A stretch of DNA of 64,000 nucleotides from Ideonella sp. Its GTDB lineage: Bacteria > Pseudomonadota > Gammaproteobacteria > Burkholderiales > Burkholderiaceae_C. The position numbers were made by a program, and so were the translations under genes. The notes beneath the pieces are model-generated. The model saw only the letters and a list, made by a program, of their open reading frames with translations. It searched no databases and was not told the DNA's origin. Each line of letters starts with the position of its first letter. The stretch's first letter is position 1. This document shows, one piece after another, positions 1-64,000 of this stretch. The DNA is taken from assembly GCA_015075165.1 (NCBI GenBank), contig JABTUY010000002.1:372001-436000 (forward strand), written 5' to 3'.

Positions 1-163
1 GCCAGCCTGCAGCCGTTGCACGACCAGCAATGGTCGATCCACGACGGCACGCCGAGTCGCCACGCGGTCAACGAACCGGTGGCTTTTCAACAGTGGCCAG
101 GCGTCGCCGCCGTTCGCGCAACGGTGCGCGCGCTGAACGCCATGCAACACCAGGAGAAACGAG
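1..163. other. Left-edge stretch with no supported gene
   Basis: No protein family is recognisable here in any frame. An open frame runs through the region and into the next gene's shadow frame, but it looks like an effect of high GC. The last bases hold the ribosome binding site AGGAG of the next gene. This may be the end of an upstream gene or a leader region. Confidence 0.4.
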
Positions 164-1516
164 ATGAACGAGACGAGAACGATTCGAGCGCTGCGCCAAC
201 CGGCGCGTGCGCTCACGCTGCAGCAACGCCTGCCGCGCGAGCTGCTGCGGCCGGCCCGGCTGATTCCGCTGGCGATGCTGTCAGCGCTGGCGATCGGTGT
301 GGCGCAGCCAGCGCACGCCGCCGCCTGCACCACCACGATCGGCGGCGTGATGTCGCTCACCGGCTCGCTCGGCGCGCTCGGGCAGGCGATCGCCAAGGGC
401 GCGCAGCTCGGTGTGGCCGACGTCAACGCCGCCGGCGGCACCAACGGCTGCACGCTCGCGCTGTCGCTGTCGGATGACCAGACCAGTCCGTCGGTCGGCG
501 TCGACGCGGCGAAGAAGCTGGTCGACGTGCAGCGCGTGCCGGCGATCATCGGTGCGCTGTCCAGCGGCGTCAGCGCCGCGATCCTCACGTCCGTGACGGC
601 GCCGTCGGGCGTGGTGCAGGTCTCGCCGGCATCGACCTCGCCGACCTTCACCGAGATGGCCGCCGCCGGCAAGGACAACGGCTTCTGGTTCCGCACCGTG
701 CCGTCCGACGCGCTGCAAGGCGTGGCGATGGCGCAGGTGGCGCTCGACGCCGGGCTGAAGCACGTGGCGGTGCTGTACCTGAACAACGCCTACGGCCAGG
801 GTCTGGCCAAGGAGTTCGAGAACGCCTACGCCAAGCTCGGTGGCAAGGTGGCCGGCAGCGTGGTCTACAACCCGAGCCAGCCGTCGTACCGCTCGGAAGT
901 GAACAAGGCGATGGCGGACAAGCCCGACGGCTTGTTCCTGATCGGCTACCCGGGCGACGGCACGACGATCGCGCGCGAGTGGATCAGCTCGGGCGGGCCG
1001 CAGAAGTTCCTGTTCCCCGACGGCCTGTACTCGCAGGACTTCGTCAACGACGTCGGCGCGCAGTACATGAAGAGCGTGCACGGCACGGCGCCGGGCTCGA
1101 CGAAGACGCCGTCGCTGGCGACCTTCCAGACCGAGTTCAAGGCCAAGTACGGCACGCTGCCGACGCAGTCGTACATCACCAACGCGTACGACGCGGTGGT
1201 GATCGTCGCGCTGGCGATCGACGAGGCGAAGTTGCCCGCTGCGACGGCGATCCGCGACGCGATGCGCAAGGTCACCGACCCCAAGGGCGAAAAGGTCTAC
1301 GCCGGCGTCGCGCAGCTGAAGCACGGCCTGCAGCTGCTGAAGCAGGGCAAGACCATCCAGTACGTCGGCGCCACCGGTCCGATCCGCTTCGACGCCAACG
1401 GCGACACCGTGGCGCCGATGACCGTCTGGAGCGTCAAGAACGGCGAGCTCGAGCAGCTGGAGATGATGAGCACCGAGCGCATCGCGCAGATCGACGACAA
1501 GATCGGCATGAAGTAG
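164..1516 (+). CDS. Branched-chain/amide-type ABC transporter, periplasmic substrate-binding protein
   Basis: This 450-residue protein is a periplasmic binding protein of the LivJ/LivK (type 1, Peripla_BP_6) family. It captures a small ligand and delivers it to the LivHMGF-type importer encoded next. A basic N-terminal region and a hydrophobic stretch (about residues 33-50) end in a signal-peptidase-like site AHA|A near residue 52. The mature protein begins with the typical strand and loop GGVMSLTGSLGALG, and later shows VAVLYLNNAYGQG. The ATG is preceded by AGGAG at good spacing. livG follows after only 17 bp, so the genes form one operon. The ligand cannot be told from sequence: branched-chain amino acids, urea/amides and aromatic acids are all served by this family. 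Confidence 0.9.
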   Translation: MNETRTIRALRQPARALTLQQRLPRELLRPARLIPLAMLSALAIGVAQPAHAAACTTTIGGVMSLTGSLGALGQAIAKGAQLGVADVNAAGGTNGCTLALSLSDDQTSPSVGVDAAKKLVDVQRVPAIIGALSSGVSAAILTSVTAPSGVVQVSPASTSPTFTEMAAAGKDNGFWFRTVPSDALQGVAMAQVALDAGLKHVAVLYLNNAYGQGLAKEFENAYAKLGGKVAGSVVYNPSQPSYRSEVNKAMADKPDGLFLIGYPGDGTTIAREWISSGGPQKFLFPDGLYSQDFVNDVGAQYMKSVHGTAPGSTKTPSLATFQTEFKAKYGTLPTQSYITNAYDAVVIVALAIDEAKLPAATAIRDAMRKVTDPKGEKVYAGVAQLKHGLQLLKQGKTIQYVGATGPIRFDANGDTVAPMTVWSVKNGELEQLEMMSTERIAQIDDKIGMK

Positions 1517-1533
1517 CGCGAAGGGGCCCGGCC

Positions 1534-2396
1534 GTGCTCGAGGTGCGCCACCTGGTCAAGCGCTTCGGCGGCCTGCGCGCCGTCGACGACGTGTCGTTCG
1601 CGCTGCGCGAGGGCACGATCACCGGGCTGATCGGGCCCAACGGCGCCGGCAAGACGACGCTGTTCGACACCATCGCCGGCGTGCACGCGCCGAGCGCCGG
1701 CGAGATCCGCTTTCGCGGCCGGCGCGTCGGTGGGCTCGCGACGCACCGCATCTTCCACCGCGGGCTGGTGCGCACGTTCCAGATCCCGCGGCCGTTCGCC
1801 GAGATGACCGTGCTCGAGAACGCGATGCTGGTGCCGGCGGGCCAGGCCGGCGAGCGCTTCTGGAACAACTGGTTCGCGCGCGGCCGCGTGCGCGCGCAGG
1901 AGCGCGCGCACCGCGAACGCGCGCAGGCGGTGCTGGCGTTCGTCGGCCTCGATCGGCTGGCCGGCGCGCATGCGAAGAGCTTGTCGGGCGGGCAGCAGAA
2001 GCTGCTCGAGCTGGCGCGCGTGCTGATGTCCGAGCCGAAGCTGATCCTGCTCGACGAGCCCGGCGCCGGCGTCAACCCGACGCTGCTGCTGACGATCGTC
2101 GACAAGCTGCGCGAGCTGAACGCGCGCGGCATCACCTTCCTGGTGATCGAGCACAACATGGACCTGGTGATGAACCTGTGCAACCCGATCCTCGTGATGG
2201 CGCAGGGCAAGCTGCTGATGGAAGGCGCGCCGGACGCCGTGCGCCGCGATCCGCGCGTTTTGGAAGCCTACCTCGGCGGCGCCGGAGGCGCCGCCGAGGT
2301 AGGCCTGCGGCCGAACGTGGGCACCCCCTGCCCCCCGCCCGGCGGGGGTTCCAGTTCGAATGACGCCCGGGCCGCTGCGCGGCCCTCTGGAACGCC

Positions 2397-2400
<4 letters not shown>
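1534..2400 (+). CDS. livG: Branched-chain amino acid-type ABC transporter ATP-binding protein LivG, with C-terminal extension
   Basis: This 288-residue cytoplasmic ATPase powers the importer with LivF. Walker A GPNGAGKTT lies at about residues 34-42, followed by the signature LSGGQQ, Walker B LILLDEP and the H-loop VIEHNMDLV. The GTG start was chosen because it sits 17 bp after the preceding stop and gives the normal N-terminus. LivG proteins normally end just after the motif EAYLG. Here about 39 more residues (from about 250) follow, rich in Gly, Pro and Ala. They are encoded by an 18-bp perfect inverted repeat and GC-rich intergenic-type sequence. The stop overlaps the livF start (ATGA), so coupling to livF is kept despite the extension, which looks like added DNA rather than a domain. 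Confidence 0.88.
2266..2304. repeat. Perfect 18-bp inverted repeat at the end of livG
   Basis: The arms GCCTACCTCGGCGGCGCC (2266-2283) and their exact complement (2287-2304) flank a 3-base loop, GGA. The left arm encodes the usual LivG C-terminus (AYLGGA). The right arm is an inverted copy that removes the expected stop and opens the C-terminal extension. In RNA this would be a very stable stem about 90 bases upstream of the livF start. No U-run follows, so it is not a classical terminator. Confidence 0.85.
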
Positions 2401-3124
<724 letters not shown>

Positions 3125-3128
<4 letters not shown>

Positions 3129-3259
3129 CATTGGGCGACTTGGGTCGGCCGAATGCCGAACAGAGCGGTGCCATCCAAGCAGCCACCGCGGATCCGGCTC
3201 TGCCGGTCCGCTGGTGGCGCCCCCTTGAGGGGGAGGCGCCGAAGGCGCATCGGGGGTGA
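3125..3259 (+). other. Bridging mini-ORF between livF and livH (44 codons)
   Basis: The ATG overlaps the livF stop (ATGA, 3125-3128) and the TGA overlaps the GTG start of livH (GTGA, 3256-3259). The distal two thirds of the frame lies inside an intergenic repeat. The peptide starts MTLGDLGRPNAEQ and resembles no family known to me. Both 4-base overlaps are seen directly. That the ORF serves translational coupling rather than making a functional peptide is inference. Confidence 0.45.
3182..3258 (+). repeat. Intergenic GC-rich repeat, copy A
   Basis: One of five copies of the same roughly 80-bp element in this window, here in plus orientation. It contains the blocks GATCCGGCT...GCCGGTCCGCTGGTGGCGCCCC, then a C-run/TTGA/G-run hairpin, GGCGCCGAAGGCGCATC and a terminal CGGGGGTG. 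The terminal GTG is the first possible start codon of livH. Copies B (16184-16266) and D (31384-31464) are in inverted orientation, C (19972-20050) is direct, and E (47427-47473) is a partial inverted copy. Confidence 0.8.
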
Positions 3260-4155
3260 GCGTGTTCGCGCAGTACATCGCCGACGGCATCGTCACCGGC
3301 TCCACCTTGGCGCTCGGCGCGATCGGCCTGACGCTGACCTACAACACCCTGCGCTTCGCGAACTTCGCGCACGGTGAGTTCCTGACCTTCGGCGCGTACT
3401 TCGCGCTGCTGTTCGCCGGCACGTTCGCCGGCACGCAGACCTTCGGCACGCTGACGTTCGGCGCCGGCTTCCTGGTGGCGATTGCCGCGGCGGCGGCGTG
3501 CACCGCGGTGGTCGCGCTGGTGCTCGACTGGCTGCTGTTTCGCCCGCTGCGCAAGAGCGACATCGCGGTGACCCTGGTGATCGCATCGTTCGGCGCCTCG
3601 CTGATGCTGCGCAACGTCGTCGTCTTCGCGTGGGGGCCGCAGCCGCAGTACTACTCGCGCAGCATCTCGATCGCCAGCGAAATCATGCCCGGCGTGCGCA
3701 TGACCGCCGACGAGCTGTTCGTCGTCGCGCTGGCGCTGGTGCTGATGCTGGCGCTGCACCTGTTCCTGTCGCGCACGCGGCTGGGCAAGGCGATGCGCGC
3801 GGTGTCCGACGACCCGGCGCTGGCGCGCGTCACCGGCATCGACGTGCGCGGCGTGATCCGCGCCACCTGGATCATCGGCGGCGCGCTGGCCGCGGTGGCC
3901 GGCGTGCTGTTCGGCCTCACCGTACAGGTGCTGCCCGAGATGGGCGCGACGCTGATCCTGCCGATGTTCGCCGCCGCGATCCTGGGCGGCGTCGGCAGCA
4001 TCTACGGCGCGGTGCTCGGCGCGCTGATCATCGGGCTGGCGCCGTCGGTGTCGGTGGCGTGGATCGGGCCGGCGTACAAGCCGGGCGTCGCCTTCGTGCT
4101 GATGCTGCTGGCGCTGCTGTTCTTCCCGCGCGGGCTGCTCGGCGAGCGGAGGTAG
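3256..4155 (+). CDS. livH: Branched-chain amino acid-type ABC transporter permease LivH
   Basis: This is an integral inner-membrane permease of 299 residues with about eight hydrophobic segments. It has the family landmarks NTLRFANFAHGEFLTFGAYFA near the N-terminus and AAILGGVGSIYGAVLGALIIG near the C-terminus. With LivM it forms the transport channel driven by LivG/LivF. The GTG at 3256 is contributed by the end of repeat copy A and overlaps the stop of the bridging mini-ORF. The next in-frame GTG (3262) would remove only two residues and may be the ancestral start. livM follows 5 bp after the stop. Confidence 0.9.
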   Translation: MSVFAQYIADGIVTGSTLALGAIGLTLTYNTLRFANFAHGEFLTFGAYFALLFAGTFAGTQTFGTLTFGAGFLVAIAAAAACTAVVALVLDWLLFRPLRKSDIAVTLVIASFGASLMLRNVVVFAWGPQPQYYSRSISIASEIMPGVRMTADELFVVALALVLMLALHLFLSRTRLGKAMRAVSDDPALARVTGIDVRGVIRATWIIGGALAAVAGVLFGLTVQVLPEMGATLILPMFAAAILGGVGSIYGAVLGALIIGLAPSVSVAWIGPAYKPGVAFVLMLLALLFFPRGLLGERR

Positions 4156-4160
4156 CCGCG

Positions 4161-5159
4161 ATGCTCGACTACCTCGTCTTCTTCGCGATCCAGGCGTCGA
4201 TCTTCGCCGTCGTCTGCCTCGGGCTGAACCTGCAATGGGGCTACACCGGGCTGTTCAACATCGGCGTCTCCGGCTTCTTTCTCGTCGGCGCGTACACGTT
4301 CCCGATCCTGTGCGGCCCGCCATACGCCGGCCACCTCGGCGGCTTCGGCCTGCCGTTCGGCGTGGGGCTGGCCGGTGCGCTCGTCGCCTCGGCGGTGGTG
4401 GCGTTCGTCGTCGGCATCCCGACGCTGCGGCTGCGCGAAGACTACCTTGCGATCGTCACGATCGGCATCGGTACCGTGCTGCAGCTGGTGGCGCTGAACG
4501 CGGCGTGGCTCACCAACGGCAGCCAGGGCATGCCGAGCATCCCGCGGCCGCTGGGCGGCTGGCCCGGCCCCGGCGCGGGCCGCAACCTGCTGATGCTGGC
4601 GATCACCGCCGGAACCGTGCTCGTCGTCTATGCGGCGCTCGAGGCGATGGTGCGCTCGCCGTGGGGCCGCGTGCTGAAGGCCATCCGCGAGGACGAGACC
4701 GCGGCGGCCTCGCTCGGCAAGAACGCGTTCGCGTTCCGCATGCAGGCGTTCGTGATCGGCTCGGCGATCATGGGCCTGGGCGGCGCGCTGTACGCGAGCT
4801 TCATCGGCTTCGTCAGCCCCGTGGACTTCCTGCCGATCGTCACGTTCCAGGTGTGGGCGATGCTGATCGTCGGCGGCAGCGGCAACAACAAGGGCGCCGT
4901 GCTCGGCGCCGTGCTGATGTGGGCGGTGTGGTCGGCCAGCGGCAGCGCGGCCAAGGCCCTGCTGCCGACCGACCTGCAGGTCAAGGGCGGCGCGGCGCAG
5001 ATCATCCTGATCGGCTTCGTGCTGATGCTGACGCTGGTGCTGCGCCCGCGCGGCCTGATCGGCGAGGAGGCGGTGGTGTCGCGCGAGGCCCAGGTGGTGG
5101 CGGTCGATAGGGAAGGGCAATCTTCAAAATCTATTGATTCAAATGAATCAATAGCATAG
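4161..5159 (+). CDS. livM: Branched-chain amino acid-type ABC transporter permease LivM
   Basis: This second membrane subunit has 332 residues and multiple hydrophobic helices, with the family motifs [24 protein letters not shown] and [16 protein letters not shown] and an ALR-type end (RPRGLIGEE). The ATG is preceded by GGAGG. The last roughly 25 residues after the usual RPRGLIGEE end are atypical. Their final codons, encoding [10 protein letters not shown], are formed by the AT-rich palindrome that probably belongs to the control region of the next gene. The livM 3' end and the ahpC promoter region therefore overlap. Confidence 0.9.
5131..5154. promoter_or_regulatory. Perfect 10-bp dyad upstream of ahpC (candidate OxyR/LysR-type operator)
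   Basis: The arms CTATTGATTC (5131-5140) and GAATCAATAG (5145-5154) are exact reverse complements around AAAT, with about 30% GC inside about 70% GC DNA. A possible -10 element GATAAT follows at 5166-5171, and the ahpC start is at 5221. The outer CTAT/ATAG tetramers recall OxyR half-sites, but their spacing differs from the E. coli arrangement. A LysR-family activator of ahpC is the best guess; a weak terminator stem for livM is the alternative, although no T-run follows. Confidence 0.5.
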
Positions 5160-5220
5160 TGGTTGGATAATGCGGACATGCCGGTTCTCCGGCACCCCTC
5201 GCAACCCGACGAAAGCGCAT

Positions 5221-5784
5221 ATGTCCATCATCAACACCCAGGTCAAGCCGTTCAAGGCCACCGCGTACCACAACGGCAAGTTCATCGAGGTCACCGAGCA
5301 GTCGCTCAAGGGCAAGTGGAGCGTGTTCTGCTTCTACCCGGCCGACTTCACCTTCGTCTGCCCGACCGAGCTCGAAGACCTGGCCGAGCAATACCCGCAG
5401 TTCAAGGATCTCGGCGTCGAGGTCTACGGCATCTCCACCGACACGCACTTCGCGCACAAGGCGTGGCACGACACGTCCGATGCGATCAAGAAGGTGCGCT
5501 ACCCGCTGATCGGCGACCCCACCGGCACGATCACGCGCAACTTCGACGTGATGATCGAGGAAGAGGGACTGGCGCTGCGCGGCACCTTCTTGATCAACCC
5601 CGACGGCGTGGTCAAGACCGCCGAGATCCACGACAACGGCATCGGCCGCGACGCCGGCGAACTGCTGCGCAAGGTGTTGGCCGCGCAGTACGTGGCCAGG
5701 CACCCCGGCGAGGTGTGCCCGGCCAAGTGGCGCGAAGGCGCGCAGACGCTGACGCCGTCGCTCGACCTGGTCGGCAAGATCTGA
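5221..5784 (+). CDS. ahpC: Alkyl hydroperoxide reductase subunit C (typical 2-Cys peroxiredoxin)
   Basis: This 187-residue cytosolic peroxiredoxin reduces hydrogen peroxide and organic peroxides. The peroxidatic cysteine is C47 in DFTFVCPTE and the resolving cysteine is C166 in GEVCPAKW, as in E. coli AhpC, whose length it matches. The ATG at 5221 gives the standard N-terminus [11 protein letters not shown]; an upstream in-frame ATG at 5170 would add 17 atypical residues across the promoter region. Its reductase AhpF is encoded 127 bp downstream. Expression is probably peroxide-induced through the dyad at 5131-5154. Confidence 0.97.
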
Positions 5785-5911
5785 AGCGGCCGCAGCCGGC
5801 GCACCCAGCCGGCCCGCGCAGCGCCGCGCGAGCCCGTGCATGCGCGCCCGCGCCCGATCGCGCGGGCCCGTGCCGGCGGAGCATTCCCCACGAGATCAAG
5901 CGGAGCACACC

Positions 5912-7495
5912 ATGTTGGATTCGAACCTGCGCGACCAGCTGCGCGCGCACCTCGCGCGCGTGACGCAGCCGATCGTCATCGTCGCCTCGCTCGACGCCGG
6001 CGCCGCGTCGGCGCAGATGCGCGAGCTGCTGACGCAGATCGCCGAGTTGAGCGAGCGCATCGAGCTGCGCTTCGACGGCGAGCATGCGCGCCGGCCGTCG
6101 TTCTCGATCACCCGCGCCGGCACCGAGATGGGCCTGCGCTTCGCGGCGGTGCCGCTGGGGCACGAGTTCACGTCGCTGGTGCTGGCGCTGTTGCAGGCCG
6201 GCGGCGTGGCGCCGAAGGTCGATGCCGAGGTGGTCGAGCAGATCCGCTCGCTCGACGGCAACTTCGAGTTCGAGACCTGGATGTCGCTGACCTGCCACAA
6301 CTGCCCCGATGTCGTGCAGGCGCTGAATCTGATGGCGGTGCTGAACCCGCGCATCCGCCACACCGCGATCGACGGCGCGCTGTTCCAGGCCGAGGTGCAG
6401 CAGCGCCAGATCATGGCCGTGCCGATGGTGATGCTCAACGGCCAGCCGTTCGGCTCGGGCCGCATGGAGATCGGCGAGATCCTGACCAAGGTCGACCGCG
6501 GCGCCGCGGCGCGCGACGCAGCTCGCCTGGCGGGCAAGCCGGTGTTCGACGTGCTGGTGGTCGGCGGCGGCCCGGCCGGCGCCGCGGCCGCGGTGTACGC
6601 CGCGCGCAAGGGCATCAAGACCGGCATCGTCGCCGAGCGCTTCGGCGGCCAGACGCTCGATACGCTGGGCATCGAGAACTACATCTCGGTGTCGCACACC
6701 ACCGGCCCGCAGTTCGCCGCCGCGCTCGAGCAGCACGCGCGCGAGTACGGCGTCGACATCATCAGCGGCCAGCGCGTGCGCGCGCTCGAGCCGGCCCGCG
6801 GGCCCGGTGTGCCGGCCACCGTGGTGCTGGACAACGGTGCCGAGCTGAGGGCGCGCAGTGTCGTGCTCGCACCGGGTGCGCGCTGGCGCGAGGTGGGCGT
6901 GCCGGGCGAGCAGCAATACCGCAACAAGGGCGTGGCGTACTGCCCGCACTGCGACGGGCCGCTGTTCAAGGGCCGGCCGGTGGCGGTGATCGGCGGCGGC
7001 AACTCAGGTGTCGAAGCGGCGATCGATCTGGCCGGCATCGCGTCGCACGTGACGCTGGTGGAGTTCGCGCCGCAGCTCAAGGCCGATGCGGTGCTGGTGC
7101 GCAAGCTCGAGAGCCTGTCGAACGTGGCGATCGTGCGCAATGCGAAGACCACCGAGATCACCGGCGACGGCCAGCGCGTCGATGGCCTGCGCTACGTCGA
7201 CCGCGCCGGCGGCGCGGTGCACGAGGTGCCGGTGAGCGGCGTGTTCGTGCAGATCGGCCTGGTGCCGAACACCGAATGGCTGCGCGGCGCGGTGGAGCTG
7301 TCGTCGCACGGCGAGATCGTGGTCGATGCGCGCGGCGCCACCACGGCGAGCGGCGTGTTCGCCGCCGGCGATGCCACCACCGTGCCGTACAAGCAGATCG
7401 TGGTCGCTGCGGGCGAGGGCTCGAAGGCGGCGCTGTCGGCGTTCGATCACCTGATCCGCGAGCCGGCCCCCGAGCCGGCCCATGCGCCGGACTGA
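5912..7495 (+). CDS. ahpF: Alkyl hydroperoxide reductase subunit F (NADH:peroxiredoxin reductase)
   Basis: This 527-residue flavoprotein passes electrons from NADH to AhpC. The N-terminal tandem-thioredoxin-fold domain carries the disulfide C128-H-N-C131. The FAD-binding [10 protein letters not shown] is at about 218-227, the second redox centre C344-P-H-C347 lies in the thioredoxin-reductase-like part, the NAD-binding [10 protein letters not shown] follows, and the C-terminal FAD motif is VFAAGDATT. Cysteine positions agree with E. coli AhpF within one residue. The ATG at 5912 follows AGCGGAG and gives the family N-terminus [10 protein letters not shown]; an in-frame ATG at 5840 would add 24 low-complexity residues. 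Confidence 0.96.
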
Positions 7496-7511
7496 CCGGT
7501 CGACAGCGGCG

Positions 7512-7736
7512 CTACGGCTGCTGCCGCCGGTCGACGCGCAGCACCACGTGCTCGGCGGTCACCTGCCGGCCCACCTGCTCGAGCGACACCGGGCGCGGCC
7601 GGCCGTGGGCGTCGAGCGTCTGGTCGCCGATCTCCACCAGCGAGCCGATGCGCACCTGGTAGAAGCCGGGCACGCGCAATGCGTCGGGGTTGTGGCGACT
7701 GCGCCGCTCCCTGAATCGATCGGTCTGTCTGTGCAT
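7512..7736 (-). CDS. Small hypothetical protein
   Basis: This is a 74-residue open frame on the minus strand, facing ahpF. The ATG at 7736 was chosen because AGGATGGAG lies just upstream; a longer frame to 7832 has no better support. The product is soluble and charged, with a likely structured core FYQVRIGSLVEIG. I do not recognise a family. It ends 16 bp from the ahpF stop, so the two are convergent. It could be spurious, but the good ribosome binding site favours a real gene. Confidence 0.45.
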   Translation of the reverse strand: MHRQTDRFRERRSRHNPDALRVPGFYQVRIGSLVEIGDQTLDAHGRPRPVSLEQVGRQVTAEHVVLRVDRRQQP

Positions 7737-7939
7737 GCTCCATCCTGTGTCGCGCCGCGCGCGCATCGCTGGCGAAGGCGCGGCCCGGCTGCCGCCGAGC
7801 ACGGCAGCAGCATCCGCCACGCCGTGAACCACGCGGTGCGAAGACCCTGGCGATCGAGTCAGCGGCCGCGTCGCCGGGTTCGACCGCGTTGCGCCCGCGG
7901 TGTTCCGTGCGGCCGGTGCGCGGGTCGATCAGACGCGCC

Positions 7940-8410
7940 TCAGCCGCGCGAGCCCGGTGGCGCCTTGACGACGCGCGCGGTGCCGCCGGTGGTGACGATG
8001 ATCACCTGGTCGCCGGCATTGATCGGCTCGCTGCCCTGGGCCTGAACGATCGCGCGGCGCTCGCCGTTGCGCAGTTGCACCAGGATCTCGACCGCCTGCT
8101 CGCGCGTGGCGCCGCGCTCGATCATGTTGCCGGCCACGCCGCCGGCCACCGCGCCGAGCACGCCGCCGACGATCGCGCCCTTGCCCTTGCCGACCGTCGA
8201 GCCGGCGACGCCGCCGACCACGCCGCCGGCGGCCGCACCGACGCCGCTTTGCGTGCCGTCGACCGTGACGGCGCGCGTCGACAGCACGACGCCGTCGAGC
8301 ACGTTGGACATGCGCTGCGCGTCTTCACGCTTGATCACGTCGGGGCTGGTGGTCGAACAGCCGGCCAGCACGAAGGCCAGCGCGGCGAAGGCGATCGCGG
8401 TGCGCTTCAT
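7940..8410 (-). CDS. Glycine-zipper outer-membrane lipoprotein, SlyB/Pcp-like
   Basis: This 156-residue protein has a lipoprotein signal peptide: basic start MKRTAIAF, hydrophobic core and lipobox LAGC with Cys18 as the expected lipidated residue. The middle is an alanine/glycine-rich segment (about 58-102) with repeating GxxxG-type zipper motifs such as GGVVGGVAG and GGVLGAVAGGVAG, typical of the Rick_17kDa/SlyB group. The C-terminal part (ILVQLRNGERRAIVQ) resembles the SlyB-type beta domain. It is probably anchored in the outer membrane and has an envelope-integrity role. It is transcribed alone on the minus strand. Confidence 0.8.
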   Translation of the reverse strand: MKRTAIAFAALAFVLAGCSTTSPDVIKREDAQRMSNVLDGVVLSTRAVTVDGTQSGVGAAAGGVVGGVAGSTVGKGKGAIVGGVLGAVAGGVAGNMIERGATREQAVEILVQLRNGERRAIVQAQGSEPINAGDQVIIVTTGGTARVVKAPPGSRG

Positions 8411-8513
8411 CGGAAAGCTCCTGGGTCGAATCGGGACACCGCGACGAAGCGGCGGCCATGCGGCTTCGATGATACGCGCGCGGCACTGCCTGGCACGCCC
8501 GCCGCATCGACGG

Positions 8514-9077
8514 CTAGGCGTGCAACCGGCTCGAGCGCGGCACGCTGGCGAGCAGGAACTCCATCTGGTCGGCCAGGATGCGGCGGCCGCGCAGGATCAT
8601 GTCCTCGTGTAGATTGGGCACGTAGGGCAGGTAGACCATGCTCATGCCCACCTCTTCGGGCAGGCGGTTACCCTTGCGGCCGTTGCAGCCGCGGCAGGCA
8701 GTGACGCAGTTCATCCAGCTGTCGCTCCCGCCGCGCGACAGCGGCACCACGTGCTCGCGCGTGAGCAGGTCGAAGCCGAAGCGCCGGCAGCAATACGCGC
8801 AGACATGGCGGTCGCGGTTGAACAGCTTCGGGTTGGTCAGCGCCGGCACCGTTCGCCAGGCGCGGCTCGGCACCGCGCCCTTCACCGCGATGATCGGGTG
8901 CACGTCGATGCGCGACTGCAGCCCGGTGGTGCGCTGGATGCCGCCGCGCAGCACGTGGAACGCGCGGCCCAGCGTCCAGGCCACGCCATCGCTGGCGTAC
9001 AGGATGGCCGCCTCGCGCGGCGAGATCCACGCCTGCGGGCGCCCCGACACATCGAGTTGCAGCACATCCACGGCCAA
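8514..9077 (-). CDS. HNH endonuclease family protein
   Basis: This 187-residue protein has an HNH nuclease fold in its C-terminal half: a zinc knuckle CAYCCRRFG, the core REHVVPLSRGGSDSWMNCV with the first catalytic His, and a second Cys pair CRGCNGRKGNR. The N-terminal part (about 1-80) is typical of stand-alone chromosomal HNH proteins that are common in proteobacteria and have no assigned role. No phage, intein or restriction genes are adjacent, so a link to a mobile element is not supported. The ATG at 9077 gives MAVDVLQLDVSGRPQAW. Confidence 0.8.
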   Translation of the reverse strand: MAVDVLQLDVSGRPQAWISPREAAILYASDGVAWTLGRAFHVLRGGIQRTTGLQSRIDVHPIIAVKGAVPSRAWRTVPALTNPKLFNRDRHVCAYCCRRFGFDLLTREHVVPLSRGGSDSWMNCVTACRGCNGRKGNRLPEEVGMSMVYLPYVPNLHEDMILRGRRILADQMEFLLASVPRSSRLHA

Positions 9078-9245
9078 CGACAGCCTCTGCCGGAAAACGC
9101 AACGTCGCTAGCGTAGCACTCCGGCGGCGCGTACCGAGTGCGAGCCTTCGGCTCGCGCGCGCTGTGATGGATCACGCCGCAGGCGGCGCGTGCGATGGGC
9201 GCAGACGGCGCGTGGCGCAACGCGCGCCGATGGCCGCCTGGGGCG

Positions 9246-10358
9246 TCAGCCGAGGATGGCCCAGTGGTTGCCGGCCGACAGGCCGTCGGGCCAGCGCAGC
9301 ATGGCGGCCGCTTCGCTCGCATGCCAGCGCGCCAGACCCAGGCCGCCGCCGATCGCGACGCCGGGTGCGCCATCGAGCGGCCACAGGCCGCACGGGTTCT
9401 GTACCTTGCCGATGGTCATCAGCTTGCCGGCATCGTGCGGTTGCCACAGTACGATGCGGTCGGCGCGCTGGGCGGTCAGCACGAAGCCGCCGTTCGGGCC
9501 GGCGGCGACATCGCCCGCGTAGCCCTCGGCCATCATGCGCGTCGGGATCGTCAGTTGCGTGCCATCCCATACCGCGAGCAGCGGCGCCTCGCGACGGCGC
9601 GCGGGCTCGTCGTGCTCGGCCTGCAGGCCGACGCCGAGCAGCGTCGGCGCATCGCCGCCCACCGGGCGATTCCACGCGATGTGGTGCGGGCTCAGGCGCT
9701 TGTCGGCCAGGCTCCACTCGCCGAGCTTGTCGCCGCTGTCGGCGTCGATGCGCACCAGCAGCGGGTTCATGCGTTCCAGATTGCGTTTGTCGCCGCTGGG
9801 TGTGCGCGGAATGCCGCCGTTGGCCACCAGCAGCTTGCCCTGCGCGTCGACCAGGATCTGGTGCGGGTCGATGCCGTGCGTGCGGTGCTGCGCCACCTTG
9901 CGCAGGTTGCGCGCATCGCGCACGCTGAACCAGCCTTCGCCGGTTGCGCGGTCGGTTTCGCCGGTGTACAGCCAGCGTCCGTCGTGGCTGGCGATCACGT
10001 GGCCGTCGAGCGTGCGCGCGTCGCCTTCGTCGGCCATCGTCAGCCGGTGCACGAGGCGCCCTTCGGCGTCGACGCGCAGCAGCCAACTGCCCGGGCGCGT
10101 CGCCACCGCGAGAAAGCCGCCATCGGCTTCCGGCACGATCGCGTGCGGCAGCGTCGGCACCGTCAGCGCGAACTGCACCGCGGCGCGGCCCTGCGCCCAG
10201 TCGACCTGCAATGCGCCCACCTGGTAGTCGCGCTCGCGCAGGCGCCAGCCGCCACCCACGCGCATCGGCGCGCTCTGAGCCGTTGCGTGAACCAGCGTCG
10301 GCAGCGAAGCCGCACCCAGTGCGGCGCCGAGGCGGGCGATGAAGTGGCGGCGATCCAT
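9246..10358 (-). CDS. DUF1513 family protein, Tat-type signal (iron-uptake associated family)
   Basis: This 370-residue exported protein begins DRRHFIARLGAALGAASLP, a twin-arginine-like signal ending in VHA. The rest is a beta-propeller-like DUF1513 domain with repeated strand patterns such as DGHVIASHDGRWLYTGE. Members of this family are usually encoded with imelysin-type and di-haem proteins of periplasmic iron uptake. Those partners are absent here, but a Fur-like box and a -10 element lie just upstream (10391-10429), which supports iron-repressed expression. Biochemical function is unknown. Confidence 0.8.
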   Translation of the reverse strand: MDRRHFIARLGAALGAASLPTLVHATAQSAPMRVGGGWRLRERDYQVGALQVDWAQGRAAVQFALTVPTLPHAIVPEADGGFLAVATRPGSWLLRVDAEGRLVHRLTMADEGDARTLDGHVIASHDGRWLYTGETDRATGEGWFSVRDARNLRKVAQHRTHGIDPHQILVDAQGKLLVANGGIPRTPSGDKRNLERMNPLLVRIDADSGDKLGEWSLADKRLSPHHIAWNRPVGGDAPTLLGVGLQAEHDEPARRREAPLLAVWDGTQLTIPTRMMAEGYAGDVAAGPNGGFVLTAQRADRIVLWQPHDAGKLMTIGKVQNPCGLWPLDGAPGVAIGGGLGLARWHASEAAAMLRWPDGLSAGNHWAILG

Positions 10359-10390
10359 GGTGCGGGCCCTTGGCGGTAGGTGTCACCGGC

Positions 10391-10429
10391 ACTATACAGT
10401 TCAATCAAATGCGACGCATTCGCATTCGC
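10391..10429 (-). promoter_or_regulatory. Fur-like box and -10 element upstream of the DUF1513 gene
   Basis: Read on the minus strand, AATGCGAATGCGTCGCATT (complement of 10408-10426) matches 16 of 18 positions of the dyad AATGCGAAT-N-ATTCGCATT, a high-GC version of the Fur box. A TATAGT -10 hexamer (complement of 10391-10396) follows about 11 bp downstream, so a bound repressor would cover the promoter. The match was made by eye. The DUF1513 family's usual iron context makes Fur the likely regulator. Confidence 0.5.
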
Positions 10430-10534
10430 TAGATCTTGATCGATCGCAACCCGCGGCGCCATCGAAGCCGGCGGCACGTTGGCGGCGTGCGGCGGCCTGC
10501 GCGCCTGCGCAACGCCGGCGCCGCCTCGGGCAAC

Positions 10535-10600
10535 GCCAGCGCCTGCCTGCGGTAGCGCCAGCGCCTGCCTGCGGTAGCGCCAGCGCCTGCCTGCGGCATC
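10535..10600. repeat. Three tandem copies of a 22-bp unit
   Basis: Two identical 22-bp units (10535-10556 and 10557-10578) and a third diverging in its last bases (10579-10600) share the core GCCAGCGCCTGCCTGCGG. They lie in the 340-bp divergent intergenic region between the DUF1513 gene and the TetR gene, upstream of the TetR operator. The number of units could vary between strains by slippage. Confidence 0.8.
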
Positions 10601-10659
10601 TTAGGCATCCAGGCCTAGACGGCGCGTGGTCTTGGTCGCCCATGGTGTCCACAAAATAG

Positions 10660-10673
10660 TACGATCGTTCGTA
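10660..10673. promoter_or_regulatory. Candidate TetR-family operator upstream of the beta-oxidation operon
   Basis: The sequence TACGA-TCGT-TCGTA is a 5-bp inverted repeat around 4 bases, 25 bp before the TTG start of the adjacent TetR-family gene. Its size and location fit an autoregulatory operator. A regulator of this class would release on binding an acyl-CoA and induce the fatty-acid degradation genes behind it; that ligand is inferred from the neighbours. Confidence 0.5.
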
Positions 10674-10698
10674 TCTTTCGACGCCGATTGCCATCGCC

Positions 10699-11382
10699 TT
10701 GACCGCCACCTTGCCCCCTGCCGTGCGGCCGCTGCCCAAGGGCCGCCAGACGCGCGCCGCGATCCTCGAGGCCGCGCTGGGGCTGGCGTCGCACATGGGC
10801 CTGGAGGGGTTGTCGATCGGCGCGCTCGCCGCGCAGATGCAGATGAGCAAGTCGGGCGTGTTCGCGCACTTCGGCTCGCGCGAGGAACTGCAGATCTCGG
10901 TCATCCGCGAGTACCACGAGCGCTTTGCGGCCGAGGTGTTTGCGCCGGCCATCCGTGAGCCGCGCGGTCTGCCGCGGCTGCGCGCGCTGTTCGAGCGCTG
11001 GTTGCGCCGCGTGTCGGTGGAGATCGACTCGGGTTGCATCTACATCAGCGGCGCGGTCGAGTTCGACGACCGGCCCGGCGCGGTGCGCGATGCGCTGGCG
11101 CAGATGGTGCGCACCTGGCACGCCACGCTGGAAACCGCGATCCGCATGGCCATCGACGAAGGCCACCTGCACGCCGACACCGATCCCCATCAGCTGCTGT
11201 TCGAGATCCACGGCGTGATCCTGTCGCTGCACCACGACGCGCGCTTTCTGCGGCTGCCCGGCGCGCTGCAGCACGCGCGGTTGGCGTTCGAGCGCATGCT
11301 CGCCCACCACCTGGCACCCCCGCCGACGCACCAGCGGCCCAAGGTCATCACCCCGCCGCGCGCGCGCAAGTCGCGCGGCTGA
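10699..11382 (+). CDS. TetR/AcrR-family transcriptional regulator of the beta-oxidation operon
   Basis: This 227-residue repressor has an N-terminal TetR helix-turn-helix, RAAILEAALGLASHMGLEGLSIGALAAQMQMSKSGVFAHFGSREEL in outline (about 19-63), and a ligand-binding helical C-terminal domain. The start is uncertain: TTG at 10699 or GTG at 10723, with no in-frame ATG ahead of the DNA-binding domain. An inverted repeat at 10660-10673 is the likely operator. The acyl-CoA dehydrogenase gene follows 37 bp after the stop. It probably senses acyl-CoAs, judging from the operon and not from any motif. Confidence 0.85.
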   Translation: MTATLPPAVRPLPKGRQTRAAILEAALGLASHMGLEGLSIGALAAQMQMSKSGVFAHFGSREELQISVIREYHERFAAEVFAPAIREPRGLPRLRALFERWLRRVSVEIDSGCIYISGAVEFDDRPGAVRDALAQMVRTWHATLETAIRMAIDEGHLHADTDPHQLLFEIHGVILSLHHDARFLRLPGALQHARLAFERMLAHHLAPPPTHQRPKVITPPRARKSRG

Positions 11383-11419
11383 GCCCGTATTCGATTCGCA
11401 CTTCAACCAGGAGCCCACG

Positions 11420-13210
11420 ATGCCGCTGTACACCCCCCCGTTGCGCGACATGCAGTTCGTGCTGCACGAACTGAACCGGGTGGTGGATCGACTGCAGGCC
11501 TTGCCGCGCCACGCCGACATCGATGCCGACACGTTGAACGCGGTGCTCGACGAGGGCGGCAAGTTCGCCGCCGAGGTGCTGGCGCCGCTGAACCCCGGCG
11601 GCGACCACGCTGGCTGCGTGCTCGATCCGAAGAGCCACGACGTCACCACGCCCAAGGGTTTCAAGGAGGCTTACGCGCAGTTCGTCGAGGGCGGCTGGCC
11701 GGCGCTGTCGGCCGACCCGAAGTTCGGCGGCCAGGGCCTGCCGATCGTGGTGAACCAGTGCCTGTACGAGATGCTCAACTCGGCCAACCAGGCGTGGACG
11801 ATGTACCCGGGCCTGTCGCACGGCGCCTACGAATGCCTGCACACGCACGGCACCGAAGAGCAGCAGCGCCTGTACCTGCCCAAGCTCACGAGCGGACACT
11901 GGACCGGCACGATGTGCCTCACCGAGAGCCATTGCGGCACCGACCTCGGCCTGCTGCGCACCAAGGCCGAGCCGCAGGCCGACGGCAGCTACCAGCTGAC
12001 GGGGCAGAAGATCTTCATCTCCGCCGGTGAGCACGACCTGGCCGAGAACATCGTCCACCTCGTGCTGGCGCGGCTGCCCGACGCACCGGCCGGCAGCAAG
12101 GGCATCTCGCTGTTCGTGGTGCCCAAGTTCATCCCGAAGCCCGACGGCTCGCTCGGTGCGCGCAATGCGATCGTCTGCACCGGCCTGGAGCACAAGATGG
12201 GCATCCACGGCAACGCCACCGCGCAGCTGAGCCTCGACGGCGCCACCGGCTGGCTGGTGGGCCAGCCCAACAAGGGGCTGCCCGCGATGTTCGTGATGAT
12301 GAACGCCGCGCGGCTCGGCGTCGGCAACCAATCGCTCGGGCTGACCGAGGTGGCCTACCAGAACGCGGCCGCCTATGCGAAGGAGCGCATCCAGATGCGC
12401 TCGCTGTCGGGGCCGAAGGCGCCCGACAAGCCCGCCGACCCGATCATCGTGCACCCCGATGTGCGCAAGATGCTGCTGACCGCGCGCGCGTATGCCGAAG
12501 GCGGCCGCGCGCTCAGCGTGCACATCGCGCTGCTGATCGACACCTACCTCGCCAGCGACGACGCCGACGAGCGCAAGGCCGCCGAGGACGAAGTCGCGCT
12601 GCTGACGCCGATCGTCAAGGCCTTCCTCACCGACAACGGCTGGATCGCCACCAGCGGCTGCCTGCAGGTGTTCGGCGGCCACGGCTACATCCGCGAATGG
12701 GGCATGGAGCAGTTCGTGCGCGACTCGCGCATCAACATGATCTACGAGGGCACCAACACCATCCAGTCGCTCGACCTGCTGGGCCGCAAGGTGCTCGGCG
12801 ACAACGGCGCCAAGCTGAAGGCCTTCGGCAGGAAGATCGCGCAGTTCGTCGAGGACGAGGGCGTGGACGAGGCGATGCAGGAGTTCGTCAACCCGCTGGC
12901 CGAACTGGGCGACAAGATGACCAAGCTCACCACCGAGCTCGGCATGAAGGCATTCGGCAACCCCGACGAGGTGGGCGCCGCCGCGGTCGACTATCTGCGC
13001 GTGGCCGGCCACCTGGTGTTCGCCTACTTCTGGGCGCGCATGGCCAAGATCGCGTTGTCGAAGCAGGGCTCGGGCGACCCGTTCTACGCCGCCAAGCTGG
13101 CGACCGCGCGCTTCTACTTCGCCAAGCTGCTGCCCGAGACCGCGGGCCTGATCCGCAGCGCGCGCGCCGGCGTGCAGCCGCTGATGGCGATGGAAGAGGG
13201 CTGGTTCTGA
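11420..13210 (+). CDS. Acyl-CoA dehydrogenase (FadE-type function)
   Basis: This 596-residue flavoenzyme introduces the trans-2 double bond into acyl-CoA, the first step of beta-oxidation. It has the acyl-CoA dehydrogenase N-terminal, middle (TGTMCLTESHCGTDLGLL) and C-terminal domains. The catalytic base is probably E443 in MIYEGTNTIQSLDLLGRK, and a C-terminal extension domain ends IRSARAGVQPLMAMEEGWF, a hallmark of the 590-600-residue proteobacterial subgroup. The ATG follows CAGGAG. FAD electrons would go to electron-transfer flavoprotein, not encoded in this window. It lies between the TetR gene and the rest of the spiral. Confidence 0.95.
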   Translation: MPLYTPPLRDMQFVLHELNRVVDRLQALPRHADIDADTLNAVLDEGGKFAAEVLAPLNPGGDHAGCVLDPKSHDVTTPKGFKEAYAQFVEGGWPALSADPKFGGQGLPIVVNQCLYEMLNSANQAWTMYPGLSHGAYECLHTHGTEEQQRLYLPKLTSGHWTGTMCLTESHCGTDLGLLRTKAEPQADGSYQLTGQKIFISAGEHDLAENIVHLVLARLPDAPAGSKGISLFVVPKFIPKPDGSLGARNAIVCTGLEHKMGIHGNATAQLSLDGATGWLVGQPNKGLPAMFVMMNAARLGVGNQSLGLTEVAYQNAAAYAKERIQMRSLSGPKAPDKPADPIIVHPDVRKMLLTARAYAEGGRALSVHIALLIDTYLASDDADERKAAEDEVALLTPIVKAFLTDNGWIATSGCLQVFGGHGYIREWGMEQFVRDSRINMIYEGTNTIQSLDLLGRKVLGDNGAKLKAFGRKIAQFVEDEGVDEAMQEFVNPLAELGDKMTKLTTELGMKAFGNPDEVGAAAVDYLRVAGHLVFAYFWARMAKIALSKQGSGDPFYAAKLATARFYFAKLLPETAGLIRSARAGVQPLMAMEEGWF

Positions 13211-13253
13211 CCTACAGTCGTCAACCTTCGGATAACCCGTTTTGGAGTGAGAC

Positions 13254-13688
13254 ATGAGGCACTGGGCAATTGGCATCGCGCTGGCGTGGATCGGCGTGGC
13301 AGCGTGGGCGCAAGACACCCCGGTGGGGCTGTGGAAGACCATCGACGACGATGGCAAGACCGAGAAGTCGCTGGTGCGCATCACCGAATCCGGCGGCGTG
13401 CTCACCGGCAAGATCGAGAAGCTCTTCGATGCGACCAAGCAGGATTCCAAGTGCGACAAGTGCACCGACGAGCGCAAGGATCAGCCGGTGGTGGGCATGA
13501 CGATCCTGCGCAACCTCAAGCCCGACGCCGACGACAAGGGTGCGTGGTCGGGCGGCGAGGTGCTCGACCCGAACAACGGCAAGACCTACCGCGCGCGCGT
13601 GAAGCCGCTCGAAGGCGGCAAGCAGCTGCAGCTGCGCGGCTACCTGGGGCCGTTCTATCGCACGCAGGTGTGGGTGCGCGCCGAATAG
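13254..13688 (+). CDS. DUF2147 family secreted protein
   Basis: This 144-residue protein has a short signal peptide (MRHWAIGIALAWIGVAAWAQ, cleavage after the Ala-rich end). The DUF2147 domain is marked by VGLWKTIDDDGKTEKSLVRI at the start, a Cys pair CDKC in the middle, and LQLRGYLGPFYRTQVWVR at the end. It is periplasmic or secreted. It is often found inside fatty-acid degradation operons of Burkholderiales, as here, between the acyl-CoA dehydrogenase and the bifunctional enzyme. Its molecular role is unknown; lipid binding would fit the setting but is speculation. Confidence 0.85.
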   Translation: MRHWAIGIALAWIGVAAWAQDTPVGLWKTIDDDGKTEKSLVRITESGGVLTGKIEKLFDATKQDSKCDKCTDERKDQPVVGMTILRNLKPDADDKGAWSGGEVLDPNNGKTYRARVKPLEGGKQLQLRGYLGPFYRTQVWVRAE

Positions 13689-13777
13689 GCGCGCGGCGCG
13701 GGCCCGCAACTCCCGTCACCGCGCTGCGTGGGCTTGTTCCGCCCGCGGGCGCCATGCGTTTTCTGTAGGAGTCGTTC

Positions 13778-16183
13778 ATGAATCGTTTTGTTGTCCGCAA
13801 GGTGGCCGTGCTCGGCGCCGGCGTGATGGGTGCGCAGATCGCGGCGCACCTGGTCAACGTGAAGGTTCCCGTGGTGCTGTTCGACCTGCCGGCCAGGGAA
13901 GGCCCGAAGAACGGCATCGTCACCAAGGCGCTCGATGGCCTGAAGAAGCTCAAGCCTTCGCCGATCGGCGTCGCTGACGACCTCGCGCTGATCCAGCCGG
14001 CCAACTACGACGAGCACCTCGAGCTGCTGCTGGGCTGCGACCTGGTGATCGAGGCGATCGCCGAGCGCATGGACTGGAAGCTCGATCTGTACAAGCGCAT
14101 CGCGCCGCACGTGGCGCCGCACGCGATCGTGGCGTCGAACACGTCGGGGCTATCGATCACGAAGCTGTCCGAGGCGCTGCCGGCCGAGCTGAAGCCGCGC
14201 TTCTGCGGCATCCACTTCTTCAACCCGCCGCGCTACATGGCGCTGGTGGAGCTGATCCCCACGCCGGCCACGCGCGGCGAGATCCTCGACCAGCTCGAGA
14301 CCTTCGTCACCTCGGGCCTGGGCAAGAGCGTGGTGCGCGCCAAGGACACGCCCAACTTCATCGCCAACCGTGTCGGCATCGCCGGTATGCTGGCCACGAT
14401 GGTCGAGGCCGAGAAGTTCGGCCTCACGTTCGATGTGGTCGACGACCTCACCGGCAAGAAGCTCGGCCGCGCCAGCTCGGGCACCTTCCGCACCGCCGAC
14501 GTGGTGGGCCTCGACACGATGGCCCACGTCGTCAAGACCATGCAGGACAGCCTGCGCGCCGACCCGTTCTACCCGCACTTCGCCACGCCCAAGGTGCTGG
14601 CCGGCCTGATCGAGCAAGGCGCGCTGGGCCAGAAGACCGGCGCCGGCTTCTACAAGAAGGTGGGCAAGGACATCCTGCGCTTCGACCCGGCAGCCAACGG
14701 CGGCAAGGGCGACTACGTCGCCGCCGGCGGCAAGGCCGAACCGATCGTCGAGCGCATGCTGAAGAAGCCCGCGGCCGAGCGGCTGAAGCTGCTGCGCGAG
14801 TCGAGCCATCCGCAGGCGCAGTTCTTGTGGTCGATCCTGCGCGACGGCTTTCACTACGCCGCGGTGCACCTGGAGTCGATCGCCGAGTCCGCGCGCGACG
14901 TCGACTTCGCGATGCGCTGGGGCTTCGGCCTGAAGCAGGGGCCGTTCGAGCTGTGGCAAGAGGCCGGCTGGCAGCAGGTGGCACAGTGGATCGCTGACGA
15001 CATCGCCGCCGGCAAGGCGCTGAGCCATGCGCCGCTGCCGGCGTGGGTGACCGATGGTCCGGTGGCCGCGAACCAGGGTGTGCACACGCCCGAGGGCTCG
15101 TGGAGCCCGGCCGCCAGGCGCTACGTGCCGCGCTCGACGCTGCCGGTGTACCGGCGCCAGCCGTTCCCCGAGGCGGTGCTGGGCTCGGGCGCCGCCGCGC
15201 CGTTGAGCAGCGGCAGCGAGCTCTACAAGAACGACGAGATCCGCGTCTGGACGCGCGGCGACGAGGTGGTGATCGCCAGCATCACCGCCAAGCTGCACCT
15301 GATCAGCCCGGCGGTGATCGAGGGCCTGGCCAAAGCACTCGACCTCGCGGAGCAACAGTTCAAGGCACTGGTGATCTGGTCGCCCGACGACGTGTTCTCG
15401 GCTGGCGCCAACCTCGAGGCGCTGATGCCGGTGTTCATGAAGATGGGCTCCAAGGGCATCGCGCCCGAGGTCAAGAAGCTGCAGGACCTGCTGCTGCGCA
15501 TGCGCTATGCGCAGGTGCCGGTGATCAGCGCGATGCGCGGGCTGGCGCTCGGCGGCGGTTGCGAGCTGGCGCTGTACAGCGCGCGCCGCGTCGCGCACAT
15601 GGAAACCTACGGCGGCCTGGTCGAGGTCGGCGTCGGCCTCGTGCCCTCGGGCGGCGGGCTGGCGGCGATCGCGCGCAAGGCCGCCGAGGCCGCGGCGGCC
15701 GCGCCCGGCACCGATCTGCTGGCGTTCCTGAAAGAGCCGTTCACCGCCGCCGCGATGGCCAAGGTGGGCACCAGCGCGATCGACAGCCGCGCCCTCGGCT
15801 ACCTGCAGGCCGACGACGTGATCGTGCCGCACAAGGACGAGTTGCTCACCGTGGCGCTGGCGCAGGCGCACGCAATGGCCGATTCGGGCTGGCGCGCGCC
15901 GAGCCGGCGCTCGATTCCGGTGGCCGGGCGCAGCGGCATCGCGACGATCAAGGCCTCGCTGGTGGGCCTGCGCGACGGCGGCTTCGCCAGCGCGCACGAC
16001 TTCCACCTGGCCAGCCTGATCGCCGACGTGGTCTGCGGTGGTGACGTGGACGCCGGCTCGCTGGTGAGCGAGGAGTACCTGATGGCGCTCGAGCGCAAGC
16101 ACTTCTGCGCGCTGCTCGACCACCCGAAGACCCAAGAGCGAATCATGGGCATGCTCCAAACCGGCAAGCCCGTGCGGAACTGA
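13778..16183 (+). CDS. Bifunctional 3-hydroxyacyl-CoA dehydrogenase / enoyl-CoA hydratase
   Basis: This 801-residue enzyme catalyses hydration of enoyl-CoA and NAD-dependent oxidation of 3-hydroxyacyl-CoA. The dehydrogenase half is N-terminal: Rossmann motif GAGVMGAQIAAHLV (about 10-23), catalytic region HFFNPPRYMALVE, and NFIANRVG. The hydratase (crotonase) half is C-terminal, with the oxyanion-hole segments FSAGANLEAL and MRGLALGGGCELAL. This order is that of the FadN-like family, the reverse of E. coli FadB/FadJ. It lies between the DUF2147 gene and the thiolase gene, separated from the latter by repeat copy B. Confidence 0.94.
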   Translation: MNRFVVRKVAVLGAGVMGAQIAAHLVNVKVPVVLFDLPAREGPKNGIVTKALDGLKKLKPSPIGVADDLALIQPANYDEHLELLLGCDLVIEAIAERMDWKLDLYKRIAPHVAPHAIVASNTSGLSITKLSEALPAELKPRFCGIHFFNPPRYMALVELIPTPATRGEILDQLETFVTSGLGKSVVRAKDTPNFIANRVGIAGMLATMVEAEKFGLTFDVVDDLTGKKLGRASSGTFRTADVVGLDTMAHVVKTMQDSLRADPFYPHFATPKVLAGLIEQGALGQKTGAGFYKKVGKDILRFDPAANGGKGDYVAAGGKAEPIVERMLKKPAAERLKLLRESSHPQAQFLWSILRDGFHYAAVHLESIAESARDVDFAMRWGFGLKQGPFELWQEAGWQQVAQWIADDIAAGKALSHAPLPAWVTDGPVAANQGVHTPEGSWSPAARRYVPRSTLPVYRRQPFPEAVLGSGAAAPLSSGSELYKNDEIRVWTRGDEVVIASITAKLHLISPAVIEGLAKALDLAEQQFKALVIWSPDDVFSAGANLEALMPVFMKMGSKGIAPEVKKLQDLLLRMRYAQVPVISAMRGLALGGGCELALYSARRVAHMETYGGLVEVGVGLVPSGGGLAAIARKAAEAAAAAPGTDLLAFLKEPFTAAAMAKVGTSAIDSRALGYLQADDVIVPHKDELLTVALAQAHAMADSGWRAPSRRSIPVAGRSGIATIKASLVGLRDGGFASAHDFHLASLIADVVCGGDVDAGSLVSEEYLMALERKHFCALLDHPKTQERIMGMLQTGKPVRN

Positions 16184-16266
16184 CCCACCCCCGATGCGGC
16201 CTGGCGGCCGCCTCCCCCTCGAGGGGGCGCCACCAGCGGCCCGGCGAAGCCGGATCCGCGGTGGCC
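16184..16266 (-). repeat. Intergenic GC-rich repeat, copy B (inverted)
   Basis: This is the same element as copy A (3182-3258) in the opposite orientation. It starts directly at the stop codon of the preceding gene (TGACCCACCCCCG) and ends in GATCCGCGGTGGCC. Copy D starts with the identical TGACCCACCCCCG. It separates the bifunctional enzyme gene from the thiolase gene. No bridging ORF crosses this gap, and the thiolase gene has its own ribosome binding site (GGAG). Confidence 0.8.
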
Positions 16267-16294
16267 ACCCGACAAGAAGTTTGGAGCGATTGAC

Positions 16295-17497
16295 ATGAGC
16301 GCAAAGCAGATCCGAGACGCCTACATCGTGGCCGCCACCCGCACGCCGATCGGCAGGTCGGGCCGCGGCGTGTTCCGCCACACCCGATCCGACGACCTGC
16401 TGGTGGCCACGATCCGCCACGCGCTGGCGCAGGTGCCGTCGCTCGACCCGAAGGCGATCGAAGACGCCATCGTCGGCTGCGCGATGCCCGAGGGCCCGCA
16501 GGGCCTGAACATGGCGCGCATCGCCGCGTTGCTGGCGGGCCTGCCCAACTCGGTGGGCGGTGTCACGATCAACCGCTTCTGCGCCTCGGGCCTCACCGCG
16601 GTGCAGATGGCGGCCGACCGCATCCGCGTCGGCGAGGCCGACGTGATGATCGCCGGCGGCGCCGAGAGCATGAGCGCGATCCCGATGACCGGCGCCACGC
16701 CGTCGTTCAATGCGCACATCTTCGAGCGCGACGAGAACATCGGCATCGCCTACGGCATGGGCCTCACCGCCGAGAAGGTGGCCGCGCAGTGGAAGGTCAG
16801 CCGCGAGGCGCAGGACGACTTCGCGCTGGCGTCGCACCGCAAGGCGGTGCAGGCGCAGGCGGCCGGCGAGTTCGCAGCCGAGATGACCCCGGTGGAGGTC
16901 GAGTCGCGCACGCCCGATCTCGCCAGCGGCGATGTGGTGGTGGCGCGGCGCAGCGTCAGCCTCGACGAAGGCCCGCGCGCCGACACCTCGCTCGAGGCGC
17001 TCGCCAAGCTCAAGCCGGTGTTCGCCGCGAAGGGCTCGGTCACCGCCGGCAACTCCAGCCAGACCAGCGATGGCGCGGGCTGCCTGATCCTCGCCAGCGA
17101 GCGCGCGGTCAAGCAGTTCAGCCTCAAGCCGCTGGCGCGCTTCGTCAGCTTCGCGATCAAGGGCGTGCCGCCGCAGATCATGGGCATCGGGCCGATCGAG
17201 GCGATTCCGGCCGCGCTGAAGCTCGCCGGCCTGAAGCTCGACGACCTCGGCTGGATCGAGCTGAACGAGGCGTTCGCCGCGCAGTCGCTGGCGGTGATCG
17301 AGTCGGTGGGCCTGGACCCGGCCCGGGTCAACCCGATGGGCGGCGCGATCGCGCTTGGCCATCCGCTGGGCGCCACCGGCGCGATCCGTGCCGCCACCAC
17401 CATCCACGCGCTGCAGCGCAAGCAGCTGAAGTACGGCATGGTCACGATGTGCGTCGGCATGGGCCAGGGCGCCGCCGGCATCTTCGAGCGCGTGTGA
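16295..17497 (+). CDS. fadA: Acetyl-CoA C-acyltransferase (3-ketoacyl-CoA thiolase)
   Basis: This 400-residue thiolase cleaves 3-ketoacyl-CoA to acetyl-CoA and a shortened acyl-CoA, the last step of the spiral. The nucleophile is C96 in NRFCASGLTA. The second active-site block is GGAIALGHPLGATG (His near 354), and the acid/base cysteine lies in the C-terminal MCVGMGQGAAGIFE. Length and motifs are typical. The ATG follows TTGGAGCGATTGAC. The hydrolase gene begins 10 bp downstream. The symbol reflects function rather than proven orthology to E. coli fadA. Confidence 0.94.
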   Translation: MSAKQIRDAYIVAATRTPIGRSGRGVFRHTRSDDLLVATIRHALAQVPSLDPKAIEDAIVGCAMPEGPQGLNMARIAALLAGLPNSVGGVTINRFCASGLTAVQMAADRIRVGEADVMIAGGAESMSAIPMTGATPSFNAHIFERDENIGIAYGMGLTAEKVAAQWKVSREAQDDFALASHRKAVQAQAAGEFAAEMTPVEVESRTPDLASGDVVVARRSVSLDEGPRADTSLEALAKLKPVFAAKGSVTAGNSSQTSDGAGCLILASERAVKQFSLKPLARFVSFAIKGVPPQIMGIGPIEAIPAALKLAGLKLDDLGWIELNEAFAAQSLAVIESVGLDPARVNPMGGAIALGHPLGATGAIRAATTIHALQRKQLKYGMVTMCVGMGQGAAGIFERV

Positions 17498-17507
17498 TCG
17501 GCCGGCC

Positions 17508-18383
17508 ATGGAGGCGATCACCTTCACGGCCGACGACGGCGCGGTCACGCTGAGCGGTTGCCACCATGCGCCGGCCGGCCAGCCGAAGGCGGCGGTGCTG
17601 ATCGCCGCCGCGATGGGAGTGACGCAGGACTACTACGCCGCGTTCGCGCAATGGCTGGCGCAGCAGGGCTACGCCGCGCTCACGTTCGACTACCGCGGCA
17701 GCGGCGCGTCGCTGCCGCCGGCGCGCAGCCTGCGCGGTTTTCGCGCCGACCTGTTCGACTGGGCGCGCGACACCGACGCCGCGATCGACGCGCTGCTGGC
17801 GCGCCACCCCGGCGCGCCGCTGGTGCTGGTGGGCCACAGCCTCGGCGCGCAGCTGCCCGGGCTGCTGCGTCACCGCGACCGCATCGCCGGGCTGGTGTCG
17901 GTGGCCGCCGGCAGCGGCTACTGGCGCGACAACGCGCCGCGGTTGAAGCGCGTCGTGCTGTGGTTCTGGCACGTGCTGGTGCCGCTGGGCGTGGCAATCG
18001 CCGGCTACTTTCCCGGCAAGCGGCTGGGCAAGGTGGGCGACCTGCCGCGCGGCGTGGTGCTGCAGTGGCGGCGCTGGTGCCTGAATCCGCGCTACCACGT
18101 CGGCGCCGAGGGCGAGGCGGTGCGCGTGCGCTTCGCCGGCGCGCGCTTTCCGATCGTCGCGCTGTCGATCACCGACGACGAGATGATGACCGAGCGCGGC
18201 ACCCGCGTGCTGATCGACTGCTACGAGAGCGCGCCGCGCGAGCTGCAACGCATCGCGCCGGCCGACGTGGGCGTGCCGCGCATCGGGCACTTCGGCCTGT
18301 TCAGGCGCCAGTTCGAGACCACGTTGTGGCCGCGCGTCGAGCGGCTGCTCGCCGGCTTCGCGCCGTTGCACCGCACCGCATAG
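17508..18383 (+). CDS. Alpha/beta-fold hydrolase
   Basis: This 291-residue soluble hydrolase has nucleophile Ser111 in VLVGHSLGAQLPG. The fold landmark TFDYRGSGASLP lies upstream, and a candidate Asp (ITDDEMMTE) and His (RIGHFGLF) follow in the expected order. It belongs to the group of COG4757-like predicted hydrolases. The substrate is unknown; a position 10 bp behind the thiolase gene suggests an ester or thioester formed during fatty-acid breakdown. The ATG gives a normal N-terminus. Confidence 0.85.
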   Translation: MEAITFTADDGAVTLSGCHHAPAGQPKAAVLIAAAMGVTQDYYAAFAQWLAQQGYAALTFDYRGSGASLPPARSLRGFRADLFDWARDTDAAIDALLARHPGAPLVLVGHSLGAQLPGLLRHRDRIAGLVSVAAGSGYWRDNAPRLKRVVLWFWHVLVPLGVAIAGYFPGKRLGKVGDLPRGVVLQWRRWCLNPRYHVGAEGEAVRVRFAGARFPIVALSITDDEMMTERGTRVLIDCYESAPRELQRIAPADVGVPRIGHFGLFRRQFETTLWPRVERLLAGFAPLHRTA

Positions 18384-18425
18384 CCACGCCGCATGGCGCG
18401 CGCCGCCGCCGCGGCGCCATGGCTA

Positions 18426-18431
18426 CACTGC
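18426..18431 (+). promoter_or_regulatory. Possible -10 element (TACACT) upstream of the fumarylacetoacetase-family gene
   Basis: GGCTACACTGCG resembles -10 elements of GC-rich betaproteobacteria and lies 29 bp before the start at 18460. No clear -35 is visible. It would start a new transcript after the beta-oxidation operon. Confidence 0.25.
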
Positions 18432-18459
18432 GCATCGCGGCACCTCCCGGGAGCGACGC

Positions 18460-19440
18460 ATGGCCGATCTTCCCCTGGATCCGTCGAGCTGCCTGCCCGA
18501 CGATGGCACCACCGGCACCCTGATTGGCCGCTGCTGGCTGCCGGGCGCCCACGCAGGCCCCGCGGTGGTGGCGGTGCGCAGCGAGGGCGTGTTCGACCTG
18601 TCGCGGCGCTTCGCCACCGTGAGCGACGTGCTCGACGATGCCTCGCCCGCCGCCGCGGTGCGCGCCACCGACGGCCGCCGCATCGGCACGCTGACCGAGA
18701 TCCTGCGGCATACCGCGCACGGGCAGCGCGACGCGCCGCACCTGCTGGCACCGATCGACCTGCAGGTGATCAAGGCTGCTTTCGAGGACGGCATCGGCCC
18801 CGACGCCGACCTGTTCACCAAGGCGCCGGTGCTGTCGGCGCTCGGCACCGGGGTGGCGATCGGGGTGCGCGGCGATTCGACCTGGAGCAACCCCGAGCCC
18901 GAGGTGGTGCTGGCGGTGAACAGCCGGGCTCGCATCGTCGGCGCCACGCTCGGCAACGACGTCAACCTGCGCGACCTCGACGGCCGCGGCGCGCGGCTGC
19001 TCGGCCATGGCAAGGACCACAACGGCGCCGCCGCGATCGGCCCGTTCATCCGCCTGTTCGACGCCAGCTTCTCGCTCGACGACGTGCGCCAGGCCGACCT
19101 GAAGCTCACCGTCACCGGCTCCGACGGCTTCGCGGCCGAGAGTACCGGCACGATGCGCGCCATCGGCCGTGATCCGCTCGAGCTGGTGGCGCACGCCAGC
19201 GCGCTGCACCAGTACCCCGATGGCCTGGCGCTGTTCTGCGGCTCGCTGGTTGAGCCGACCCAGGACCGCACCACGCCCGGCAGCGGCTTCATGCACCACG
19301 TGGGCGACGTGGTGCGCATCCGCAGCGCTCGGCTCGGCGAGTTGATGAACCGCATCGAGCTGAGCGAGCGCCTGGCGCCGTGGGCCTACGGCGTGCGCGA
19401 TCTGATGCGCCATGTGGCGGCGCGCGGGGCCGCTGGCTGA
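18460..19440 (+). CDS. Fumarylacetoacetate hydrolase family protein
   Basis: This 326-residue protein has the FAH fold, usually a metal-dependent hydrolase, decarboxylase or dehydratase acting on 2-keto acids or acylpyruvates. The metal-binding glutamates are visible in NPEPEVVLAV, and the GNDVNLRDL and GKDHNGAAAIGPF blocks are typical. It is closest in outline to FAH-family proteins of sugar-acid or aromatic degradation. The substrate is not identifiable. It stands between the beta-oxidation operon and a small unknown gene. The ATG follows GGGAGCGACGC. Confidence 0.85.
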   Translation: MADLPLDPSSCLPDDGTTGTLIGRCWLPGAHAGPAVVAVRSEGVFDLSRRFATVSDVLDDASPAAAVRATDGRRIGTLTEILRHTAHGQRDAPHLLAPIDLQVIKAAFEDGIGPDADLFTKAPVLSALGTGVAIGVRGDSTWSNPEPEVVLAVNSRARIVGATLGNDVNLRDLDGRGARLLGHGKDHNGAAAIGPFIRLFDASFSLDDVRQADLKLTVTGSDGFAAESTGTMRAIGRDPLELVAHASALHQYPDGLALFCGSLVEPTQDRTTPGSGFMHHVGDVVRIRSARLGELMNRIELSERLAPWAYGVRDLMRHVAARGAAG

Positions 19441-19524
19441 TGCCGCGGGGGAGAGCCGCCGCACCCGAGCGGGCACGGCAGGCACCGCAGGCACAATAGC
19501 CGTCCACTGCTGAGGGGCGTTCAA

Positions 19525-19908
19525 TTGGACCTCGAGGTACCGATCGCGATCACCGAGGAGCTGACCGACGGCGTGGTGTCGGCGCACGGTGTGCTCAACC
19601 TGGCCAGCGGCGCCATCCGCGACGTGCGCTACGTCGACTACGACGCGAAGCAGCTCGGCGCGCCGTTCGAGCGCCGCGACTACGAGTTCACCAGCGGCAC
19701 GCTGTCGAACCAGGGCAAGGACGTCGAGTTCAGCATCGAGGTCAACAAGACCAGCGGCCAGTACGCGGTGAGCGCCAGCGAGCTGCTGGAGATCAAGCTG
19801 CGTGCGGCGGCGCTGTTCGCCGGCGTCAGCGGTCGCGAGTTGCTCGACAAGGCAGGCGCCGCACAGGCGCCGGGCAGCGGCGGCAGCGTCAAGCGGCGCT
19901 TGCACTGA
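19525..19908 (+). CDS. Hypothetical protein (127 residues)
   Basis: This small soluble protein has a start that is probably TTG at 19525, since no ATG or GTG precedes the conserved-looking N-terminus DLEVPIAITEEL; GAGGGG lies upstream. The sequence reads as a beta-rich first half (SGAIRDVRYVDYDAKQLG, ...EFSIEVNKTSGQYAVS) and a helical end. I do not recognise a family. Codon use is like its neighbours, which supports a real gene. It is preceded by a possible CACAAT -10 around 19493. Confidence 0.55.
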   Translation: MDLEVPIAITEELTDGVVSAHGVLNLASGAIRDVRYVDYDAKQLGAPFERRDYEFTSGTLSNQGKDVEFSIEVNKTSGQYAVSASELLEIKLRAAALFAGVSGRELLDKAGAAQAPGSGGSVKRRLH

Positions 19909-19971
19909 CTCATATCAGTTGCTCCACCGCGCTTGGCGCGACCCGCGACGCATGAACCGGTGCAGCCGAGA

Positions 19972-20050
19972 GCCGCCGCGGCTCCGGCTTTGCCGGGCCG
20001 CTGGCGGCGCCCCCTTGCAGGGGGAAGCGCCGAAGGCGCAACGGGGGTGG
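19972..20050 (+). repeat. Intergenic GC-rich repeat, copy C
   Basis: A direct copy of the element at 3182-3258, more diverged in its middle (CCCCCTTGCAGGGGGAAGC). It lies between the convergent ends of the 127-residue hypothetical gene and the N-formylglutamate amidohydrolase gene, where its C-run/G-run stem could serve both as a transcription end. The rest of this 148-bp gap shows nothing else. Confidence 0.75.
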
Positions 20051-20056
20051 TTCACT

Positions 20057-20932
20057 TCAGCTCGTCGCGCCCCAGCCGTCGACCAGCGCGTCGATCAGCC
20101 GCATCAGGTCGCGCTGCAGCGGCGCGAAGCCGGCGTGCGGCTGCACGGTGGCCTCGTCCATGTACAGCCGCTTGTTGATCTCCAGCTGCAGGCTGTGCCG
20201 GCCGGCGGCCGGGTTCGAGTACAGCTGCACCAGCGCCACGCCCTTGAACGGGTCGTTCACCGTCACTTCGTAGCCCATCGCGGCCAGCGTCGCGCGCACG
20301 AACTCGGTCAGCGCCGGGTCGCAGGTGCTGCCGTCGCGGTCGCCGAGCACGAAGTCGGGCCGCGCGCGGCCGGCGCCGCCTTCGCCGCTGGCGCCAGCCA
20401 CCGCGTTCATCGAATGGCAGTTCAGATGCAGCACGCGGCCGAACCGCGCATGGGCGGCGTCGAGCAGGCCCTGCAGCGTGCGGTGGTACGGCGTGTGGCA
20501 GCGCTCGATGCGGCCGCGCAGCTCGGCGACGCCGAGCCGGCGCGCATAGACGGGCCGGCCGTCGTCGAGCGTGCGCCACGCCAGCGCCTTGCCCAGCCGC
20601 GCCTTGCGGCTCGGCGGTGAGGCATCGGGCCACGGCGCGTCGAGCAGCTCGGGGTCGATGTCGTCGGCCAGCCGGTTCACGTCGAGGTACACGCGCGACA
20701 CCTGCGCCGCCAGCAGCGCGATGCCGCGCCCGGTGGCCGGGTGAACCAGTTCGTCGACAAAGCAATCCTCGGCGCTGCGCAGCGCCGTCTCGTCGAGCAC
20801 GCTGCCGAAATCGGCCGGAAACCACCGGCCCGAGTGCGGCGAGTCGAGCACCAGTGGCAATGCGCTCTCGTGCGGGCCGTACAGAACCCAGGGTTGCGGC
20901 ATCTGCATCGGCGTAGTATCGACGCGCCGCAT
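20057..20932 (-). CDS. N-formylglutamate amidohydrolase family protein
   Basis: This 291-residue enzyme family (HutG-like) hydrolyses N-formyl-L-glutamate to formate and glutamate, the end of histidine degradation. Family marks are VLDSPHSGRWFPADF near the N-terminus, the metal-region blocks DCFVDELVHPA and VYLDVNRLADDIDPELL, and LHLNCHSMNAV, plus the C-terminal LQLEINKRLYMDE. No other hut genes are nearby, so the physiological role (histidine degradation or formyl-amino-acid salvage) stays open. It is convergent with the gene at 19525 and divergent from the peptide transporter. Confidence 0.88.
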   Translation of the reverse strand: MRRVDTTPMQMPQPWVLYGPHESALPLVLDSPHSGRWFPADFGSVLDETALRSAEDCFVDELVHPATGRGIALLAAQVSRVYLDVNRLADDIDPELLDAPWPDASPPSRKARLGKALAWRTLDDGRPVYARRLGVAELRGRIERCHTPYHRTLQGLLDAAHARFGRVLHLNCHSMNAVAGASGEGGAGRARPDFVLGDRDGSTCDPALTEFVRATLAAMGYEVTVNDPFKGVALVQLYSNPAAGRHSLQLEINKRLYMDEATVQPHAGFAPLQRDLMRLIDALVDGWGATS

Positions 20933-21017
20933 GCTCGGGTGGACCCGAATGCGGGCATCGGTGCGCGGCCGCTAGCATGCCGGGCACCGCTGGACCACGC
21001 CATTCTTGGAGACTCCG

Positions 21018-22808
21018 ATGAAGGAACGCACCATCCGCGCATTGATCGACCAGGTGAAACGTGGCAGCCTGCCGCGCCGCGCGTTCATCGAACGCATGGT
21101 CGGCGTCGGTCTGACCGCGCCGATGGCGTCGATGATGCTGATGCACTACGGCGTCGCGCAGACCGCGGCGGCATTCACCTACAAACCCACCAAGCGCGGC
21201 GGTGGCGGTGCGCTCAAGGTGTTGTGGTGGCAGGGCGCCACGCTGCTGCAGCCGCACTTCGCCAACGGCACCAAGGACCAGGAAGGCTCGCGCATCTTCT
21301 ACGAGCCGCTGGCCAGCTGGGACATCGAAGGCAACCTGGTGCCGGTGCTCGCCGCCGAGCTGCCCACGCGCGAGAACGGCGGCCTGGCCGCCGACGGCAA
21401 GTCGGTGACGTGGAAGCTGAAGAAAGGCGTGACCTGGCACGACGGCAAGCCGTTCACCGCCGATGATTGCCTCTTCACCTGGGAGTACGCGCGCGATCCG
21501 GCCACCGCCGCGGTGACCGGCGGCATCTACAAGGAGGTGAAGGTCGAGAAGATCGACTCGCACACGATCAAGGTGCTGTTCGAGAAGCCGACGCCGTTCT
21601 GGGCCCGCGCTTTCGTCGCCGCCGAGGGCATGGTGATTCCGAAGCACCTGTTCGGCCCCTACATCGGTGCCAAGAGCCGCGAGGCGCCGAACAACCTGAA
21701 GCCGGTGGGCACCGGCCCGTACAAGTTCGTCGACTTCAAGCCCGGCGACCTCGTGCGCGGCGAGCTCAACCCGAACTACCACATGCCGAACCGGCCGTAC
21801 TTCGATTCGATCGAGATGAAGGGCGGCGGCGACGCCACCTCGGCCGCGCGCGCGGTGCTGCAGACCGGCGAGTACGACTACGCCTGGAACCTGCAGGTCG
21901 AAGACGAGGTGCTCAAACGCATGGAAGACAGCGGCAAGGGCCGCGTGTTCGTGCTGCCCAGCGGCGACATCGAGTTCATTCAGCTGAACATCAAGGATCC
22001 GTGGAACGAGGTCGACGGCGAGCGCGCGAGCATGAAGTCCAAGCACTTCGCGTTCAGCGACCCGGCGGTGCGCGAGGCGATGAGCTACATCGCCGACCGC
22101 AAGGGCATCCAGCAGTTCCTCTACGGCCGCACCGGCATCGCGACGTCGAACTTCCTGAACAACCCGCCCAAGTACCGCTCGCCGAACACCAAGTTCGAAT
22201 TCAATGTCGAGAAGGCCAGCCAACTGCTCGAGGCCGCCGGCTGGAAGAAGGGCTCCGACGGCGTGCGCGAGAAGGGCGGCAAGAAGCTGAAGTTCGTCTA
22301 CCAGACCTCGGTGAACCCGCTGCGCCAGAAGGAGCAGGCGGTGGTCAAGCAAGGCGCGCAGAAGGCCGGCATCGACCTCGAGCTGAAGTCGGTGGTGGCC
22401 AGCGTGTTCTTCTCGTCCGATGTGGCCAACCCCGACACCTACGGCAAGTTCTGGTGCGACATGCAGATGTACACCACCACGATGACGCAGCCCGACCCCG
22501 AACGCTTCATGGATCAGTACACCTCGTGGGAGGTGTCGACCAAGGAGAACAAATGGCAGGGCCGCAACATCTGCCGCTGGGTCAACGACGACTACGACAA
22601 GACCTACCGCGCGTCGATGGGCGAGCTCGACCCGGTCAAGCGCGCGGCGCTGTACATCCACTTGAACGACCTGCCGGTGAAAGATCACGTCGTCATCCCG
22701 CTGATCAGCCGGCCGCGCGTGCGCGGCGCCTCGGTCAAGCTGGCGACGCAACCCACCGGCTGGGACCTGGACCTGTCGTTCCTGTCGAACTGGTACCGCG
22801 AGGCCTGA
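21018..22808 (+). CDS. Peptide ABC transporter substrate-binding protein (SBP family 5)
   Basis: This 596-residue extracytoplasmic solute receptor belongs to the DppA/OppA family. The N-terminus carries a twin-arginine-like signal (PRRAFIERMVGVGLTAPMA). Then come the family motif LAAELPTRENGG...VTWKLKKGVTWHDGKPFTADDC, KPVGTGPYKF and SYIADRKGIQQFLYG. ATG 21018 was chosen over TTG 21006 because GGAG sits 6 bases ahead of it. The permease and ATPase genes of the same importer follow. Ligands of this family range from peptides to opines and glycosides, so the substrate is not fixed. Confidence 0.92.
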   Translation: MKERTIRALIDQVKRGSLPRRAFIERMVGVGLTAPMASMMLMHYGVAQTAAAFTYKPTKRGGGGALKVLWWQGATLLQPHFANGTKDQEGSRIFYEPLASWDIEGNLVPVLAAELPTRENGGLAADGKSVTWKLKKGVTWHDGKPFTADDCLFTWEYARDPATAAVTGGIYKEVKVEKIDSHTIKVLFEKPTPFWARAFVAAEGMVIPKHLFGPYIGAKSREAPNNLKPVGTGPYKFVDFKPGDLVRGELNPNYHMPNRPYFDSIEMKGGGDATSAARAVLQTGEYDYAWNLQVEDEVLKRMEDSGKGRVFVLPSGDIEFIQLNIKDPWNEVDGERASMKSKHFAFSDPAVREAMSYIADRKGIQQFLYGRTGIATSNFLNNPPKYRSPNTKFEFNVEKASQLLEAAGWKKGSDGVREKGGKKLKFVYQTSVNPLRQKEQAVVKQGAQKAGIDLELKSVVASVFFSSDVANPDTYGKFWCDMQMYTTTMTQPDPERFMDQYTSWEVSTKENKWQGRNICRWVNDDYDKTYRASMGELDPVKRAALYIHLNDLPVKDHVVIPLISRPRVRGASVKLATQPTGWDLDLSFLSNWYREA

Positions 22809-22836
22809 GTAGTTTCCGGCGACGGGCGCGAGAGCC

Positions 22837-23796
22837 GTGGGCTCGTACATCCTGCGGCGGCTGCTGATCGCGCTGCCCAGCCTGCTGGGCATCAGCGTGG
22901 TGTTGTTCACCGTGCTGGCGCTCGCGCCCGGCGATCCGTTCGAGGAGCTGGCCACCAACCCCAACGTGCCGGCCGAGGTGAAGCTGGCGCTGCGGGCGAA
23001 GTTCGGCCTCGACGATCCGGTGTATCTGCGGTACTACCACTGGCTCACCGCGATGCTGCACGGCGACTGGGGCTTCTCGTTCATCAGTCGCGTCGACGTC
23101 GACCAGCTGATCGCGCAGCGCGTGCCGGTGACGCTGGCGATCATCGGCGCGTCGCAGCTGCTGGCGCTGGCGGTGGCGCTGCCGGTGGGCATTCTGTCGG
23201 CGGTCAAGCCGTACTCGTGGTTCGACCGCATCGCCAGCACGCTGGCCTTCGTGGGTTTCTCGCTGCCGACGTTCTTCACCGGCATCCTGCTGATCCTGGT
23301 GTTCTCGATCAAGCTCGACTGGCTGCCGTTCGTGTTCCGCACCGATCTGCCGGGCAGCGGCCTCGCCTGGTGGTGGGAGCAGATCAAGCAGTCGATCATG
23401 CCGATCGCGGTGCTCGGCCTGTTCCAGGGCGCCAGCTGGACACGCTACGTGCGCTCGGCCGCGCTCGACGTGGTGCGGCTGGACTACGTGAACACCGCGC
23501 GCGCCAAGGGCCTGGCCGAGCGCACGGTGATCCTCAAGCACGTGGTGCGCAACGCGCTGATCCCGGTGGTGACGCTGGTGGCGCTGCAAATGCCGGCGGT
23601 GTTCGGCGGTGCGATCGTCACCGAGCAGATCTTCCGCATCCCCGGCATCGGCTCGCTGCTGATCGATGCGATCCTGCGCAACGACACGCCGGTGATCATG
23701 TCGGTGACCTTCGTGTTCGCCTGCCTGGTGCTCATCTTCAACCTGATCGCCGACCTGCTCTATGGCTGGCTCGACCCTCGCATCAGCTTCCGCTGA
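22837..23796 (+). CDS. Peptide ABC transporter permease, DppB/OppB type
   Basis: This 319-residue inner-membrane permease has six hydrophobic segments and the BPD_transp_1 domain. It has the N-terminal family signature SYILRRLLIALPSLLGISVVLF, the coupling region (EAA-like loop) YVNTARAKGLAERTVILKHVVRNALIPVVT, and the end LLYGWLDPRISFR. GTG 22837 sits 28 bp after the binding-protein stop. Two strong RNA hairpins follow immediately after its stop. Confidence 0.92.
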   Translation: MGSYILRRLLIALPSLLGISVVLFTVLALAPGDPFEELATNPNVPAEVKLALRAKFGLDDPVYLRYYHWLTAMLHGDWGFSFISRVDVDQLIAQRVPVTLAIIGASQLLALAVALPVGILSAVKPYSWFDRIASTLAFVGFSLPTFFTGILLILVFSIKLDWLPFVFRTDLPGSGLAWWWEQIKQSIMPIAVLGLFQGASWTRYVRSAALDVVRLDYVNTARAKGLAERTVILKHVVRNALIPVVTLVALQMPAVFGGAIVTEQIFRIPGIGSLLIDAILRNDTPVIMSVTFVFACLVLIFNLIADLLYGWLDPRISFR

Positions 23797-23803
23797 GCCC
23801 GGA

Positions 23804-23869
23804 CGCGAGGGCTCGACTGCTCGAGCCCTCGCGCCTGGTGAAGAGCCGGGCCCGTCCGGAGGGCCCGGC
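23804..23869. repeat. Two adjacent perfect hairpins between the permease genes
   Basis: Stem 1 has 13-bp arms, CGCGAGGGCTCGA (23804-23816) and its complement (23821-23833), around CTGC. Stem 2 has 9-bp arms, GCCGGGCCC (23845-23853) and its complement (23861-23869), around GTCCGGA. Neither is followed by a T-run. They begin 7 bp after the dppB-type stop and end 7 bp before the ribosome binding site of the next permease gene, so they could act as an attenuator, processing site or mRNA-stabilising barrier. Confidence 0.8.
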
Positions 23870-23887
23870 CCGGCCTGGAAGGCTGAG

Positions 23888-24781
23888 GTGGCTGCGCGCC
23901 GGCGCAGCGTGTCGCCGTGGGCCGAGGCCTGGCGGCGCTTCCGCCGCCACAAGCTGGCCGTGGCATCGCTGTTCGTGCTGGCAGCGATGGTGCTGCTGGT
24001 GGTGTTCGGGCCGTCGCTGTGGAAGGTCGCGATCAACGACATCGACTTCAGCGCGCGGCTGCAGGCACCGTCGACCGCACACCCGTTCGGCACCGACGAT
24101 CTCGGGCAGGATCTGTTCGCGCGCATGCTCTACGGCGGCCGCATCTCGCTGGCGGTGGGGCTGGCGGCGATGCTGATGGCGATCGTGGTCGGTGTGACGA
24201 TCGGCGCGGTCGCGGGCATCTCGCGCGGCAGCGTCGACGCGGCGCTGATGTGGCTGACCGATCTGTTCCTGTCGCTGCCGCAGTTGCCGCTGCTGTTGCT
24301 GGTGATCTACCTGTTCCGCGACACGCTCAAGGGCGTGTTCGGCCCCGAGGTGGGCGTGTTCATCCTGATCGTCGCGGTGATCGGCATGTTCCGCTGGATG
24401 CCGGTGGCGCGGCTGGTGCGCGCGCAGTTCTTCTCGCTGCGCGAGAAGGAGTTCGTCGAGGCGGCGCGCGCGCTCGGCGCCTCCACCTCGCGCCAGGTGG
24501 TGCGCCACATCCTGCCCAACGCGCTCGGGCCGGTGATCGTGGCCGGCACGATCGACGTGGCGGCGGCGATCATCGCCGAGTCGACACTGTCGTTCCTGGG
24601 CCTGGGCTTCCCGCCCGACATTCCCACCTGGGGGCGGCTGTTGTTCGACGCGAAGGACCACATGGACATCGCGGCGCACTGGGCGCTGTTCCCCGGCGCG
24701 GCGATCTTCCTCACCGTGCTGGCGATCAACTTCATCGGCGACGGCCTGCGCGATGCGCTGGATCCGCGCAAGGTGATGTGA
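23888..24781 (+). CDS. Peptide ABC transporter permease, DppC/OppC type
   Basis: This 297-residue second permease has an N-terminal OppC-like segment (SPWAEAWRRFRRHKLAVASLFVL), the motif HPFGTDDLGQDLFARMLYGGRISL, the coupling loop REKEFVEAARALGASTSRQVVRHILPNALGPVIV, and the end NFIGDGLRDALDPRK. I chose GTG 23888 because GGAAGG lies 5 bases upstream and the N-terminus is then of normal length. The in-frame ATG at 23762 would add 42 residues translated through two hairpins, overlapping the previous gene by 35 bp. Its stop overlaps the ATG of a long bridging frame (TGATG). Confidence 0.9.
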   Translation: MAARRRSVSPWAEAWRRFRRHKLAVASLFVLAAMVLLVVFGPSLWKVAINDIDFSARLQAPSTAHPFGTDDLGQDLFARMLYGGRISLAVGLAAMLMAIVVGVTIGAVAGISRGSVDAALMWLTDLFLSLPQLPLLLLVIYLFRDTLKGVFGPEVGVFILIVAVIGMFRWMPVARLVRAQFFSLREKEFVEAARALGASTSRQVVRHILPNALGPVIVAGTIDVAAAIIAESTLSFLGLGFPPDIPTWGRLLFDAKDHMDIAAHWALFPGAAIFLTVLAINFIGDGLRDALDPRKVM

Positions 24782-25280
24782 TGGACCTGCTATGCGCGAG
24801 TGCGGTGGGGCGCGGTGGGCAATGCTCGCGTTGCGGCAGTACGGCGTGGTGGTGCGGTGGCCTTTGTTTGCGCGTGAGTGCTGCGCGGCGCGGTGAGCGG
24901 TGCCCGGTGTGGGCTCATGATGTCGCGGTCGGCCCTGCGGGCCGACTTCGCTGCGATGCTCGCGCGACAGGGGCGGCTGCGGTACCGCTGTCCGCAGCCC
25001 TGAACGGGCTGCGAACTTCACGGCGTCCTCGCCGGTCCGTCCGCTGCGCGGCCGGACTTCCCCCTGCCGCGCTGCGCTTCTCGCCGCGCCATAAATCGCC
25101 CACCCCGGACACCGCCCACCGCGCAAAACCACTGGTGGCATGCCGTGAGGGGGCACGCCGCGGTGGTGCCTGCAAAGCCGCGGGCGGGTGTGCGCCGGCA
25201 GCGACATTGGGCGCCGCACACGAGCGCCGGCGCATACCCGCCCGCGGCTTTGCACGCTCAGGATCAAGCATGCGAACAAC

Positions 25281-25293
<13 letters not shown>
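24781..25293 (+). other. Open frame spanning the 499-bp dppC-dppD gap (170 codons)
   Basis: The ATG overlaps the permease stop (TGATG) and the TAG lies 13 bp inside the next gene. The translated product is low-complexity, Arg/Ala-rich and Cys-containing in its first part, and matches no family I know. The DNA is hairpin-dense: 24928-24946 (GTCGGCCC arms), 24994-25012 (GCAGCCC arms) and a very long inverted repeat at 25171-25253. It looks like inserted intergenic repeat DNA through which one frame stays open, not a normal gene. Confidence 0.35.
25171..25253. repeat. Long inverted repeat (29-bp arms) upstream of the first peptide-ABC ATPase gene
   Basis: The arms 25171-25199 and 25225-25253 are reverse complements over 29 positions with one mismatch (C against T). 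They include TGCAAAGCCGCGGGCGGGT and its complement, and the loop is 25 bases. The structure ends 27 bp before the ATG at 25281. It could block or stall transcription between the permease and ATPase genes, or be a palindromic insertion remnant. No T-run and no transposase are visible. Confidence 0.85.
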
Positions 25294-26513
<1,220 letters not shown>

Positions 26514-27427
26514 TCGAGCCCCACCGGGGCAGCGTGTGGTTCGAGGGTCGCGACGTCACCGCGATGGGCCGCGACGAGCTGCGGCAGATGGCGCGGCACA
26601 TGCAGATCATCTTCCAGGATCCGTACGCGTCGCTCAACCCGCGCATGACGGTCGGCCAGATCATCGGCGAGGCGCTGTCGATCCACCGGCTCACGAAGAA
26701 CGCCGCCGAGTACGAGGCGCGCATCGTCGAGCTGCTGGAGACGGTGGGCCTCGCGGCGGACCACATGCGGCGCTACCCGCACGAGTTCTCCGGCGGCCAG
26801 CGCCAGCGCATCGGCATCGCGCGCGCACTGGCGGTGAGCCCGAAGCTGGTGGTGTGCGACGAGGCGGTGTCGGCGCTCGACGTGTCGATCCAGGCGCAGG
26901 TGATCAACCTGCTCGAAGACCTGCAGTCGCAGTTCGGCCTGACCTACATCTTCATCGCGCACGACCTGTCGGTGGTCGAGCACATCAGCGACCGCGTGGC
27001 GGTGATGTACCTCGGCCGCATCGTCGAGCTCGCGCCGGCCCAGTTGCTGTACACGCAGCCGCTGCATCCGTACACCGAGGCGCTGCTGTCGGCGGTGCCG
27101 ATCCCCGACCCGAAGGTGCGACGCCAGCGCATCGCGCTGCAGGGCGACGTGCCGAGCCCGATCTCGCCGCCGTCGGGCTGCCACTTCCACACCCGCTGCC
27201 CGATCGCCCGCAAGCCGTTGTGCAACACCGAGAAGCCCGAGCTGAAGCAGTCCTCCAGCGGCCACTGGGTGGCCTGCCACCTGCGCGGCTGAGGGCCGCG
27301 CGGCCGGGCGCGGGCGGCTTGATCGAACGCAGAGGGGTTTCGCGGTCCCAGGATTTCCCGCCTTGTGGTCGGCGCGATCACCGCCTACAAGACCGAAGTT
27401 TGAACAATCGCTGAAGGAGACCCCACC

Positions 27428-28648
27428 ATGCAGACCCGCCGCCGGTTCGGCATTGCGATGGCTTCGGTGGCTGCGATCGGCAGCCCGACCCTGGTGCGCG
27501 CGCAGGCGCGCAAGCTGAAAGTTGGCGTTCTGCTGCCGCTCAGCGGCGTGCAGGGCTTCATCGGCCAGTCGTGCCAGAAGGCCGTCGACCTGGCACCGGC
27601 CGTGCTCAAGCAGTTGGCCGGCGTCGAGATCGAGGTGATGGGCGCCGACACCGAGACCAATGTCGACGTCGCGCGCACGCGCGCCGAGCGGCTGATCCAG
27701 GAAGGTGCCAACGTGCTGGTGGGGGCGTTCGATTCGGGCGCCTCGTCGGCGATCGCGCAGGTGGCCGAGCAGCGCGGCGTGCCGTTCGTGATCAACATCG
27801 CCGCCGCGCCGCAGATCACCGAGCAGGGCTACAAGTACGTGTTCCGCAACTTCCCCACCGCGCCCGAGCTGGTCACCAACGGCCTGGCGCTGATCGGCGA
27901 TCTGTTCCAGGCCACCAGCACGGTGCCGCGCACCGCGGTGTACATGCACGTCAACGATACCTTCGGGCAGGCCAACACGCGCGCGATCAACGCCATCCTG
28001 CCGCGCCTGACGCAGCTGCCGTTCAAGGTGGTCGACCAGATTGCCTACGACCCGGCGGCGCGCGATCTGTCGGTGGAGGTGTCGCGTGCCCGCGCGACCA
28101 AGGCCGATTTCGTGCTGCTGGTGTCGCGCCTGAACGATGCGATCCTGCTGCGCCGCGAGATGGTCAAGCAGCGCTGGCATCCGATGGGTGTGGTCAGCCC
28201 GGGGTCCCCCGGCATGTACGAGAAGCAGTTCTACACCACGCTGGGGCCGCTGTCGGAGTATTGCATCTCCAACGTACCGTGGTACGACCCGAAGGCCGAG
28301 CTGACCAAGGTGGTCGACCAGGCGTTCAAGGCGCGCAACAAGGACGACCATCTGATGTACCACGCGCTGAACGTGGGCTTCACGTTCGAGGCGATGCTGA
28401 TCGCCGCCGATGCCTTCAAGCGCGCCGGCTCCACCGATGCCAAGGCGCTCACCGATGCGATCCGCGCCACCAACATCGCCAAGCGCATGATGCTCGGCGG
28501 GCCGCTGCGCTTCAACGCCAAGGGCCAAGTCGAGGGCAACCGCTCGGCGTGCATCCAGAACCTGAAGCAGCGGCCCACCGTGGTGCTGCCGGCCGCCGCC
28601 GCCGAGGCCAAGCCGCTGTTCCCGGTGCCCGACTACAAGGCCAGCTGA
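27428..28648 (+). CDS. Branched-chain amino acid-type ABC transporter substrate-binding protein (second system)
   Basis: This 406-residue type 1 binding protein has a twin-arginine-like signal (QTRRRFGIAMASVAAIGSPTLVRAQ). The mature part starts LKVGVLLPLSGVQGFIGQ, followed by GANVLVGAFDSGASSAIAQVAEQRGVPF and YVFRNFPTAPELV. It serves the permeases and ATPases encoded directly downstream. AAGGAG precedes the ATG. The ligand is unknown; the closing enoyl-CoA hydratase gene of this gene set leaves carboxylic or aromatic acids as an option besides amino acids. The 135-bp gap before it shows no clear promoter. Confidence 0.9.
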   Translation: MQTRRRFGIAMASVAAIGSPTLVRAQARKLKVGVLLPLSGVQGFIGQSCQKAVDLAPAVLKQLAGVEIEVMGADTETNVDVARTRAERLIQEGANVLVGAFDSGASSAIAQVAEQRGVPFVINIAAAPQITEQGYKYVFRNFPTAPELVTNGLALIGDLFQATSTVPRTAVYMHVNDTFGQANTRAINAILPRLTQLPFKVVDQIAYDPAARDLSVEVSRARATKADFVLLVSRLNDAILLRREMVKQRWHPMGVVSPGSPGMYEKQFYTTLGPLSEYCISNVPWYDPKAELTKVVDQAFKARNKDDHLMYHALNVGFTFEAMLIAADAFKRAGSTDAKALTDAIRATNIAKRMMLGGPLRFNAKGQVEGNRSACIQNLKQRPTVVLPAAAAEAKPLFPVPDYKAS

Positions 28649-28713
28649 AGCCCAAGCCCCGCACCGCCGGCGCGGGGGCCGCCGGCGCGAAGGCGTACGA
28701 GCGAACCCACACC

Positions 28714-29583
28714 ATGTCCGCCGACGTCGTTGCCAACGTTCTGCTCACCGGCATGCTGACCGGCATGGTCTACGGCCTGATGGCGCTCGGCCTGTCGGTG
28801 ATCTTCGGCGTCGTGCGCGTCGTCAACTTCGCGCACGGCGAGATGATGACGATCGCGATGTACGCCACGGTGGTGCTGTTCGCCCACTGGCAGATCGACC
28901 CGTTCGTCGCGATGGTGCCGATGGCGCTGGCGTTCTTCGTCTTCGGCTATGCGCTGCAATCGAGCCTGATCAACCCGTTCATCACGCGGCCCGAGCATTC
29001 GCAGTTCATCCTGCTGGTGGCGGTGGCGACGATCATGGTCAACCTGCTGCTGATGATCTTCGGGCCGAGCGCGCGCAACGTGATGGTGAGCTACCAGCTC
29101 GATTCGTTCCAGCTCGGCGCGCTGCTGTTCGACAAGGCGCGCGTCTACGCCGCGGCGGTCGCGCTGGCGGCGGCGGCGGCGCTGTTCGCGTTCTTCCGCT
29201 ACACGCTGGCCGGCAAGGCGGTCCGCGCCTGCGCCGACAACAACCTCGGTGCGCTCGTCGTCGGCTTGCATGTCAAGCGCTACTACGCACTCACCTTCGG
29301 TCTCGGCTCGGCCTGCGTCGCGGTGGCCGGCTGCCTGATGGTGCTGCTGGTCGACGTGACGCCGGTGCTCGGCCCCGCCTACACGCTGCTGGCATTTGTG
29401 ATCGTGATCGTCGGCGGGCTCGGCTCGATGGCCGGCGCGCTGCTCGGCGGCGTGCTGATCGGGCTGTCGGAGGCGCTGGCCGGCTTGTTCATCGCACCGT
29501 CGGCCAAGAGCATGTTCAGCTTCGCGCTGCTGATCGCGGTGCTGTTGCTGCGCCCGCAAGGGCTGCTGGGCAAGCGGGCATGA
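28714..29583 (+). CDS. Branched-chain amino acid-type ABC transporter permease LivH (second system)
   Basis: This 289-residue membrane permease has the family marks YGLMALGLSVIFGVVRVVNFAHGEMM at the N-terminus and IVIVGGLGSMAGALLGGVLIG near the end, plus the RPQGLLGKR C-terminus. The ATG at 28714 follows GCGAACCCACACC, a weak ribosome binding site, and gives a normal N-terminus. The stop overlaps the next permease start (ATGA at 29580). Confidence 0.92.
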   Translation: MSADVVANVLLTGMLTGMVYGLMALGLSVIFGVVRVVNFAHGEMMTIAMYATVVLFAHWQIDPFVAMVPMALAFFVFGYALQSSLINPFITRPEHSQFILLVAVATIMVNLLLMIFGPSARNVMVSYQLDSFQLGALLFDKARVYAAAVALAAAAALFAFFRYTLAGKAVRACADNNLGALVVGLHVKRYYALTFGLGSACVAVAGCLMVLLVDVTPVLGPAYTLLAFVIVIVGGLGSMAGALLGGVLIGLSEALAGLFIAPSAKSMFSFALLIAVLLLRPQGLLGKRA

Positions 29584-30644
29584 GGCCCGCGCTGCCGCCC
29601 GTGAGCCCCGCATCGCCGCCCACCGCAGGGGTGGCCGCGCCGCGCTGGCGCGACCGCCCAGCGCACGAGCGGCGCGCCGTGCAGGGCCTGGTCGTGCTGG
29701 CACTGGTGTTGCTGGTGCTGCCGCAGGTCGCCGGCGGCTACGTGCTGTCGGTGGCCACGCTGATCCTGTACCTCGCCTACACCGGCCAGGCGTGGAACGT
29801 GATGATGGGTTTCGCCGGCCAGCTCTCGCTCGGCCATTCGCTGTATGTGGGTCTGGCCGCCTATGCCGTGGCGGCGCTGTATGTGCACTTCGGCATCGGC
29901 CCGTGGGCCGGGCTGTGGCTGGCCACGGCGGTGGCCGTGGCCGCGGGGCTGGTGATCGGCTTCCTGGCGTTTCGCTTCGGCATCGGCGGCGTCTACTTCG
30001 CGCTGCTGACCATCGCCTTTGCCGAGTTCACGCGCATCGGCTTCGACCACTGGCAATGGCTGGGCGCCAGCGGCGGCTTTTTCTTGCCGGTGGCCGAACG
30101 CGGCGTCACCGATGTGCTCAACCTGCGTGGCTCGCCGCGGATGTTCTACTACGTGATGCTGGCGCTCACAGCGCTCGCGTTCGCGCTGTGCGCGTGGCTG
30201 CTCAGGAGCCGCGCCGGCTATTACTGGCAGGCCATCCGCGAGGACGAAGAGGCCGCGCAGGCGCTGGGCATCCACACCTTCCGCTGGAAGATGCTGGCGG
30301 TGGCGATCAGCTCGGCGATGACGGCGCCGGCCGGTGTGTTCTATGCCTTCTACTACAACAACTTGTTCCCCGAGCAGATCTTCCACATCAGCCGCTCGAT
30401 CGAGATGATCCTGGGGCCGATCGTCGGCGGCGTCGGCACGCTGTTCGGCCCGATCGTCGGCTCGGCGCTGCTGACGCTGGTGGCCGACGGCATCAGCGAG
30501 GCGCTGGTGCGGCTGGGCATCGAGGTGCCCGGCATCAAGCAGGTGTTCTACGGCTGCGTGCTGCTGCTGGTGATCCTGTTCCGCCCCAACGGCCTGTGGC
30601 CGGCGCTGGCGCGGCGCCTGGGCGTCGCGCCGCGCCATGAGTGA
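29580..30644 (+). CDS. Branched-chain amino acid-type ABC transporter permease LivM (second system)
   Basis: This 354-residue membrane permease overlaps livH by 4 bp and livG by 8 bp. After a Pro/Ala-rich cytoplasmic N-terminus (about 1-35) come hydrophobic helices with the LivM motifs AWNVMMGFAGQLSLGHSLYVGLAAY and FRFGIGGVYFALLTIAFAEFTRI, the loop YYWQAIREDEEAAQALGI, and the end ILFRPNGLWPALARR. Confidence 0.92.
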   Translation: MRPALPPVSPASPPTAGVAAPRWRDRPAHERRAVQGLVVLALVLLVLPQVAGGYVLSVATLILYLAYTGQAWNVMMGFAGQLSLGHSLYVGLAAYAVAALYVHFGIGPWAGLWLATAVAVAAGLVIGFLAFRFGIGGVYFALLTIAFAEFTRIGFDHWQWLGASGGFFLPVAERGVTDVLNLRGSPRMFYYVMLALTALAFALCAWLLRSRAGYYWQAIREDEEAAQALGIHTFRWKMLAVAISSAMTAPAGVFYAFYYNNLFPEQIFHISRSIEMILGPIVGGVGTLFGPIVGSALLTLVADGISEALVRLGIEVPGIKQVFYGCVLLLVILFRPNGLWPALARRLGVAPRHE

Positions 30645-31380
30645 GGCAGCGGTGGCCGAACTGCTCACGGTGGAAGGCGTCGGCAAGTCGTTTCGCGGCC
30701 TGCGCGCGGTGGCCGATGCGTCGTTCGGCGTCGCCGAGGGCGAGATCGTCGCGCTGATCGGCCCCAACGGCGCCGGCAAGACGACGATCTTCAACCTGAT
30801 CGCCGGCGCGCTGGCACCCACCGTCGGGCAGATCCGCTTCGCCGGTGCGCGCATCGACGGCCTGCGCCCCGATCAGGTGTGTGCTGCGGGCATCGGCCGC
30901 ACGTTCCAGATCGTCAAGCCGTTCGCCGGCTTGTCGGTGCTCGACAACGTGGTCGTCGGCGCGTTGCAGCGCACGCGCAGCGTCGGTGCGGCGCGTGCGC
31001 TGGCCGCTCAGGTGCTCGAGCGGCTGGGTCTTGCGCCCAAGCGCCACGCGCTCGCGTCGGCGCTGACGCTGCCCGACCGCAAGCGGCTCGAGGTGGCGCG
31101 CGCGCTGGCCACGCAGCCGCGACTGCTGCTGCTCGACGAGGTGATGGCCGGCCTGCGGCCGACCGAGTGCGACCAGATCGTCGCGGTGCTGCGCGAGATC
31201 AACACCCGCGACGGCGTGACGATCGTGCTGATCGAGCACGTGATGCGCGCGGTGATGGCGCTGGCGCACCGCATCGTCGTGCTGCACCACGGGCAGATCG
31301 TGGCGCGCGGTGCGCCCGAGCAGGTGGTGCGCGACCCCGCGGTGCTCGAGTGCTACCTCGGCGAGGAAGTCGAAGTGTGA
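30637..31380 (+). CDS. Branched-chain amino acid-type ABC transporter ATP-binding protein LivG (second system)
   Basis: This 247-residue ATPase has Walker A GPNGAGKTT (about 44-52), Q-loop region TFQIVKPFAGLSV, Walker B LLLLDEVMAGL and H-loop LIEHVMRAV. The usual signature LSGG is replaced by LTLPDRKRLEVARAL, a common LivG variant. The stop is followed at once by ATG (TGATG), which opens a 45-codon frame through repeat copy D towards livF. Confidence 0.92.
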   Translation: MSEAAVAELLTVEGVGKSFRGLRAVADASFGVAEGEIVALIGPNGAGKTTIFNLIAGALAPTVGQIRFAGARIDGLRPDQVCAAGIGRTFQIVKPFAGLSVLDNVVVGALQRTRSVGAARALAAQVLERLGLAPKRHALASALTLPDRKRLEVARALATQPRLLLLDEVMAGLRPTECDQIVAVLREINTRDGVTIVLIEHVMRAVMALAHRIVVLHHGQIVARGAPEQVVRDPAVLECYLGEEVEV

Positions 31381-31517
31381 TGACCCACCCCCGTAACGGC
31401 CTTCGGCCGCCCCCCCTCAAGGGGGCGCCACCAGCGGACCGGCGAAGCCGGATCCGCGGTGGCCGCTTGGCTGCCACCGTGGCCGTCGTCGACCGCTACG
31501 CCTTTGCGTTGCACTGA
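31380..31517 (+). other. Mini-ORF between livG and livF of the second system (45 codons)
   Basis: The ATG overlaps the livG stop by one base (TGATG), and the TGA ends 7 bp before the livF ATG. Most of it is repeat copy D. The distances would allow reinitiation from livG to livF. The peptide (starting MTHPRNGLRPPP) matches no family. This is a looser version of the bridging seen at 3125-3259. Confidence 0.35.
31384..31464 (-). repeat. Intergenic GC-rich repeat, copy D (inverted)
   Basis: Same element and orientation as copy B: it begins CCCACCCCCG right after the stop codon, contains the C-run/TCAA/G-run stem and GCGCCACCAGCGGACCGG, and ends GATCCGCGGTGGCC. It sits between livG and livF, the counterpart of the livF-livH junction where copy A lies in the first liv operon. 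Confidence 0.8.
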
Positions 31518-31524
31518 ACGCTTC

Positions 31525-32229
<705 letters not shown>

Positions 32230-32340
32230 CGCGCGTGCGGCAGCGGCCGCGCCACCGCGCTAGAGTGGCTGCTCCACGCGCCTGCTGCCGCCAGGCCTGG
32301 CGCCCAGGCATCATGGCCGTCCGGCCCACCAGGAGAGTCC

Positions 32341-33102
32341 ATGACCATCAAGACCGCCACGCACAACGGCGTGGCCACGATCGAGATCGCACGTCCCGAG
32401 AAGAAGAACGCGCTCACCGCCGCGATGTACCAGGCGATGGCCGACGCGCTGCGCGCCGCCGCCGGCGAAGCGGCCGTGCGCGCGGTGCTGATCACCGGCC
32501 AGCCCGGCGTCTTCACCTCGGGCAACGACCTGGAGGACTTCATGCAGCGCCCGCCGCAGGGCAGCGATTCGCCGGTGGCGCAGTTCATGCGCGCGCTGCT
32601 CGAGTGCGACAAGCCGGTGGTCGCCGCCGTCACCGGTGCAGCGATCGGTATCGGCACGACGATGCTGCTGCACTGCGACTTCGTCTACGTCAGCGACGAG
32701 GCGCGGCTGGCCACGCCGTTCGTCAGCCTCGGGCTGGTGCCCGAATACGCGTCGAGCCTGCTGATGCCGGCGCTGATGGGCCACCGCCGCGCGGCCGAGA
32801 AGCTGCTGCTCGGCGAGCCGTTCGGCGCCGAGGCGGCGGTGGAGTGCGGCCTGGCCAATGCCGTGCTGCCGGCCGCCGAGGTGGCGCACCATGCGCGCCG
32901 CATCGCCGAGCGCTTCAACGCGCTGCCGCCCGCTGCGGTGCGCGAGAGCAAGCGGCTGATGCGCCGCGCCGGGCGCGACGCCGCGCTGCAGGTGATGCAG
33001 ATCGAGGGCGAGATCTTCGCCGCGCGGCTGCGCAGCCCCGAGGCGATGGAGGCGTTCCAGGCGTTCTTCCAGAAGCGCAAGCCCGATTTCTCGAAGTTCT
33101 GA
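32341..33102 (+). CDS. Enoyl-CoA hydratase/isomerase family protein
   Basis: This 253-residue crotonase-fold protein hydrates enoyl-CoA or acts on a related acyl-CoA. The oxyanion-hole segments are FTSGNDLEDF (about 61-70) and AVTGAAIGIGTTMLLHCDFVY. The usual catalytic Glu near the second segment is replaced by sequence containing LATPFVSLGLVPEYASS, where E in VPEYASS is the candidate base, as in peroxisomal-type isomerases. A possible -10 TAGAGT lies at 32259-32264. AGGAGAGTCC precedes the ATG. Confidence 0.9.
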   Translation: MTIKTATHNGVATIEIARPEKKNALTAAMYQAMADALRAAAGEAAVRAVLITGQPGVFTSGNDLEDFMQRPPQGSDSPVAQFMRALLECDKPVVAAVTGAAIGIGTTMLLHCDFVYVSDEARLATPFVSLGLVPEYASSLLMPALMGHRRAAEKLLLGEPFGAEAAVECGLANAVLPAAEVAHHARRIAERFNALPPAAVRESKRLMRRAGRDAALQVMQIEGEIFAARLRSPEAMEAFQAFFQKRKPDFSKF

Positions 33103-33131
33103 CGGCCTTCGCGCGCAAGGCTTGCACCGCC

Positions 33132-33872
33132 GTGTCGCTGGCGCTCAAGCTCGTGCTGAGCCCGCTGCTGGTCGCGCAGGCGCTGCACACGCGCGCGAAG
33201 GTGCCGCGCCTGCCCGAGGCGGCCGGCCCACGCGCCGGTGTGCACGGCCACGGCGCGCAGCGGCTGCGGCTGCTGATCGCCGGTGATTCGTCGGCCGCCG
33301 GCGTCGGCGTTGCCACGCAGCGCGACGCGCTCGCCGGCCAGTTGCTGGCGCGGCTGGCGCAGCGGCTGCCGCTGCAACTGCACTGGCAGCTGCTGGCCGC
33401 CAGCGGCCTCACCACCGCGCAGACGCTCGAGCTGCTGCGCGCCACCCGGCTCGACGCGCTGGACCTTGCGGTGATCGTCACCGGCGTCAACGATGTGGTC
33501 GAGCAGGTGGCCACGGCACGCGCCGTGCGCGCACGCGCGGCCATCGCCGACCTGCTGCGCAGCGTGGCGGGAGCGCGGCACATCGTGTTCTGCCCGTTGC
33601 CGCCGGTGCAGCAGTTTCCGTCGCTGCCGCAGCCACTGCGCTGGATGGCCGGCGCCGATGCACAGCGCCACAACCGCGCGCTGCGCGAGTGGGTGGCGCA
33701 GCGCGCGCACGCGCAGGCCGACGTGTCGGCCCCCGACCTCGGCGCGCTGCAGTTGGGCCGCGACAGCATGGCCGCCGATGGCTTCCACCCCGGCGCCGCG
33801 GCGTACCGCGCGGTTGCCGACGCGCTGGCCGCGCACATCGCCGACGCGGTGTGGCCGCGCTTGCGGCGGTAG
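33132..33872 (+). CDS. SGNH/GDSL-type hydrolase
   Basis: This 246-residue esterase-like protein begins with a hydrophobic N-terminal segment (VSLALKLVLSPLLVAQAL), probably a membrane anchor or uncleaved signal. Block I is LLIAGDSSAAGVG with the nucleophile Ser, block III is VIVTGVNDVV, and the C-terminal block MAADGFHPGAAAY carries the catalytic Asp-x-x-His pair. GTG 33132 is the best start available after the hydratase stop at 33102. The substrate is unknown. Confidence 0.82.
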   Translation: MSLALKLVLSPLLVAQALHTRAKVPRLPEAAGPRAGVHGHGAQRLRLLIAGDSSAAGVGVATQRDALAGQLLARLAQRLPLQLHWQLLAASGLTTAQTLELLRATRLDALDLAVIVTGVNDVVEQVATARAVRARAAIADLLRSVAGARHIVFCPLPPVQQFPSLPQPLRWMAGADAQRHNRALREWVAQRAHAQADVSAPDLGALQLGRDSMAADGFHPGAAAYRAVADALAAHIADAVWPRLRR

Positions 33873-33961
33873 GGCATCGACCCCAGGTCGCTCGAGCATG
33901 GCGGCCGGCTGTCGGCCGCCCGCGTCGGCGCCGTCGTGGTGCACGGCACACTGGCGTATGT

Positions 33962-33997
33962 GGCATCATGATGCCTTCTGCTTGATGCCTTGATGCC
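33962..33997. promoter_or_regulatory. Repeat-built candidate operator of the VapBC-type module
   Basis: TGATGCC occurs three times in direct orientation (33969-33975, 33983-33989, 33991-33997) and once inverted, so that 33962-33975 is the perfect palindrome GGCATCATGATGCC. The last copy ends exactly at the antitoxin ATG. Antitoxins of this type bind such repeats to repress their own operon; binding would also cover the translation start. Confidence 0.6.
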
Positions 33998-34261
33998 ATG
34001 CGCACCACCGTCACCCTCGATCTCGACGTGCACCGGCTGCTCAAGGAGGCAGAGCGGCGCAGCGGCCAGCCGTTCAAGCAGGTGCTGAACGATGCGCTGC
34101 GTGCCGGGCTGAAGCGCCCGCCGGCGCGCACGCCGCCGTTCAAGCAGCGGGTGTTCTCGCTCGGCCGCCCGCGAGTGGACCTGACCAAAGCGGGGGCGCT
34201 GGCCGCCGAGCTCGAAGACCTCGAGATCATCGCCAAGGGCCGTCGAGACGCGCGGCGGTGA
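33998..34261 (+). CDS. VapB-type antitoxin (ribbon-helix-helix-like N-terminus)
   Basis: This 87-residue protein starts MRTTVTLDLDVHRLLKEAERRSGQPFKQVLNDAL in outline, a strand-helix-helix pattern of DNA-binding antitoxins. Its C-terminal half is basic and likely disordered (RTPPFKQRVFSLG..., ELEDLEIIAKGRR) and would wrap the toxin. The stop overlaps the GTG start of the PIN-domain gene by 4 bp. It probably represses its own promoter through the TGATGCC repeats. It neutralises the neighbouring toxin. Confidence 0.82.
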   Translation: MRTTVTLDLDVHRLLKEAERRSGQPFKQVLNDALRAGLKRPPARTPPFKQRVFSLGRPRVDLTKAGALAAELEDLEIIAKGRRDARR

Positions 34262-34683
34262 AGACGCCCGACGTGAACCTGCTGCTGTACGCCGTCAACA
34301 GCGACGCGCCGCAGCACGAATCCGCAAGGAGCTGGCTCGAGCACGCGTTCGGCGACGCCGCCGGCATCGGCTTCTGCTGGGCCGCGCTGGTCGGCTTCCT
34401 GCGCCTGGCCACCCGCGCAGGCATCTTGCGCCGGCCGTTGTCGCTCGACGAGGCACTCCAACTGGTCGACGATTGGCTGGAGCATCCGGCCGCACGCGTG
34501 CTGGCGCCGACCGAGCGGCATGCCGCCGTGCTGTCGGGTCTGCTGCTCGCGCAGGGGCGCGGCGGCAACATCGTCAGCGATGCACACCTGGCCGCCGTGG
34601 CGATCGAGCACGGGGCCGAACTCGGCACGTTCGACCGCGACTTCCAGCACTTCGCGGGGCTGCGCATCGCGCTGTTGAAGTAG
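34258..34683 (+). CDS. PIN-domain ribonuclease toxin, VapC type
   Basis: This 141-residue protein has a PIN domain with acidic active-site residues in the expected order: D5 in KTPDVNLLLYAV, a Glu in the DEALQL region, and D-x-H-L (SDAHLAAVAIEHG) followed by TFDRDF. Such toxins cut tRNA or rRNA when freed from the antitoxin. The GTG start overlaps the antitoxin stop (GTGA). It belongs to the TA PIN subgroup ending in FxxxxGL...L. Confidence 0.85.
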   Translation: MKTPDVNLLLYAVNSDAPQHESARSWLEHAFGDAAGIGFCWAALVGFLRLATRAGILRRPLSLDEALQLVDDWLEHPAARVLAPTERHAAVLSGLLLAQGRGGNIVSDAHLAAVAIEHGAELGTFDRDFQHFAGLRIALLK

Positions 34684-34864
34684 CCGCAGCAGCACGAAGA
34701 GCCGCTGCCGCTGCGCAGCCGACCGGTGCGCCCATCCGCAGCGCCGAGCCCTACGCATCCGCCTGTGTCGGTGCATGATGCGTGTCATCCCCACCGAGAG
34801 CCGCATCGGCACCGAGACCGCCATGCGCGACCGCGTGGCCACGCATCGACAGCAGGAGCAACCC

Positions 34865-35710
34865 ATGGCCGAGACCGCACGCACCCTGAAGGGCAAGACC
34901 CTGGTCATCACCGGCGCCTCGCGCGGCATCGGGCTGGCGATCGCGCTGCGCGCCGCGCGCGACGGCGCCCACATCGTGCTGCTGGCCAAGACGACCGAGC
35001 CCAACCCCAAGCTGCCGGGCACGCTGTACTCGGCCGCGCAGGAGATCGAAGCCGCCGGCGGCCAGGCGCTGCCGGTGCCCACCGACATCCGCGACGAGGC
35101 GGCGGTGGCCGCCGCGGTCGTGAAAGCGGTCGAGCGCTTCGGCGGCATCGACATCCTGGTCAACAACGCCAGCGCGATCAGCCTGACGCCGACCGATGCC
35201 ACGCCGATGAAGCGCTTCGACCTGATGTTCGGCGTCAACGTGCGCGGCACCTACTGCTGCACGCAGGCGTGCCTGCCCGAGCTGGTGAAGAGCGCGAAGG
35301 CCGGGCGCAACCCGCACGTGCTGAACATGAGCCCGCCGCTGAGCATGAAGCCGCACTGGTTCCAGAACCACGTGGCCTACACGATGGCCAAGTACGGCAT
35401 GAGCCAGTGCACGCTCGGCCATGCGGCCGAGTTCAAGCGCCACGGCATCGCGGTGAACAGCCTGTGGCCACGAACCGCGATCGCCACCGCGGCGTTGCAG
35501 ATGATCCCCGGTGTGGACCTGAACAAGTGCCGCAAGCCCGAGATCCTGTCCGACGCGGCGCACATCATCCTGACATCCGATGCGAAGCAGGTGAGCGGCA
35601 ACTTCTTCATCGACGACACGCTGCTCGGCGAGCACGGCGTGAAGGACTTCGACCGCTATGCGGTGGTGCCCGGAACGAAGGACCTGATCCCCGACTTCTT
35701 CGTCGACTGA
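34865..35710 (+). CDS. Short-chain dehydrogenase/reductase, HSDL2-like
   Basis: This 281-residue NAD(P)-dependent oxidoreductase has the cofactor motif TGASRGIGLAIA (about 18-29), NNASAISLT (about 100-108), and the catalytic Tyr-x-x-x-Lys in AYTMAKYGMS. The usual catalytic Ser region is LNMSPPLSM, as in hydroxysteroid-dehydrogenase-like protein 2 relatives, which are linked to lipid metabolism. ATG 34865 follows CAGGAG; the in-frame ATG at 34775 would add 30 atypical residues. It seems to be a single-gene unit. Confidence 0.88.
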   Translation: MAETARTLKGKTLVITGASRGIGLAIALRAARDGAHIVLLAKTTEPNPKLPGTLYSAAQEIEAAGGQALPVPTDIRDEAAVAAAVVKAVERFGGIDILVNNASAISLTPTDATPMKRFDLMFGVNVRGTYCCTQACLPELVKSAKAGRNPHVLNMSPPLSMKPHWFQNHVAYTMAKYGMSQCTLGHAAEFKRHGIAVNSLWPRTAIATAALQMIPGVDLNKCRKPEILSDAAHIILTSDAKQVSGNFFIDDTLLGEHGVKDFDRYAVVPGTKDLIPDFFVD

Positions 35711-35733
35711 AGCGCGCAGCCCGGCGCGGCGCT

Positions 35734-36360
35734 TCAGAAGTGCCGCACCAGCGGCAGCACCTCGGCCGGCGGCGCGCCCGCCACCACGGCCGGCCAGCCG
35801 ACGGCGCTGCACAAGCCGAACAGCACCCACACGCGGCCGTCGCGCGCCGCGCTGGCCGGGCGCGCGGCCGGGGCCGCGGTCCAGCCGCGTGCGGTGCCGG
35901 CCTTCAGCGCCGCGGCGGGTGCCTCGAGCCGCACGGCGCCGGCGGCACGCAGGCGCCGTGCCTCGGCCTGGCAGGCGCCGTAGCTGGCCAGGCCGCCGGT
36001 CAGCGTGCGCCGCGGCAGTTGCGGCGCCGCGTAGCCTGCGGCCGGCAGCTCGACGACCCACAGCGAGCGCCGCACACCGGCCAGTTCGGCGGCGTCGGTG
36101 ATGCCCTCGTGGCGCAGGAACTCGGCCCAGGCGCCGATCGGTGTGTCGGCAAAGTAGTTGGCCGGCCCTTCGCCGCTGCCGTGCCAGCGCGCGGCGGGTT
36201 GCTGCGCGCTCTGCCACAGGAACGGCATGCGCGAGTCGCAGTGGCGAAACCCCAGCCGCACCGGCGCTGCGCCGGCGGCGTCAATGGGCGTGGTCACAGG
36301 ACCGACCGCGCTGTTCGCGGCGGCGGGGTTCGCGCCGCCGCGCGGCCCGGCGCCGCTCAC
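35734..36360 (-). CDS. RES-domain toxin of an Xre/RES toxin-antitoxin module
   Basis: This 208-residue protein contains the RES domain: RLGFRHCDSR, then the diagnostic ARWHGSGEGPANYFADTPIGAWAEFLRHEGI, and a C-terminal Ser region (LFGLCSAVGW). RES toxins act on NAD+ or transfer ADP-ribose to a target. The GTG start at 36360 overlaps the antitoxin stop (GTGA on the minus strand); GTG 36297 is an alternative. The long Ala/Gly stretch before the domain is probably unstructured. The antitoxin gene lies directly upstream. Confidence 0.82.
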   Translation of the reverse strand: MSGAGPRGGANPAAANSAVGPVTTPIDAAGAAPVRLGFRHCDSRMPFLWQSAQQPAARWHGSGEGPANYFADTPIGAWAEFLRHEGITDAAELAGVRRSLWVVELPAAGYAAPQLPRRTLTGGLASYGACQAEARRLRAAGAVRLEAPAAALKAGTARGWTAAPAARPASAARDGRVWVLFGLCSAVGWPAVVAGAPPAEVLPLVRHF

Positions 36361-37010
36361 GCCGCCAGCGGCTGCGCGCCGGTGAGCACCGCGGCCAGCG
36401 CGCGGATCTGCTGCGCCGACTTTGCGTCCGGCGTCCACTTGGGCCCCAGCAGCGCGCGCGGGCTCTTGCCGCCGAGCTGGCTGCGCGGGCGTTCGAACCA
36501 GCGCCGCATGCCGAACTCGTTGTACGAGCCGGCGAGATCCGACACCACCATCGCCAGCCAGTGCAACCGCTCGGCGGCGGCCTGCGGTGTGGCGCGCTCG
36601 CCGGCCGCGTAGCGGCGCAGCGACGCCGGCGCCACGCCCACCAGCGCGCCGAGCGCGTCGTCGCCGAACACCGTGCGCATCGGCGCCCATTCGCTGGCCG
36701 GGGCGGGCGAATCGTCGAGCACGGCGACCAGGCGGTCGACGCTGTCGGCCATGCGCTCGGCGGTGGCCGCATCGAGCCGGGCCGGGCCCTGCTTCAACAA
36801 CGGCGCCAGCGCGACCGGCGCGGCGCCGATCAGGCCCTGCCGGTGCAGCGCGCTGAGCACGCGCTGCACTGCCGCGGCATCGATCTGCGTCACCGCGGCG
36901 CCGGCCAGCACGCCCATCGCCGAGGCGCGCGTCAGCAGCGCGAGCAGGCGCTCGTGCAGCCGGCGGTTCGCCAGTGGAGCGGAATCGGGTTTGATTTGGA
37001 TGTTGACCAT
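36357..37010 (-). CDS. Antitoxin of the Xre/MbcA/ParS type (toxin-binding domain DUF2384)
   Basis: This 217-residue protein pairs with the RES toxin. A helix-turn-helix-like region (FGDDALGALVGVAPASLRRYAAGE, middle) is followed by the C-terminal toxin-binding domain with WFERPRSQLGGKSPRALLG. The N-terminal 100 residues are helical and longer than in most members. ATG 37010 (MVNIQIKPDS) was chosen because two TCCGATCG repeats sit just upstream; an in-frame ATG at 37151 would read through them. Confidence 0.82.
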   Translation of the reverse strand: MVNIQIKPDSAPLANRRLHERLLALLTRASAMGVLAGAAVTQIDAAAVQRVLSALHRQGLIGAAPVALAPLLKQGPARLDAATAERMADSVDRLVAVLDDSPAPASEWAPMRTVFGDDALGALVGVAPASLRRYAAGERATPQAAAERLHWLAMVVSDLAGSYNEFGMRRWFERPRSQLGGKSPRALLGPKWTPDAKSAQQIRALAAVLTGAQPLAA

Positions 37011-37012
37011 GA

Positions 37013-37031
37013 TCCGATCGTACTCCGATCG
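37013..37031. promoter_or_regulatory. Direct repeat, candidate operator of the Xre/RES module
   Basis: TCCGATCG occurs at 37013-37020 and again at 37024-37031, 11 bp apart (one helical turn). The second copy extends to the palindrome CCGATCGG. The pair ends 2 bp before the antitoxin start on the minus strand. Xre-type antitoxins repress their own operon through such sites; binding here is inferred. Confidence 0.5.
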
Positions 37032-37092
37032 GTATCCTGCGACAACAGGTGTCCGCGGCCCCGCGCCGATCGGGGCAAGGGTCCACTCGGTA

Positions 37093-37539
37093 CTAGGCGC
37101 CGGACCCGCGCGCGGCAGCCGCGCCGATCGCCCGCGGCTGCCCGCTGGCATCGATCGCCACGTAGGTCAGGTTGGCGTCGGTCACCTTGACCAGCTGCGG
37201 CGCCGCCGGGTTGCGCTCGGCGTAGACCTCGACCTGCACGGTCACCGAGGTGCGGCCCACGCGCAGCACGCGGGCGTAGAAGCTCAGCAGGTCGCCCACC
37301 GACACCGGCTGCTTGAAGACGAACTGGTTCACCGCCACCGTGGTGATGCGCCCCTTGGCGATGCGCGCCGGCAGCACCGCGCCGGCCACGTCGACCTGGG
37401 CCATGATCCAGCCGCCGAAGATGTCGCCGTTGGCATTGGCATCCGCGGGCATCGGCATGACGCGGAACACCAGTTCGGCGTCATCGGGCAAACTGCCCGG
37501 CTGCGCGAGGAGGCCCGACGGGCTCGAGGAACGGTTCAT
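37093..37539 (-). CDS. Acyl-CoA thioesterase, YciA-like hotdog fold
   Basis: This 148-residue hotdog-fold protein hydrolyses acyl-CoA. Motifs are ELVFRVMPMPADANANGDIFGGWIMAQVDVAGAV, where the G-D-I-F-G-G-W-[ILV]-[ML]-[SA]-x-x-D pattern marks the YciA/BACH group with the catalytic Asp, and DANLTYVAID near the end. ATG 37539 (MNRSSSPSG) was chosen on an AAGG upstream. It is transcribed divergently from the ABC exporter gene, whose start is 52 bp away. Confidence 0.88.
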   Translation of the reverse strand: MNRSSSPSGLLAQPGSLPDDAELVFRVMPMPADANANGDIFGGWIMAQVDVAGAVLPARIAKGRITTVAVNQFVFKQPVSVGDLLSFYARVLRVGRTSVTVQVEVYAERNPAAPQLVKVTDANLTYVAIDASGQPRAIGAAAARGSGA

Positions 37540-37591
37540 CGCTTGCACCTTCGCGCAGGGTTCGTTGCCGCGAGATTCTCCACGACCTTCG

Positions 37592-39448
37592 ATGCGCCGC
37601 TCTGCCACCGCTTCGCCTTTGCCGTTGCCCGCCGCCGCGGACGCCTCGCCGTCCGACTTCGGCGTGCTGAAGCGGCTCGGGCCGTACCTGTGGCGCTACC
37701 GCTGGCGCGTGGCCGCGGCGCTGCTGTTCCTGGTGGCCGCCAAGATGGCCAATGTCGGCGTGCCGGTGCTGCTGAAGCACCTGGTCGATGCGCTCGACCT
37801 GAAGCCGGGCGACCCGCGCGCGATCCTGGTGGTGCCGATCGGGTTGCTGCTGGCCTACGCGGCGCTGCGGCTGTCGACCTCGGTGTTCACCGAGTTGCGC
37901 GAACTGATCTTCGCCAAGGCCTCGTTCGGCGCCGCGAAAGAGATCGCGCTCGAGGTCTTCGGGCACCTGCACGCGCTGAGCCTGCGCTTTCACCTCGAGC
38001 GGCAGACCGGCGGCCTGTCGCGCGACATCGAGCGCGGCACGCGCGCGCTGCAGTCGCTGCTGAGCTACTCGCTCTACACCATCGCGCCCACGTTGGTCGA
38101 GGTGCTCTTGGTGCTGGGCTTCCTCGGCTGGCGCTTCGACGCCGGCTATGTGTGGATCACGCTGGCCGCGCTCACGCTGTACGTGGTGTTCTCGGTCGTC
38201 GTCACCGAGTGGCGCACGCAGTTCCGTCGCACGATGAACGAGCTCGATTCGAAGGCGCACACGCGCGCGATCGATGCGCTGCTGAACTACGAGACGGTCA
38301 AGTACTTCAACAACGAGGCCTACGAGACGCGGCGCTACGAGCAGGGGCTGGAGTCGTACCGCCAGGCGCAGGTGAAGTCGCAGCTGACGCTGTCGCTGCT
38401 CAACACCGGCCAGCAGCTGGTCATCGCGCTGAGCCTGGTGGCGCTGCTGTGGCGCGCCACGCAGGGTGTGGTCGACGGCCGGCTGGCGCTCGGCGACCTG
38501 GTGATGATCAACGCCTTCCTGATCCAGCTGTACATCCCGCTCAATTTTCTCGGCGTGCTGTACCGCGAGGTCAAGCAGAGCCTGACCGACCTCGACCGCA
38601 TGTTCGCGCTGCTCTCGCGCGAGCGCGAGGTGGCCGACGCGCCCGGTGCGCCACCGCTGCAGGTGCGCGACGGCGTCGTGCGTTTCGAGCAGGTGTCGTT
38701 CGCGTACGACCGAGTCGAAGAGCCAGGCGAAGGCAAGCCAAAGGCGGCCGTGCGGCCGATCCTGCACCAGGTGAGCTTCGAGATCCCCGCCGGCAAGACG
38801 GTGGCGGTGGTCGGCGCGTCGGGCGCCGGCAAGAGCACGCTGGCGCGGCTGCTGTACCGCTTCTACGACGTGGGCGGCGGCCGCATCACGATCGACGGGC
38901 AGGACATCCGCGGCGTCACGCAAGACAGCCTGCGCCGCGCGATCGGCATCGTGCCGCAAGACACCGTGCTGTTCAACGACACCGTGGGCTACAACATCGC
39001 CTACGGCCGCCCCGGCGCGGGCGACGCCGAGGTGCACGCCGCCGCCGCCGCGGCGCACATCCACGGCTTCATCGCCGCCACGCCGAAGGGCTACGACACG
39101 ATGGTCGGCGAGCGCGGCTTGAAGCTCAGTGGCGGCGAGAAGCAGCGCGTGGCGATTGCGCGCACGCTGCTGAAGAACCCGCCGATCCTGATCTTCGACG
39201 AGGCCACCAGTGCGCTCGACTCGGCCAACGAGCGCGCGATCCAGGCCGAGCTGAAGAGCGCCGCGCAGGGCAAGACGGCGCTGGTGATCGCGCACCGGCT
39301 GTCGACCATCGCCGACGCGCACGCCATCGTCGTGCTCGACGCCGGCCGCGTCGTCGAGGTGGGCAGCCACGCCGAGCTGCTCGCGCGCGACGGCCGCTAC
39401 GCGCAGATGTGGCGGCTGCAGCAAGCCGAAGAGCCGGAGACCGCGTGA
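37592..39448 (+). CDS. ATM1-type ABC exporter (fused permease and ATPase)
   Basis: This 618-residue protein has an N-terminal six-helix membrane domain (about 30-330) with the ATM1-family motif NYETVKYFNNEAYE, then the ATPase: Walker A GASGAGKSTLAR (about 408-419), signature LSGGEKQRVAIART, Walker B ILIFDEATSALDS and H-loop VIAHRLSTI. It is a half-transporter that works as a homodimer. Bacterial relatives export glutathione conjugates or metal-thiol complexes and link to metal tolerance; yeast Atm1 exports a sulfur compound from mitochondria. The ATG at 37592 gives a normal N-terminus. Confidence 0.92.
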   Translation: MRRSATASPLPLPAAADASPSDFGVLKRLGPYLWRYRWRVAAALLFLVAAKMANVGVPVLLKHLVDALDLKPGDPRAILVVPIGLLLAYAALRLSTSVFTELRELIFAKASFGAAKEIALEVFGHLHALSLRFHLERQTGGLSRDIERGTRALQSLLSYSLYTIAPTLVEVLLVLGFLGWRFDAGYVWITLAALTLYVVFSVVVTEWRTQFRRTMNELDSKAHTRAIDALLNYETVKYFNNEAYETRRYEQGLESYRQAQVKSQLTLSLLNTGQQLVIALSLVALLWRATQGVVDGRLALGDLVMINAFLIQLYIPLNFLGVLYREVKQSLTDLDRMFALLSREREVADAPGAPPLQVRDGVVRFEQVSFAYDRVEEPGEGKPKAAVRPILHQVSFEIPAGKTVAVVGASGAGKSTLARLLYRFYDVGGGRITIDGQDIRGVTQDSLRRAIGIVPQDTVLFNDTVGYNIAYGRPGAGDAEVHAAAAAAHIHGFIAATPKGYDTMVGERGLKLSGGEKQRVAIARTLLKNPPILIFDEATSALDSANERAIQAELKSAAQGKTALVIAHRLSTIADAHAIVVLDAGRVVEVGSHAELLARDGRYAQMWRLQQAEEPETA

Positions 39449-39552
39449 TCGCGTGGCCCCACCGCAGGCCACGTGGGGCGAGCAAGCTGTGTTCTGATTG
39501 CGGCTGCGCCGCCGCATGCCGCGGCGAGGCCGATGATCAAGGGAGAGTTCCG

Positions 39553-41568
39553 ATGCGCGTGTTGCGGTGGCTGTCGCGGGTCTCTTGTTGCGCCTTCGTG
39601 CTGGCCGCAGCGAGCGCGAACCCGGCGCAGCCGATCGACGCTTACTGGCGGCCACCGGCCAACCGCGACCCGGTGCTGTCGCCCAACGGCCGCTACCTGG
39701 CGGTCACGCTGCCGATCAAGGGCCGCATGAACGTCGCGGTGGTCGATGTCGAGACCCGCCAGGCCAAGCCGCTGACCGAATTCGAGGACTTCGACGTGAT
39801 CGACCAGCACTGGGTCGGCAACGACCGCTTGGTGTTCTCGCTGGGCCGGCTCAACACGCCGACCGGGCCCGACCGCCAGGACGGCGGTGGGCTGATCATG
39901 GTCCATCGCGACGGCTCGGAGTCGCGCAAGCTCGCGCCGACGCTGCGCGAGATGATGAGGAGCGGGCAGCGGGCGTACCACGGTTTGTTCTACCTCGCAC
40001 CGGTGCGCGACAGCGAGGACGAGATCCTGGCCAACGAGATCAGCGACCAGGGCGAACAGGACGTGTACCGCGTCAACGTACGCACCGGGCGCAAGACGAT
40101 CCTCAGCGCCGGCCGGCCGCGCCACGTGTACCGCTGGGTGCTCGATCGCGAGTCGGTGCCGCGGGTGGCGGTGTCGTGGAGCGAGGACAGTGTCGAGGAG
40201 ATCGTCTCGTATCGCGCGTCGGCCGACGCGCCGTGGACCGAGCTGTACCGGCAGCAGCGCGGCAGCGAGCGCATGGCGGTACCGCTGGCCTTCGACGACG
40301 ACAACCGGACGTTGATCGTCGCCGCCAACCAGGGTCGCGACACGATGGCGCTGATGAGCTACGACCCGAAGGCGCGCCGGCTCGGCGAGGTGCTGGCGGG
40401 GCATCCACGCTTCGACATCGGCGCCGACCTCACCGGCGAGCCGGTGCTCGGTGCGGTGCTCGACAGCAAGACGCGGCAGATGGTCGGGGTGCGCGTCGCT
40501 GCCGAGAAACCGCTGGCGGTGTGGAACGACGCCCGTTACGAGCGGGTGCAGAAAGTGCTCGACGCGGCGCTGCCGGGGCAGATCAACGTGTTCAGCGGTG
40601 ACATCGACGGCAAGCGCCTGCTGGTGCTGTCGCACAGCGACCGGCAACCGCCGCGCTGGTACTTTCTGCACACCGATCGGCATGCGCTCGAGCTGCTGTT
40701 CGACAGCGCGCCGTGGTTCAAGCCCGACGACCTGGTGCCGATGCATCCGTTCGTGCTGAAGACGCGCGACGGCCTGCAGATTCCCGGCTACTACCTGCTG
40801 CCGGTCGGGCGCAAGCCGGGCGAGCGCCTGCCAACGGTGATCCACATCCACGGCGGGCCGGCCGTGCGAGCCGATCACTGGGGCTACGGTTCGTTCGGCG
40901 CGCACGAGGCCCAGTTGCTGGCCTCGCGTGGCTATGCCGTCGTGCTGCCGAACTTCCGGATCACGCCGGGCTTCGGTGCCAGGATCTTCCGCGCCGGACT
41001 GCGGCAGCTCGGCCGCGCGATGCAAGAGGACATCGAAGACGCCACCGACTGGGCGGTGACGCAAGGCTTCGCCGATGCATCGCGCATCTGCCTGTCGGGC
41101 GCCAGCTATGGTGGCTACGCCTCGCTGATGGGCGTGGCCAAGACGCCCGACAAGTATCGCTGCTCGATCGCCGGACTCGCGGTCACCGATGTCGAACTGC
41201 TGCTCACCTCCAGCGAAGGCGACATTCCGCGCGCTCGTAGCGGCGGCTTGCAGTTCTGGCACGAGTTGGCCGGTGACCCGAAGAACCCGACCGATCGCGA
41301 TGCGATGCGCGCGGTGTCACCGGCGTACTTGGCCGCGCGCATCAAGGTGCCGGTGCTGATGTACAGCGGCGTCGACGATGTCCGCGTGCCGCTGGAGCAG
41401 CCGCAGAAGATGCGCAAGGCGCTCGAGGCGGCCGGCAAGCAAGTGCAGTGGATCCAGAAGAACGGCGAAGGCCACGGTTTCGGCAAGCTGGAGAACAACG
41501 TCGAGCTGTACACGCAGATCCTGCAGTTTCTGGACCACAACATCGGCTCGGCCGCGGCGAAGAACTAG
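39553..41568 (+). CDS. S9-family (prolyl oligopeptidase-like) peptidase, exported
   Basis: This 671-residue protein has a signal peptide (MRVLRWLSRVSCCAFVLAAASA). A beta-propeller-like N-terminal domain holds NGRYLAVTLPIKGRMNVAVVD and many WD-like strands. A C-terminal alpha/beta-hydrolase catalytic domain has Ser518 in LSGASYGGYASL, Asp in MYSGVDDVRVPLEQ and His641 in GEGHGFGK. It is likely a periplasmic dipeptidyl- or acyl-peptidase. AGGGAGAG precedes the ATG. It stands between the exporter and pyrC without an evident functional link. Confidence 0.92.
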   Translation: MRVLRWLSRVSCCAFVLAAASANPAQPIDAYWRPPANRDPVLSPNGRYLAVTLPIKGRMNVAVVDVETRQAKPLTEFEDFDVIDQHWVGNDRLVFSLGRLNTPTGPDRQDGGGLIMVHRDGSESRKLAPTLREMMRSGQRAYHGLFYLAPVRDSEDEILANEISDQGEQDVYRVNVRTGRKTILSAGRPRHVYRWVLDRESVPRVAVSWSEDSVEEIVSYRASADAPWTELYRQQRGSERMAVPLAFDDDNRTLIVAANQGRDTMALMSYDPKARRLGEVLAGHPRFDIGADLTGEPVLGAVLDSKTRQMVGVRVAAEKPLAVWNDARYERVQKVLDAALPGQINVFSGDIDGKRLLVLSHSDRQPPRWYFLHTDRHALELLFDSAPWFKPDDLVPMHPFVLKTRDGLQIPGYYLLPVGRKPGERLPTVIHIHGGPAVRADHWGYGSFGAHEAQLLASRGYAVVLPNFRITPGFGARIFRAGLRQLGRAMQEDIEDATDWAVTQGFADASRICLSGASYGGYASLMGVAKTPDKYRCSIAGLAVTDVELLLTSSEGDIPRARSGGLQFWHELAGDPKNPTDRDAMRAVSPAYLAARIKVPVLMYSGVDDVRVPLEQPQKMRKALEAAGKQVQWIQKNGEGHGFGKLENNVELYTQILQFLDHNIGSAAAKN

Positions 41569-41628
41569 CGCTCGCGATTCGGCACGCGGACGCCGCAAGC
41601 CCCGCGCCGCACCACACCGTACGGCACC

Positions 41629-42678
41629 ATGTCGGCAACCACCCTCACACTGACCCGCCCCGACGACTGGCACCTGCACCTGCGCGACGGTGCCGCGCTG
41701 GCCGCGGTGCTGCCGGCCACGGCGCGGCAGTTCGCGCGCGCGATCGTGATGCCGAACCTGAAGCCGCCGGTGACCACCACCGCACAGGCACTGGCTTATC
41801 GCGAGCGCATCGTGGCGGCGCGGCCGGCCAGCGGCCCGGGGCGCGACTTCACGCCGCTGATGACGCTGTACCTCACCGACCAGCTGATGCCGCAGGAGAT
41901 CGCGCGCGCGAAGGCGGCGGGCATCGTCGCGGCGAAGCTGTACCCGGCCGGCGCCACGACGAACAGCGACGCCGGCGTCACCGACATCCGCCACACCTAC
42001 CCGACGCTCGACGCGATGCAGCGCGCGGGCTTGCTGCTGCTGGTGCACGGCGAGGTCACCGACCCGGCGGTCGACATCTTCGACCGCGAGGCGGTGTTCA
42101 TCGAGCGCGTGATGACGCCGCTGCGGCGCGACTTTCCCGAGCTGAAGGTGGTGTTCGAGCACATCACGACGCGCGAGGCCGCGCAGTACGTGGCCGAGGC
42201 CGGCGCGCACACCGCTGCGACGATCACCGCGCACCACCTGCTCTACAACCGCAACGCGATCTTCACCGGCGGCCTGCGGCCGCACTACTACTGCCTGCCG
42301 GTGCTCAAGCGCGAGGTGCACCGCCAGGCGCTGGTGCGGGCGGCCACCTCGGGCAGTGCCAAGTTCTTTCTCGGCACCGACAGCGCGCCGCACGCCGCGG
42401 CGCTGAAGGAGGCCTCGGTGTGCGGCGCCGGCTGCTACACCGCGCCGGCCGCGCTCGAGCTGTACGCCGAGGCCTTCGAGGCCGCCGGTGCGCTCGAGCG
42501 GCTCGAGGCCTTCGCCAGCTTCAACGGGCCGGCGTTCTATGGCCTGCCGCGCAACGAAGGCCGTGTGACGCTGAAGCGCGAGCCGTGGACGCTGCCCGAG
42601 GCGGTGCCGTTCGGCGATGCGCAGCTCAAGCCGCTGCGCGGCGGCGAGACGCTGAACTGGCGCCTGCTCGACGCATGA
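41629..42678 (+). CDS. pyrC: Dihydroorotase
   Basis: This 349-residue type II dihydroorotase closes carbamoyl-aspartate to dihydroorotate in pyrimidine synthesis, close to the 348 residues of E. coli PyrC. Zinc ligands and landmarks are [10 protein letters not shown] (about 11-20), the carboxylated Lys in [16 protein letters not shown], the His in [10 protein letters not shown] and [22 protein letters not shown], and the catalytic Asp in [10 protein letters not shown]. It is probably transcribed with the following NYN-domain gene, 82 bp downstream. Confidence 0.96.
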
Positions 42679-42760
42679 ATGCCGGGCGCCACCGCTGCGC
42701 CCGCGCCGCGAACGCCGCCCGAACCGATCCGCAACCGATGACCGAACGGAGCCCCCGCCG

Positions 42761-43405
42761 ATGGACCGCAAACCCCGCGTCGCGCTGCTGATCGATGCCG
42801 ACAACTCGCCGGCGTCGAAGATCGACCTGATCTTGAACGAGCTGTCGACCTTCGGCGAGACCAGCATCCGCCGCGCCTACGGCAACTGGAAGAAGCAAGA
42901 GCTCAAGGGCTGGGAAGACCAGCTGCACGAGCATGCGATCCGCCCGGTGCAGCAGTACGACTACAGCAAGGGCAAGAACGCCAGCGACATGGCGATGGTG
43001 ATCGACGCGATGGCGCTGCTGTACACCGACCGGCCCGACGCGTTCGGCATCGTCTCGTCCGACGCCGACTTCACGCCGCTGGTGATGCACCTGCGCGAGA
43101 AGGGCGCCGCGGTCTACGGCTTCGGCGCGCGCAAGACGCCCGAGCCGTTCGTCAACGCCTGCTCGCGCTTCCTGTTCCTCGACAAGCTCGCCGCCCCTCG
43201 TAGCGACGACGCAGCCGATGCCAGCGACGAGCGCGAGAGGCGGCGCAGGCGGTGCGCGCCACCGTGCCGAGCGCGCAATGCGCCAGGACGCTTTTGGTCA
43301 CGCTGCTACGCAACGCGGTCACGGCGGCGCAGGACGACGAGGGCTGGGCGCGTGTCGGCGCGGTGGGCAGCAGATCGCCGCCAGGCCAGGTTCGACCCGC
43401 GATGA
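42761..43405 (+). CDS. NYN-domain (PIN-like) RNase protein, frameshifted after the NYN domain
   Basis: The first 150 residues are a complete NYN domain: RVALLIDADNSPASKI with the first acidic pair, DYSKGKNASDMAMVIDAMALL, and GIVSSDADFTPLVMHLREKG, the acidic motifs of this metal-dependent nuclease fold. Related proteins usually continue into an OST-HTH/LOTUS domain. Here, after FLDKLAA, the frame turns into Arg-rich nonsense, while fragments of the LOTUS domain appear in other frames up to about 43600. The 214-residue product as read is thus a truncated protein with a foreign tail. Confidence 0.8.
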   Translation: MDRKPRVALLIDADNSPASKIDLILNELSTFGETSIRRAYGNWKKQELKGWEDQLHEHAIRPVQQYDYSKGKNASDMAMVIDAMALLYTDRPDAFGIVSSDADFTPLVMHLREKGAAVYGFGARKTPEPFVNACSRFLFLDKLAAPRSDDAADASDERERRRRRCAPPCRARNAPGRFWSRCYATRSRRRRTTRAGRVSARWAADRRQARFDPR

Positions 43406-43604
43406 GGCGCAGCGCAACTACCGCTACGCCACGCTGAGCAAGCTGCTGGTGGCGACGCAGCTGTTCGACGTCGCGCGCACGAAGGCACCAGCCAGATCGC
43501 CGTGCGCGAGCGCGCGCGCGAAGGGCGGCGCGGCGCGGCTGAGGCGCGCGCGCAGCGCGCGCTGCGGCCACTTCGCCGACACGCACGCGCACGCGCGTTG
43601 TTGA
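43210..43604 (+). pseudogene. Scrambled OST-HTH/LOTUS domain of the NYN gene (multiple frameshifts)
   Basis: Conserved-looking pieces appear in order in different frames: LLVTLLRNAVTAAQDDEGWARVGAVGS (about 43285-43365), QQIAARPG (about 43370-43393), RFDPR (about 43390-43402) and NYRYATLSKLLVATQLFDVART (about 43412-43480). Rejoined, they give a normal LOTUS domain. At least five frame changes within about 200 bp are needed. The pieces carry no in-frame stops or clear decay, so the indels are recent or are sequence errors. Confidence 0.65.
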
Positions 43605-43642
43605 TGCGCGCCGCCAGCGCCGATGATCGTTGCTTCCATGGG

Positions 43643-43673
43643 TTGACTCCGGCGTCGATCCAGCCGCGATAAT
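43643..43673 (+). promoter_or_regulatory. Sigma70-like promoter of the RNase P RNA gene
   Basis: TTGACT (43643-43648) and GATAAT (43668-43673) are separated by 19 bp, and the RNA begins 7 bp further, as expected for a strong housekeeping promoter. The spacing is slightly long. Confidence 0.6.
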
Positions 43674-43679
43674 CATGCG

Positions 43680-44011
43680 GTGAAGCGGCCAGGCTGCCGC
43701 TGGTGCACCGGCCGAAAGGCCGCACTGGAGGAAGGTCCGGACTGCACAGGGCAGCGCAGGAGGTAACGCCTCCCCACCGCAAGGTGCGAATCAGAGCCAC
43801 AGAGACGAGCCGGTTCAGTCCGGAGTGAAACGCGGCAATCTTTGCGCGCAGCAACACCAAATAGGCCGGCATCGATGTGGCCCGCGGAGCCGGCGGGTAG
43901 GTGGCACCGAGCCGGGCGAGCGATTGCCCGGCCCAGATGAATGGCAGCCACGGCCGCGCTCGCCGCAAGGCGGCGCGGACGCACAGAATCCGGCCTATCG
44001 GCCCGCTTCAC
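43680..44011 (+). ncRNA. rnpB: RNase P RNA component (bacterial class A)
   Basis: This is the roughly 332-nt catalytic RNA that matures tRNA 5' ends. The ends pair: GTGAAGCGG at 43680 with CCCGCTTCAC at 44002-44011 (helix P1). The universal core is present: GAGGAAGGTCCGGAC near the 5' side (P4 strand), GGTAACGCCT, AGAGCCACAGAGACGAG in the middle, and ACAGAATCCGGCCTAT near the 3' end (second P4 strand). Its position behind pyrC and the NYN gene is an independent unit with its own promoter. Confidence 0.95.
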
Positions 44012-44049
44012 ACTGTTCTTCGCGTTGCGGCCCGCCGAGTCACCGCGCT

Positions 44050-44766
44050 TCACGCCGGCACGACGAGGTCATGCTGTACCTGCCAGCGCAGCGCGCTGTC
44101 GCCGGCCGCCGGTGCGAGCACCATCTCCAGCCCCGCGCGGTCTGCGTTCGACAGCCGCCGCCACAGGAAGTCGCCCGCGTTGCCGGCATCGCCGGCGACG
44201 AACAGCTGCGTCGTCAGCTCGCCGAAGCCGGCGTGCCGCAACCTGACGTGGATGTGCGGCGTGCGCCCGGGGTAGGGCACCGGCCGGATCGTGCGGAAGC
44301 GGTAGCGCCCCTGCGCCGTGCTGAGCGTGGCGCCGAAGCCCTGGAACGCCTCGTCGACCGGCGCGCTGGCCGGCTCGGTGCTCGGGTGTCGGTAGTGGCG
44401 CATGGCATCGCACTGCCAGATCTCGACCTCGGCGCCGTCGATCACGCGACCATGGGTGTCGATCACGCGACCTTCGAGCCCCAGGTGCTCGCCCTGGGCC
44501 AGCCGCGTGCCGTCGGCCACGCGGGTGAGGTCGGCATCCTGATCGGGCCAGCGCTCGCGCCATGCGCGCGGCGGGTAGAACGGCCCTGCCGTCATCGCCG
44601 CCAGCGCGCGGCGCGACGTCGCGAGCGCCGGCAGCGCAAGGCAGGCGGCCATCCCGGTGGCGGCACGCAGCGCGCCGCCGGTGGCGGCGCTGACCATCAC
44701 GCCGGCGGTGGCGCCCAGCATGCCGCGGCGCGGGAAGGTGGCATGAGGCAGCGGGGCTCGGCGCAT
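44050..44766 (-). CDS. Intradiol ring-cleavage dioxygenase-like protein with Tat-type signal
   Basis: This 238-residue protein has a twin-arginine-like N-terminus (FPRRGMLGATAGVMVSA) and an intradiol dioxygenase domain: GRVIDTHGRVIDGAEVEIWQCDA, the Fe-ligand region IRPVPYPGRTPHIHVRLRHAG with Tyr and two His, and TTQLFVAGDAGN. Family enzymes open catechol-type rings with non-haem Fe(III); exported members of unknown substrate are frequent. ATG 44766 follows GGAGGATCC. It is convergent with rnpB (38 bp between them) and divergent from the drug-exporter gene. Confidence 0.85.
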   Translation of the reverse strand: MRRAPLPHATFPRRGMLGATAGVMVSAATGGALRAATGMAACLALPALATSRRALAAMTAGPFYPPRAWRERWPDQDADLTRVADGTRLAQGEHLGLEGRVIDTHGRVIDGAEVEIWQCDAMRHYRHPSTEPASAPVDEAFQGFGATLSTAQGRYRFRTIRPVPYPGRTPHIHVRLRHAGFGELTTQLFVAGDAGNAGDFLWRRLSNADRAGLEMVLAPAAGDSALRWQVQHDLVVPA

Positions 44767-44957
44767 GGATCCTCCGGGCGGCGACGCGTGGATCAAGCGC
44801 ACAGCATCGCACGCGGCGCGGCCCGCTCGCAGGCAGGGCTTCTCGATCGCCGCGATGGCGGCGGAGCCTGGCCGCCCGTGGCCGGCCGCGCGCCACGACG
44901 CAGCCGGGGTCCGCAGCTAGACTGCCCGCCCCTGCGCGCCGCGCAGCGGCAACGCGA

Positions 44958-46175
44958 ATGAACCCTCCGCCGAACCCCCCATCGCCCTGGACGCGGCCGC
45001 GCTGGCTGCTGGCCGCGCTGCTCGGCAGCCTGGGCACGCTGGGGCCGTTCGCGGTCGACACCTACCTACCGGCGTTCGGCGGTATTGCCGCTGCGCTGGC
45101 GGCGAGCCCGCTGCAGATGCAGCAGACGCTGTCGGCCTACCTGCTCGGCATTGCGGTGATGAACCTGTTCCACGGCGCGCTGTCCGACGGCTTCGGCCGC
45201 CGTCCGGTACTGCTGGTCAGCCTCGGCGTCTTCGCACTGGCGTCGGTGGGTTGTGCGCTGTCGAGCAGCGTCGGCGCGCTGGTGGCCTGGCGCGTCGTGC
45301 AGGGGCTGTCGGGCGGCGCCGGCATGGTGGTGGCGCGCGCGATCGTGCGCGACCTGTTCGATGCCGTCGACGCGCAACGGATGATGTCGCAGATGACGCT
45401 GTTCTTCGGCGTGGCGCCGGCGCTGGCGCCATTGATCGGCGGCGAGCTGTTCGTGCGGATGGGCTGGAGCTCGATCTTCTGGTTCCTCGCCGCGGTGGGG
45501 CTGCTCATGTGGCTGGCGTGCCGGTTCTGGTTGCCCGAGACCCTGCCACCGGATCGACGCCAGTCGCTGCAGCTGCCGCCGCTGCTGCGCGGCTACTGGG
45601 AGTTGGCCAGCGATGCGCGCTTCGTCTGCCTGGTGCTGGCCAGCAACCTGCCGTTCAACGGCTTCTTCCTCTACATCGTCAGTTCGCCCGAGTGGCTGGG
45701 CCGGCACCTCGGGCTGGCGCCGACGCAGTTCTTCGTCTACTTCATGTTGTCGATCGGCGGCGTGATGGGCGGCGCCTGGGTCTGCGGCCGCATGGCCGGC
45801 CGGATGTCGGCGCAGCGCCAGGTGCGGCGAGGCTTCGTGGTGATGGCGGCGATGGCGGCACTCAACGTCGTGCTGAACCTGGCGTTCGATGCGCAGGCCT
45901 GGTGGGCGTTGTGGCCGGTGGCGCTGTACGCATTCGGCTGGTCGATGATGACGCCGCTGGTCACGCTGATGGTGCTCGAACTGTCGCCGCAGCGGCGCGG
46001 ACTGGCGTCGTCGTTGCAGGCTGGTTTCGGCGCGGCGATCAATGCGCTGGTGGCTGGCGTCGTGGCACCGGCAGCGATGCACGGCACGCGCAGCCTCGCG
46101 CTCGCGTCGGCCGGCCTGTTCGGCGCCGGCGTGCTGGCCTGGCTGTGGGCGCGCCGAAGGGTTCCGGCGATGTGA
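44958..46175 (+). CDS. Bcr/CflA-family multidrug efflux MFS transporter
   Basis: This 405-residue inner-membrane protein has about 12 hydrophobic helices. Bcr/CflA marks are GPFAVDTYLPAFGGIA in the first helix, the motif-A loop GALSDGFGRRPVLL, and the motif-C-like SGGAGMVVARAIVRDLFD. It is a proton-driven exporter, typically of bicyclomycin, chloramphenicol or related compounds; the actual substrate is unknown. A possible -10 (TAGACT) lies near 44919. The 191-bp divergent region to the dioxygenase gene shows no operator that I can name. Confidence 0.9.
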   Translation: MNPPPNPPSPWTRPRWLLAALLGSLGTLGPFAVDTYLPAFGGIAAALAASPLQMQQTLSAYLLGIAVMNLFHGALSDGFGRRPVLLVSLGVFALASVGCALSSSVGALVAWRVVQGLSGGAGMVVARAIVRDLFDAVDAQRMMSQMTLFFGVAPALAPLIGGELFVRMGWSSIFWFLAAVGLLMWLACRFWLPETLPPDRRQSLQLPPLLRGYWELASDARFVCLVLASNLPFNGFFLYIVSSPEWLGRHLGLAPTQFFVYFMLSIGGVMGGAWVCGRMAGRMSAQRQVRRGFVVMAAMAALNVVLNLAFDAQAWWALWPVALYAFGWSMMTPLVTLMVLELSPQRRGLASSLQAGFGAAINALVAGVVAPAAMHGTRSLALASAGLFGAGVLAWLWARRRVPAM

Positions 46176-46269
46176 ACGCGGGCACGTGCGCTGGGCCCAG
46201 CGCCGGCGCCGACCCTCAAGCACGGCGGCGAGCAGCCGAAAACCGGTCGACTCCCCGCCACCGACCGCC

Positions 46270-47319
46270 ATGCGCAAGTTGCCCTCGCCCCTGATCCGCA
46301 GCGCGGCGATCGTCGGCCCGCTGCTCGCGCTCGCGTCGACCGCGCTGCCCGCCCATGCCGAAGCGACTTCCGACGCCGCCGCACGCAACGAGCCACCGGC
46401 CGCGCACAACGCGCGTCAGCCGCGTGGCGCTGCGCCGCTCGATCCGCTGCAGGGCCTGCGCGACCGCCTGGCGGCCAAGCTCGGTGCCACCAAGGCGGCG
46501 GAAGACGAGGGCGCCGCAGTGCTGCGCGTCAGCACGCAGCCCGATGGCGAGATGCGCATGGCGCCCCAGGCCGCGCCCGCGCAGCGGCCCTCAGCCAAGC
46601 CCGGCAGCGGCAAGCCGGCCGCCAAGGCGGGCGTGCGCCACACGGGCGCGCACTGGTCGTACCACGGCGAGAACGGGCCGCAGGCGTGGGCCCGGCTGAA
46701 GCCCGAGTTCGGCGCCTGCGGCAATGGCACGCGGCAAAGCCCGATCGACATCCGCGACGGCATCCGCGTGGACCTCGAGCCGGTGCAGTTCGAGTACCAG
46801 TCCGGCGCCTTCAGCGTGCTCGACAACGGTCACACGGTGCAAGTCAATGTCGCGCCCGGTAACGCGATCGAGGTGATGGGGCGCCGCTTCGAGCTGGTGC
46901 AGTTCCACTTCCATCGGCCGTCCGAGGAGCGCATCGACGGTCGGCAGTTCGACATGGTCGTGCACCTGGTGCACCGCGATGCCGCCGGCAAGCTCGCGGT
47001 GGTGGCGGTGCTGCTCGACAGCGGCAGCGCGCATCCGGTGGTGCAGGCGGTTTGGAACAACCTGCCGCTCGAGAAGGGCGACCCCGTCAACGCCCGCGCG
47101 CCGCTCGACCCGGCCCAGCTGCTGCCGCAGGATCGCCGCTACTACGCCTACATGGGCTCGCTGACCACGCCGCCGTGCAGCGAGGGCGTGCTGTGGATGG
47201 TGATGCAGCAGCCGGTGGCGATCTCGGCCGCGCAGATCGACGTCTTCGCGCACCTCTACCCGATGAATGCGCGCCCGCTGCAACAGGCGTCTGGACGGCT
47301 GATCAAGCAGTCGAACTGA
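46270..47319 (+). CDS. Alpha-carbonic anhydrase with a long N-terminal linker
   Basis: This 349-residue periplasmic enzyme interconverts CO2 and bicarbonate. A signal peptide ends near AHAEA (about 30). Residues about 31-120 are a low-complexity Ala/Pro/Lys-rich linker not seen in short family members. The catalytic domain (about 125-345) has HWSYHGENGP, GNGTRQSPIDI, the zinc ligands in QFHFHRPSEE and MVVHLVH, and the substrate-pocket block LTTPPCSEGVLW. The linker with several KP/KA pairs could place the domain away from the membrane or bind the cell wall; that is inference. Confidence 0.93.
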   Translation: MRKLPSPLIRSAAIVGPLLALASTALPAHAEATSDAAARNEPPAAHNARQPRGAAPLDPLQGLRDRLAAKLGATKAAEDEGAAVLRVSTQPDGEMRMAPQAAPAQRPSAKPGSGKPAAKAGVRHTGAHWSYHGENGPQAWARLKPEFGACGNGTRQSPIDIRDGIRVDLEPVQFEYQSGAFSVLDNGHTVQVNVAPGNAIEVMGRRFELVQFHFHRPSEERIDGRQFDMVVHLVHRDAAGKLAVVAVLLDSGSAHPVVQAVWNNLPLEKGDPVNARAPLDPAQLLPQDRRYYAYMGSLTTPPCSEGVLWMVMQQPVAISAAQIDVFAHLYPMNARPLQQASGRLIKQSN

Positions 47320-47338
47320 AACCGAAGCCCCCACGCTC

Positions 47339-47387
47339 GCTGGCGCTCGCTGCCGTGCCGCTCGCACGCGGCACGGCGTTCGCCAGC
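47339..47387. terminator. Hairpin after the carbonic anhydrase gene
   Basis: Perfect 10-bp arms, GCCGTGCCGC (47352-47361) and its complement (47368-47377), surround TCGCAC. An outer GCTGGCG/CGCCAGC pair (47339-47345, 47381-47387) extends the structure. It begins 20 bp after the stop. No T-run follows, so intrinsic termination is uncertain. Confidence 0.35.
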
Positions 47388-47426
47388 CACTCGCGAGCGC
47401 GCAGGCGCTCGCTTGGTGCGGGCTCA

Positions 47427-47473
47427 TCGCCCCGAGGGGGCCCTTGCTGCGGACCGGCGGAGCCGGACCCGCG
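47427..47473 (-). repeat. Intergenic GC-rich repeat, partial copy E (inverted)
   Basis: It carries the blocks CCCCGAGGGGGC and GCGGACCGGCGGAGCCGGA shared with copies B and D, but the GGTGGCGC middle is altered to CCTTGCT. It lies between the carbonic anhydrase gene and the AT-rich dcw promoter island and marks the boundary between them. Confidence 0.65.
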
Positions 47474-47539
47474 CAAGATATCGGCCTCGACACCTCGTGC
47501 GACGCGGGTGCCGGTTGGCGCCATCCGCGCGTCGACCCG

Positions 47540-47744
47540 ATCCGCCTAGGGTTAACCCACGCGATGAAGCGAATACTTACATATTCGATTTGAACGAAAA
47601 CTTGTAGATTTCCCCGCAAGTCGTTATTTTTTAAGCACTTTTCTCTGATTCACGCTTCACATTGTCATTCAGAGATAAGTATTTGATTTCATTGATTTTT
47701 TCTTTCATTCACGGTTGACCGCACCCCTCAGGCTCCGTTACAGT
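47540..47744 (+). promoter_or_regulatory. AT-rich promoter island of the dcw cluster, with a sigma70-like promoter
   Basis: This is the only long AT-rich stretch of the window, with T-rich runs. It holds the palindrome GGGTTAACCC (47549-47558) and an inverted repeat CGAATA-N6-TATTCG (47570-47587). A promoter TTGACC (47715-47720), 18 bp, TACAGT (47739-47744) would start transcription near 47751, just ahead of mraZ. The remaining sequence may hold further promoters or architectural-protein binding sites. No gene is seen in 47320-47772. Confidence 0.6.
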
Positions 47745-47752
47745 GCCGAACT

Positions 47753-47778
47753 GTGGAGTGAAGTGGGGCAACGTGCCG
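47753..47778 (+). promoter_or_regulatory. Three 10-bp-spaced GTG-type repeats, candidate MraZ-binding sites
   Basis: GTGGAG (47753), GTGGGG (47763) and GTGCCG (47773) are spaced exactly 10 bp. MraZ proteins are known to bind short direct repeats with one-turn spacing in their own promoter region. The sites cover the likely transcript start, the ribosome binding site and the GTG start codon of mraZ. Confidence 0.55.
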
Positions 47779-48213
47779 GAAGTCGTCTTTCAAGGGGCTT
47801 CGGCGCTCACGCTCGATGCCAAGGGCCGCATTGCGGTGCCGACGCGTCACCGTGATGCGCTGACGGAGTCGGTGGGGGGGCAGCTGACGCTGACCAAGCA
47901 CCCGGCCGACTGCCTGCTCGTGCTGCCCCGCCCGGCCTGGCTGCAACTGCGCGAGCGCTTGATGGCGCTGCCGATGGAGGCCGACGGCTGGCGGCGCATG
48001 TTCCTCGGCAGCGCGTTCGACGTCGACATCGATGCCGGCTCGCGCATCCACATCTCGCCCGAGCTGCGCAGCGCCGCGGGCCTCACCCGCGACGTGCTGC
48101 TGATCGGCATGGGCACGCACCTCGAGCTGTGGGACACCGCGCGCCATGCGGCGCACGAATCGGCGGTGAAGCAAAGCCCGATGCCCGACGCGATCAAGAG
48201 CTTCGTCTTCTGA
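47773..48213 (+). CDS. mraZ: Transcriptional regulator MraZ
   Basis: This 146-residue DNA-binding protein has two AbrB-like MraZ/SpoVT folds: [25 protein letters not shown] (first half) and [27 protein letters not shown] (second half), each with the D-x-K/S-G/R-R-I pattern. It heads the dcw cluster and represses it in other bacteria. GTG 47773 was chosen; the in-frame GTG at 47743 lies within the -10 element, ahead of the predicted transcript start. The stop overlaps the rsmH start. Confidence 0.94.
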
Positions 48214-49154
48214 TGCCCGACCGGCAATGGCTGCACACGCCCGTCTTGCTGCACGAAGCGATCGCCGCGCTCGTGACCGATCCGGACGGCACCTACGTCG
48301 ATGGCACCTACGGCCGCGGTGGGCATGCGCGCGCGCTGCTGCAGCAGCTGTCACCTGCGGGGCGGCTGGTCGCGTTCGACAAGGATCCGCAGGCGGTGCA
48401 GGCGGCCACCACCGGCGCGACGCGGCTGGACGACCCGCGCTTCGCGATCGAGCACGCCAGCTTCGCCGCGATGCGCGAGCGGCTCGCGGCACGCGGCATC
48501 GCGCAGGTGCACGGCGTGCTGCTCGATCTGGGCGTCAGCTCGCCGCAGCTCGACGAGCCCGAGCGCGGCTTCAGCTTTCGCTTCGATGCGCCGCTGGACA
48601 TGCGCATGGACACCAGCCGCGGCGAGACGGCCGCGCAGTTCCTCGAGCGCGCCGATGAGCGCCAGATCGCCCAGGTGATCCGCGACCATGGAGAAGAACG
48701 GTTTGCTGTTTCGATTGCAAAGGCGGTTGTTGCTCGCCGCGCAAGCGGCAACCCCATCACCCGCACCGCCGACCTCGCCCAAGTCGTGGCTCGTGCGGTC
48801 AAGACCCGTGAGCCGGGGCAGGACCCCGCCACGCGCACGTTTCAGGCTCTTCGGATTTTCGTCAACGCCGAGCTCGAGGATCTTCAGCAGGGGTTGAGCG
48901 CCGCGATGAGCCTGTTGCTTCCCTCCGGCCGCCTGGCGGTGATCGGCTTCCACTCACTGGAAGACCGCATCGTCAAGCGCTTCATCGCGCGCGAGAGCCG
49001 CAGCGAGCCCGACCGCCGCGCGCCGTTCGCGCCGCCGGCGCCGACGCGCCTGAAGGCATTGGCGCGCATCATGCCCGGTGAGGCCGAGCTGCGCGCCAAC
49101 CCCCGCGCGCGCTCGGCGGTGCTGCGCGTGGCCGAACGCACCGATTGCCCCTGA
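48213..49154 (+). CDS. rsmH: 16S rRNA (cytosine-1402-N4)-methyltransferase RsmH
   Basis: This 313-residue S-adenosylmethionine-dependent enzyme methylates C1402 in the ribosomal decoding centre. Motifs are [13 protein letters not shown] at the start, [14 protein letters not shown] (SAM binding), [32 protein letters not shown], and [13 protein letters not shown] near the end. Its ATG shares one base with the mraZ stop (TGATG). ftsL follows 2 bp later. The usual second gene of the dcw cluster. Confidence 0.97.
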
Positions 49155-49156
49155 CC

Positions 49157-49450
49157 ATGACGAAGACCCATTTGGTGATGCTGCTGGCGCTGATCTTCAG
49201 CTGCCTCGCACTGGTGCAGAGCTCGTACGAGTCGCGCCGCCTGTACAACGAGGCCAACCGCACGCGCGACGAGCTGGCGCGGCTGGAAGCCGACTTCCAG
49301 CGGCTCGAGGCCGAGCGCCAGGCGCAGGGCACGCACCTGCGCGTCGAACGCGTGGCGCGCGAGCGGCTGGCGATGCGCACCGTGACGCCGGCGGTGACGC
49401 AGTTCGTGGTCGACCGCGCGGCCGTGCCGGCCTCGGGGGTGCCGCGGTGA
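49157..49450 (+). CDS. ftsL: Cell division protein FtsL
   Basis: This 97-residue bitopic membrane protein has a short cytoplasmic start MTKTH, a single transmembrane helix LVMLLALIFSCLALVQS (about 6-22) and a periplasmic coiled-coil-like helix (YNEANRTRDELARLEADFQ...). It joins FtsB and FtsQ at the division site. ATG 49157 is preferred to 49145. Identification rests on length, topology and position between rsmH and ftsI, since FtsL sequences vary. The stop overlaps the ftsI GTG. Confidence 0.92.
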   Translation: MTKTHLVMLLALIFSCLALVQSSYESRRLYNEANRTRDELARLEADFQRLEAERQAQGTHLRVERVARERLAMRTVTPAVTQFVVDRAAVPASGVPR

Positions 49451-51306
49451 AAGGGCTGCTCGCGCGCATCGGCGACCGGCTCGCGCGCAGCCGGCGCGAC
49501 GGCAGCGCGTTTGCGCGCGGCGGGCATTTGCGTGCCGGTCGCGGCACCAGCGCGCGCAGCCTGGCCTATGCCAGCAGCCCGCTGCTGGCATCGAAGACGC
49601 CGCCGTGGCGCAGCCGTTTCGTCGTCGTGCTGGTCGCGCTCGGGTTCCTCGTGCTGCTCGGCCGCGCGGCCTACGTGCAGGTGGTGGCGAGCGACTTCTA
49701 CCTCGCGCAGGGCGAGCGCCGCTTCGTGCACACCTACGACGTGCCGGCCAGCCGCGGCCGCATCGTCGACCGCAACGGGCTGATCCTGGCCACCAGCGTC
49801 GCGTCGGTCACGGTGTTCGTGAACCTGAAGCAGTACAGCGCCACCGCCGCGCAGCGGCGCGAGCTGCTGCGGCTGCTCGACATGGCGCCGCGCGAGTTCG
49901 AGCGGCGGCTCGACACGCCGGGTGCGGTCGAGCTGGTGCTGAAGCGTCAACTCGACGATCGGGTTTGGCGGCAGATCCGCGAGCTCGGCATCAAGGGCCT
50001 GCGCGCCGAACCCGGTTTCACGCGAAGCTACCCCGAGGGCGAGGCGGCGGCACACGTGGTCGGCTTCACCGACGTGAGCGAGCGCGGGCAAGAGGGCGTC
50101 GAGCTGGCGTTCGAGAAGGATCTCGAAGGCCGCGACGGCCAGCGCGGCATCGTGCGCGACGGCGTCGGCCGCGTAGTCGACGACTACGTCGAGGCGGTCG
50201 ACCCGATGCACGGCCGCGAGATCCAGTTGTCGATCGACACCAAGGTGCAGTTCTTCGCCTACCAGCGCGTGCGCGATGCGGTGCTCGCGCACAAGGCCAA
50301 GGCCGGCAGCGCGGTGGTGCTCGACGTCACCACCGGCGAGGTGCTGGCGCTGGCGAACTACCCGAGCTTCCACCCCGGGCAGCGGCGCAAGCTGAGCGCC
50401 GAGCAGCTGGGCGAGGCGGTGCGCAACCGCGCGCTGACCGACGTGTTCGAGCCCGGCTCGGTGATGAAGCCCTTCGTCGCCGCGCTGGCGCTCGAAACCG
50501 GCCGCGTCAAGCCCACGACGGTGATCCAGACGGCGTCGTTCTCGGTCGGCGGCAAGCCGATCCACGACACGCACACGCACGCGTCGATGACGGTGGCCGA
50601 GATCATCCAGCGCTCGAGCAACATCGGTGCGGCCAAGCTGGCGATGCAGATGCAGCCCAGCGAGCTGTGGGAGCTGTACACCAGCGTCGGCTTCGGTCAG
50701 CGCCCGCACATCGAGTTTCCCGGCGCCGTCAGCGGCAAGCTGCGGCCGTACAAGAGCTGGAAGCCGGTGGACCAGTCGCGGCTGGCGTTCGGCTACGGCC
50801 TGTCGGCGTCGTTGCTGCAGATGGCGCGCGCCTACACCGTGTTCGCGCGCGACGGCGAGGTGATCCCGATCACGATGCTCAGGCAGAGCCACCCGGTGGC
50901 CGGCGTGCGCGTGATTTCGCCCGAGGTCGCGCGCGAGGTGCGCAAGATGCTCGAGAGCGTGACCGAGACCGGCGGCACCGCCACCCGCGCCGAGGTGGTG
51001 GGCTACAGCGTCGGCGGCAAGACCGGCACCGCGCACGCGCAACAAGGCGGCGACTACGTGGGCAACCGCCACCGTGCCTGGTTCGTCGGCATGGCGCCGA
51101 TGAGCCGGCCGCGCGTGATCGTGGCGGTGATGATCGACCAGCCGACGGTGGGCGGGCACTACGGCGGCGACGTGGCCGCGCCGGTGTTCAGCTCGGTGGT
51201 GCAGCAGACGCTGCGGCTGATGAACGTGCCACCCGATCTCGACGTGCGGCGGCAGATCACCGCGCTGGCGCAGGCGCCTACCGAGGCCGTGGAGGGCCGC
51301 CGATGA
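49447..51306 (+). CDS. ftsI: Septal peptidoglycan transpeptidase FtsI (PBP3)
   Basis: This 619-residue class B penicillin-binding protein cross-links septal peptidoglycan. A basic cytoplasmic N-terminus and one transmembrane helix (RFVVVLVALGFLVLLGRAAYV, about 57-77) precede the PBP dimer domain (PASRGRIVDRNG) and the transpeptidase domain with S338-V-M-K341, S390-S-N392 and K525-T-G. The GTG start overlaps ftsL (GTGA) and the stop overlaps murE (ATGA). The cytoplasmic tail of about 55 residues is longer than in E. coli. Confidence 0.96.
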   Translation: MKGLLARIGDRLARSRRDGSAFARGGHLRAGRGTSARSLAYASSPLLASKTPPWRSRFVVVLVALGFLVLLGRAAYVQVVASDFYLAQGERRFVHTYDVPASRGRIVDRNGLILATSVASVTVFVNLKQYSATAAQRRELLRLLDMAPREFERRLDTPGAVELVLKRQLDDRVWRQIRELGIKGLRAEPGFTRSYPEGEAAAHVVGFTDVSERGQEGVELAFEKDLEGRDGQRGIVRDGVGRVVDDYVEAVDPMHGREIQLSIDTKVQFFAYQRVRDAVLAHKAKAGSAVVLDVTTGEVLALANYPSFHPGQRRKLSAEQLGEAVRNRALTDVFEPGSVMKPFVAALALETGRVKPTTVIQTASFSVGGKPIHDTHTHASMTVAEIIQRSSNIGAAKLAMQMQPSELWELYTSVGFGQRPHIEFPGAVSGKLRPYKSWKPVDQSRLAFGYGLSASLLQMARAYTVFARDGEVIPITMLRQSHPVAGVRVISPEVAREVRKMLESVTETGGTATRAEVVGYSVGGKTGTAHAQQGGDYVGNRHRAWFVGMAPMSRPRVIVAVMIDQPTVGGHYGGDVAAPVFSSVVQQTLRLMNVPPDLDVRRQITALAQAPTEAVEGRR

Positions 51307-52823
51307 CGCTGGCACGCCTGCCCGATGCCGCCGCAGCCGTTGCGTGGCTGCGGCGCGGCGCTGCGCGCGGGCTGTGCACCGACAGCCGGCGGGTGCGCGC
51401 GGGTGAAGCCTTTTTCGCCTGGGCCGGCGGCCGCCACGACGCGCGCACGCGCGTCGGCGACGCGCTCGCCGCGGGCGCGGCGTGCGCGCTGGTGGAAGCC
51501 GACGGCGCCGAGGCGTTCGCGTTCGACGACGTGCGCATCGCCGGCGTGCCGCAGCTGAAGACGCGCGCCGGCGCGATCGCCGATGCGTGGTACGGCGAGC
51601 CGAGCCGCGCGCTCGACGTGATCGCCGTCACCGGCACCAACGGCAAGACCTCGGCCGCGTGGTGGACCGCGCAGGCGCTGGGCGCGCTGGGCCGGCGCTG
51701 CGGCGTGGTCGGCACGCTCGGTGTCGGCGAGCCGCCCGGCGCCGCCGGCGCCGGCGCGATCGAGGACACCGGCCTGACGACGCCCGACGCAGTGATGCTG
51801 CAGGCCGCGCTGGCGCGCTTCGTCGCCGACGGCTTCGCGGCCTGCGCGATGGAGGCATCGTCGATCGGCCTCGTCGACCACCGCCTGGCCGGCACGCGCA
51901 TCGCGGTGGCGCAGTTCACCAACCTCACGCGCGACCACCTCGACTACCACGGTGACATGGCAGCGTACTGGGCGGCCAAGCGTACGCTGTTCGCCTGGCC
52001 CGGCCTGCGTGCCGCGGTGGTCAACGTCGACGACGAGCACGGCGCCGCGCTGGCCGACGAGCTGGCGCGCAGTGGCTCGCCGGTGCTGTGGACCACCTCG
52101 CTGCACGGCCCGGCGCGCCTGTGCGCGCGCAACCTGCAGCACGCGGCCGACGGCCTGGCGTTCGACGTGGTCGAGGGCGACACCACGCTGCCGGTGCGCT
52201 GCGGCGTGATCGGCACCTACAACGTCGCCAACCTGCTGGCCGTGATCGGCGCGCTGCGCGCGCTCGGAATATCGCTGGCCGACGCGGTGCGCACCGTGCC
52301 GGCGCTGTCGTCGGTGCCGGGGCGCATGCAGCGCGTGGCGTCGCACGGTGCCGCGCTGCCGCTGGTGGTGGTCGACTATGCGCACACGCCCGACGCGCTC
52401 GACCAGGCGCTGCAGGCGCTGCGCCCGCTGGCCCAGGCGCGCGGCGGCCGGCTGTGGTGCGTGTTCGGCTGCGGCGGCAACCGCGACGCGACCAAGCGGC
52501 CGCTGATGGGCGCGATCGCACACCAGCGCGCCGACCACGTGGTGCTGACCAGCGACAACCCGCGCGACGAGAGCGCGTCGCTGATCCTGTCGCAGATCCT
52601 CGCCGGCATGGGCGACGACCGCTCGGTCGACGTGATCGAGGAGCGTGGCGCCGCGATCCACGAGGCGATCGAGCGCGCCGCCGCGCCCGACGTGGTGCTG
52701 ATCGCCGGCAAGGGCCACGAGCAGACGCAGGAAGTGGCCGGCGTGAAGCGGCCGTTCGGCGACGTGGCGGTGGCCGAGCTCGCGCTCGCCGGGCGCCGCG
52801 GTGGCTTCGGGACACTCGCATGA
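51303..52823 (+). CDS. murE: UDP-N-acetylmuramoyl-L-alanyl-D-glutamate--2,6-diaminopimelate ligase
   Basis: This 506-residue cytoplasmic Mur ligase adds the third stem residue. Motifs are TDSRRVRAGEAFFAWAGG, the P-loop [38 protein letters not shown] and the specificity motif DNPRDE, which selects meso-diaminopimelate rather than lysine. Start and stop overlap ftsI and murF by 4 bp each. Confidence 0.96.
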   Translation: MTLARLPDAAAAVAWLRRGAARGLCTDSRRVRAGEAFFAWAGGRHDARTRVGDALAAGAACALVEADGAEAFAFDDVRIAGVPQLKTRAGAIADAWYGEPSRALDVIAVTGTNGKTSAAWWTAQALGALGRRCGVVGTLGVGEPPGAAGAGAIEDTGLTTPDAVMLQAALARFVADGFAACAMEASSIGLVDHRLAGTRIAVAQFTNLTRDHLDYHGDMAAYWAAKRTLFAWPGLRAAVVNVDDEHGAALADELARSGSPVLWTTSLHGPARLCARNLQHAADGLAFDVVEGDTTLPVRCGVIGTYNVANLLAVIGALRALGISLADAVRTVPALSSVPGRMQRVASHGAALPLVVVDYAHTPDALDQALQALRPLAQARGGRLWCVFGCGGNRDATKRPLMGAIAHQRADHVVLTSDNPRDESASLILSQILAGMGDDRSVDVIEERGAAIHEAIERAAAPDVVLIAGKGHEQTQEVAGVKRPFGDVAVAELALAGRRGGFGTLA

Positions 52824-54211
52824 GCGCAGACGCAGCGATGATGACGCTGGCGCAGGCGCACGCGCTGCTGCCCGGCGCCACGCTGGTCGGCGACGGCGCC
52901 ATCGCGCTGCAGCGCGTGCACAGCGACACGCGCAGCCTGCACGTCGGCGACCTGTTCGTCGCGTTGCGCGGCGAGCGCTTCGACGCGCACGACTTCCTGT
53001 CGCAGGCGCGCGCCGCCGGCGCCGCCGCGGCGCTGGCCGAGCGCGGCCTCGATGCCGCGGCGCTGCCTGGCCTGCAGGTGGCCGACAGCCTGGCCGCGCT
53101 GCAGCAGCTGGCCGCCGCGTGGCGGCGGCGCTTCACGCTGCCGCTGATCGCTGTGGCCGGCAGCAACGGCAAGACCACGGTCACGCAGATGCTGGCCGCC
53201 ATCCTGCGCGCGTGGTGCGGCGAGGCCGCGCTGGCCACCGCGGGCAACTTCAACAACCACATCGGCGTGCCGCTGACCGTGCTGCGGCTGCGGCCCGAGC
53301 ACCGCGCCGCGGTGGTCGAGCTCGGCATGAACCACGCGGGCGAGATCGCCGCGCTGGCGCGCATCGCGCAGCCGACCGTGGCGCTGGTCAACAACGCGCA
53401 GCGCGAGCACCAGGAGTTCATGGCCAGCGTCGAGGCGGCGGCGCGCGAGAACGGCAGCGCGATCGAGGCGCTGCCGCCGACCGGCGTGGCGGTGTTCCCG
53501 GCCGACGACGCGCAGGCTGGCGTCTGGCGCGCGCAGTCCGGTGCGCGCGTGCGGCTCACGTTCGCCACCCGCGGCGTGGCCGACGTGACCGACGAGGCGG
53601 TATGGGTCGACGACCACTGGGTGCTGCGCGCGCGCACGCCGGCGGGTGCCGCCGAGTTCGCGCTGCACGCAGCCGGCGCGCACAACGTGCGCAACGCGCT
53701 GGCCGCGACCACCGCCGCGCTCGCCGCCGGCGCACCGATGGCGGCGATCGTGCAGGGACTCGAGGCGTTCCGGCCGGTCAGTGGGCGCTCGCGGCTGCTG
53801 CGCTGGCTGCGCGACGGCTCGACCGTGGCGCTGGTTGACGACAGCTACAACGCCAACCCCGATTCGGTGCGTGCGGCGATCGATCTGCTCGCCGGGCTGC
53901 CCGGCCCGCACTGGCTGGTGCTCGGCGACATGGGCGAGGTCGGTGCGCAGGGGCCGCAGTTCCACACCGAGGTCGGCGCGTACGCGCGCGAGCGCGGCAT
54001 CGAATCGCTGTGGGCTGCCGGTGCGCTGTGCGAGCACGCGGCGCGCGCGTACGGCGCGGGCGCGCGGCACTTCGCCGACGCCCCCGCGCTGGCGGCCGCG
54101 CTGCACGAGGCACCGCGCTGCGCGTCGGCGCTGGTCAAGGGTTCGCGCTTCATGGCGATGGAGCGCGTCGTGCGCGCGCTGGTGCCGCAGCAGGTGCCGC
54201 ATGTGCACTGA
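52820..54211 (+). CDS. murF: UDP-N-acetylmuramoyl-tripeptide--D-alanyl-D-alanine ligase
   Basis: This 463-residue Mur ligase adds D-Ala-D-Ala. Motifs are SDTRSLHVGDLFVALRGERFDAHDF, P-loop VAGSNGKTTVTQM, ELGMNHAGEIAALA, VDDSYNANPDSV and LGDMGEVGAQG. The ATG overlaps the murE stop. mraY starts 18 bp after the stop. Confidence 0.96.
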   Translation: MSADAAMMTLAQAHALLPGATLVGDGAIALQRVHSDTRSLHVGDLFVALRGERFDAHDFLSQARAAGAAAALAERGLDAAALPGLQVADSLAALQQLAAAWRRRFTLPLIAVAGSNGKTTVTQMLAAILRAWCGEAALATAGNFNNHIGVPLTVLRLRPEHRAAVVELGMNHAGEIAALARIAQPTVALVNNAQREHQEFMASVEAAARENGSAIEALPPTGVAVFPADDAQAGVWRAQSGARVRLTFATRGVADVTDEAVWVDDHWVLRARTPAGAAEFALHAAGAHNVRNALAATTAALAAGAPMAAIVQGLEAFRPVSGRSRLLRWLRDGSTVALVDDSYNANPDSVRAAIDLLAGLPGPHWLVLGDMGEVGAQGPQFHTEVGAYARERGIESLWAAGALCEHAARAYGAGARHFADAPALAAALHEAPRCASALVKGSRFMAMERVVRALVPQQVPHVH

Positions 54212-54229
54212 GCGCGGCCGGAGCGCGGC

Positions 54230-55408
54230 ATGCTGATCACGCTGGCGCAGTGGCTGCAGGCGTGGTCGCCCGAGTTCGGCTTCCTGCGCGTGGTGCAGTA
54301 CCTGACGTTCCGCGCCGTGATGGCCGCGATGACGGCGCTGCTGATCGGGCTGGCGTTCGGTCCCTGGGTGATCCGCCGTCTGGCCGAGTTGAAGATCGGC
54401 CAGCCGATCCGCGAGTACGGCGTGCAGGCGCATATCGCCAAGCGCGGCACGCCGACGATGGGCGGCGTGCTGATCCTGATCGGCGTCGGCGTGTCGACGC
54501 TGCTGTGGTTCGACTGGGGCAACCGCTTCGTCTGGATCGTGATGCTGGTGACCTTCGGCTTTGGCACCATCGGCTGGATCGACGACTGGCGCAAGGTGGT
54601 CAAGCGCGACCCCGAGGGCATGCCGTCGGGCGAGAAGTACTTCTGGCAATCGGTGATCGGCCTGATCGCCGCGGTGTACCTCGCGTTCAGCGTGTCGGAG
54701 ACGACCAACCTGCGCGTGATCGAGCTGTTCCTGCGCTGGGTGCAAAGCGGCTTCTCGAACGACCTGCCGCCCAAGGCCGACCTGCTGCTGCCGTTCTTCA
54801 AGACGGTGAGCTACCCGCTGGGCGTGTTCGGCTTCATCGGGCTGACCTACGTGGTGATCGTCGGCGCCAGCAACGCGGTGAACCTGACCGACGGCCTCGA
54901 CGGGCTGGCGATCATGCCGGTGGTGATGGTCGGCTCGGCGCTCGGCGTGTTCGCCTACGTGGTCGGCAGCGCGGTGTACTCGAAGTACCTGCTGTTCCCG
55001 CACATCCCGGGCGCCGGCGAGCTGCTGATCTTTTGCGCCGCGATGGCCGGCGCCGGGTTGGCGTTCCTGTGGTTCAACGCGCACCCGGCGCAGGTGTTCA
55101 TGGGCGACGTCGGCGCGCTCGCGCTCGGCGGCGCGCTCGGCACGATCGCGGTGATCACGCGGCAGGAGATCGTGCTGGCGATCATGGGCGGCGTGTTCGT
55201 GATGGAAGCGCTGAGCGTGATGATCCAGGTCGGCTGGTTCAAGTACACCAAGCGCCGCTACGGCCAGGGCCGGCGCATCCTGCTGATGGCGCCGCTGCAC
55301 CACCACTTCGAGAAGAGCGGCTGGACCGAGACCCAGGTCGTGATCCGTTTCTGGATCATCACGATGCTGCTGTGCCTGATCGGGCTGGCGAGCCTGAAGC
55401 TGCGGTAG
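54230..55408 (+). CDS. mraY: Phospho-N-acetylmuramoyl-pentapeptide-transferase
   Basis: This 392-residue polytopic inner-membrane enzyme moves phospho-MurNAc-pentapeptide to undecaprenyl phosphate, making lipid I. It has about ten hydrophobic helices and the conserved loops [29 protein letters not shown] with the Asp pair, [28 protein letters not shown] and the His-rich [12 protein letters not shown]. Length is slightly above the E. coli 360 because of a longer central loop. GGAG precedes the ATG. Confidence 0.97.
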
Positions 55409-55420
55409 GGGACGAGCACG

Positions 55421-56971
55421 GTGGACGCCTCGCTGCACGGTCAACAGGTTCTGGTGTTGGGGCTCGGCGCGTCGGGCCTGGCGATGGCGCGCTGGTGCGC
55501 TCGCGCCGGTGCCTCGGTGGCGGTGTGGGATTCGCGCGACGCGCCGCCGCAGCTCGCCGCACTGCGCGAGTCGCTGCCCGCGGCTGAGCTGCGCAGCGGC
55601 GAGCTGACGGCCGATGCGCTGCACGGCGTGCAGCTGCTGCTGAAGAGCCCGGGCCTGGGGCCGCACGACCCGCGCATCGCTGCCGCGCTGCACGCCGCGC
55701 ACGCGCGCGGCGTGCCGGTGGCCGGCGAGGTCGAGCTGTTCGTGCGGGCGCTCGAGCAGTTGCGCACCGAGCGCGACTACGCGCCGCAGCTGCTGGCGGT
55801 GACCGGCACCAACGGCAAGACCACGACCGTCGCGCTGACGGCGCTGCTGGTCGAGCGCGCTGGCCGCAGCGCGGTGGCGGCCGGCAACATCGGCCCGACG
55901 ATGCTCGACACGCTGGTGCAGCGGCTCGATGACGGCAGCCTGCCGCAGGTGTGGGTGCTCGAGCTGTCGAGCTTCCAGCTCGACACCGTGCGCCGCTTCG
56001 AGCCCGCCGCCGCGGCGGTGCTGAACCTGACGCAGGATCACCTCGACTGGCACGGCGACATGGCCGCCTATGCCGCGGCGAAGGCGCGCATCTTCGGCGC
56101 GCGCACCGTGGCGGTGATCAACCGCGACGATGCGCAGGTCGAAGCGCTGCTGCAGCTGCCGGCCGACGGCAAGGCCGGCGAGCGCGGCAAGGGCGCGAGG
56201 GCGCGCGCGGCCAAACCGCTGCCGCACGCGGTGGTGCGTTTCGGCCTCGATGCGCCGGCCGCGCCGGGCGACTTCGGCCTCGTCACCGAAGGCGGCATCG
56301 CGTGGCTGGTGCGCGCGATGCCCGATGAGTCCGGCCTGCGCCGCAAGAAGGACGAAGCCCCCGAGATCCACCTGCAACGGCTGATGCCGGCCGATGCGCT
56401 GCGACTGCGCGGCCGCCACAACGCGGCCAACGCGCTGGCCGCGCTGGCGCTGGCCACGGCCATCGGCTGCCCGCTGGCGCCGATGCTGCACGGGTTGCGC
56501 GAGTACGCCGGCGAGCCGCACCGCGTGCAGCCGGTGGGCCGCGTCGGCGAGGTCGAGGCGTTCGACGACAGCAAGGGCACCAACGTCGGCGCCACCGTGG
56601 CCGCGCTGGTCGGGCTCGGTGCCGACAAGGCGCCGGCCAAGCTCGTGGTGATCCTCGGCGGCGATGGCAAGGGGCAGGACTTCTCCCCGCTGGCCGAACC
56701 GGTGGCGCGCCATGCGCGCGCAGTGGCGCTGATCGGCCGCGACGCGGCGGTGATCGAGCAGGCGCTTGCCGCCACCGGCGTGCCGCTGCAGCACCACGCC
56801 GACCTGCCGGCTGCGGTGCGCTGGTGCTTCGCACAGGCGCACGACGGCGACGCCGTGCTGCTGAGCCCGGCCTGCGCCAGCCTCGACATGTTCCGCCACT
56901 ACGGCCATCGCGCCGAGGTGTTCGTGCAGGCGGTGCACGAACTGGCGGCCGAGCGTGGAGAGGTACAGTGA
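55421..56971 (+). CDS. murD: UDP-N-acetylmuramoylalanine--D-glutamate ligase
   Basis: This 516-residue Mur ligase adds D-Glu. Motifs are [21 protein letters not shown] at the N-terminus, P-loop [38 protein letters not shown] and [11 protein letters not shown]. It is about 70 residues longer than E. coli MurD, with Lys/Arg/Ala-rich insertions ([15 protein letters not shown]) in the central domain, as in many Burkholderiales. The GTG start is 12 bp after mraY. Its stop overlaps the GTG of a bridging mini-ORF (GTGA). Confidence 0.95.
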
Positions 56972-57072
56972 GCGCCGCACGGCCGCTCCGAAGGCGCTCG
57001 CTCCCCTGGAGCCACGAAGGGGCTCCTTTGGAGTCCTGGGCGACGGCGCGCAGCGCCAAGGGGGCTACATGA
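56968..57072 (+). other. Bridging mini-ORF between murD and ftsW (34 codons)
   Basis: GTG at 56968 overlaps the murD stop (GTGA), and its TGA at 57070-57072 overlaps the ftsW ATG (ATGA). The frame runs through repeat-like DNA with a stem GGAGCC-N8-GGCTCC. The peptide starts [14 protein letters not shown] and matches no family. Both overlaps are seen directly; a role in carrying ribosomes from murD to ftsW is inferred. Confidence 0.45.
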
Positions 57073-58334
57073 AGGCCGCGCTGCAGCACTTCGGCCTGCA
57101 CGCGCTGTGGCAGCGCTGGCGCGGCCTGCGCCTGCCGGCGAAGCCGCGCGCGCTGCCGGTGGCCAGCGGGCTCGAGCGCGTCACCGTCAGCGCGACGCGC
57201 ATCACCGGTTTCGATCAGCCGCTGGTGCTGCTGGTGATGGCGCTGTTGGCGTTCAGCCTGGTGATGGTCTATTCGGCCAGCGTCGCGCTGCCCGACGGGC
57301 CGCGCGGCGCGCGGCTGGGCGAGCTGTACTTCCTGACCCGGCACGGCGTGTCGATCGCCATCGGCCTGATCGCCGCGCTGCTGGCGCTGCAGGTGCCGAT
57401 CGCGGTGTGGGAGAAGTGGGCGCCGTGGCTGTTCGTCGGCGCGCTGCTGCTGCTGGCGCTGGTGCTGCTGCCGTTCGTCGGCAGCGCGCGCAACGGCGCG
57501 CGGCGCTGGATTCCGCTCGGCATCCTGAACTTCCAGCCCAGCGAAGCGGCCAAGCTGGTGATGACGATGTACGCCGCCAGCTACATGGTGCGCAAGATGG
57601 ACGTGAAGGAGGACTTCGTCAAGGCGGTGTGGCCGATGACGGTCGCGCTCGCGGTCATCGGCCTGCTGCTGCTGGCCGAGCCCGACATGGGTGCCTTCGT
57701 GGTGATCGCAGTGATCGCGGCCGGCATCCTGTTCCTCGGCGGCGTCAAGGGCCGCATGTTCTTGCTGATCTGCGCCGTGCTCGCCGCCGCGTTCGTCGCG
57801 ATGATCGCCTTCAGCGACTGGCGCGCCGAGCGCATCTGGGCGTGGCTCGATCCGTGGAACGAGAAGTACTCGCGCGGCAAGGCGTACCAGCTGACGCACT
57901 CGCTGATCGCCTTCGGCCGCGGCGGGCTGTTCGGCGAAGGCCTGGGCGGCAGCGTCGAGAAGCTCAACTACCTGCCCGAGGCGCACACCGACTTCCTGCT
58001 CGCGGTGATCGGCGAGGAGCTCGGCTTCGCTGCGGTGGCAGCGGTGATCGTGGTCTTCTTCTGGATCACGCGCCGCATCTTCGTGATCGGCCGCCAGGCG
58101 ATCGCGCTCGATCGCGTGTTCGGTGGCCTGATGTGCCAGGGCATCGGCATCTGGATCGGCGGCCAGGCATTCATCAGCATCGGCGTCAACCTCGGCGCGC
58201 TGCCGACCAAGGGCCTGACCACGCCGCTGCTGAGCTTCGGCGGCTCGGCGATGCTGATGAACCTGATCGCGCTGGCGATCGTGGTGAGGGTGGATTCCGA
58301 AAACAGGCAACTCATGCGCGGAGGCCGCGCATGA
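57069..58334 (+). CDS. ftsW: Lipid II-polymerising cell division protein FtsW (SEDS family)
   Basis: This 421-residue polytopic membrane protein polymerises septal glycan together with FtsI. SEDS marks are [70 protein letters not shown] with the catalytic-loop Asp, and [20 protein letters not shown] 57069 follows AAGGGGGCT and gives the normal N-terminus; the frame is open further upstream only through repeat DNA. The C-terminal codons [10 protein letters not shown] are duplicated 150 bp downstream. Confidence 0.96.
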
Positions 58335-58488
58335 GTCGCGCGATCACGCATCGCGTGAGCGCGCGGGCGCGCGCAGCGTGCGAGGTGCCTGTTTCGGCGC
58401 AGGCTCACATGGCGCAGCCATGTGAAGGCCGCGAAGCGGCCGGCCGTAGCCAGAATCGCCAGCTGATGCGCGGAGGCCGCGCATGAGT
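58299..58488 (+). repeat. Duplication of the ftsW 3' end (copies 58299-58336 and 58453-58488)
   Basis: The two segments encode the same C-terminal residues [10 protein letters not shown] followed by a stop. The last about 23 bp (ATGCGCGGAGGCCGCGCATG and flanks) are identical and form a hairpin. The five codons before differ mostly at synonymous positions (AAC/AAT, AGG/CGC, CAA/CAG, CTC/CTG). Between them lies about 115 bp with hairpins CACATGGC-GCA-GCCATGTG (58408-58426) and GGCCGC-GAA-GCGGCC. Confidence 0.8.
58331..58486 (+). other. Bridging mini-ORF 1 between ftsW and murG (51 codons)
   Basis: The ATG overlaps the ftsW stop (ATGA, 58331-58334) and the TGA overlaps the ATG of the next mini-ORF (58483-58486). 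The peptide starts [14 protein letters not shown] and ends with the FtsW-like tail [10 protein letters not shown], so its end is a copy of the ftsW end. No family is recognised. Confidence 0.4.
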
Positions 58489-58548
58489 GCGCCGGGCCGC
58501 TCCCAAGCGCGAATCCCGCAGCGCGCAGCGCGGAGGGTGGGTCAGTGA
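58483..58548 (+). other. Bridging mini-ORF 2 between ftsW and murG (21 codons)
   Basis: ATG 58483 overlaps the previous mini-ORF stop, and TGA 58546-58548 overlaps the murG GTG start (GTGA at 58545). Its DNA contains a 20-bp block (58489-58508) found identically inside the ddl extension (61283-61302). The peptide starts MSAPGRSQARIPQ. Chain coupling ftsW to murG is inferred from the overlaps. Confidence 0.4.
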
Positions 58549-59624
58549 GCCGCAAGCACCTCATCGTGATGGCCGCCGGCACCGGTGGCCACGTGTTCCC
58601 CGGCCTCGCGGTGGCGCGCGAAGTGCAGCGCCGCGGCTGGAGCGTGAGCTGGCTCGGCACGAGGGCCGGCATCGAGAACCGCATCGTGCCGCCGACCGGC
58701 ATCGCGCTCGATGCGATCGCCTTCGCCGGCCTGCGCGGCAAGGGCGCGCTCGGCGCGCTGACCGGCGGGCTGCGGCTGCTGAAGGCATTCTGGGACTGCT
58801 TCCGCATTCTGCGCGCACGCGGCGCGCATGCGGTGCTCGGCATGGGCGGTTACGTGTGCTTCCCCGGTGGGCTGATGGCCGCGCTGCTCGGCAAGCCGCT
58901 GGTGCTGGTCAACGCCGATGCGTCGCTGCTGCTGTCCACGCGCTCGCTGCTGCCGGTGGCCGATGCGGTGGCGTTCGGTTTCGACGGCCCGGCGGTGGCG
59001 AAGACGCGGCATTCGCGCGTCACCGGCAACCCGGTGCGTGCCGAGATCGAGGCGCTGCCGCCGCCGGCCGAGCGCTTTCGCGCGCGCAGCGGGCCGCTGT
59101 CGCTGCTGGTGGTCGGCGGCAGCCTCGGCGCGCGCGTGCTGAACGAGACCGTGCCCGCAGCGCTCGCGCGGCTGGCGCCGCCGCAGCGGCCGCGCGTGGT
59201 GCACCAGAGCGGCATCGCGCACGAGGCAGCGGTGCGCGCCGTGTATGCGCAGCACGGGGTCGACGCCGAGGTGCTGCCGTTCATCGACGACATGCCCGCG
59301 CGGCTGGCCGCGTGCGACGTGATCGTCTGCCGCGCCGGCGCGATCACGGTGGCCGAGCTGTGCGCCGCCGGCGTGGCCAGCGTGCTGGTGCCGCTCGTCG
59401 TCAGCACCACCGCGCACCAGCGCGACAACGCGCGCCTGATGGCCGAGCGCGGTGCCGCGCGGCACCTGCCGCAGGCGGAGTTCAACGCCGAATCGCTCGC
59501 CGCGCTGCTGGCCACGCTCGAGCGCGACACGTTGCGCGAGATGGCCGAGCGCGCGCGCACGCTGGCGCGGCCGCAGGCGGCGGCGCGCGTGGCCGACCTG
59601 ATCGAGCAGCAGGTGGGCGCATGA
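58545..59624 (+). CDS. murG: Lipid II-forming N-acetylglucosaminyltransferase MurG
   Basis: This 359-residue peripheral membrane GT-B glycosyltransferase adds GlcNAc to lipid I. Motifs are IVMAAGTGGHVFPGLAVA (N-terminal lipid-I site), GMGGYVCFPGGLMA, LLVVGGSLGARVLNE, and the UDP-GlcNAc site CRAGAITVAELCAAGVASVLVPL with HQRDNARLM. The GTG start overlaps the stop of a mini-ORF, and the stop (ATGA) overlaps the first of two murC-like mini-ORFs. Confidence 0.96.
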   Translation: MSRKHLIVMAAGTGGHVFPGLAVAREVQRRGWSVSWLGTRAGIENRIVPPTGIALDAIAFAGLRGKGALGALTGGLRLLKAFWDCFRILRARGAHAVLGMGGYVCFPGGLMAALLGKPLVLVNADASLLLSTRSLLPVADAVAFGFDGPAVAKTRHSRVTGNPVRAEIEALPPPAERFRARSGPLSLLVVGGSLGARVLNETVPAALARLAPPQRPRVVHQSGIAHEAAVRAVYAQHGVDAEVLPFIDDMPARLAACDVIVCRAGAITVAELCAAGVASVLVPLVVSTTAHQRDNARLMAERGAARHLPQAEFNAESLAALLATLERDTLREMAERARTLARPQAAARVADLIEQQVGA

Positions 59625-59710
59625 AGCACGCCGTCAAACATATCGCCACTTCATCGTGCATCGACGAGATGCCGATGAAGCGGCTCGCTGTTGGCGGAGA
59701 CCGTGCATGA
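59621..59710 (+). other. MurC-like bridging mini-ORF 1 (29 codons)
   Basis: The ATG overlaps the murG stop (ATGA) and the TGA overlaps the next ATG (59707-59710). The peptide begins MKHAVKHI like MurC, then diverges and ends [10 protein letters not shown]. It is too short to fold as a MurC domain. Coupling murG to the next unit is the likely effect. Confidence 0.45.
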
Positions 59711-59792
59711 AGCACGCCGTCAAGCACATCGTCACTTCATCGCGCATCGACGAGGTGCCGATGAAGCGGCTCGCTGTTGGCGGAGACCGTGT
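59621..59792 (+). repeat. Two tandem 86-bp units copying the start of murC
   Basis: Units 59621-59706 and 59707-59792 differ at six positions. Each begins with the first about 36 bp of murC (ATGAAGCACGCCGTCAA...CACTTCATCG) and continues with about 50 bp ending GTTGGCGGAGACCGTG. The real murC follows at 59793. The unit length of 86 (2 modulo 3) makes each unit a short ORF ending on the next ATGA. Confidence 0.92.
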
Positions 59793-59796
59793 ATGA
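59707..59796 (+). other. MurC-like bridging mini-ORF 2 (29 codons)
   Basis: The second copy starts [13 protein letters not shown] and ends [10 protein letters not shown]. Its TGA overlaps the murC ATG (ATGA, 59793-59796). It differs from copy 1 at four residues, with further silent changes. GGAG in the unit tail lies 7 bases before the murC ATG and can serve as its ribosome binding site. Confidence 0.45.
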
Positions 59797-61202
59797 AGCA
59801 CGCCGTCAAACATATTCACTTCATCGGCGTCGGCGGCGCCGGCATGAGCGGCATCGCCGAGATCCTGCACAACCTCGGCTACACGGTGTCGGGCTCCGAT
59901 CAAACGGCCAGCGCCACCACGCAGCGGCTGCACGAGCTGGGTGTGCGCGTGTTCATCGGCCACGCGGCGGCGCAGATCGCCGGCGCCGAGGCGGTGGTCA
60001 CCTCCACCGCGGTGAAGGACGACAACCCCGAGGTGCAGGCCGCGCGTGCGGCGCGCGTCCCGGTGGTGCCGCGCGCGGTGATGCTGGCCGAGCTGATGCG
60101 GCTGAAGCAGGGCATCGCGATCGCCGGCACGCACGGCAAGACCACCACCACATCGCTGGTCACCAGCGTGCTCGCCGAGGCCGGCGTCGACCCCACGTTC
60201 GTGATCGGCGGCCGCCTCAACAGCGCCGGCGCGCACTCGCGGCTCGGCGCCGGCGACTACATCGTCGTCGAGGCCGACGAGAGCGATGCGTCGTTCCTGA
60301 ACCTGAACCCGATCCTCGCCGTCGTCACCAACATCGACGCCGACCACATGGAGACCTACGGCCACGACGTGGGCCGGCTGCGCCAGGCGTTCGTGGAGTT
60401 CCTGCACCGCATGCCGTTCTACGGCGCGGCGATCGTCTGCGGCGACGACCCCGGCGTGCAGGCGATCGCCGATGCGATCTCGCGGCCGGTGGTGCTGTAC
60501 GGCCTGAGCGACGACGTGCACGTGCGCGCGGTGAAGGTGCAGGCGCTGGCCGGCGGCCGCATGCGCTTCGCCTGCCTGCGCCGCAACGGCGCCGCGATGC
60601 CGCCGCTGGACATTACGCTGAACTTGGCCGGCGTGCACAACGTGCGCAACGCGCTGGCGGCGATCGCGGTGGCCACCGAGCTGGAGCTGCCCGATGCGCC
60701 GGTGGTCAAGGCGCTGGCCGATTTCACCGGCGTCGGCCGGCGCTTCCAGCGCCACGGCGAGCTGCGCTCGCGCGACGACGGGCGCTTCACGCTGATCGAC
60801 GACTACGGCCACCACCCGGTCGAGATGGCGGCGGTGATCGAGGCCGCGCGCGGCGCCTTCCCGGGCCGGCGCATCGTGCTGGCGTTCCAGCCGCACCGCT
60901 ACAGCCGCACGCGCGACTGCTTCGAGGATTTCGTCAAGGTGCTCGGCAGCGCCGACGCGGTGCTGCTGACCGAGGTCTACGCCGCCGGCGAGGCGCCGGT
61001 CGTCGCCGCCGACGCGCGCTCGCTGGCGCGCGCGCTGCGCGTGGCCGGCCACGTCGACCCGCTGTTCGTCGACGACATCGCCGCGCTGCCGCAGGCGATC
61101 GCCGAGCAGGCGCGCGATGGGGACGTGGTGATCGCGATGGGCGCCGGCTCGATCGGTGCGGTGCCGGCGCGGCTGGTGGCGCTGCTGGGAGGTTCCGCAT
61201 GA
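59793..61202 (+). CDS. murC: UDP-N-acetylmuramate--L-alanine ligase
   Basis: This 469-residue Mur ligase adds the first amino acid, L-Ala. Motifs are [20 protein letters not shown]-loop [52 protein letters not shown] and [14 protein letters not shown] 59793 is the only start giving the full N-terminal UMAG-binding motif; the two earlier copies of this ATG are out of frame. The stop overlaps ddl (ATGA). Confidence 0.96.
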
Positions 61203-62410
61203 CGACGCGTCGCAAGCCGGCTGCCAAGACCGCAGCTCACCGGCCCTCAGACACCGGTGTCGGTTCGCGCGCGGCGGGCCGAGCGCCGGGCCGCTCCCAA
61301 GCCGGCCCGTCCCCGCCGCCGGAGTCGGCGGGCGCTCGTGCCGTCCAAGCTGGCGCAGGCCAGCTTGGAGCCGCGGCACTCTCTCCCCTCGGGGGATCGA
61401 CCGGTGTACTCACCGGGCGAGGGGCACAGACCCTCGGCAAGTGCGCCGTGCTGATGGGCGGCACCTCGGCCGAGCGCGAGATCTCGCTGCTGTCGGGCCG
61501 CGGTGTGCTGGCCGCGCTGCGGTCGGTGGGCGTCGATGCACACGCGTTCGATCCGCGCGACCACGAGCTGGCGCAGTTGAAGCACCAGGGCTTCGCACGC
61601 TGCTTCATCGCGCTGCACGGCCGTCACGGCGAAGACGGCACCGTGCAGGGCGCGCTCGAACTGCTCGGCATCCCGTACACCGGCTCCGGCGTGATGGCCT
61701 CGGCAATCGCGCTCGACAAGGTGATGACCAAGCGCGTCTGGCTGGCCGAGGGGCTGCCGACGCCGCGCTGGCTGCGGCTCGACGCCGACCAGCAGGGCCG
61801 CGAACGCGTGCGCACCGTGCCCGACGAGCTCGGCCTGCCGCTGATCGTGAAGCCGCCGCGCGAGGGCTCGTCGATCGGCGTCACCAAGGTGCAGGGCTAC
61901 TCGCAGATGCAGGACGCGGTGCGGCTTGCCGCGCGCTACGACCCCGACGTGCTGTGCGAGGAGTTCATCGACGGCATCGAGCTGACCTGCCCGGTGCTCG
62001 GCGAGGGCGCCGGCGCGCGCGCGCTGCCGGTGGTGCGCATCGCCGCGCCCGAGGGCAAGTACGACTACCAGAACAAGTACTTCACCGACGAGGTGCACTA
62101 CCACGTGCCCAGCGGCCTGCCGGCCGCCGAGGAGGCCGAGGTGCAGCGCATCGTGCTGGCCGCCTACCGTGCACTCGAGTGCCGCGGCTGGGGCCGCGCC
62201 GACCTGATGCTGCGCGCGGCCGACCGCAAGCCGTTCCTGCTCGAGATGAACACCTCGCCGGGCATGACTGGCCACTCGCTGGTGCCGATGTCGGCCAAGG
62301 CCGCCGGCATCCCCTACGAGCAGCTGTGCCTGCAGCTGCTGGCGGCGGCGCGACTCGACGCGCCGCCCGCGGCCGCCGGCGACGAGGCCGGTGACGAGGC
62401 GAAAGGCTGA
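61199..62410 (+). CDS. ddl: D-alanine--D-alanine ligase with N-terminal repeat-derived extension
   Basis: This 403-residue ATP-grasp enzyme makes D-Ala-D-Ala. The normal domain starts near residue 80 ([24 protein letters not shown]) and continues with [60 protein letters not shown] and [18 protein letters not shown]. Residues 1 to about 79 are Gly/Ala/Pro/Arg-rich and encoded by GC-rich repeat-like DNA, including a 20-bp block shared with the ftsW-murG gap. No in-frame ATG or GTG lies near residue 80, so the extension is probably translated. The start overlaps murC (ATGA). Confidence 0.92.
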
Positions 62411-62414
62411 CCCG

Positions 62415-63203
62415 ATGGCCCGCACCGCCACGCTGCCCACGCCGCTGCCGTTCGACATCCGCGCGACGATAGCCGGCGCCAATGCGCTGCTCGTGCTGCT
62501 GGCGCTGGTGCTGCTGGGCAGCGTGGCGTGGTGGCTCGCGCACTCGCCGCTGTTCACGCTGCGCGGCATCGTGCTCGAAGGCGAGCTCACACACAACACG
62601 CCGCGCACGGTGCGCGCCGCGGTCGGCACGCGGCTGGACGGCAACTTCCTGTCGATCGATCTCGAACAGGCGCGCGACGTGTTCGAGGAGGTGCCCTGGG
62701 TGCGCCGCGCCACCGTGCGCCGCGTGTGGCCCGATCGCCTCGCGGTGCGGCTGGAGGAGCACCGCGTGGCCGCGCTGTGGAACGCCGGCAGCGACGACGA
62801 GCGGCTGGTCAACACCTTCGGCGAGGTGTTCGAGGCCAACCTGGGCGACGTCGACGACGAGGCGCTGCCGCGGCTGGCTGGCCCCGCGGGCAGCGCCGAG
62901 CGCGTGCTCGAGATGCTGCAACAACTCGAGCCGGTGCTGCAGCCGCTGGGCAGCCCGGTACGGCTGCTGCAGCTGACGCGGCACGGCGTGTGGCGCGCGC
63001 GCCTGGCCAACGGCGTGACGATCGAGCTCGGCCGTGGCGAGTCCAGCGAGCTGGTGGCGCGCGCCGCGCGCTTCGTGCGCACGCTGCCGCAGGTGACCGG
63101 CCCGCTGCAGCGGCCGCTGCAGTCGGCCGACCTGCGCCACGCCGACGGCTACGCGGTGCGGCTGAAAGGCGCCACCACCGGCAACGCCGCCGCGCGCCAC
63201 TGA
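62415..63203 (+). CDS. ftsQ: Cell division protein FtsQ
   Basis: This 262-residue bitopic protein has a short cytoplasmic part, a transmembrane helix (ANALLVLLALVLLGSVAWWL, about 25-44), the POTRA domain (FTLRGIVLEGELTHNTPRTVRAAV...) and the FtsQ beta domain (VPWVRRATVRRVWPDRLAVRLEEHRVAALW). It bridges FtsBL and early division proteins. ATG 62415 follows GAAAGG; the in-frame ATG at 62391 inside ddl is less likely. Confidence 0.94.
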   Translation: MARTATLPTPLPFDIRATIAGANALLVLLALVLLGSVAWWLAHSPLFTLRGIVLEGELTHNTPRTVRAAVGTRLDGNFLSIDLEQARDVFEEVPWVRRATVRRVWPDRLAVRLEEHRVAALWNAGSDDERLVNTFGEVFEANLGDVDDEALPRLAGPAGSAERVLEMLQQLEPVLQPLGSPVRLLQLTRHGVWRARLANGVTIELGRGESSELVARAARFVRTLPQVTGPLQRPLQSADLRHADGYAVRLKGATTGNAAARH

Positions 63204-63260
63204 CCGCACCGCATCCACCCCGCCCGAGACGCGACACCCACCCACACGAGGCACACCGAG

Positions 63261-64000
63261 ATGGCCAAGGAATACAAGGATCTGATCGTCGGCCTGGACA
63301 TCGGCACCGCGAAAGTGATGTGCGTGGTGGCCGAGGTGCTGGCCGACGGCGCGATGCGGGTGGCCGGCCTCGGCGTCGCGGCGTCGCACGGCTTGAAGCG
63401 CGGCGTGGTGGTGAACATCGACGCCACGGTGCAGAGCATCCAGGCGGCGCTGAAAGAGGCCGAGATGATGGCCGCCTGCAAGATCGAGCGCGTCACCACC
63501 GGCATCACCGGCAGCCACATCCGCGGCCAGAACAGCTCGGGCATGGTGATCGTGCGCGACAACCGCGAGGTCACCGCGGTCGACGTCGGCCGCGTCGTCG
63601 AGACCGCCAAGGCGATCAACATCCCGAACGACCAGCGCCTGCTGCTGGTGGAGCCGCAGGAGTTCGTGATCGACGGCCACGAGGTGAAGGAGCCGATCGG
63701 CATGAGCGGCAACCGCCTCGAGGTGAAGGTGCACATCGTCACCGGGGCGCAGAGCGCGGCCGAGAACATCCTCAAGTGCGTGCGCCGCTGCGGCCTCGAG
63801 GTGGAGCACCTGGTGCTGAACCCGAGCGCGTCGTCGCTGTCGGTGCTGTCGGCCGACGAGAAGGACCTGGGCGTCGCGCTGGTCGACATCGGTGCCGGCA
63901 CCACCGACGTGGCGATCTTCACCGACGGCTCGATCCGCCACACCGCGGTGATCCCGATCGCCGGCGACCTGATCACCAGCGACATCGCGATGGCGCTGCG
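63261..64000 (+). CDS. ftsA: Cell division protein FtsA (5' part; cut by window edge)
   Basis: The first 246 residues of the actin-like protein that ties FtsZ to the membrane are present. Phosphate-1 motif LIVGLDIGTAKVMCVVAEV, the 1C subdomain (GVVVNIDATVQSIQAAL, MAACKIERVTTGITGSHIRG), and phosphate-2 DIGAGTTDVAIFTDG are all present, ending in IAGDLITSDIAMAL. ATG 63261 lies 57 bp after ftsQ. The remaining part and ftsZ are expected to the right. Confidence 0.96.
   Translation, partial: MAKEYKDLIVGLDIGTAKVMCVVAEVLADGAMRVAGLGVAASHGLKRGVVVNIDATVQSIQAALKEAEMMAACKIERVTTGITGSHIRGQNSSGMVIVRDNREVTAVDVGRVVETAKAINIPNDQRLLLVEPQEFVIDGHEVKEPIGMSGNRLEVKVHIVTGAQSAAENILKCVRRCGLEVEHLVLNPSASSLSVLSADEKDLGVALVDIGAGTTDVAIFTDGSIRHTAVIPIAGDLITSDIAMAL

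Follow-up and report, generated by a model that had tools for sequence, protein, structure and literature searches.

What controls a peroxide-stress gene when the DNA in front of it is also the end of a transporter gene? Within the 64,000-nucleotide stretch of Ideonella sp. DNA analysed here (the window), a livM-type permease gene (4161–5159, + strand, 332 amino acids; Pfam BPD_transp_2, with PRK11301 LivM as the best NCBIfam model, under its cut-off) is followed on the same strand, 61 nt further on, by ahpC (alkyl hydroperoxide reductase subunit C, 5221–5784, + strand; TIGR03137 AhpC, 344.6 bits against a cut-off of 272) and then by ahpF (subunit F, 5912–7495, + strand; TIGR03140 AhpF, 757.8 bits against 502.9). 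The original prediction placed the control site of ahpC on an AT-rich palindrome in the livM 3′ end and, finding half-site spacing that did not match E. coli OxyR, suggested a variant regulator. Comparison with the ahpC promoters of the family leads us to a simpler proposal, which we advance with considerable confidence: that this is an ordinary ahpCF promoter under OxyR control, with an operator that falls on the end of livM.

An AhpC search of 150 family genomes returned a match from all of them at E ≤ 0.001, though many of these hits were weak and fell on other peroxiredoxins. Strong, near full-length matches (E ≤ 1.4e-76) numbered 120, that of the Ideonella genome included. Ninety of the 120 formed the training sample, from which one upstream region of 27 nt (L124) was dropped, leaving 88 and the window; the upstream regions of the remaining 30, none of them in training, served as a held-out test. 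The closest AhpC relative (G107, 89%) was left out because its contig begins 27 nt before ahpC. Of the 88 upstream regions from other family members, 86 were used to train a 37-position profile, with the window held out; it describes a site common to the family: a quartet of half-sites, ATAG-N7-CAAT-N7-ATnn-N7-CAA(T/A). In leave-one-out scoring, 82 of 88 upstream regions exceed the 99% shuffle level, 69 of them passing the 99.9% level as well; of the 30 held-out regions, 28 exceed the 99% level, 15 of these with at least 25 bits. From the end of the site to the start codon the median distance is 73.5 nt (interquartile range 67–86; 77 in the window). Two genus relatives carry the quartet (L218, 27.6 bits; L219, 33.4 bits); in a third, L220 (which is the L173 locus), the score is 5.9 bits and no site stands out clearly.

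Some family promoters carry further elements. Eight of 51 (L129, L130, L142, L147, L150, L188, L202 and L217) have ATGCTGC between the OxyR site and the −10; the element, possibly the site of a further regulator, is absent from the window. In L131, some 65–85 nt before ahpC, the 20-bp perfect palindrome TCATTATCAATTGATAATGATTATC is followed by GATAATGATTATC, which we take to resemble a Fur box, and iron control of ahpC is possible in that genome.

The window has its own version of the family site at 5107–5143, which reads ATAG-GGAAGGG-CAAT-CTTCAAA-ATCT-ATTGATT-CAAA with exact N7 spacing throughout. Its 21.95 bits rank first among the 127,928 positions of the window on both strands, and were reached by none of 5000 shuffles of the 230-nt upstream region and by one of 5000 shuffles of the 100-nt core. 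Two predicted OxyR boxes make up the site: box 1 (IR1; 5107–5121, + strand; ATAG-GGAAGGG-CAAT), which fits a family profile built without the window, and box 2 (IR2; 5129–5143, + strand; ATCT-ATTGATT-CAAA), in N7 register and 22 bp from box 1 as in the relatives. The score is mid-to-low within the family, below the median and exceeded by 56 of 88 relatives in leave-one-out scoring; the inner bases of box 2 are weaker than consensus, with T at position 32 against A in ~99% of 51 sites. Elsewhere in the window, the best scores away from ahpC (~10.7 bits) fall in an AT-rich patch at 47626–47710. A second register at 5120 (18.2 bits) was dropped since its distance to the −10 is unlike that in the family.

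Published OxyR sites, in the available text of PMC8787470, consist of two tandem ATAG-N7-CTAT units 7–10 bp apart, and two tandem N7 half-site pairs at such a distance are what 5107–5143 contains. The spacing of the predicted site is the published OxyR spacing, with CAAT-like words often replacing CTAT; the words are unlike those of E. coli and like those of the family. The spacing misfit in the original prediction arose because the site had been centred on the palindrome, too far 3′: the site shared with relatives begins 24 bp further 5′, and calls for no variant regulator, being an ordinary OxyR-type site common to the family. Other parts of the prediction are supported when sequences are compared: the control site of ahpC very probably lies in this region, and OxyR is its likely regulator.

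The promoter geometry agrees with that of the family. A predicted −10 element, GATAAT, lies at 5166–5171 (+ strand), 22 nt past box 2, just where the original prediction had it and at the position of the family's −10; it has G for the first T of TAnnnT. Among sites scoring at least 25 bits, a TAnnnT hexamer stands 22 or 23 nt past the site in 45 of 51 from the training set and in all 15 from the held-out set, and when the window is aligned with four relatives, quartet and −10 line up in one register. The site ends beside the −35, and the interval between it and the −10 is fixed. If the transcript is assumed to start 8 nt past the −10, the three boxes of the window (the third is described below) are centred at −65, −43 and −34. 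Box 2 would abut the −35, a geometry that would favour oxidised OxyR acting as an activator. For P. xenovorans, a more than sixfold rise of ahpC1 with peroxide is described (PMC8859910, available text).

Downstream, the ahpC 5′ UTR contains a hairpin at 5179–5194 (TGCCGG-TTCT-CCGGCA), and a stem resembling CATCGGTTC...CCGGTG occupies a comparable position in the relatives L128, L175 and L186. As a conserved feature the hairpin was rejected: of 82 sequences, a set that includes the window, 17 have a stem score of at least 9, compared with 10.7% of shuffles, and the means are almost the same (3.44 and 3.13). At most it is a subset signal.

Is there an OxyR to read such a site? An E. coli OxyR sequence was searched against the Ideonella genome and gave 28 matches; the best scores 205.4 bits with 40% identity, and the runner-up 95.6 bits. 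The best match, an oxyR-like gene (L221:1501-2424; G000:C25:69507), keeps both redox cysteines as GHCFRDHVLEVC; its best NCBIfam model is OxyR, at 247.7 bits and so below the equivalog cut-off of 329. Directly after it comes a ferritin-like gene, read as Dps-type. The quartet is rare in this genome. Its strict pattern, with no mismatches, occurs once in 5.07 Mb, at ahpC (reversed control pattern, 0), and one mismatch adds a single other place, 89 nt upstream of a rubrerythrin-family gene. That OxyR-like quartet (L228:1501-1537; G000:C1:270298-270334) scores 18.7 and 16.8 bits on the two strands, with TAGGGT 23 nt past the site in the direction of the gene. The katG upstream region has no good profile site (best 3.4 bits, in L236), and before the Dps-type gene there is a weak OxyR-like match (L221:2445-2481, 2.7 bits, with TATCGT 23 nt downstream). 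These katG and Dps-type scores count against a tidy OxyR regulon.

A third box may complete the operator. The candidate box 3 (IR3; 5138–5152, + strand; TTCA-AATGAAT-CAAT) overlaps box 2 with a shift of 9 bp. At shift 9 the motif T-N11-A is present in the window and in 29 of 51 training sites, where the scan has a second peak at shift 5 (26 of 51). Among held-out sites of at least 25 bits it occurs at shift 9 in 15 of 15, at the adjoining shifts in none and at shift 5 in eight. The dinucleotide AT ends the third-box place in 28 of 51 training sites, against a mean of 2.6 and a maximum of 9 over 2000 spacer permutations; with the eight ATGCTGC rows removed it does so in 20 of 43 (permutation maximum 8), and in the held-out sites of at least 25 bits in 12 of 15 (permutation mean 0.92, maximum 6). 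Across the full set of 28 held-out sites that pass the 99% level, T-N11-A at shift 9 is found in 17 and the terminal AT in 15. In L218 and L219, the two genus relatives with a clear quartet, the third-box place does not end in AT. The held-out counts of both motifs strengthen the reading, and a third OxyR box is likely. More tentatively, and at somewhat less than even confidence, we propose that family ahpC promoters commonly carry an extra OxyR box, overlapping the activation box and set 9 bp beyond it, so that OxyR slides between repression when reduced and activation when oxidised, and that here boxes 2 and 3 form a near-perfect 24-bp palindrome that also encodes the LivM C-terminus.

What, then, is the palindrome? 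The perfect dyad of the original prediction is real, with arms of 11 bp instead of 10: CTATTGATTCA-AA-TGAATCAATAG, at 5131–5154 (+ strand), has a 2-nt centre and spans most of boxes 2 and 3. It is not a product of chance. Dyads of this kind (arms of at least 11, gap of at most 6) appeared in 3 of 20,000 dinucleotide shuffles of 5100–5200; the window holds seven, against a mean of 1.2 in 30 shuffles, and 5131–5154 is the sole one of the seven with at least 60% AT, a class with no member across the 30 shuffles. In the liv gene region there is also a strong GC-rich inverted repeat, at 2266–2304, with 18-bp perfect arms and a 3-nt loop.

The palindrome as such is not a conserved unit: it is found with at most one mismatch in 6 of 150 family genomes, the Ideonella genome included, and the matches in the other five all lie away from that genome's ahpC. 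Its inner 22 bp, TATTGATT-N6-AATCAATA, has one exact copy in the 5.07-Mb genome and one other place at three mismatches (reversed control, 1). Among 119 oriented ahpC upstream regions of 160 nt, window included, a dyad with arms of at least 11 and a gap of at most 6 occurs in the window and L204 only, and that of L204 differs in sequence. By these comparisons, the palindrome is private to the window. A loose form of the pattern matched at least 120 stretches in a public genome collection, many from AT-rich genomes. Relative to the predicted operator, the left arm lies mostly in box 2, and the right arm has CAAT at 5149–5152, the exact end of box 3 if the shift is 9 bp. The centre of the palindrome is at 5142.5; those of the boxes are at 5114, 5136 and 5145.

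Its position in livM is as the original prediction had described: the reading frame passes through the palindrome to a TAG stop at 5157–5159, and 17 codons at its end are shared with the predicted OxyR operator region. A LivM search of 120 family genomes found seven with E ≤ 1e-60, the Ideonella genome included. The two closest homologues (79% and 75% identical) end 317 codons past the residue-3 point, at about residue 319, so that the window protein, at 332, is longer by about 13 residues, and the extra codons lie inside the predicted operator. No LivM match was found upstream of the other 118 ahpC genes, in ~600 nt for 90 of them and 1500 nt for 28. Among the genomes compared, the overlap of livM and operator is seen in the Ideonella genome only. 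The simplest history, we infer, is that a liv operon became joined to an ahpC promoter that already existed, after which the livM frame read on to the next stop.

A dyad this far from chance, at 3 in 20,000 local shuffles and with a centre that coincides with that of no OxyR box, invites the thought that a different dyad-recognising regulator, such as a repressor over the −35, has its site laid over that of OxyR. We consider this unlikely: the palindrome has one copy in the genome and is not at ahpC in relatives, and its arms run across boxes 2 and 3, a part of the operator common to those relatives. Nor does an FNR-type site fit. Such a site reads TTGAT-N4-ATCAA, and the spacing at 5134–5151 is N8, on which ground this candidate was rejected. 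Less probable still, by a good distance, is a role in RNA, with the palindrome as a 3′ hairpin that stabilises or terminates the liv operon message. The RNA could fold into a 9-bp stem with a 4-nt loop (−12.2 kcal/mol over 5125–5175, z −2.9, with 2 of 200 shuffles as good) ending 2 nt before the livM stop codon, but it would do so within translated codons, and the match to family ahpC promoters would be left unexplained. An intrinsic terminator was rejected outright, the hairpin being AT-rich and followed by CATAGTGG rather than a T run, with no terminator-like site called there.

There is also the prospect that the likeness to the family site is an accident of an AT-rich patch and that ahpC is transcribed from the liv operon. 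In its favour, the site score is under the family median, and livM and ahpC lie 61 nt apart on one strand. We give this reading hardly any weight, the least of the alternatives: the shuffles that did as well number none and one of 5000, the −10 lies at the right distance and the site is unique in the genome.

Among the nearest known counterparts of such a promoter is the E. coli oxyR-oxyS operator, which in the available text of PMC5002191 has three 15-bp ATAG-N7-CTAT boxes, placed by phylogenetic footprinting at −66, −44 and −35, the third overlapping the second and serving repression. The window shares its 22-bp spacing from box 1 to box 2 and has a candidate box 3 9 bp further on, at similar positions relative to the promoter. 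It differs in that its half-sites are often CAAT/ATTG-like rather than CTAT/ATAG, its target is ahpC, and the predicted site lies inside the upstream coding sequence. For E. coli OxyR in a non-oxidisable form, protection of two groove pairs one helical turn apart is described (PMC2881104, available text). Among betaproteobacteria, gel shifts show OxyR of Burkholderia thailandensis on the ahpC promoter, and it is reported to act there as a repressor (PMC6626918, available text); OxyR binding is predicted for the window's betaproteobacterial ahpC as well. In B. thailandensis, AhpD is the electron donor (same source), whereas in the window ahpC is followed by ahpF. The available portions of PMC6626918, PMC8787470, PMC2881104, PMC8859910 and PMC5002191 give no letters for a betaproteobacterial ahpC site. 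Near counterparts, too, are the 118 other family ahpC upstream regions, with the same quartet and the same −10 spacing; in contrast to the window they have no LivM match in the ~600 or 1500 nt covered upstream, and the palindrome is the window's alone.

The site, its conservation in the family, the spacing to the −10 and the oxyR-like gene can be read directly from the sequence, and together they suggest how the promoter might work. Two OxyR dimers would occupy the operator, one on box 1 (5107–5121) and one on box 2 (5129–5143), and OxyR oxidised by peroxide would position RNA polymerase at the −10 hexamer GATAAT (5166–5171). Box 3 (5138–5152), overlapping box 2 at the 9-bp shift, would reach over the −35 region, and reduced OxyR, if it behaves as at E. 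coli oxyR-oxyS, would occupy boxes 1 and 3 and keep the promoter off. The palindrome would fall where boxes 2 and 3 overlap, and the final livM codons would double as OxyR binding sequence. Binding, redox switching, the sign of regulation, the start site and the history of the livM overlap are the conditional parts of this scheme.

With a canonical OxyR layout predicted from a point 24 bp before the palindrome, the locus no longer needs a variant regulator. It offers instead a compact example, open to experiment, of a peroxide-stress operator that may lie within the codons of a transporter gene. More broadly, with the family alignment the redox-slide model of OxyR can be put to the test at ahpC, beyond the E. 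coli oxyR-oxyS promoter.
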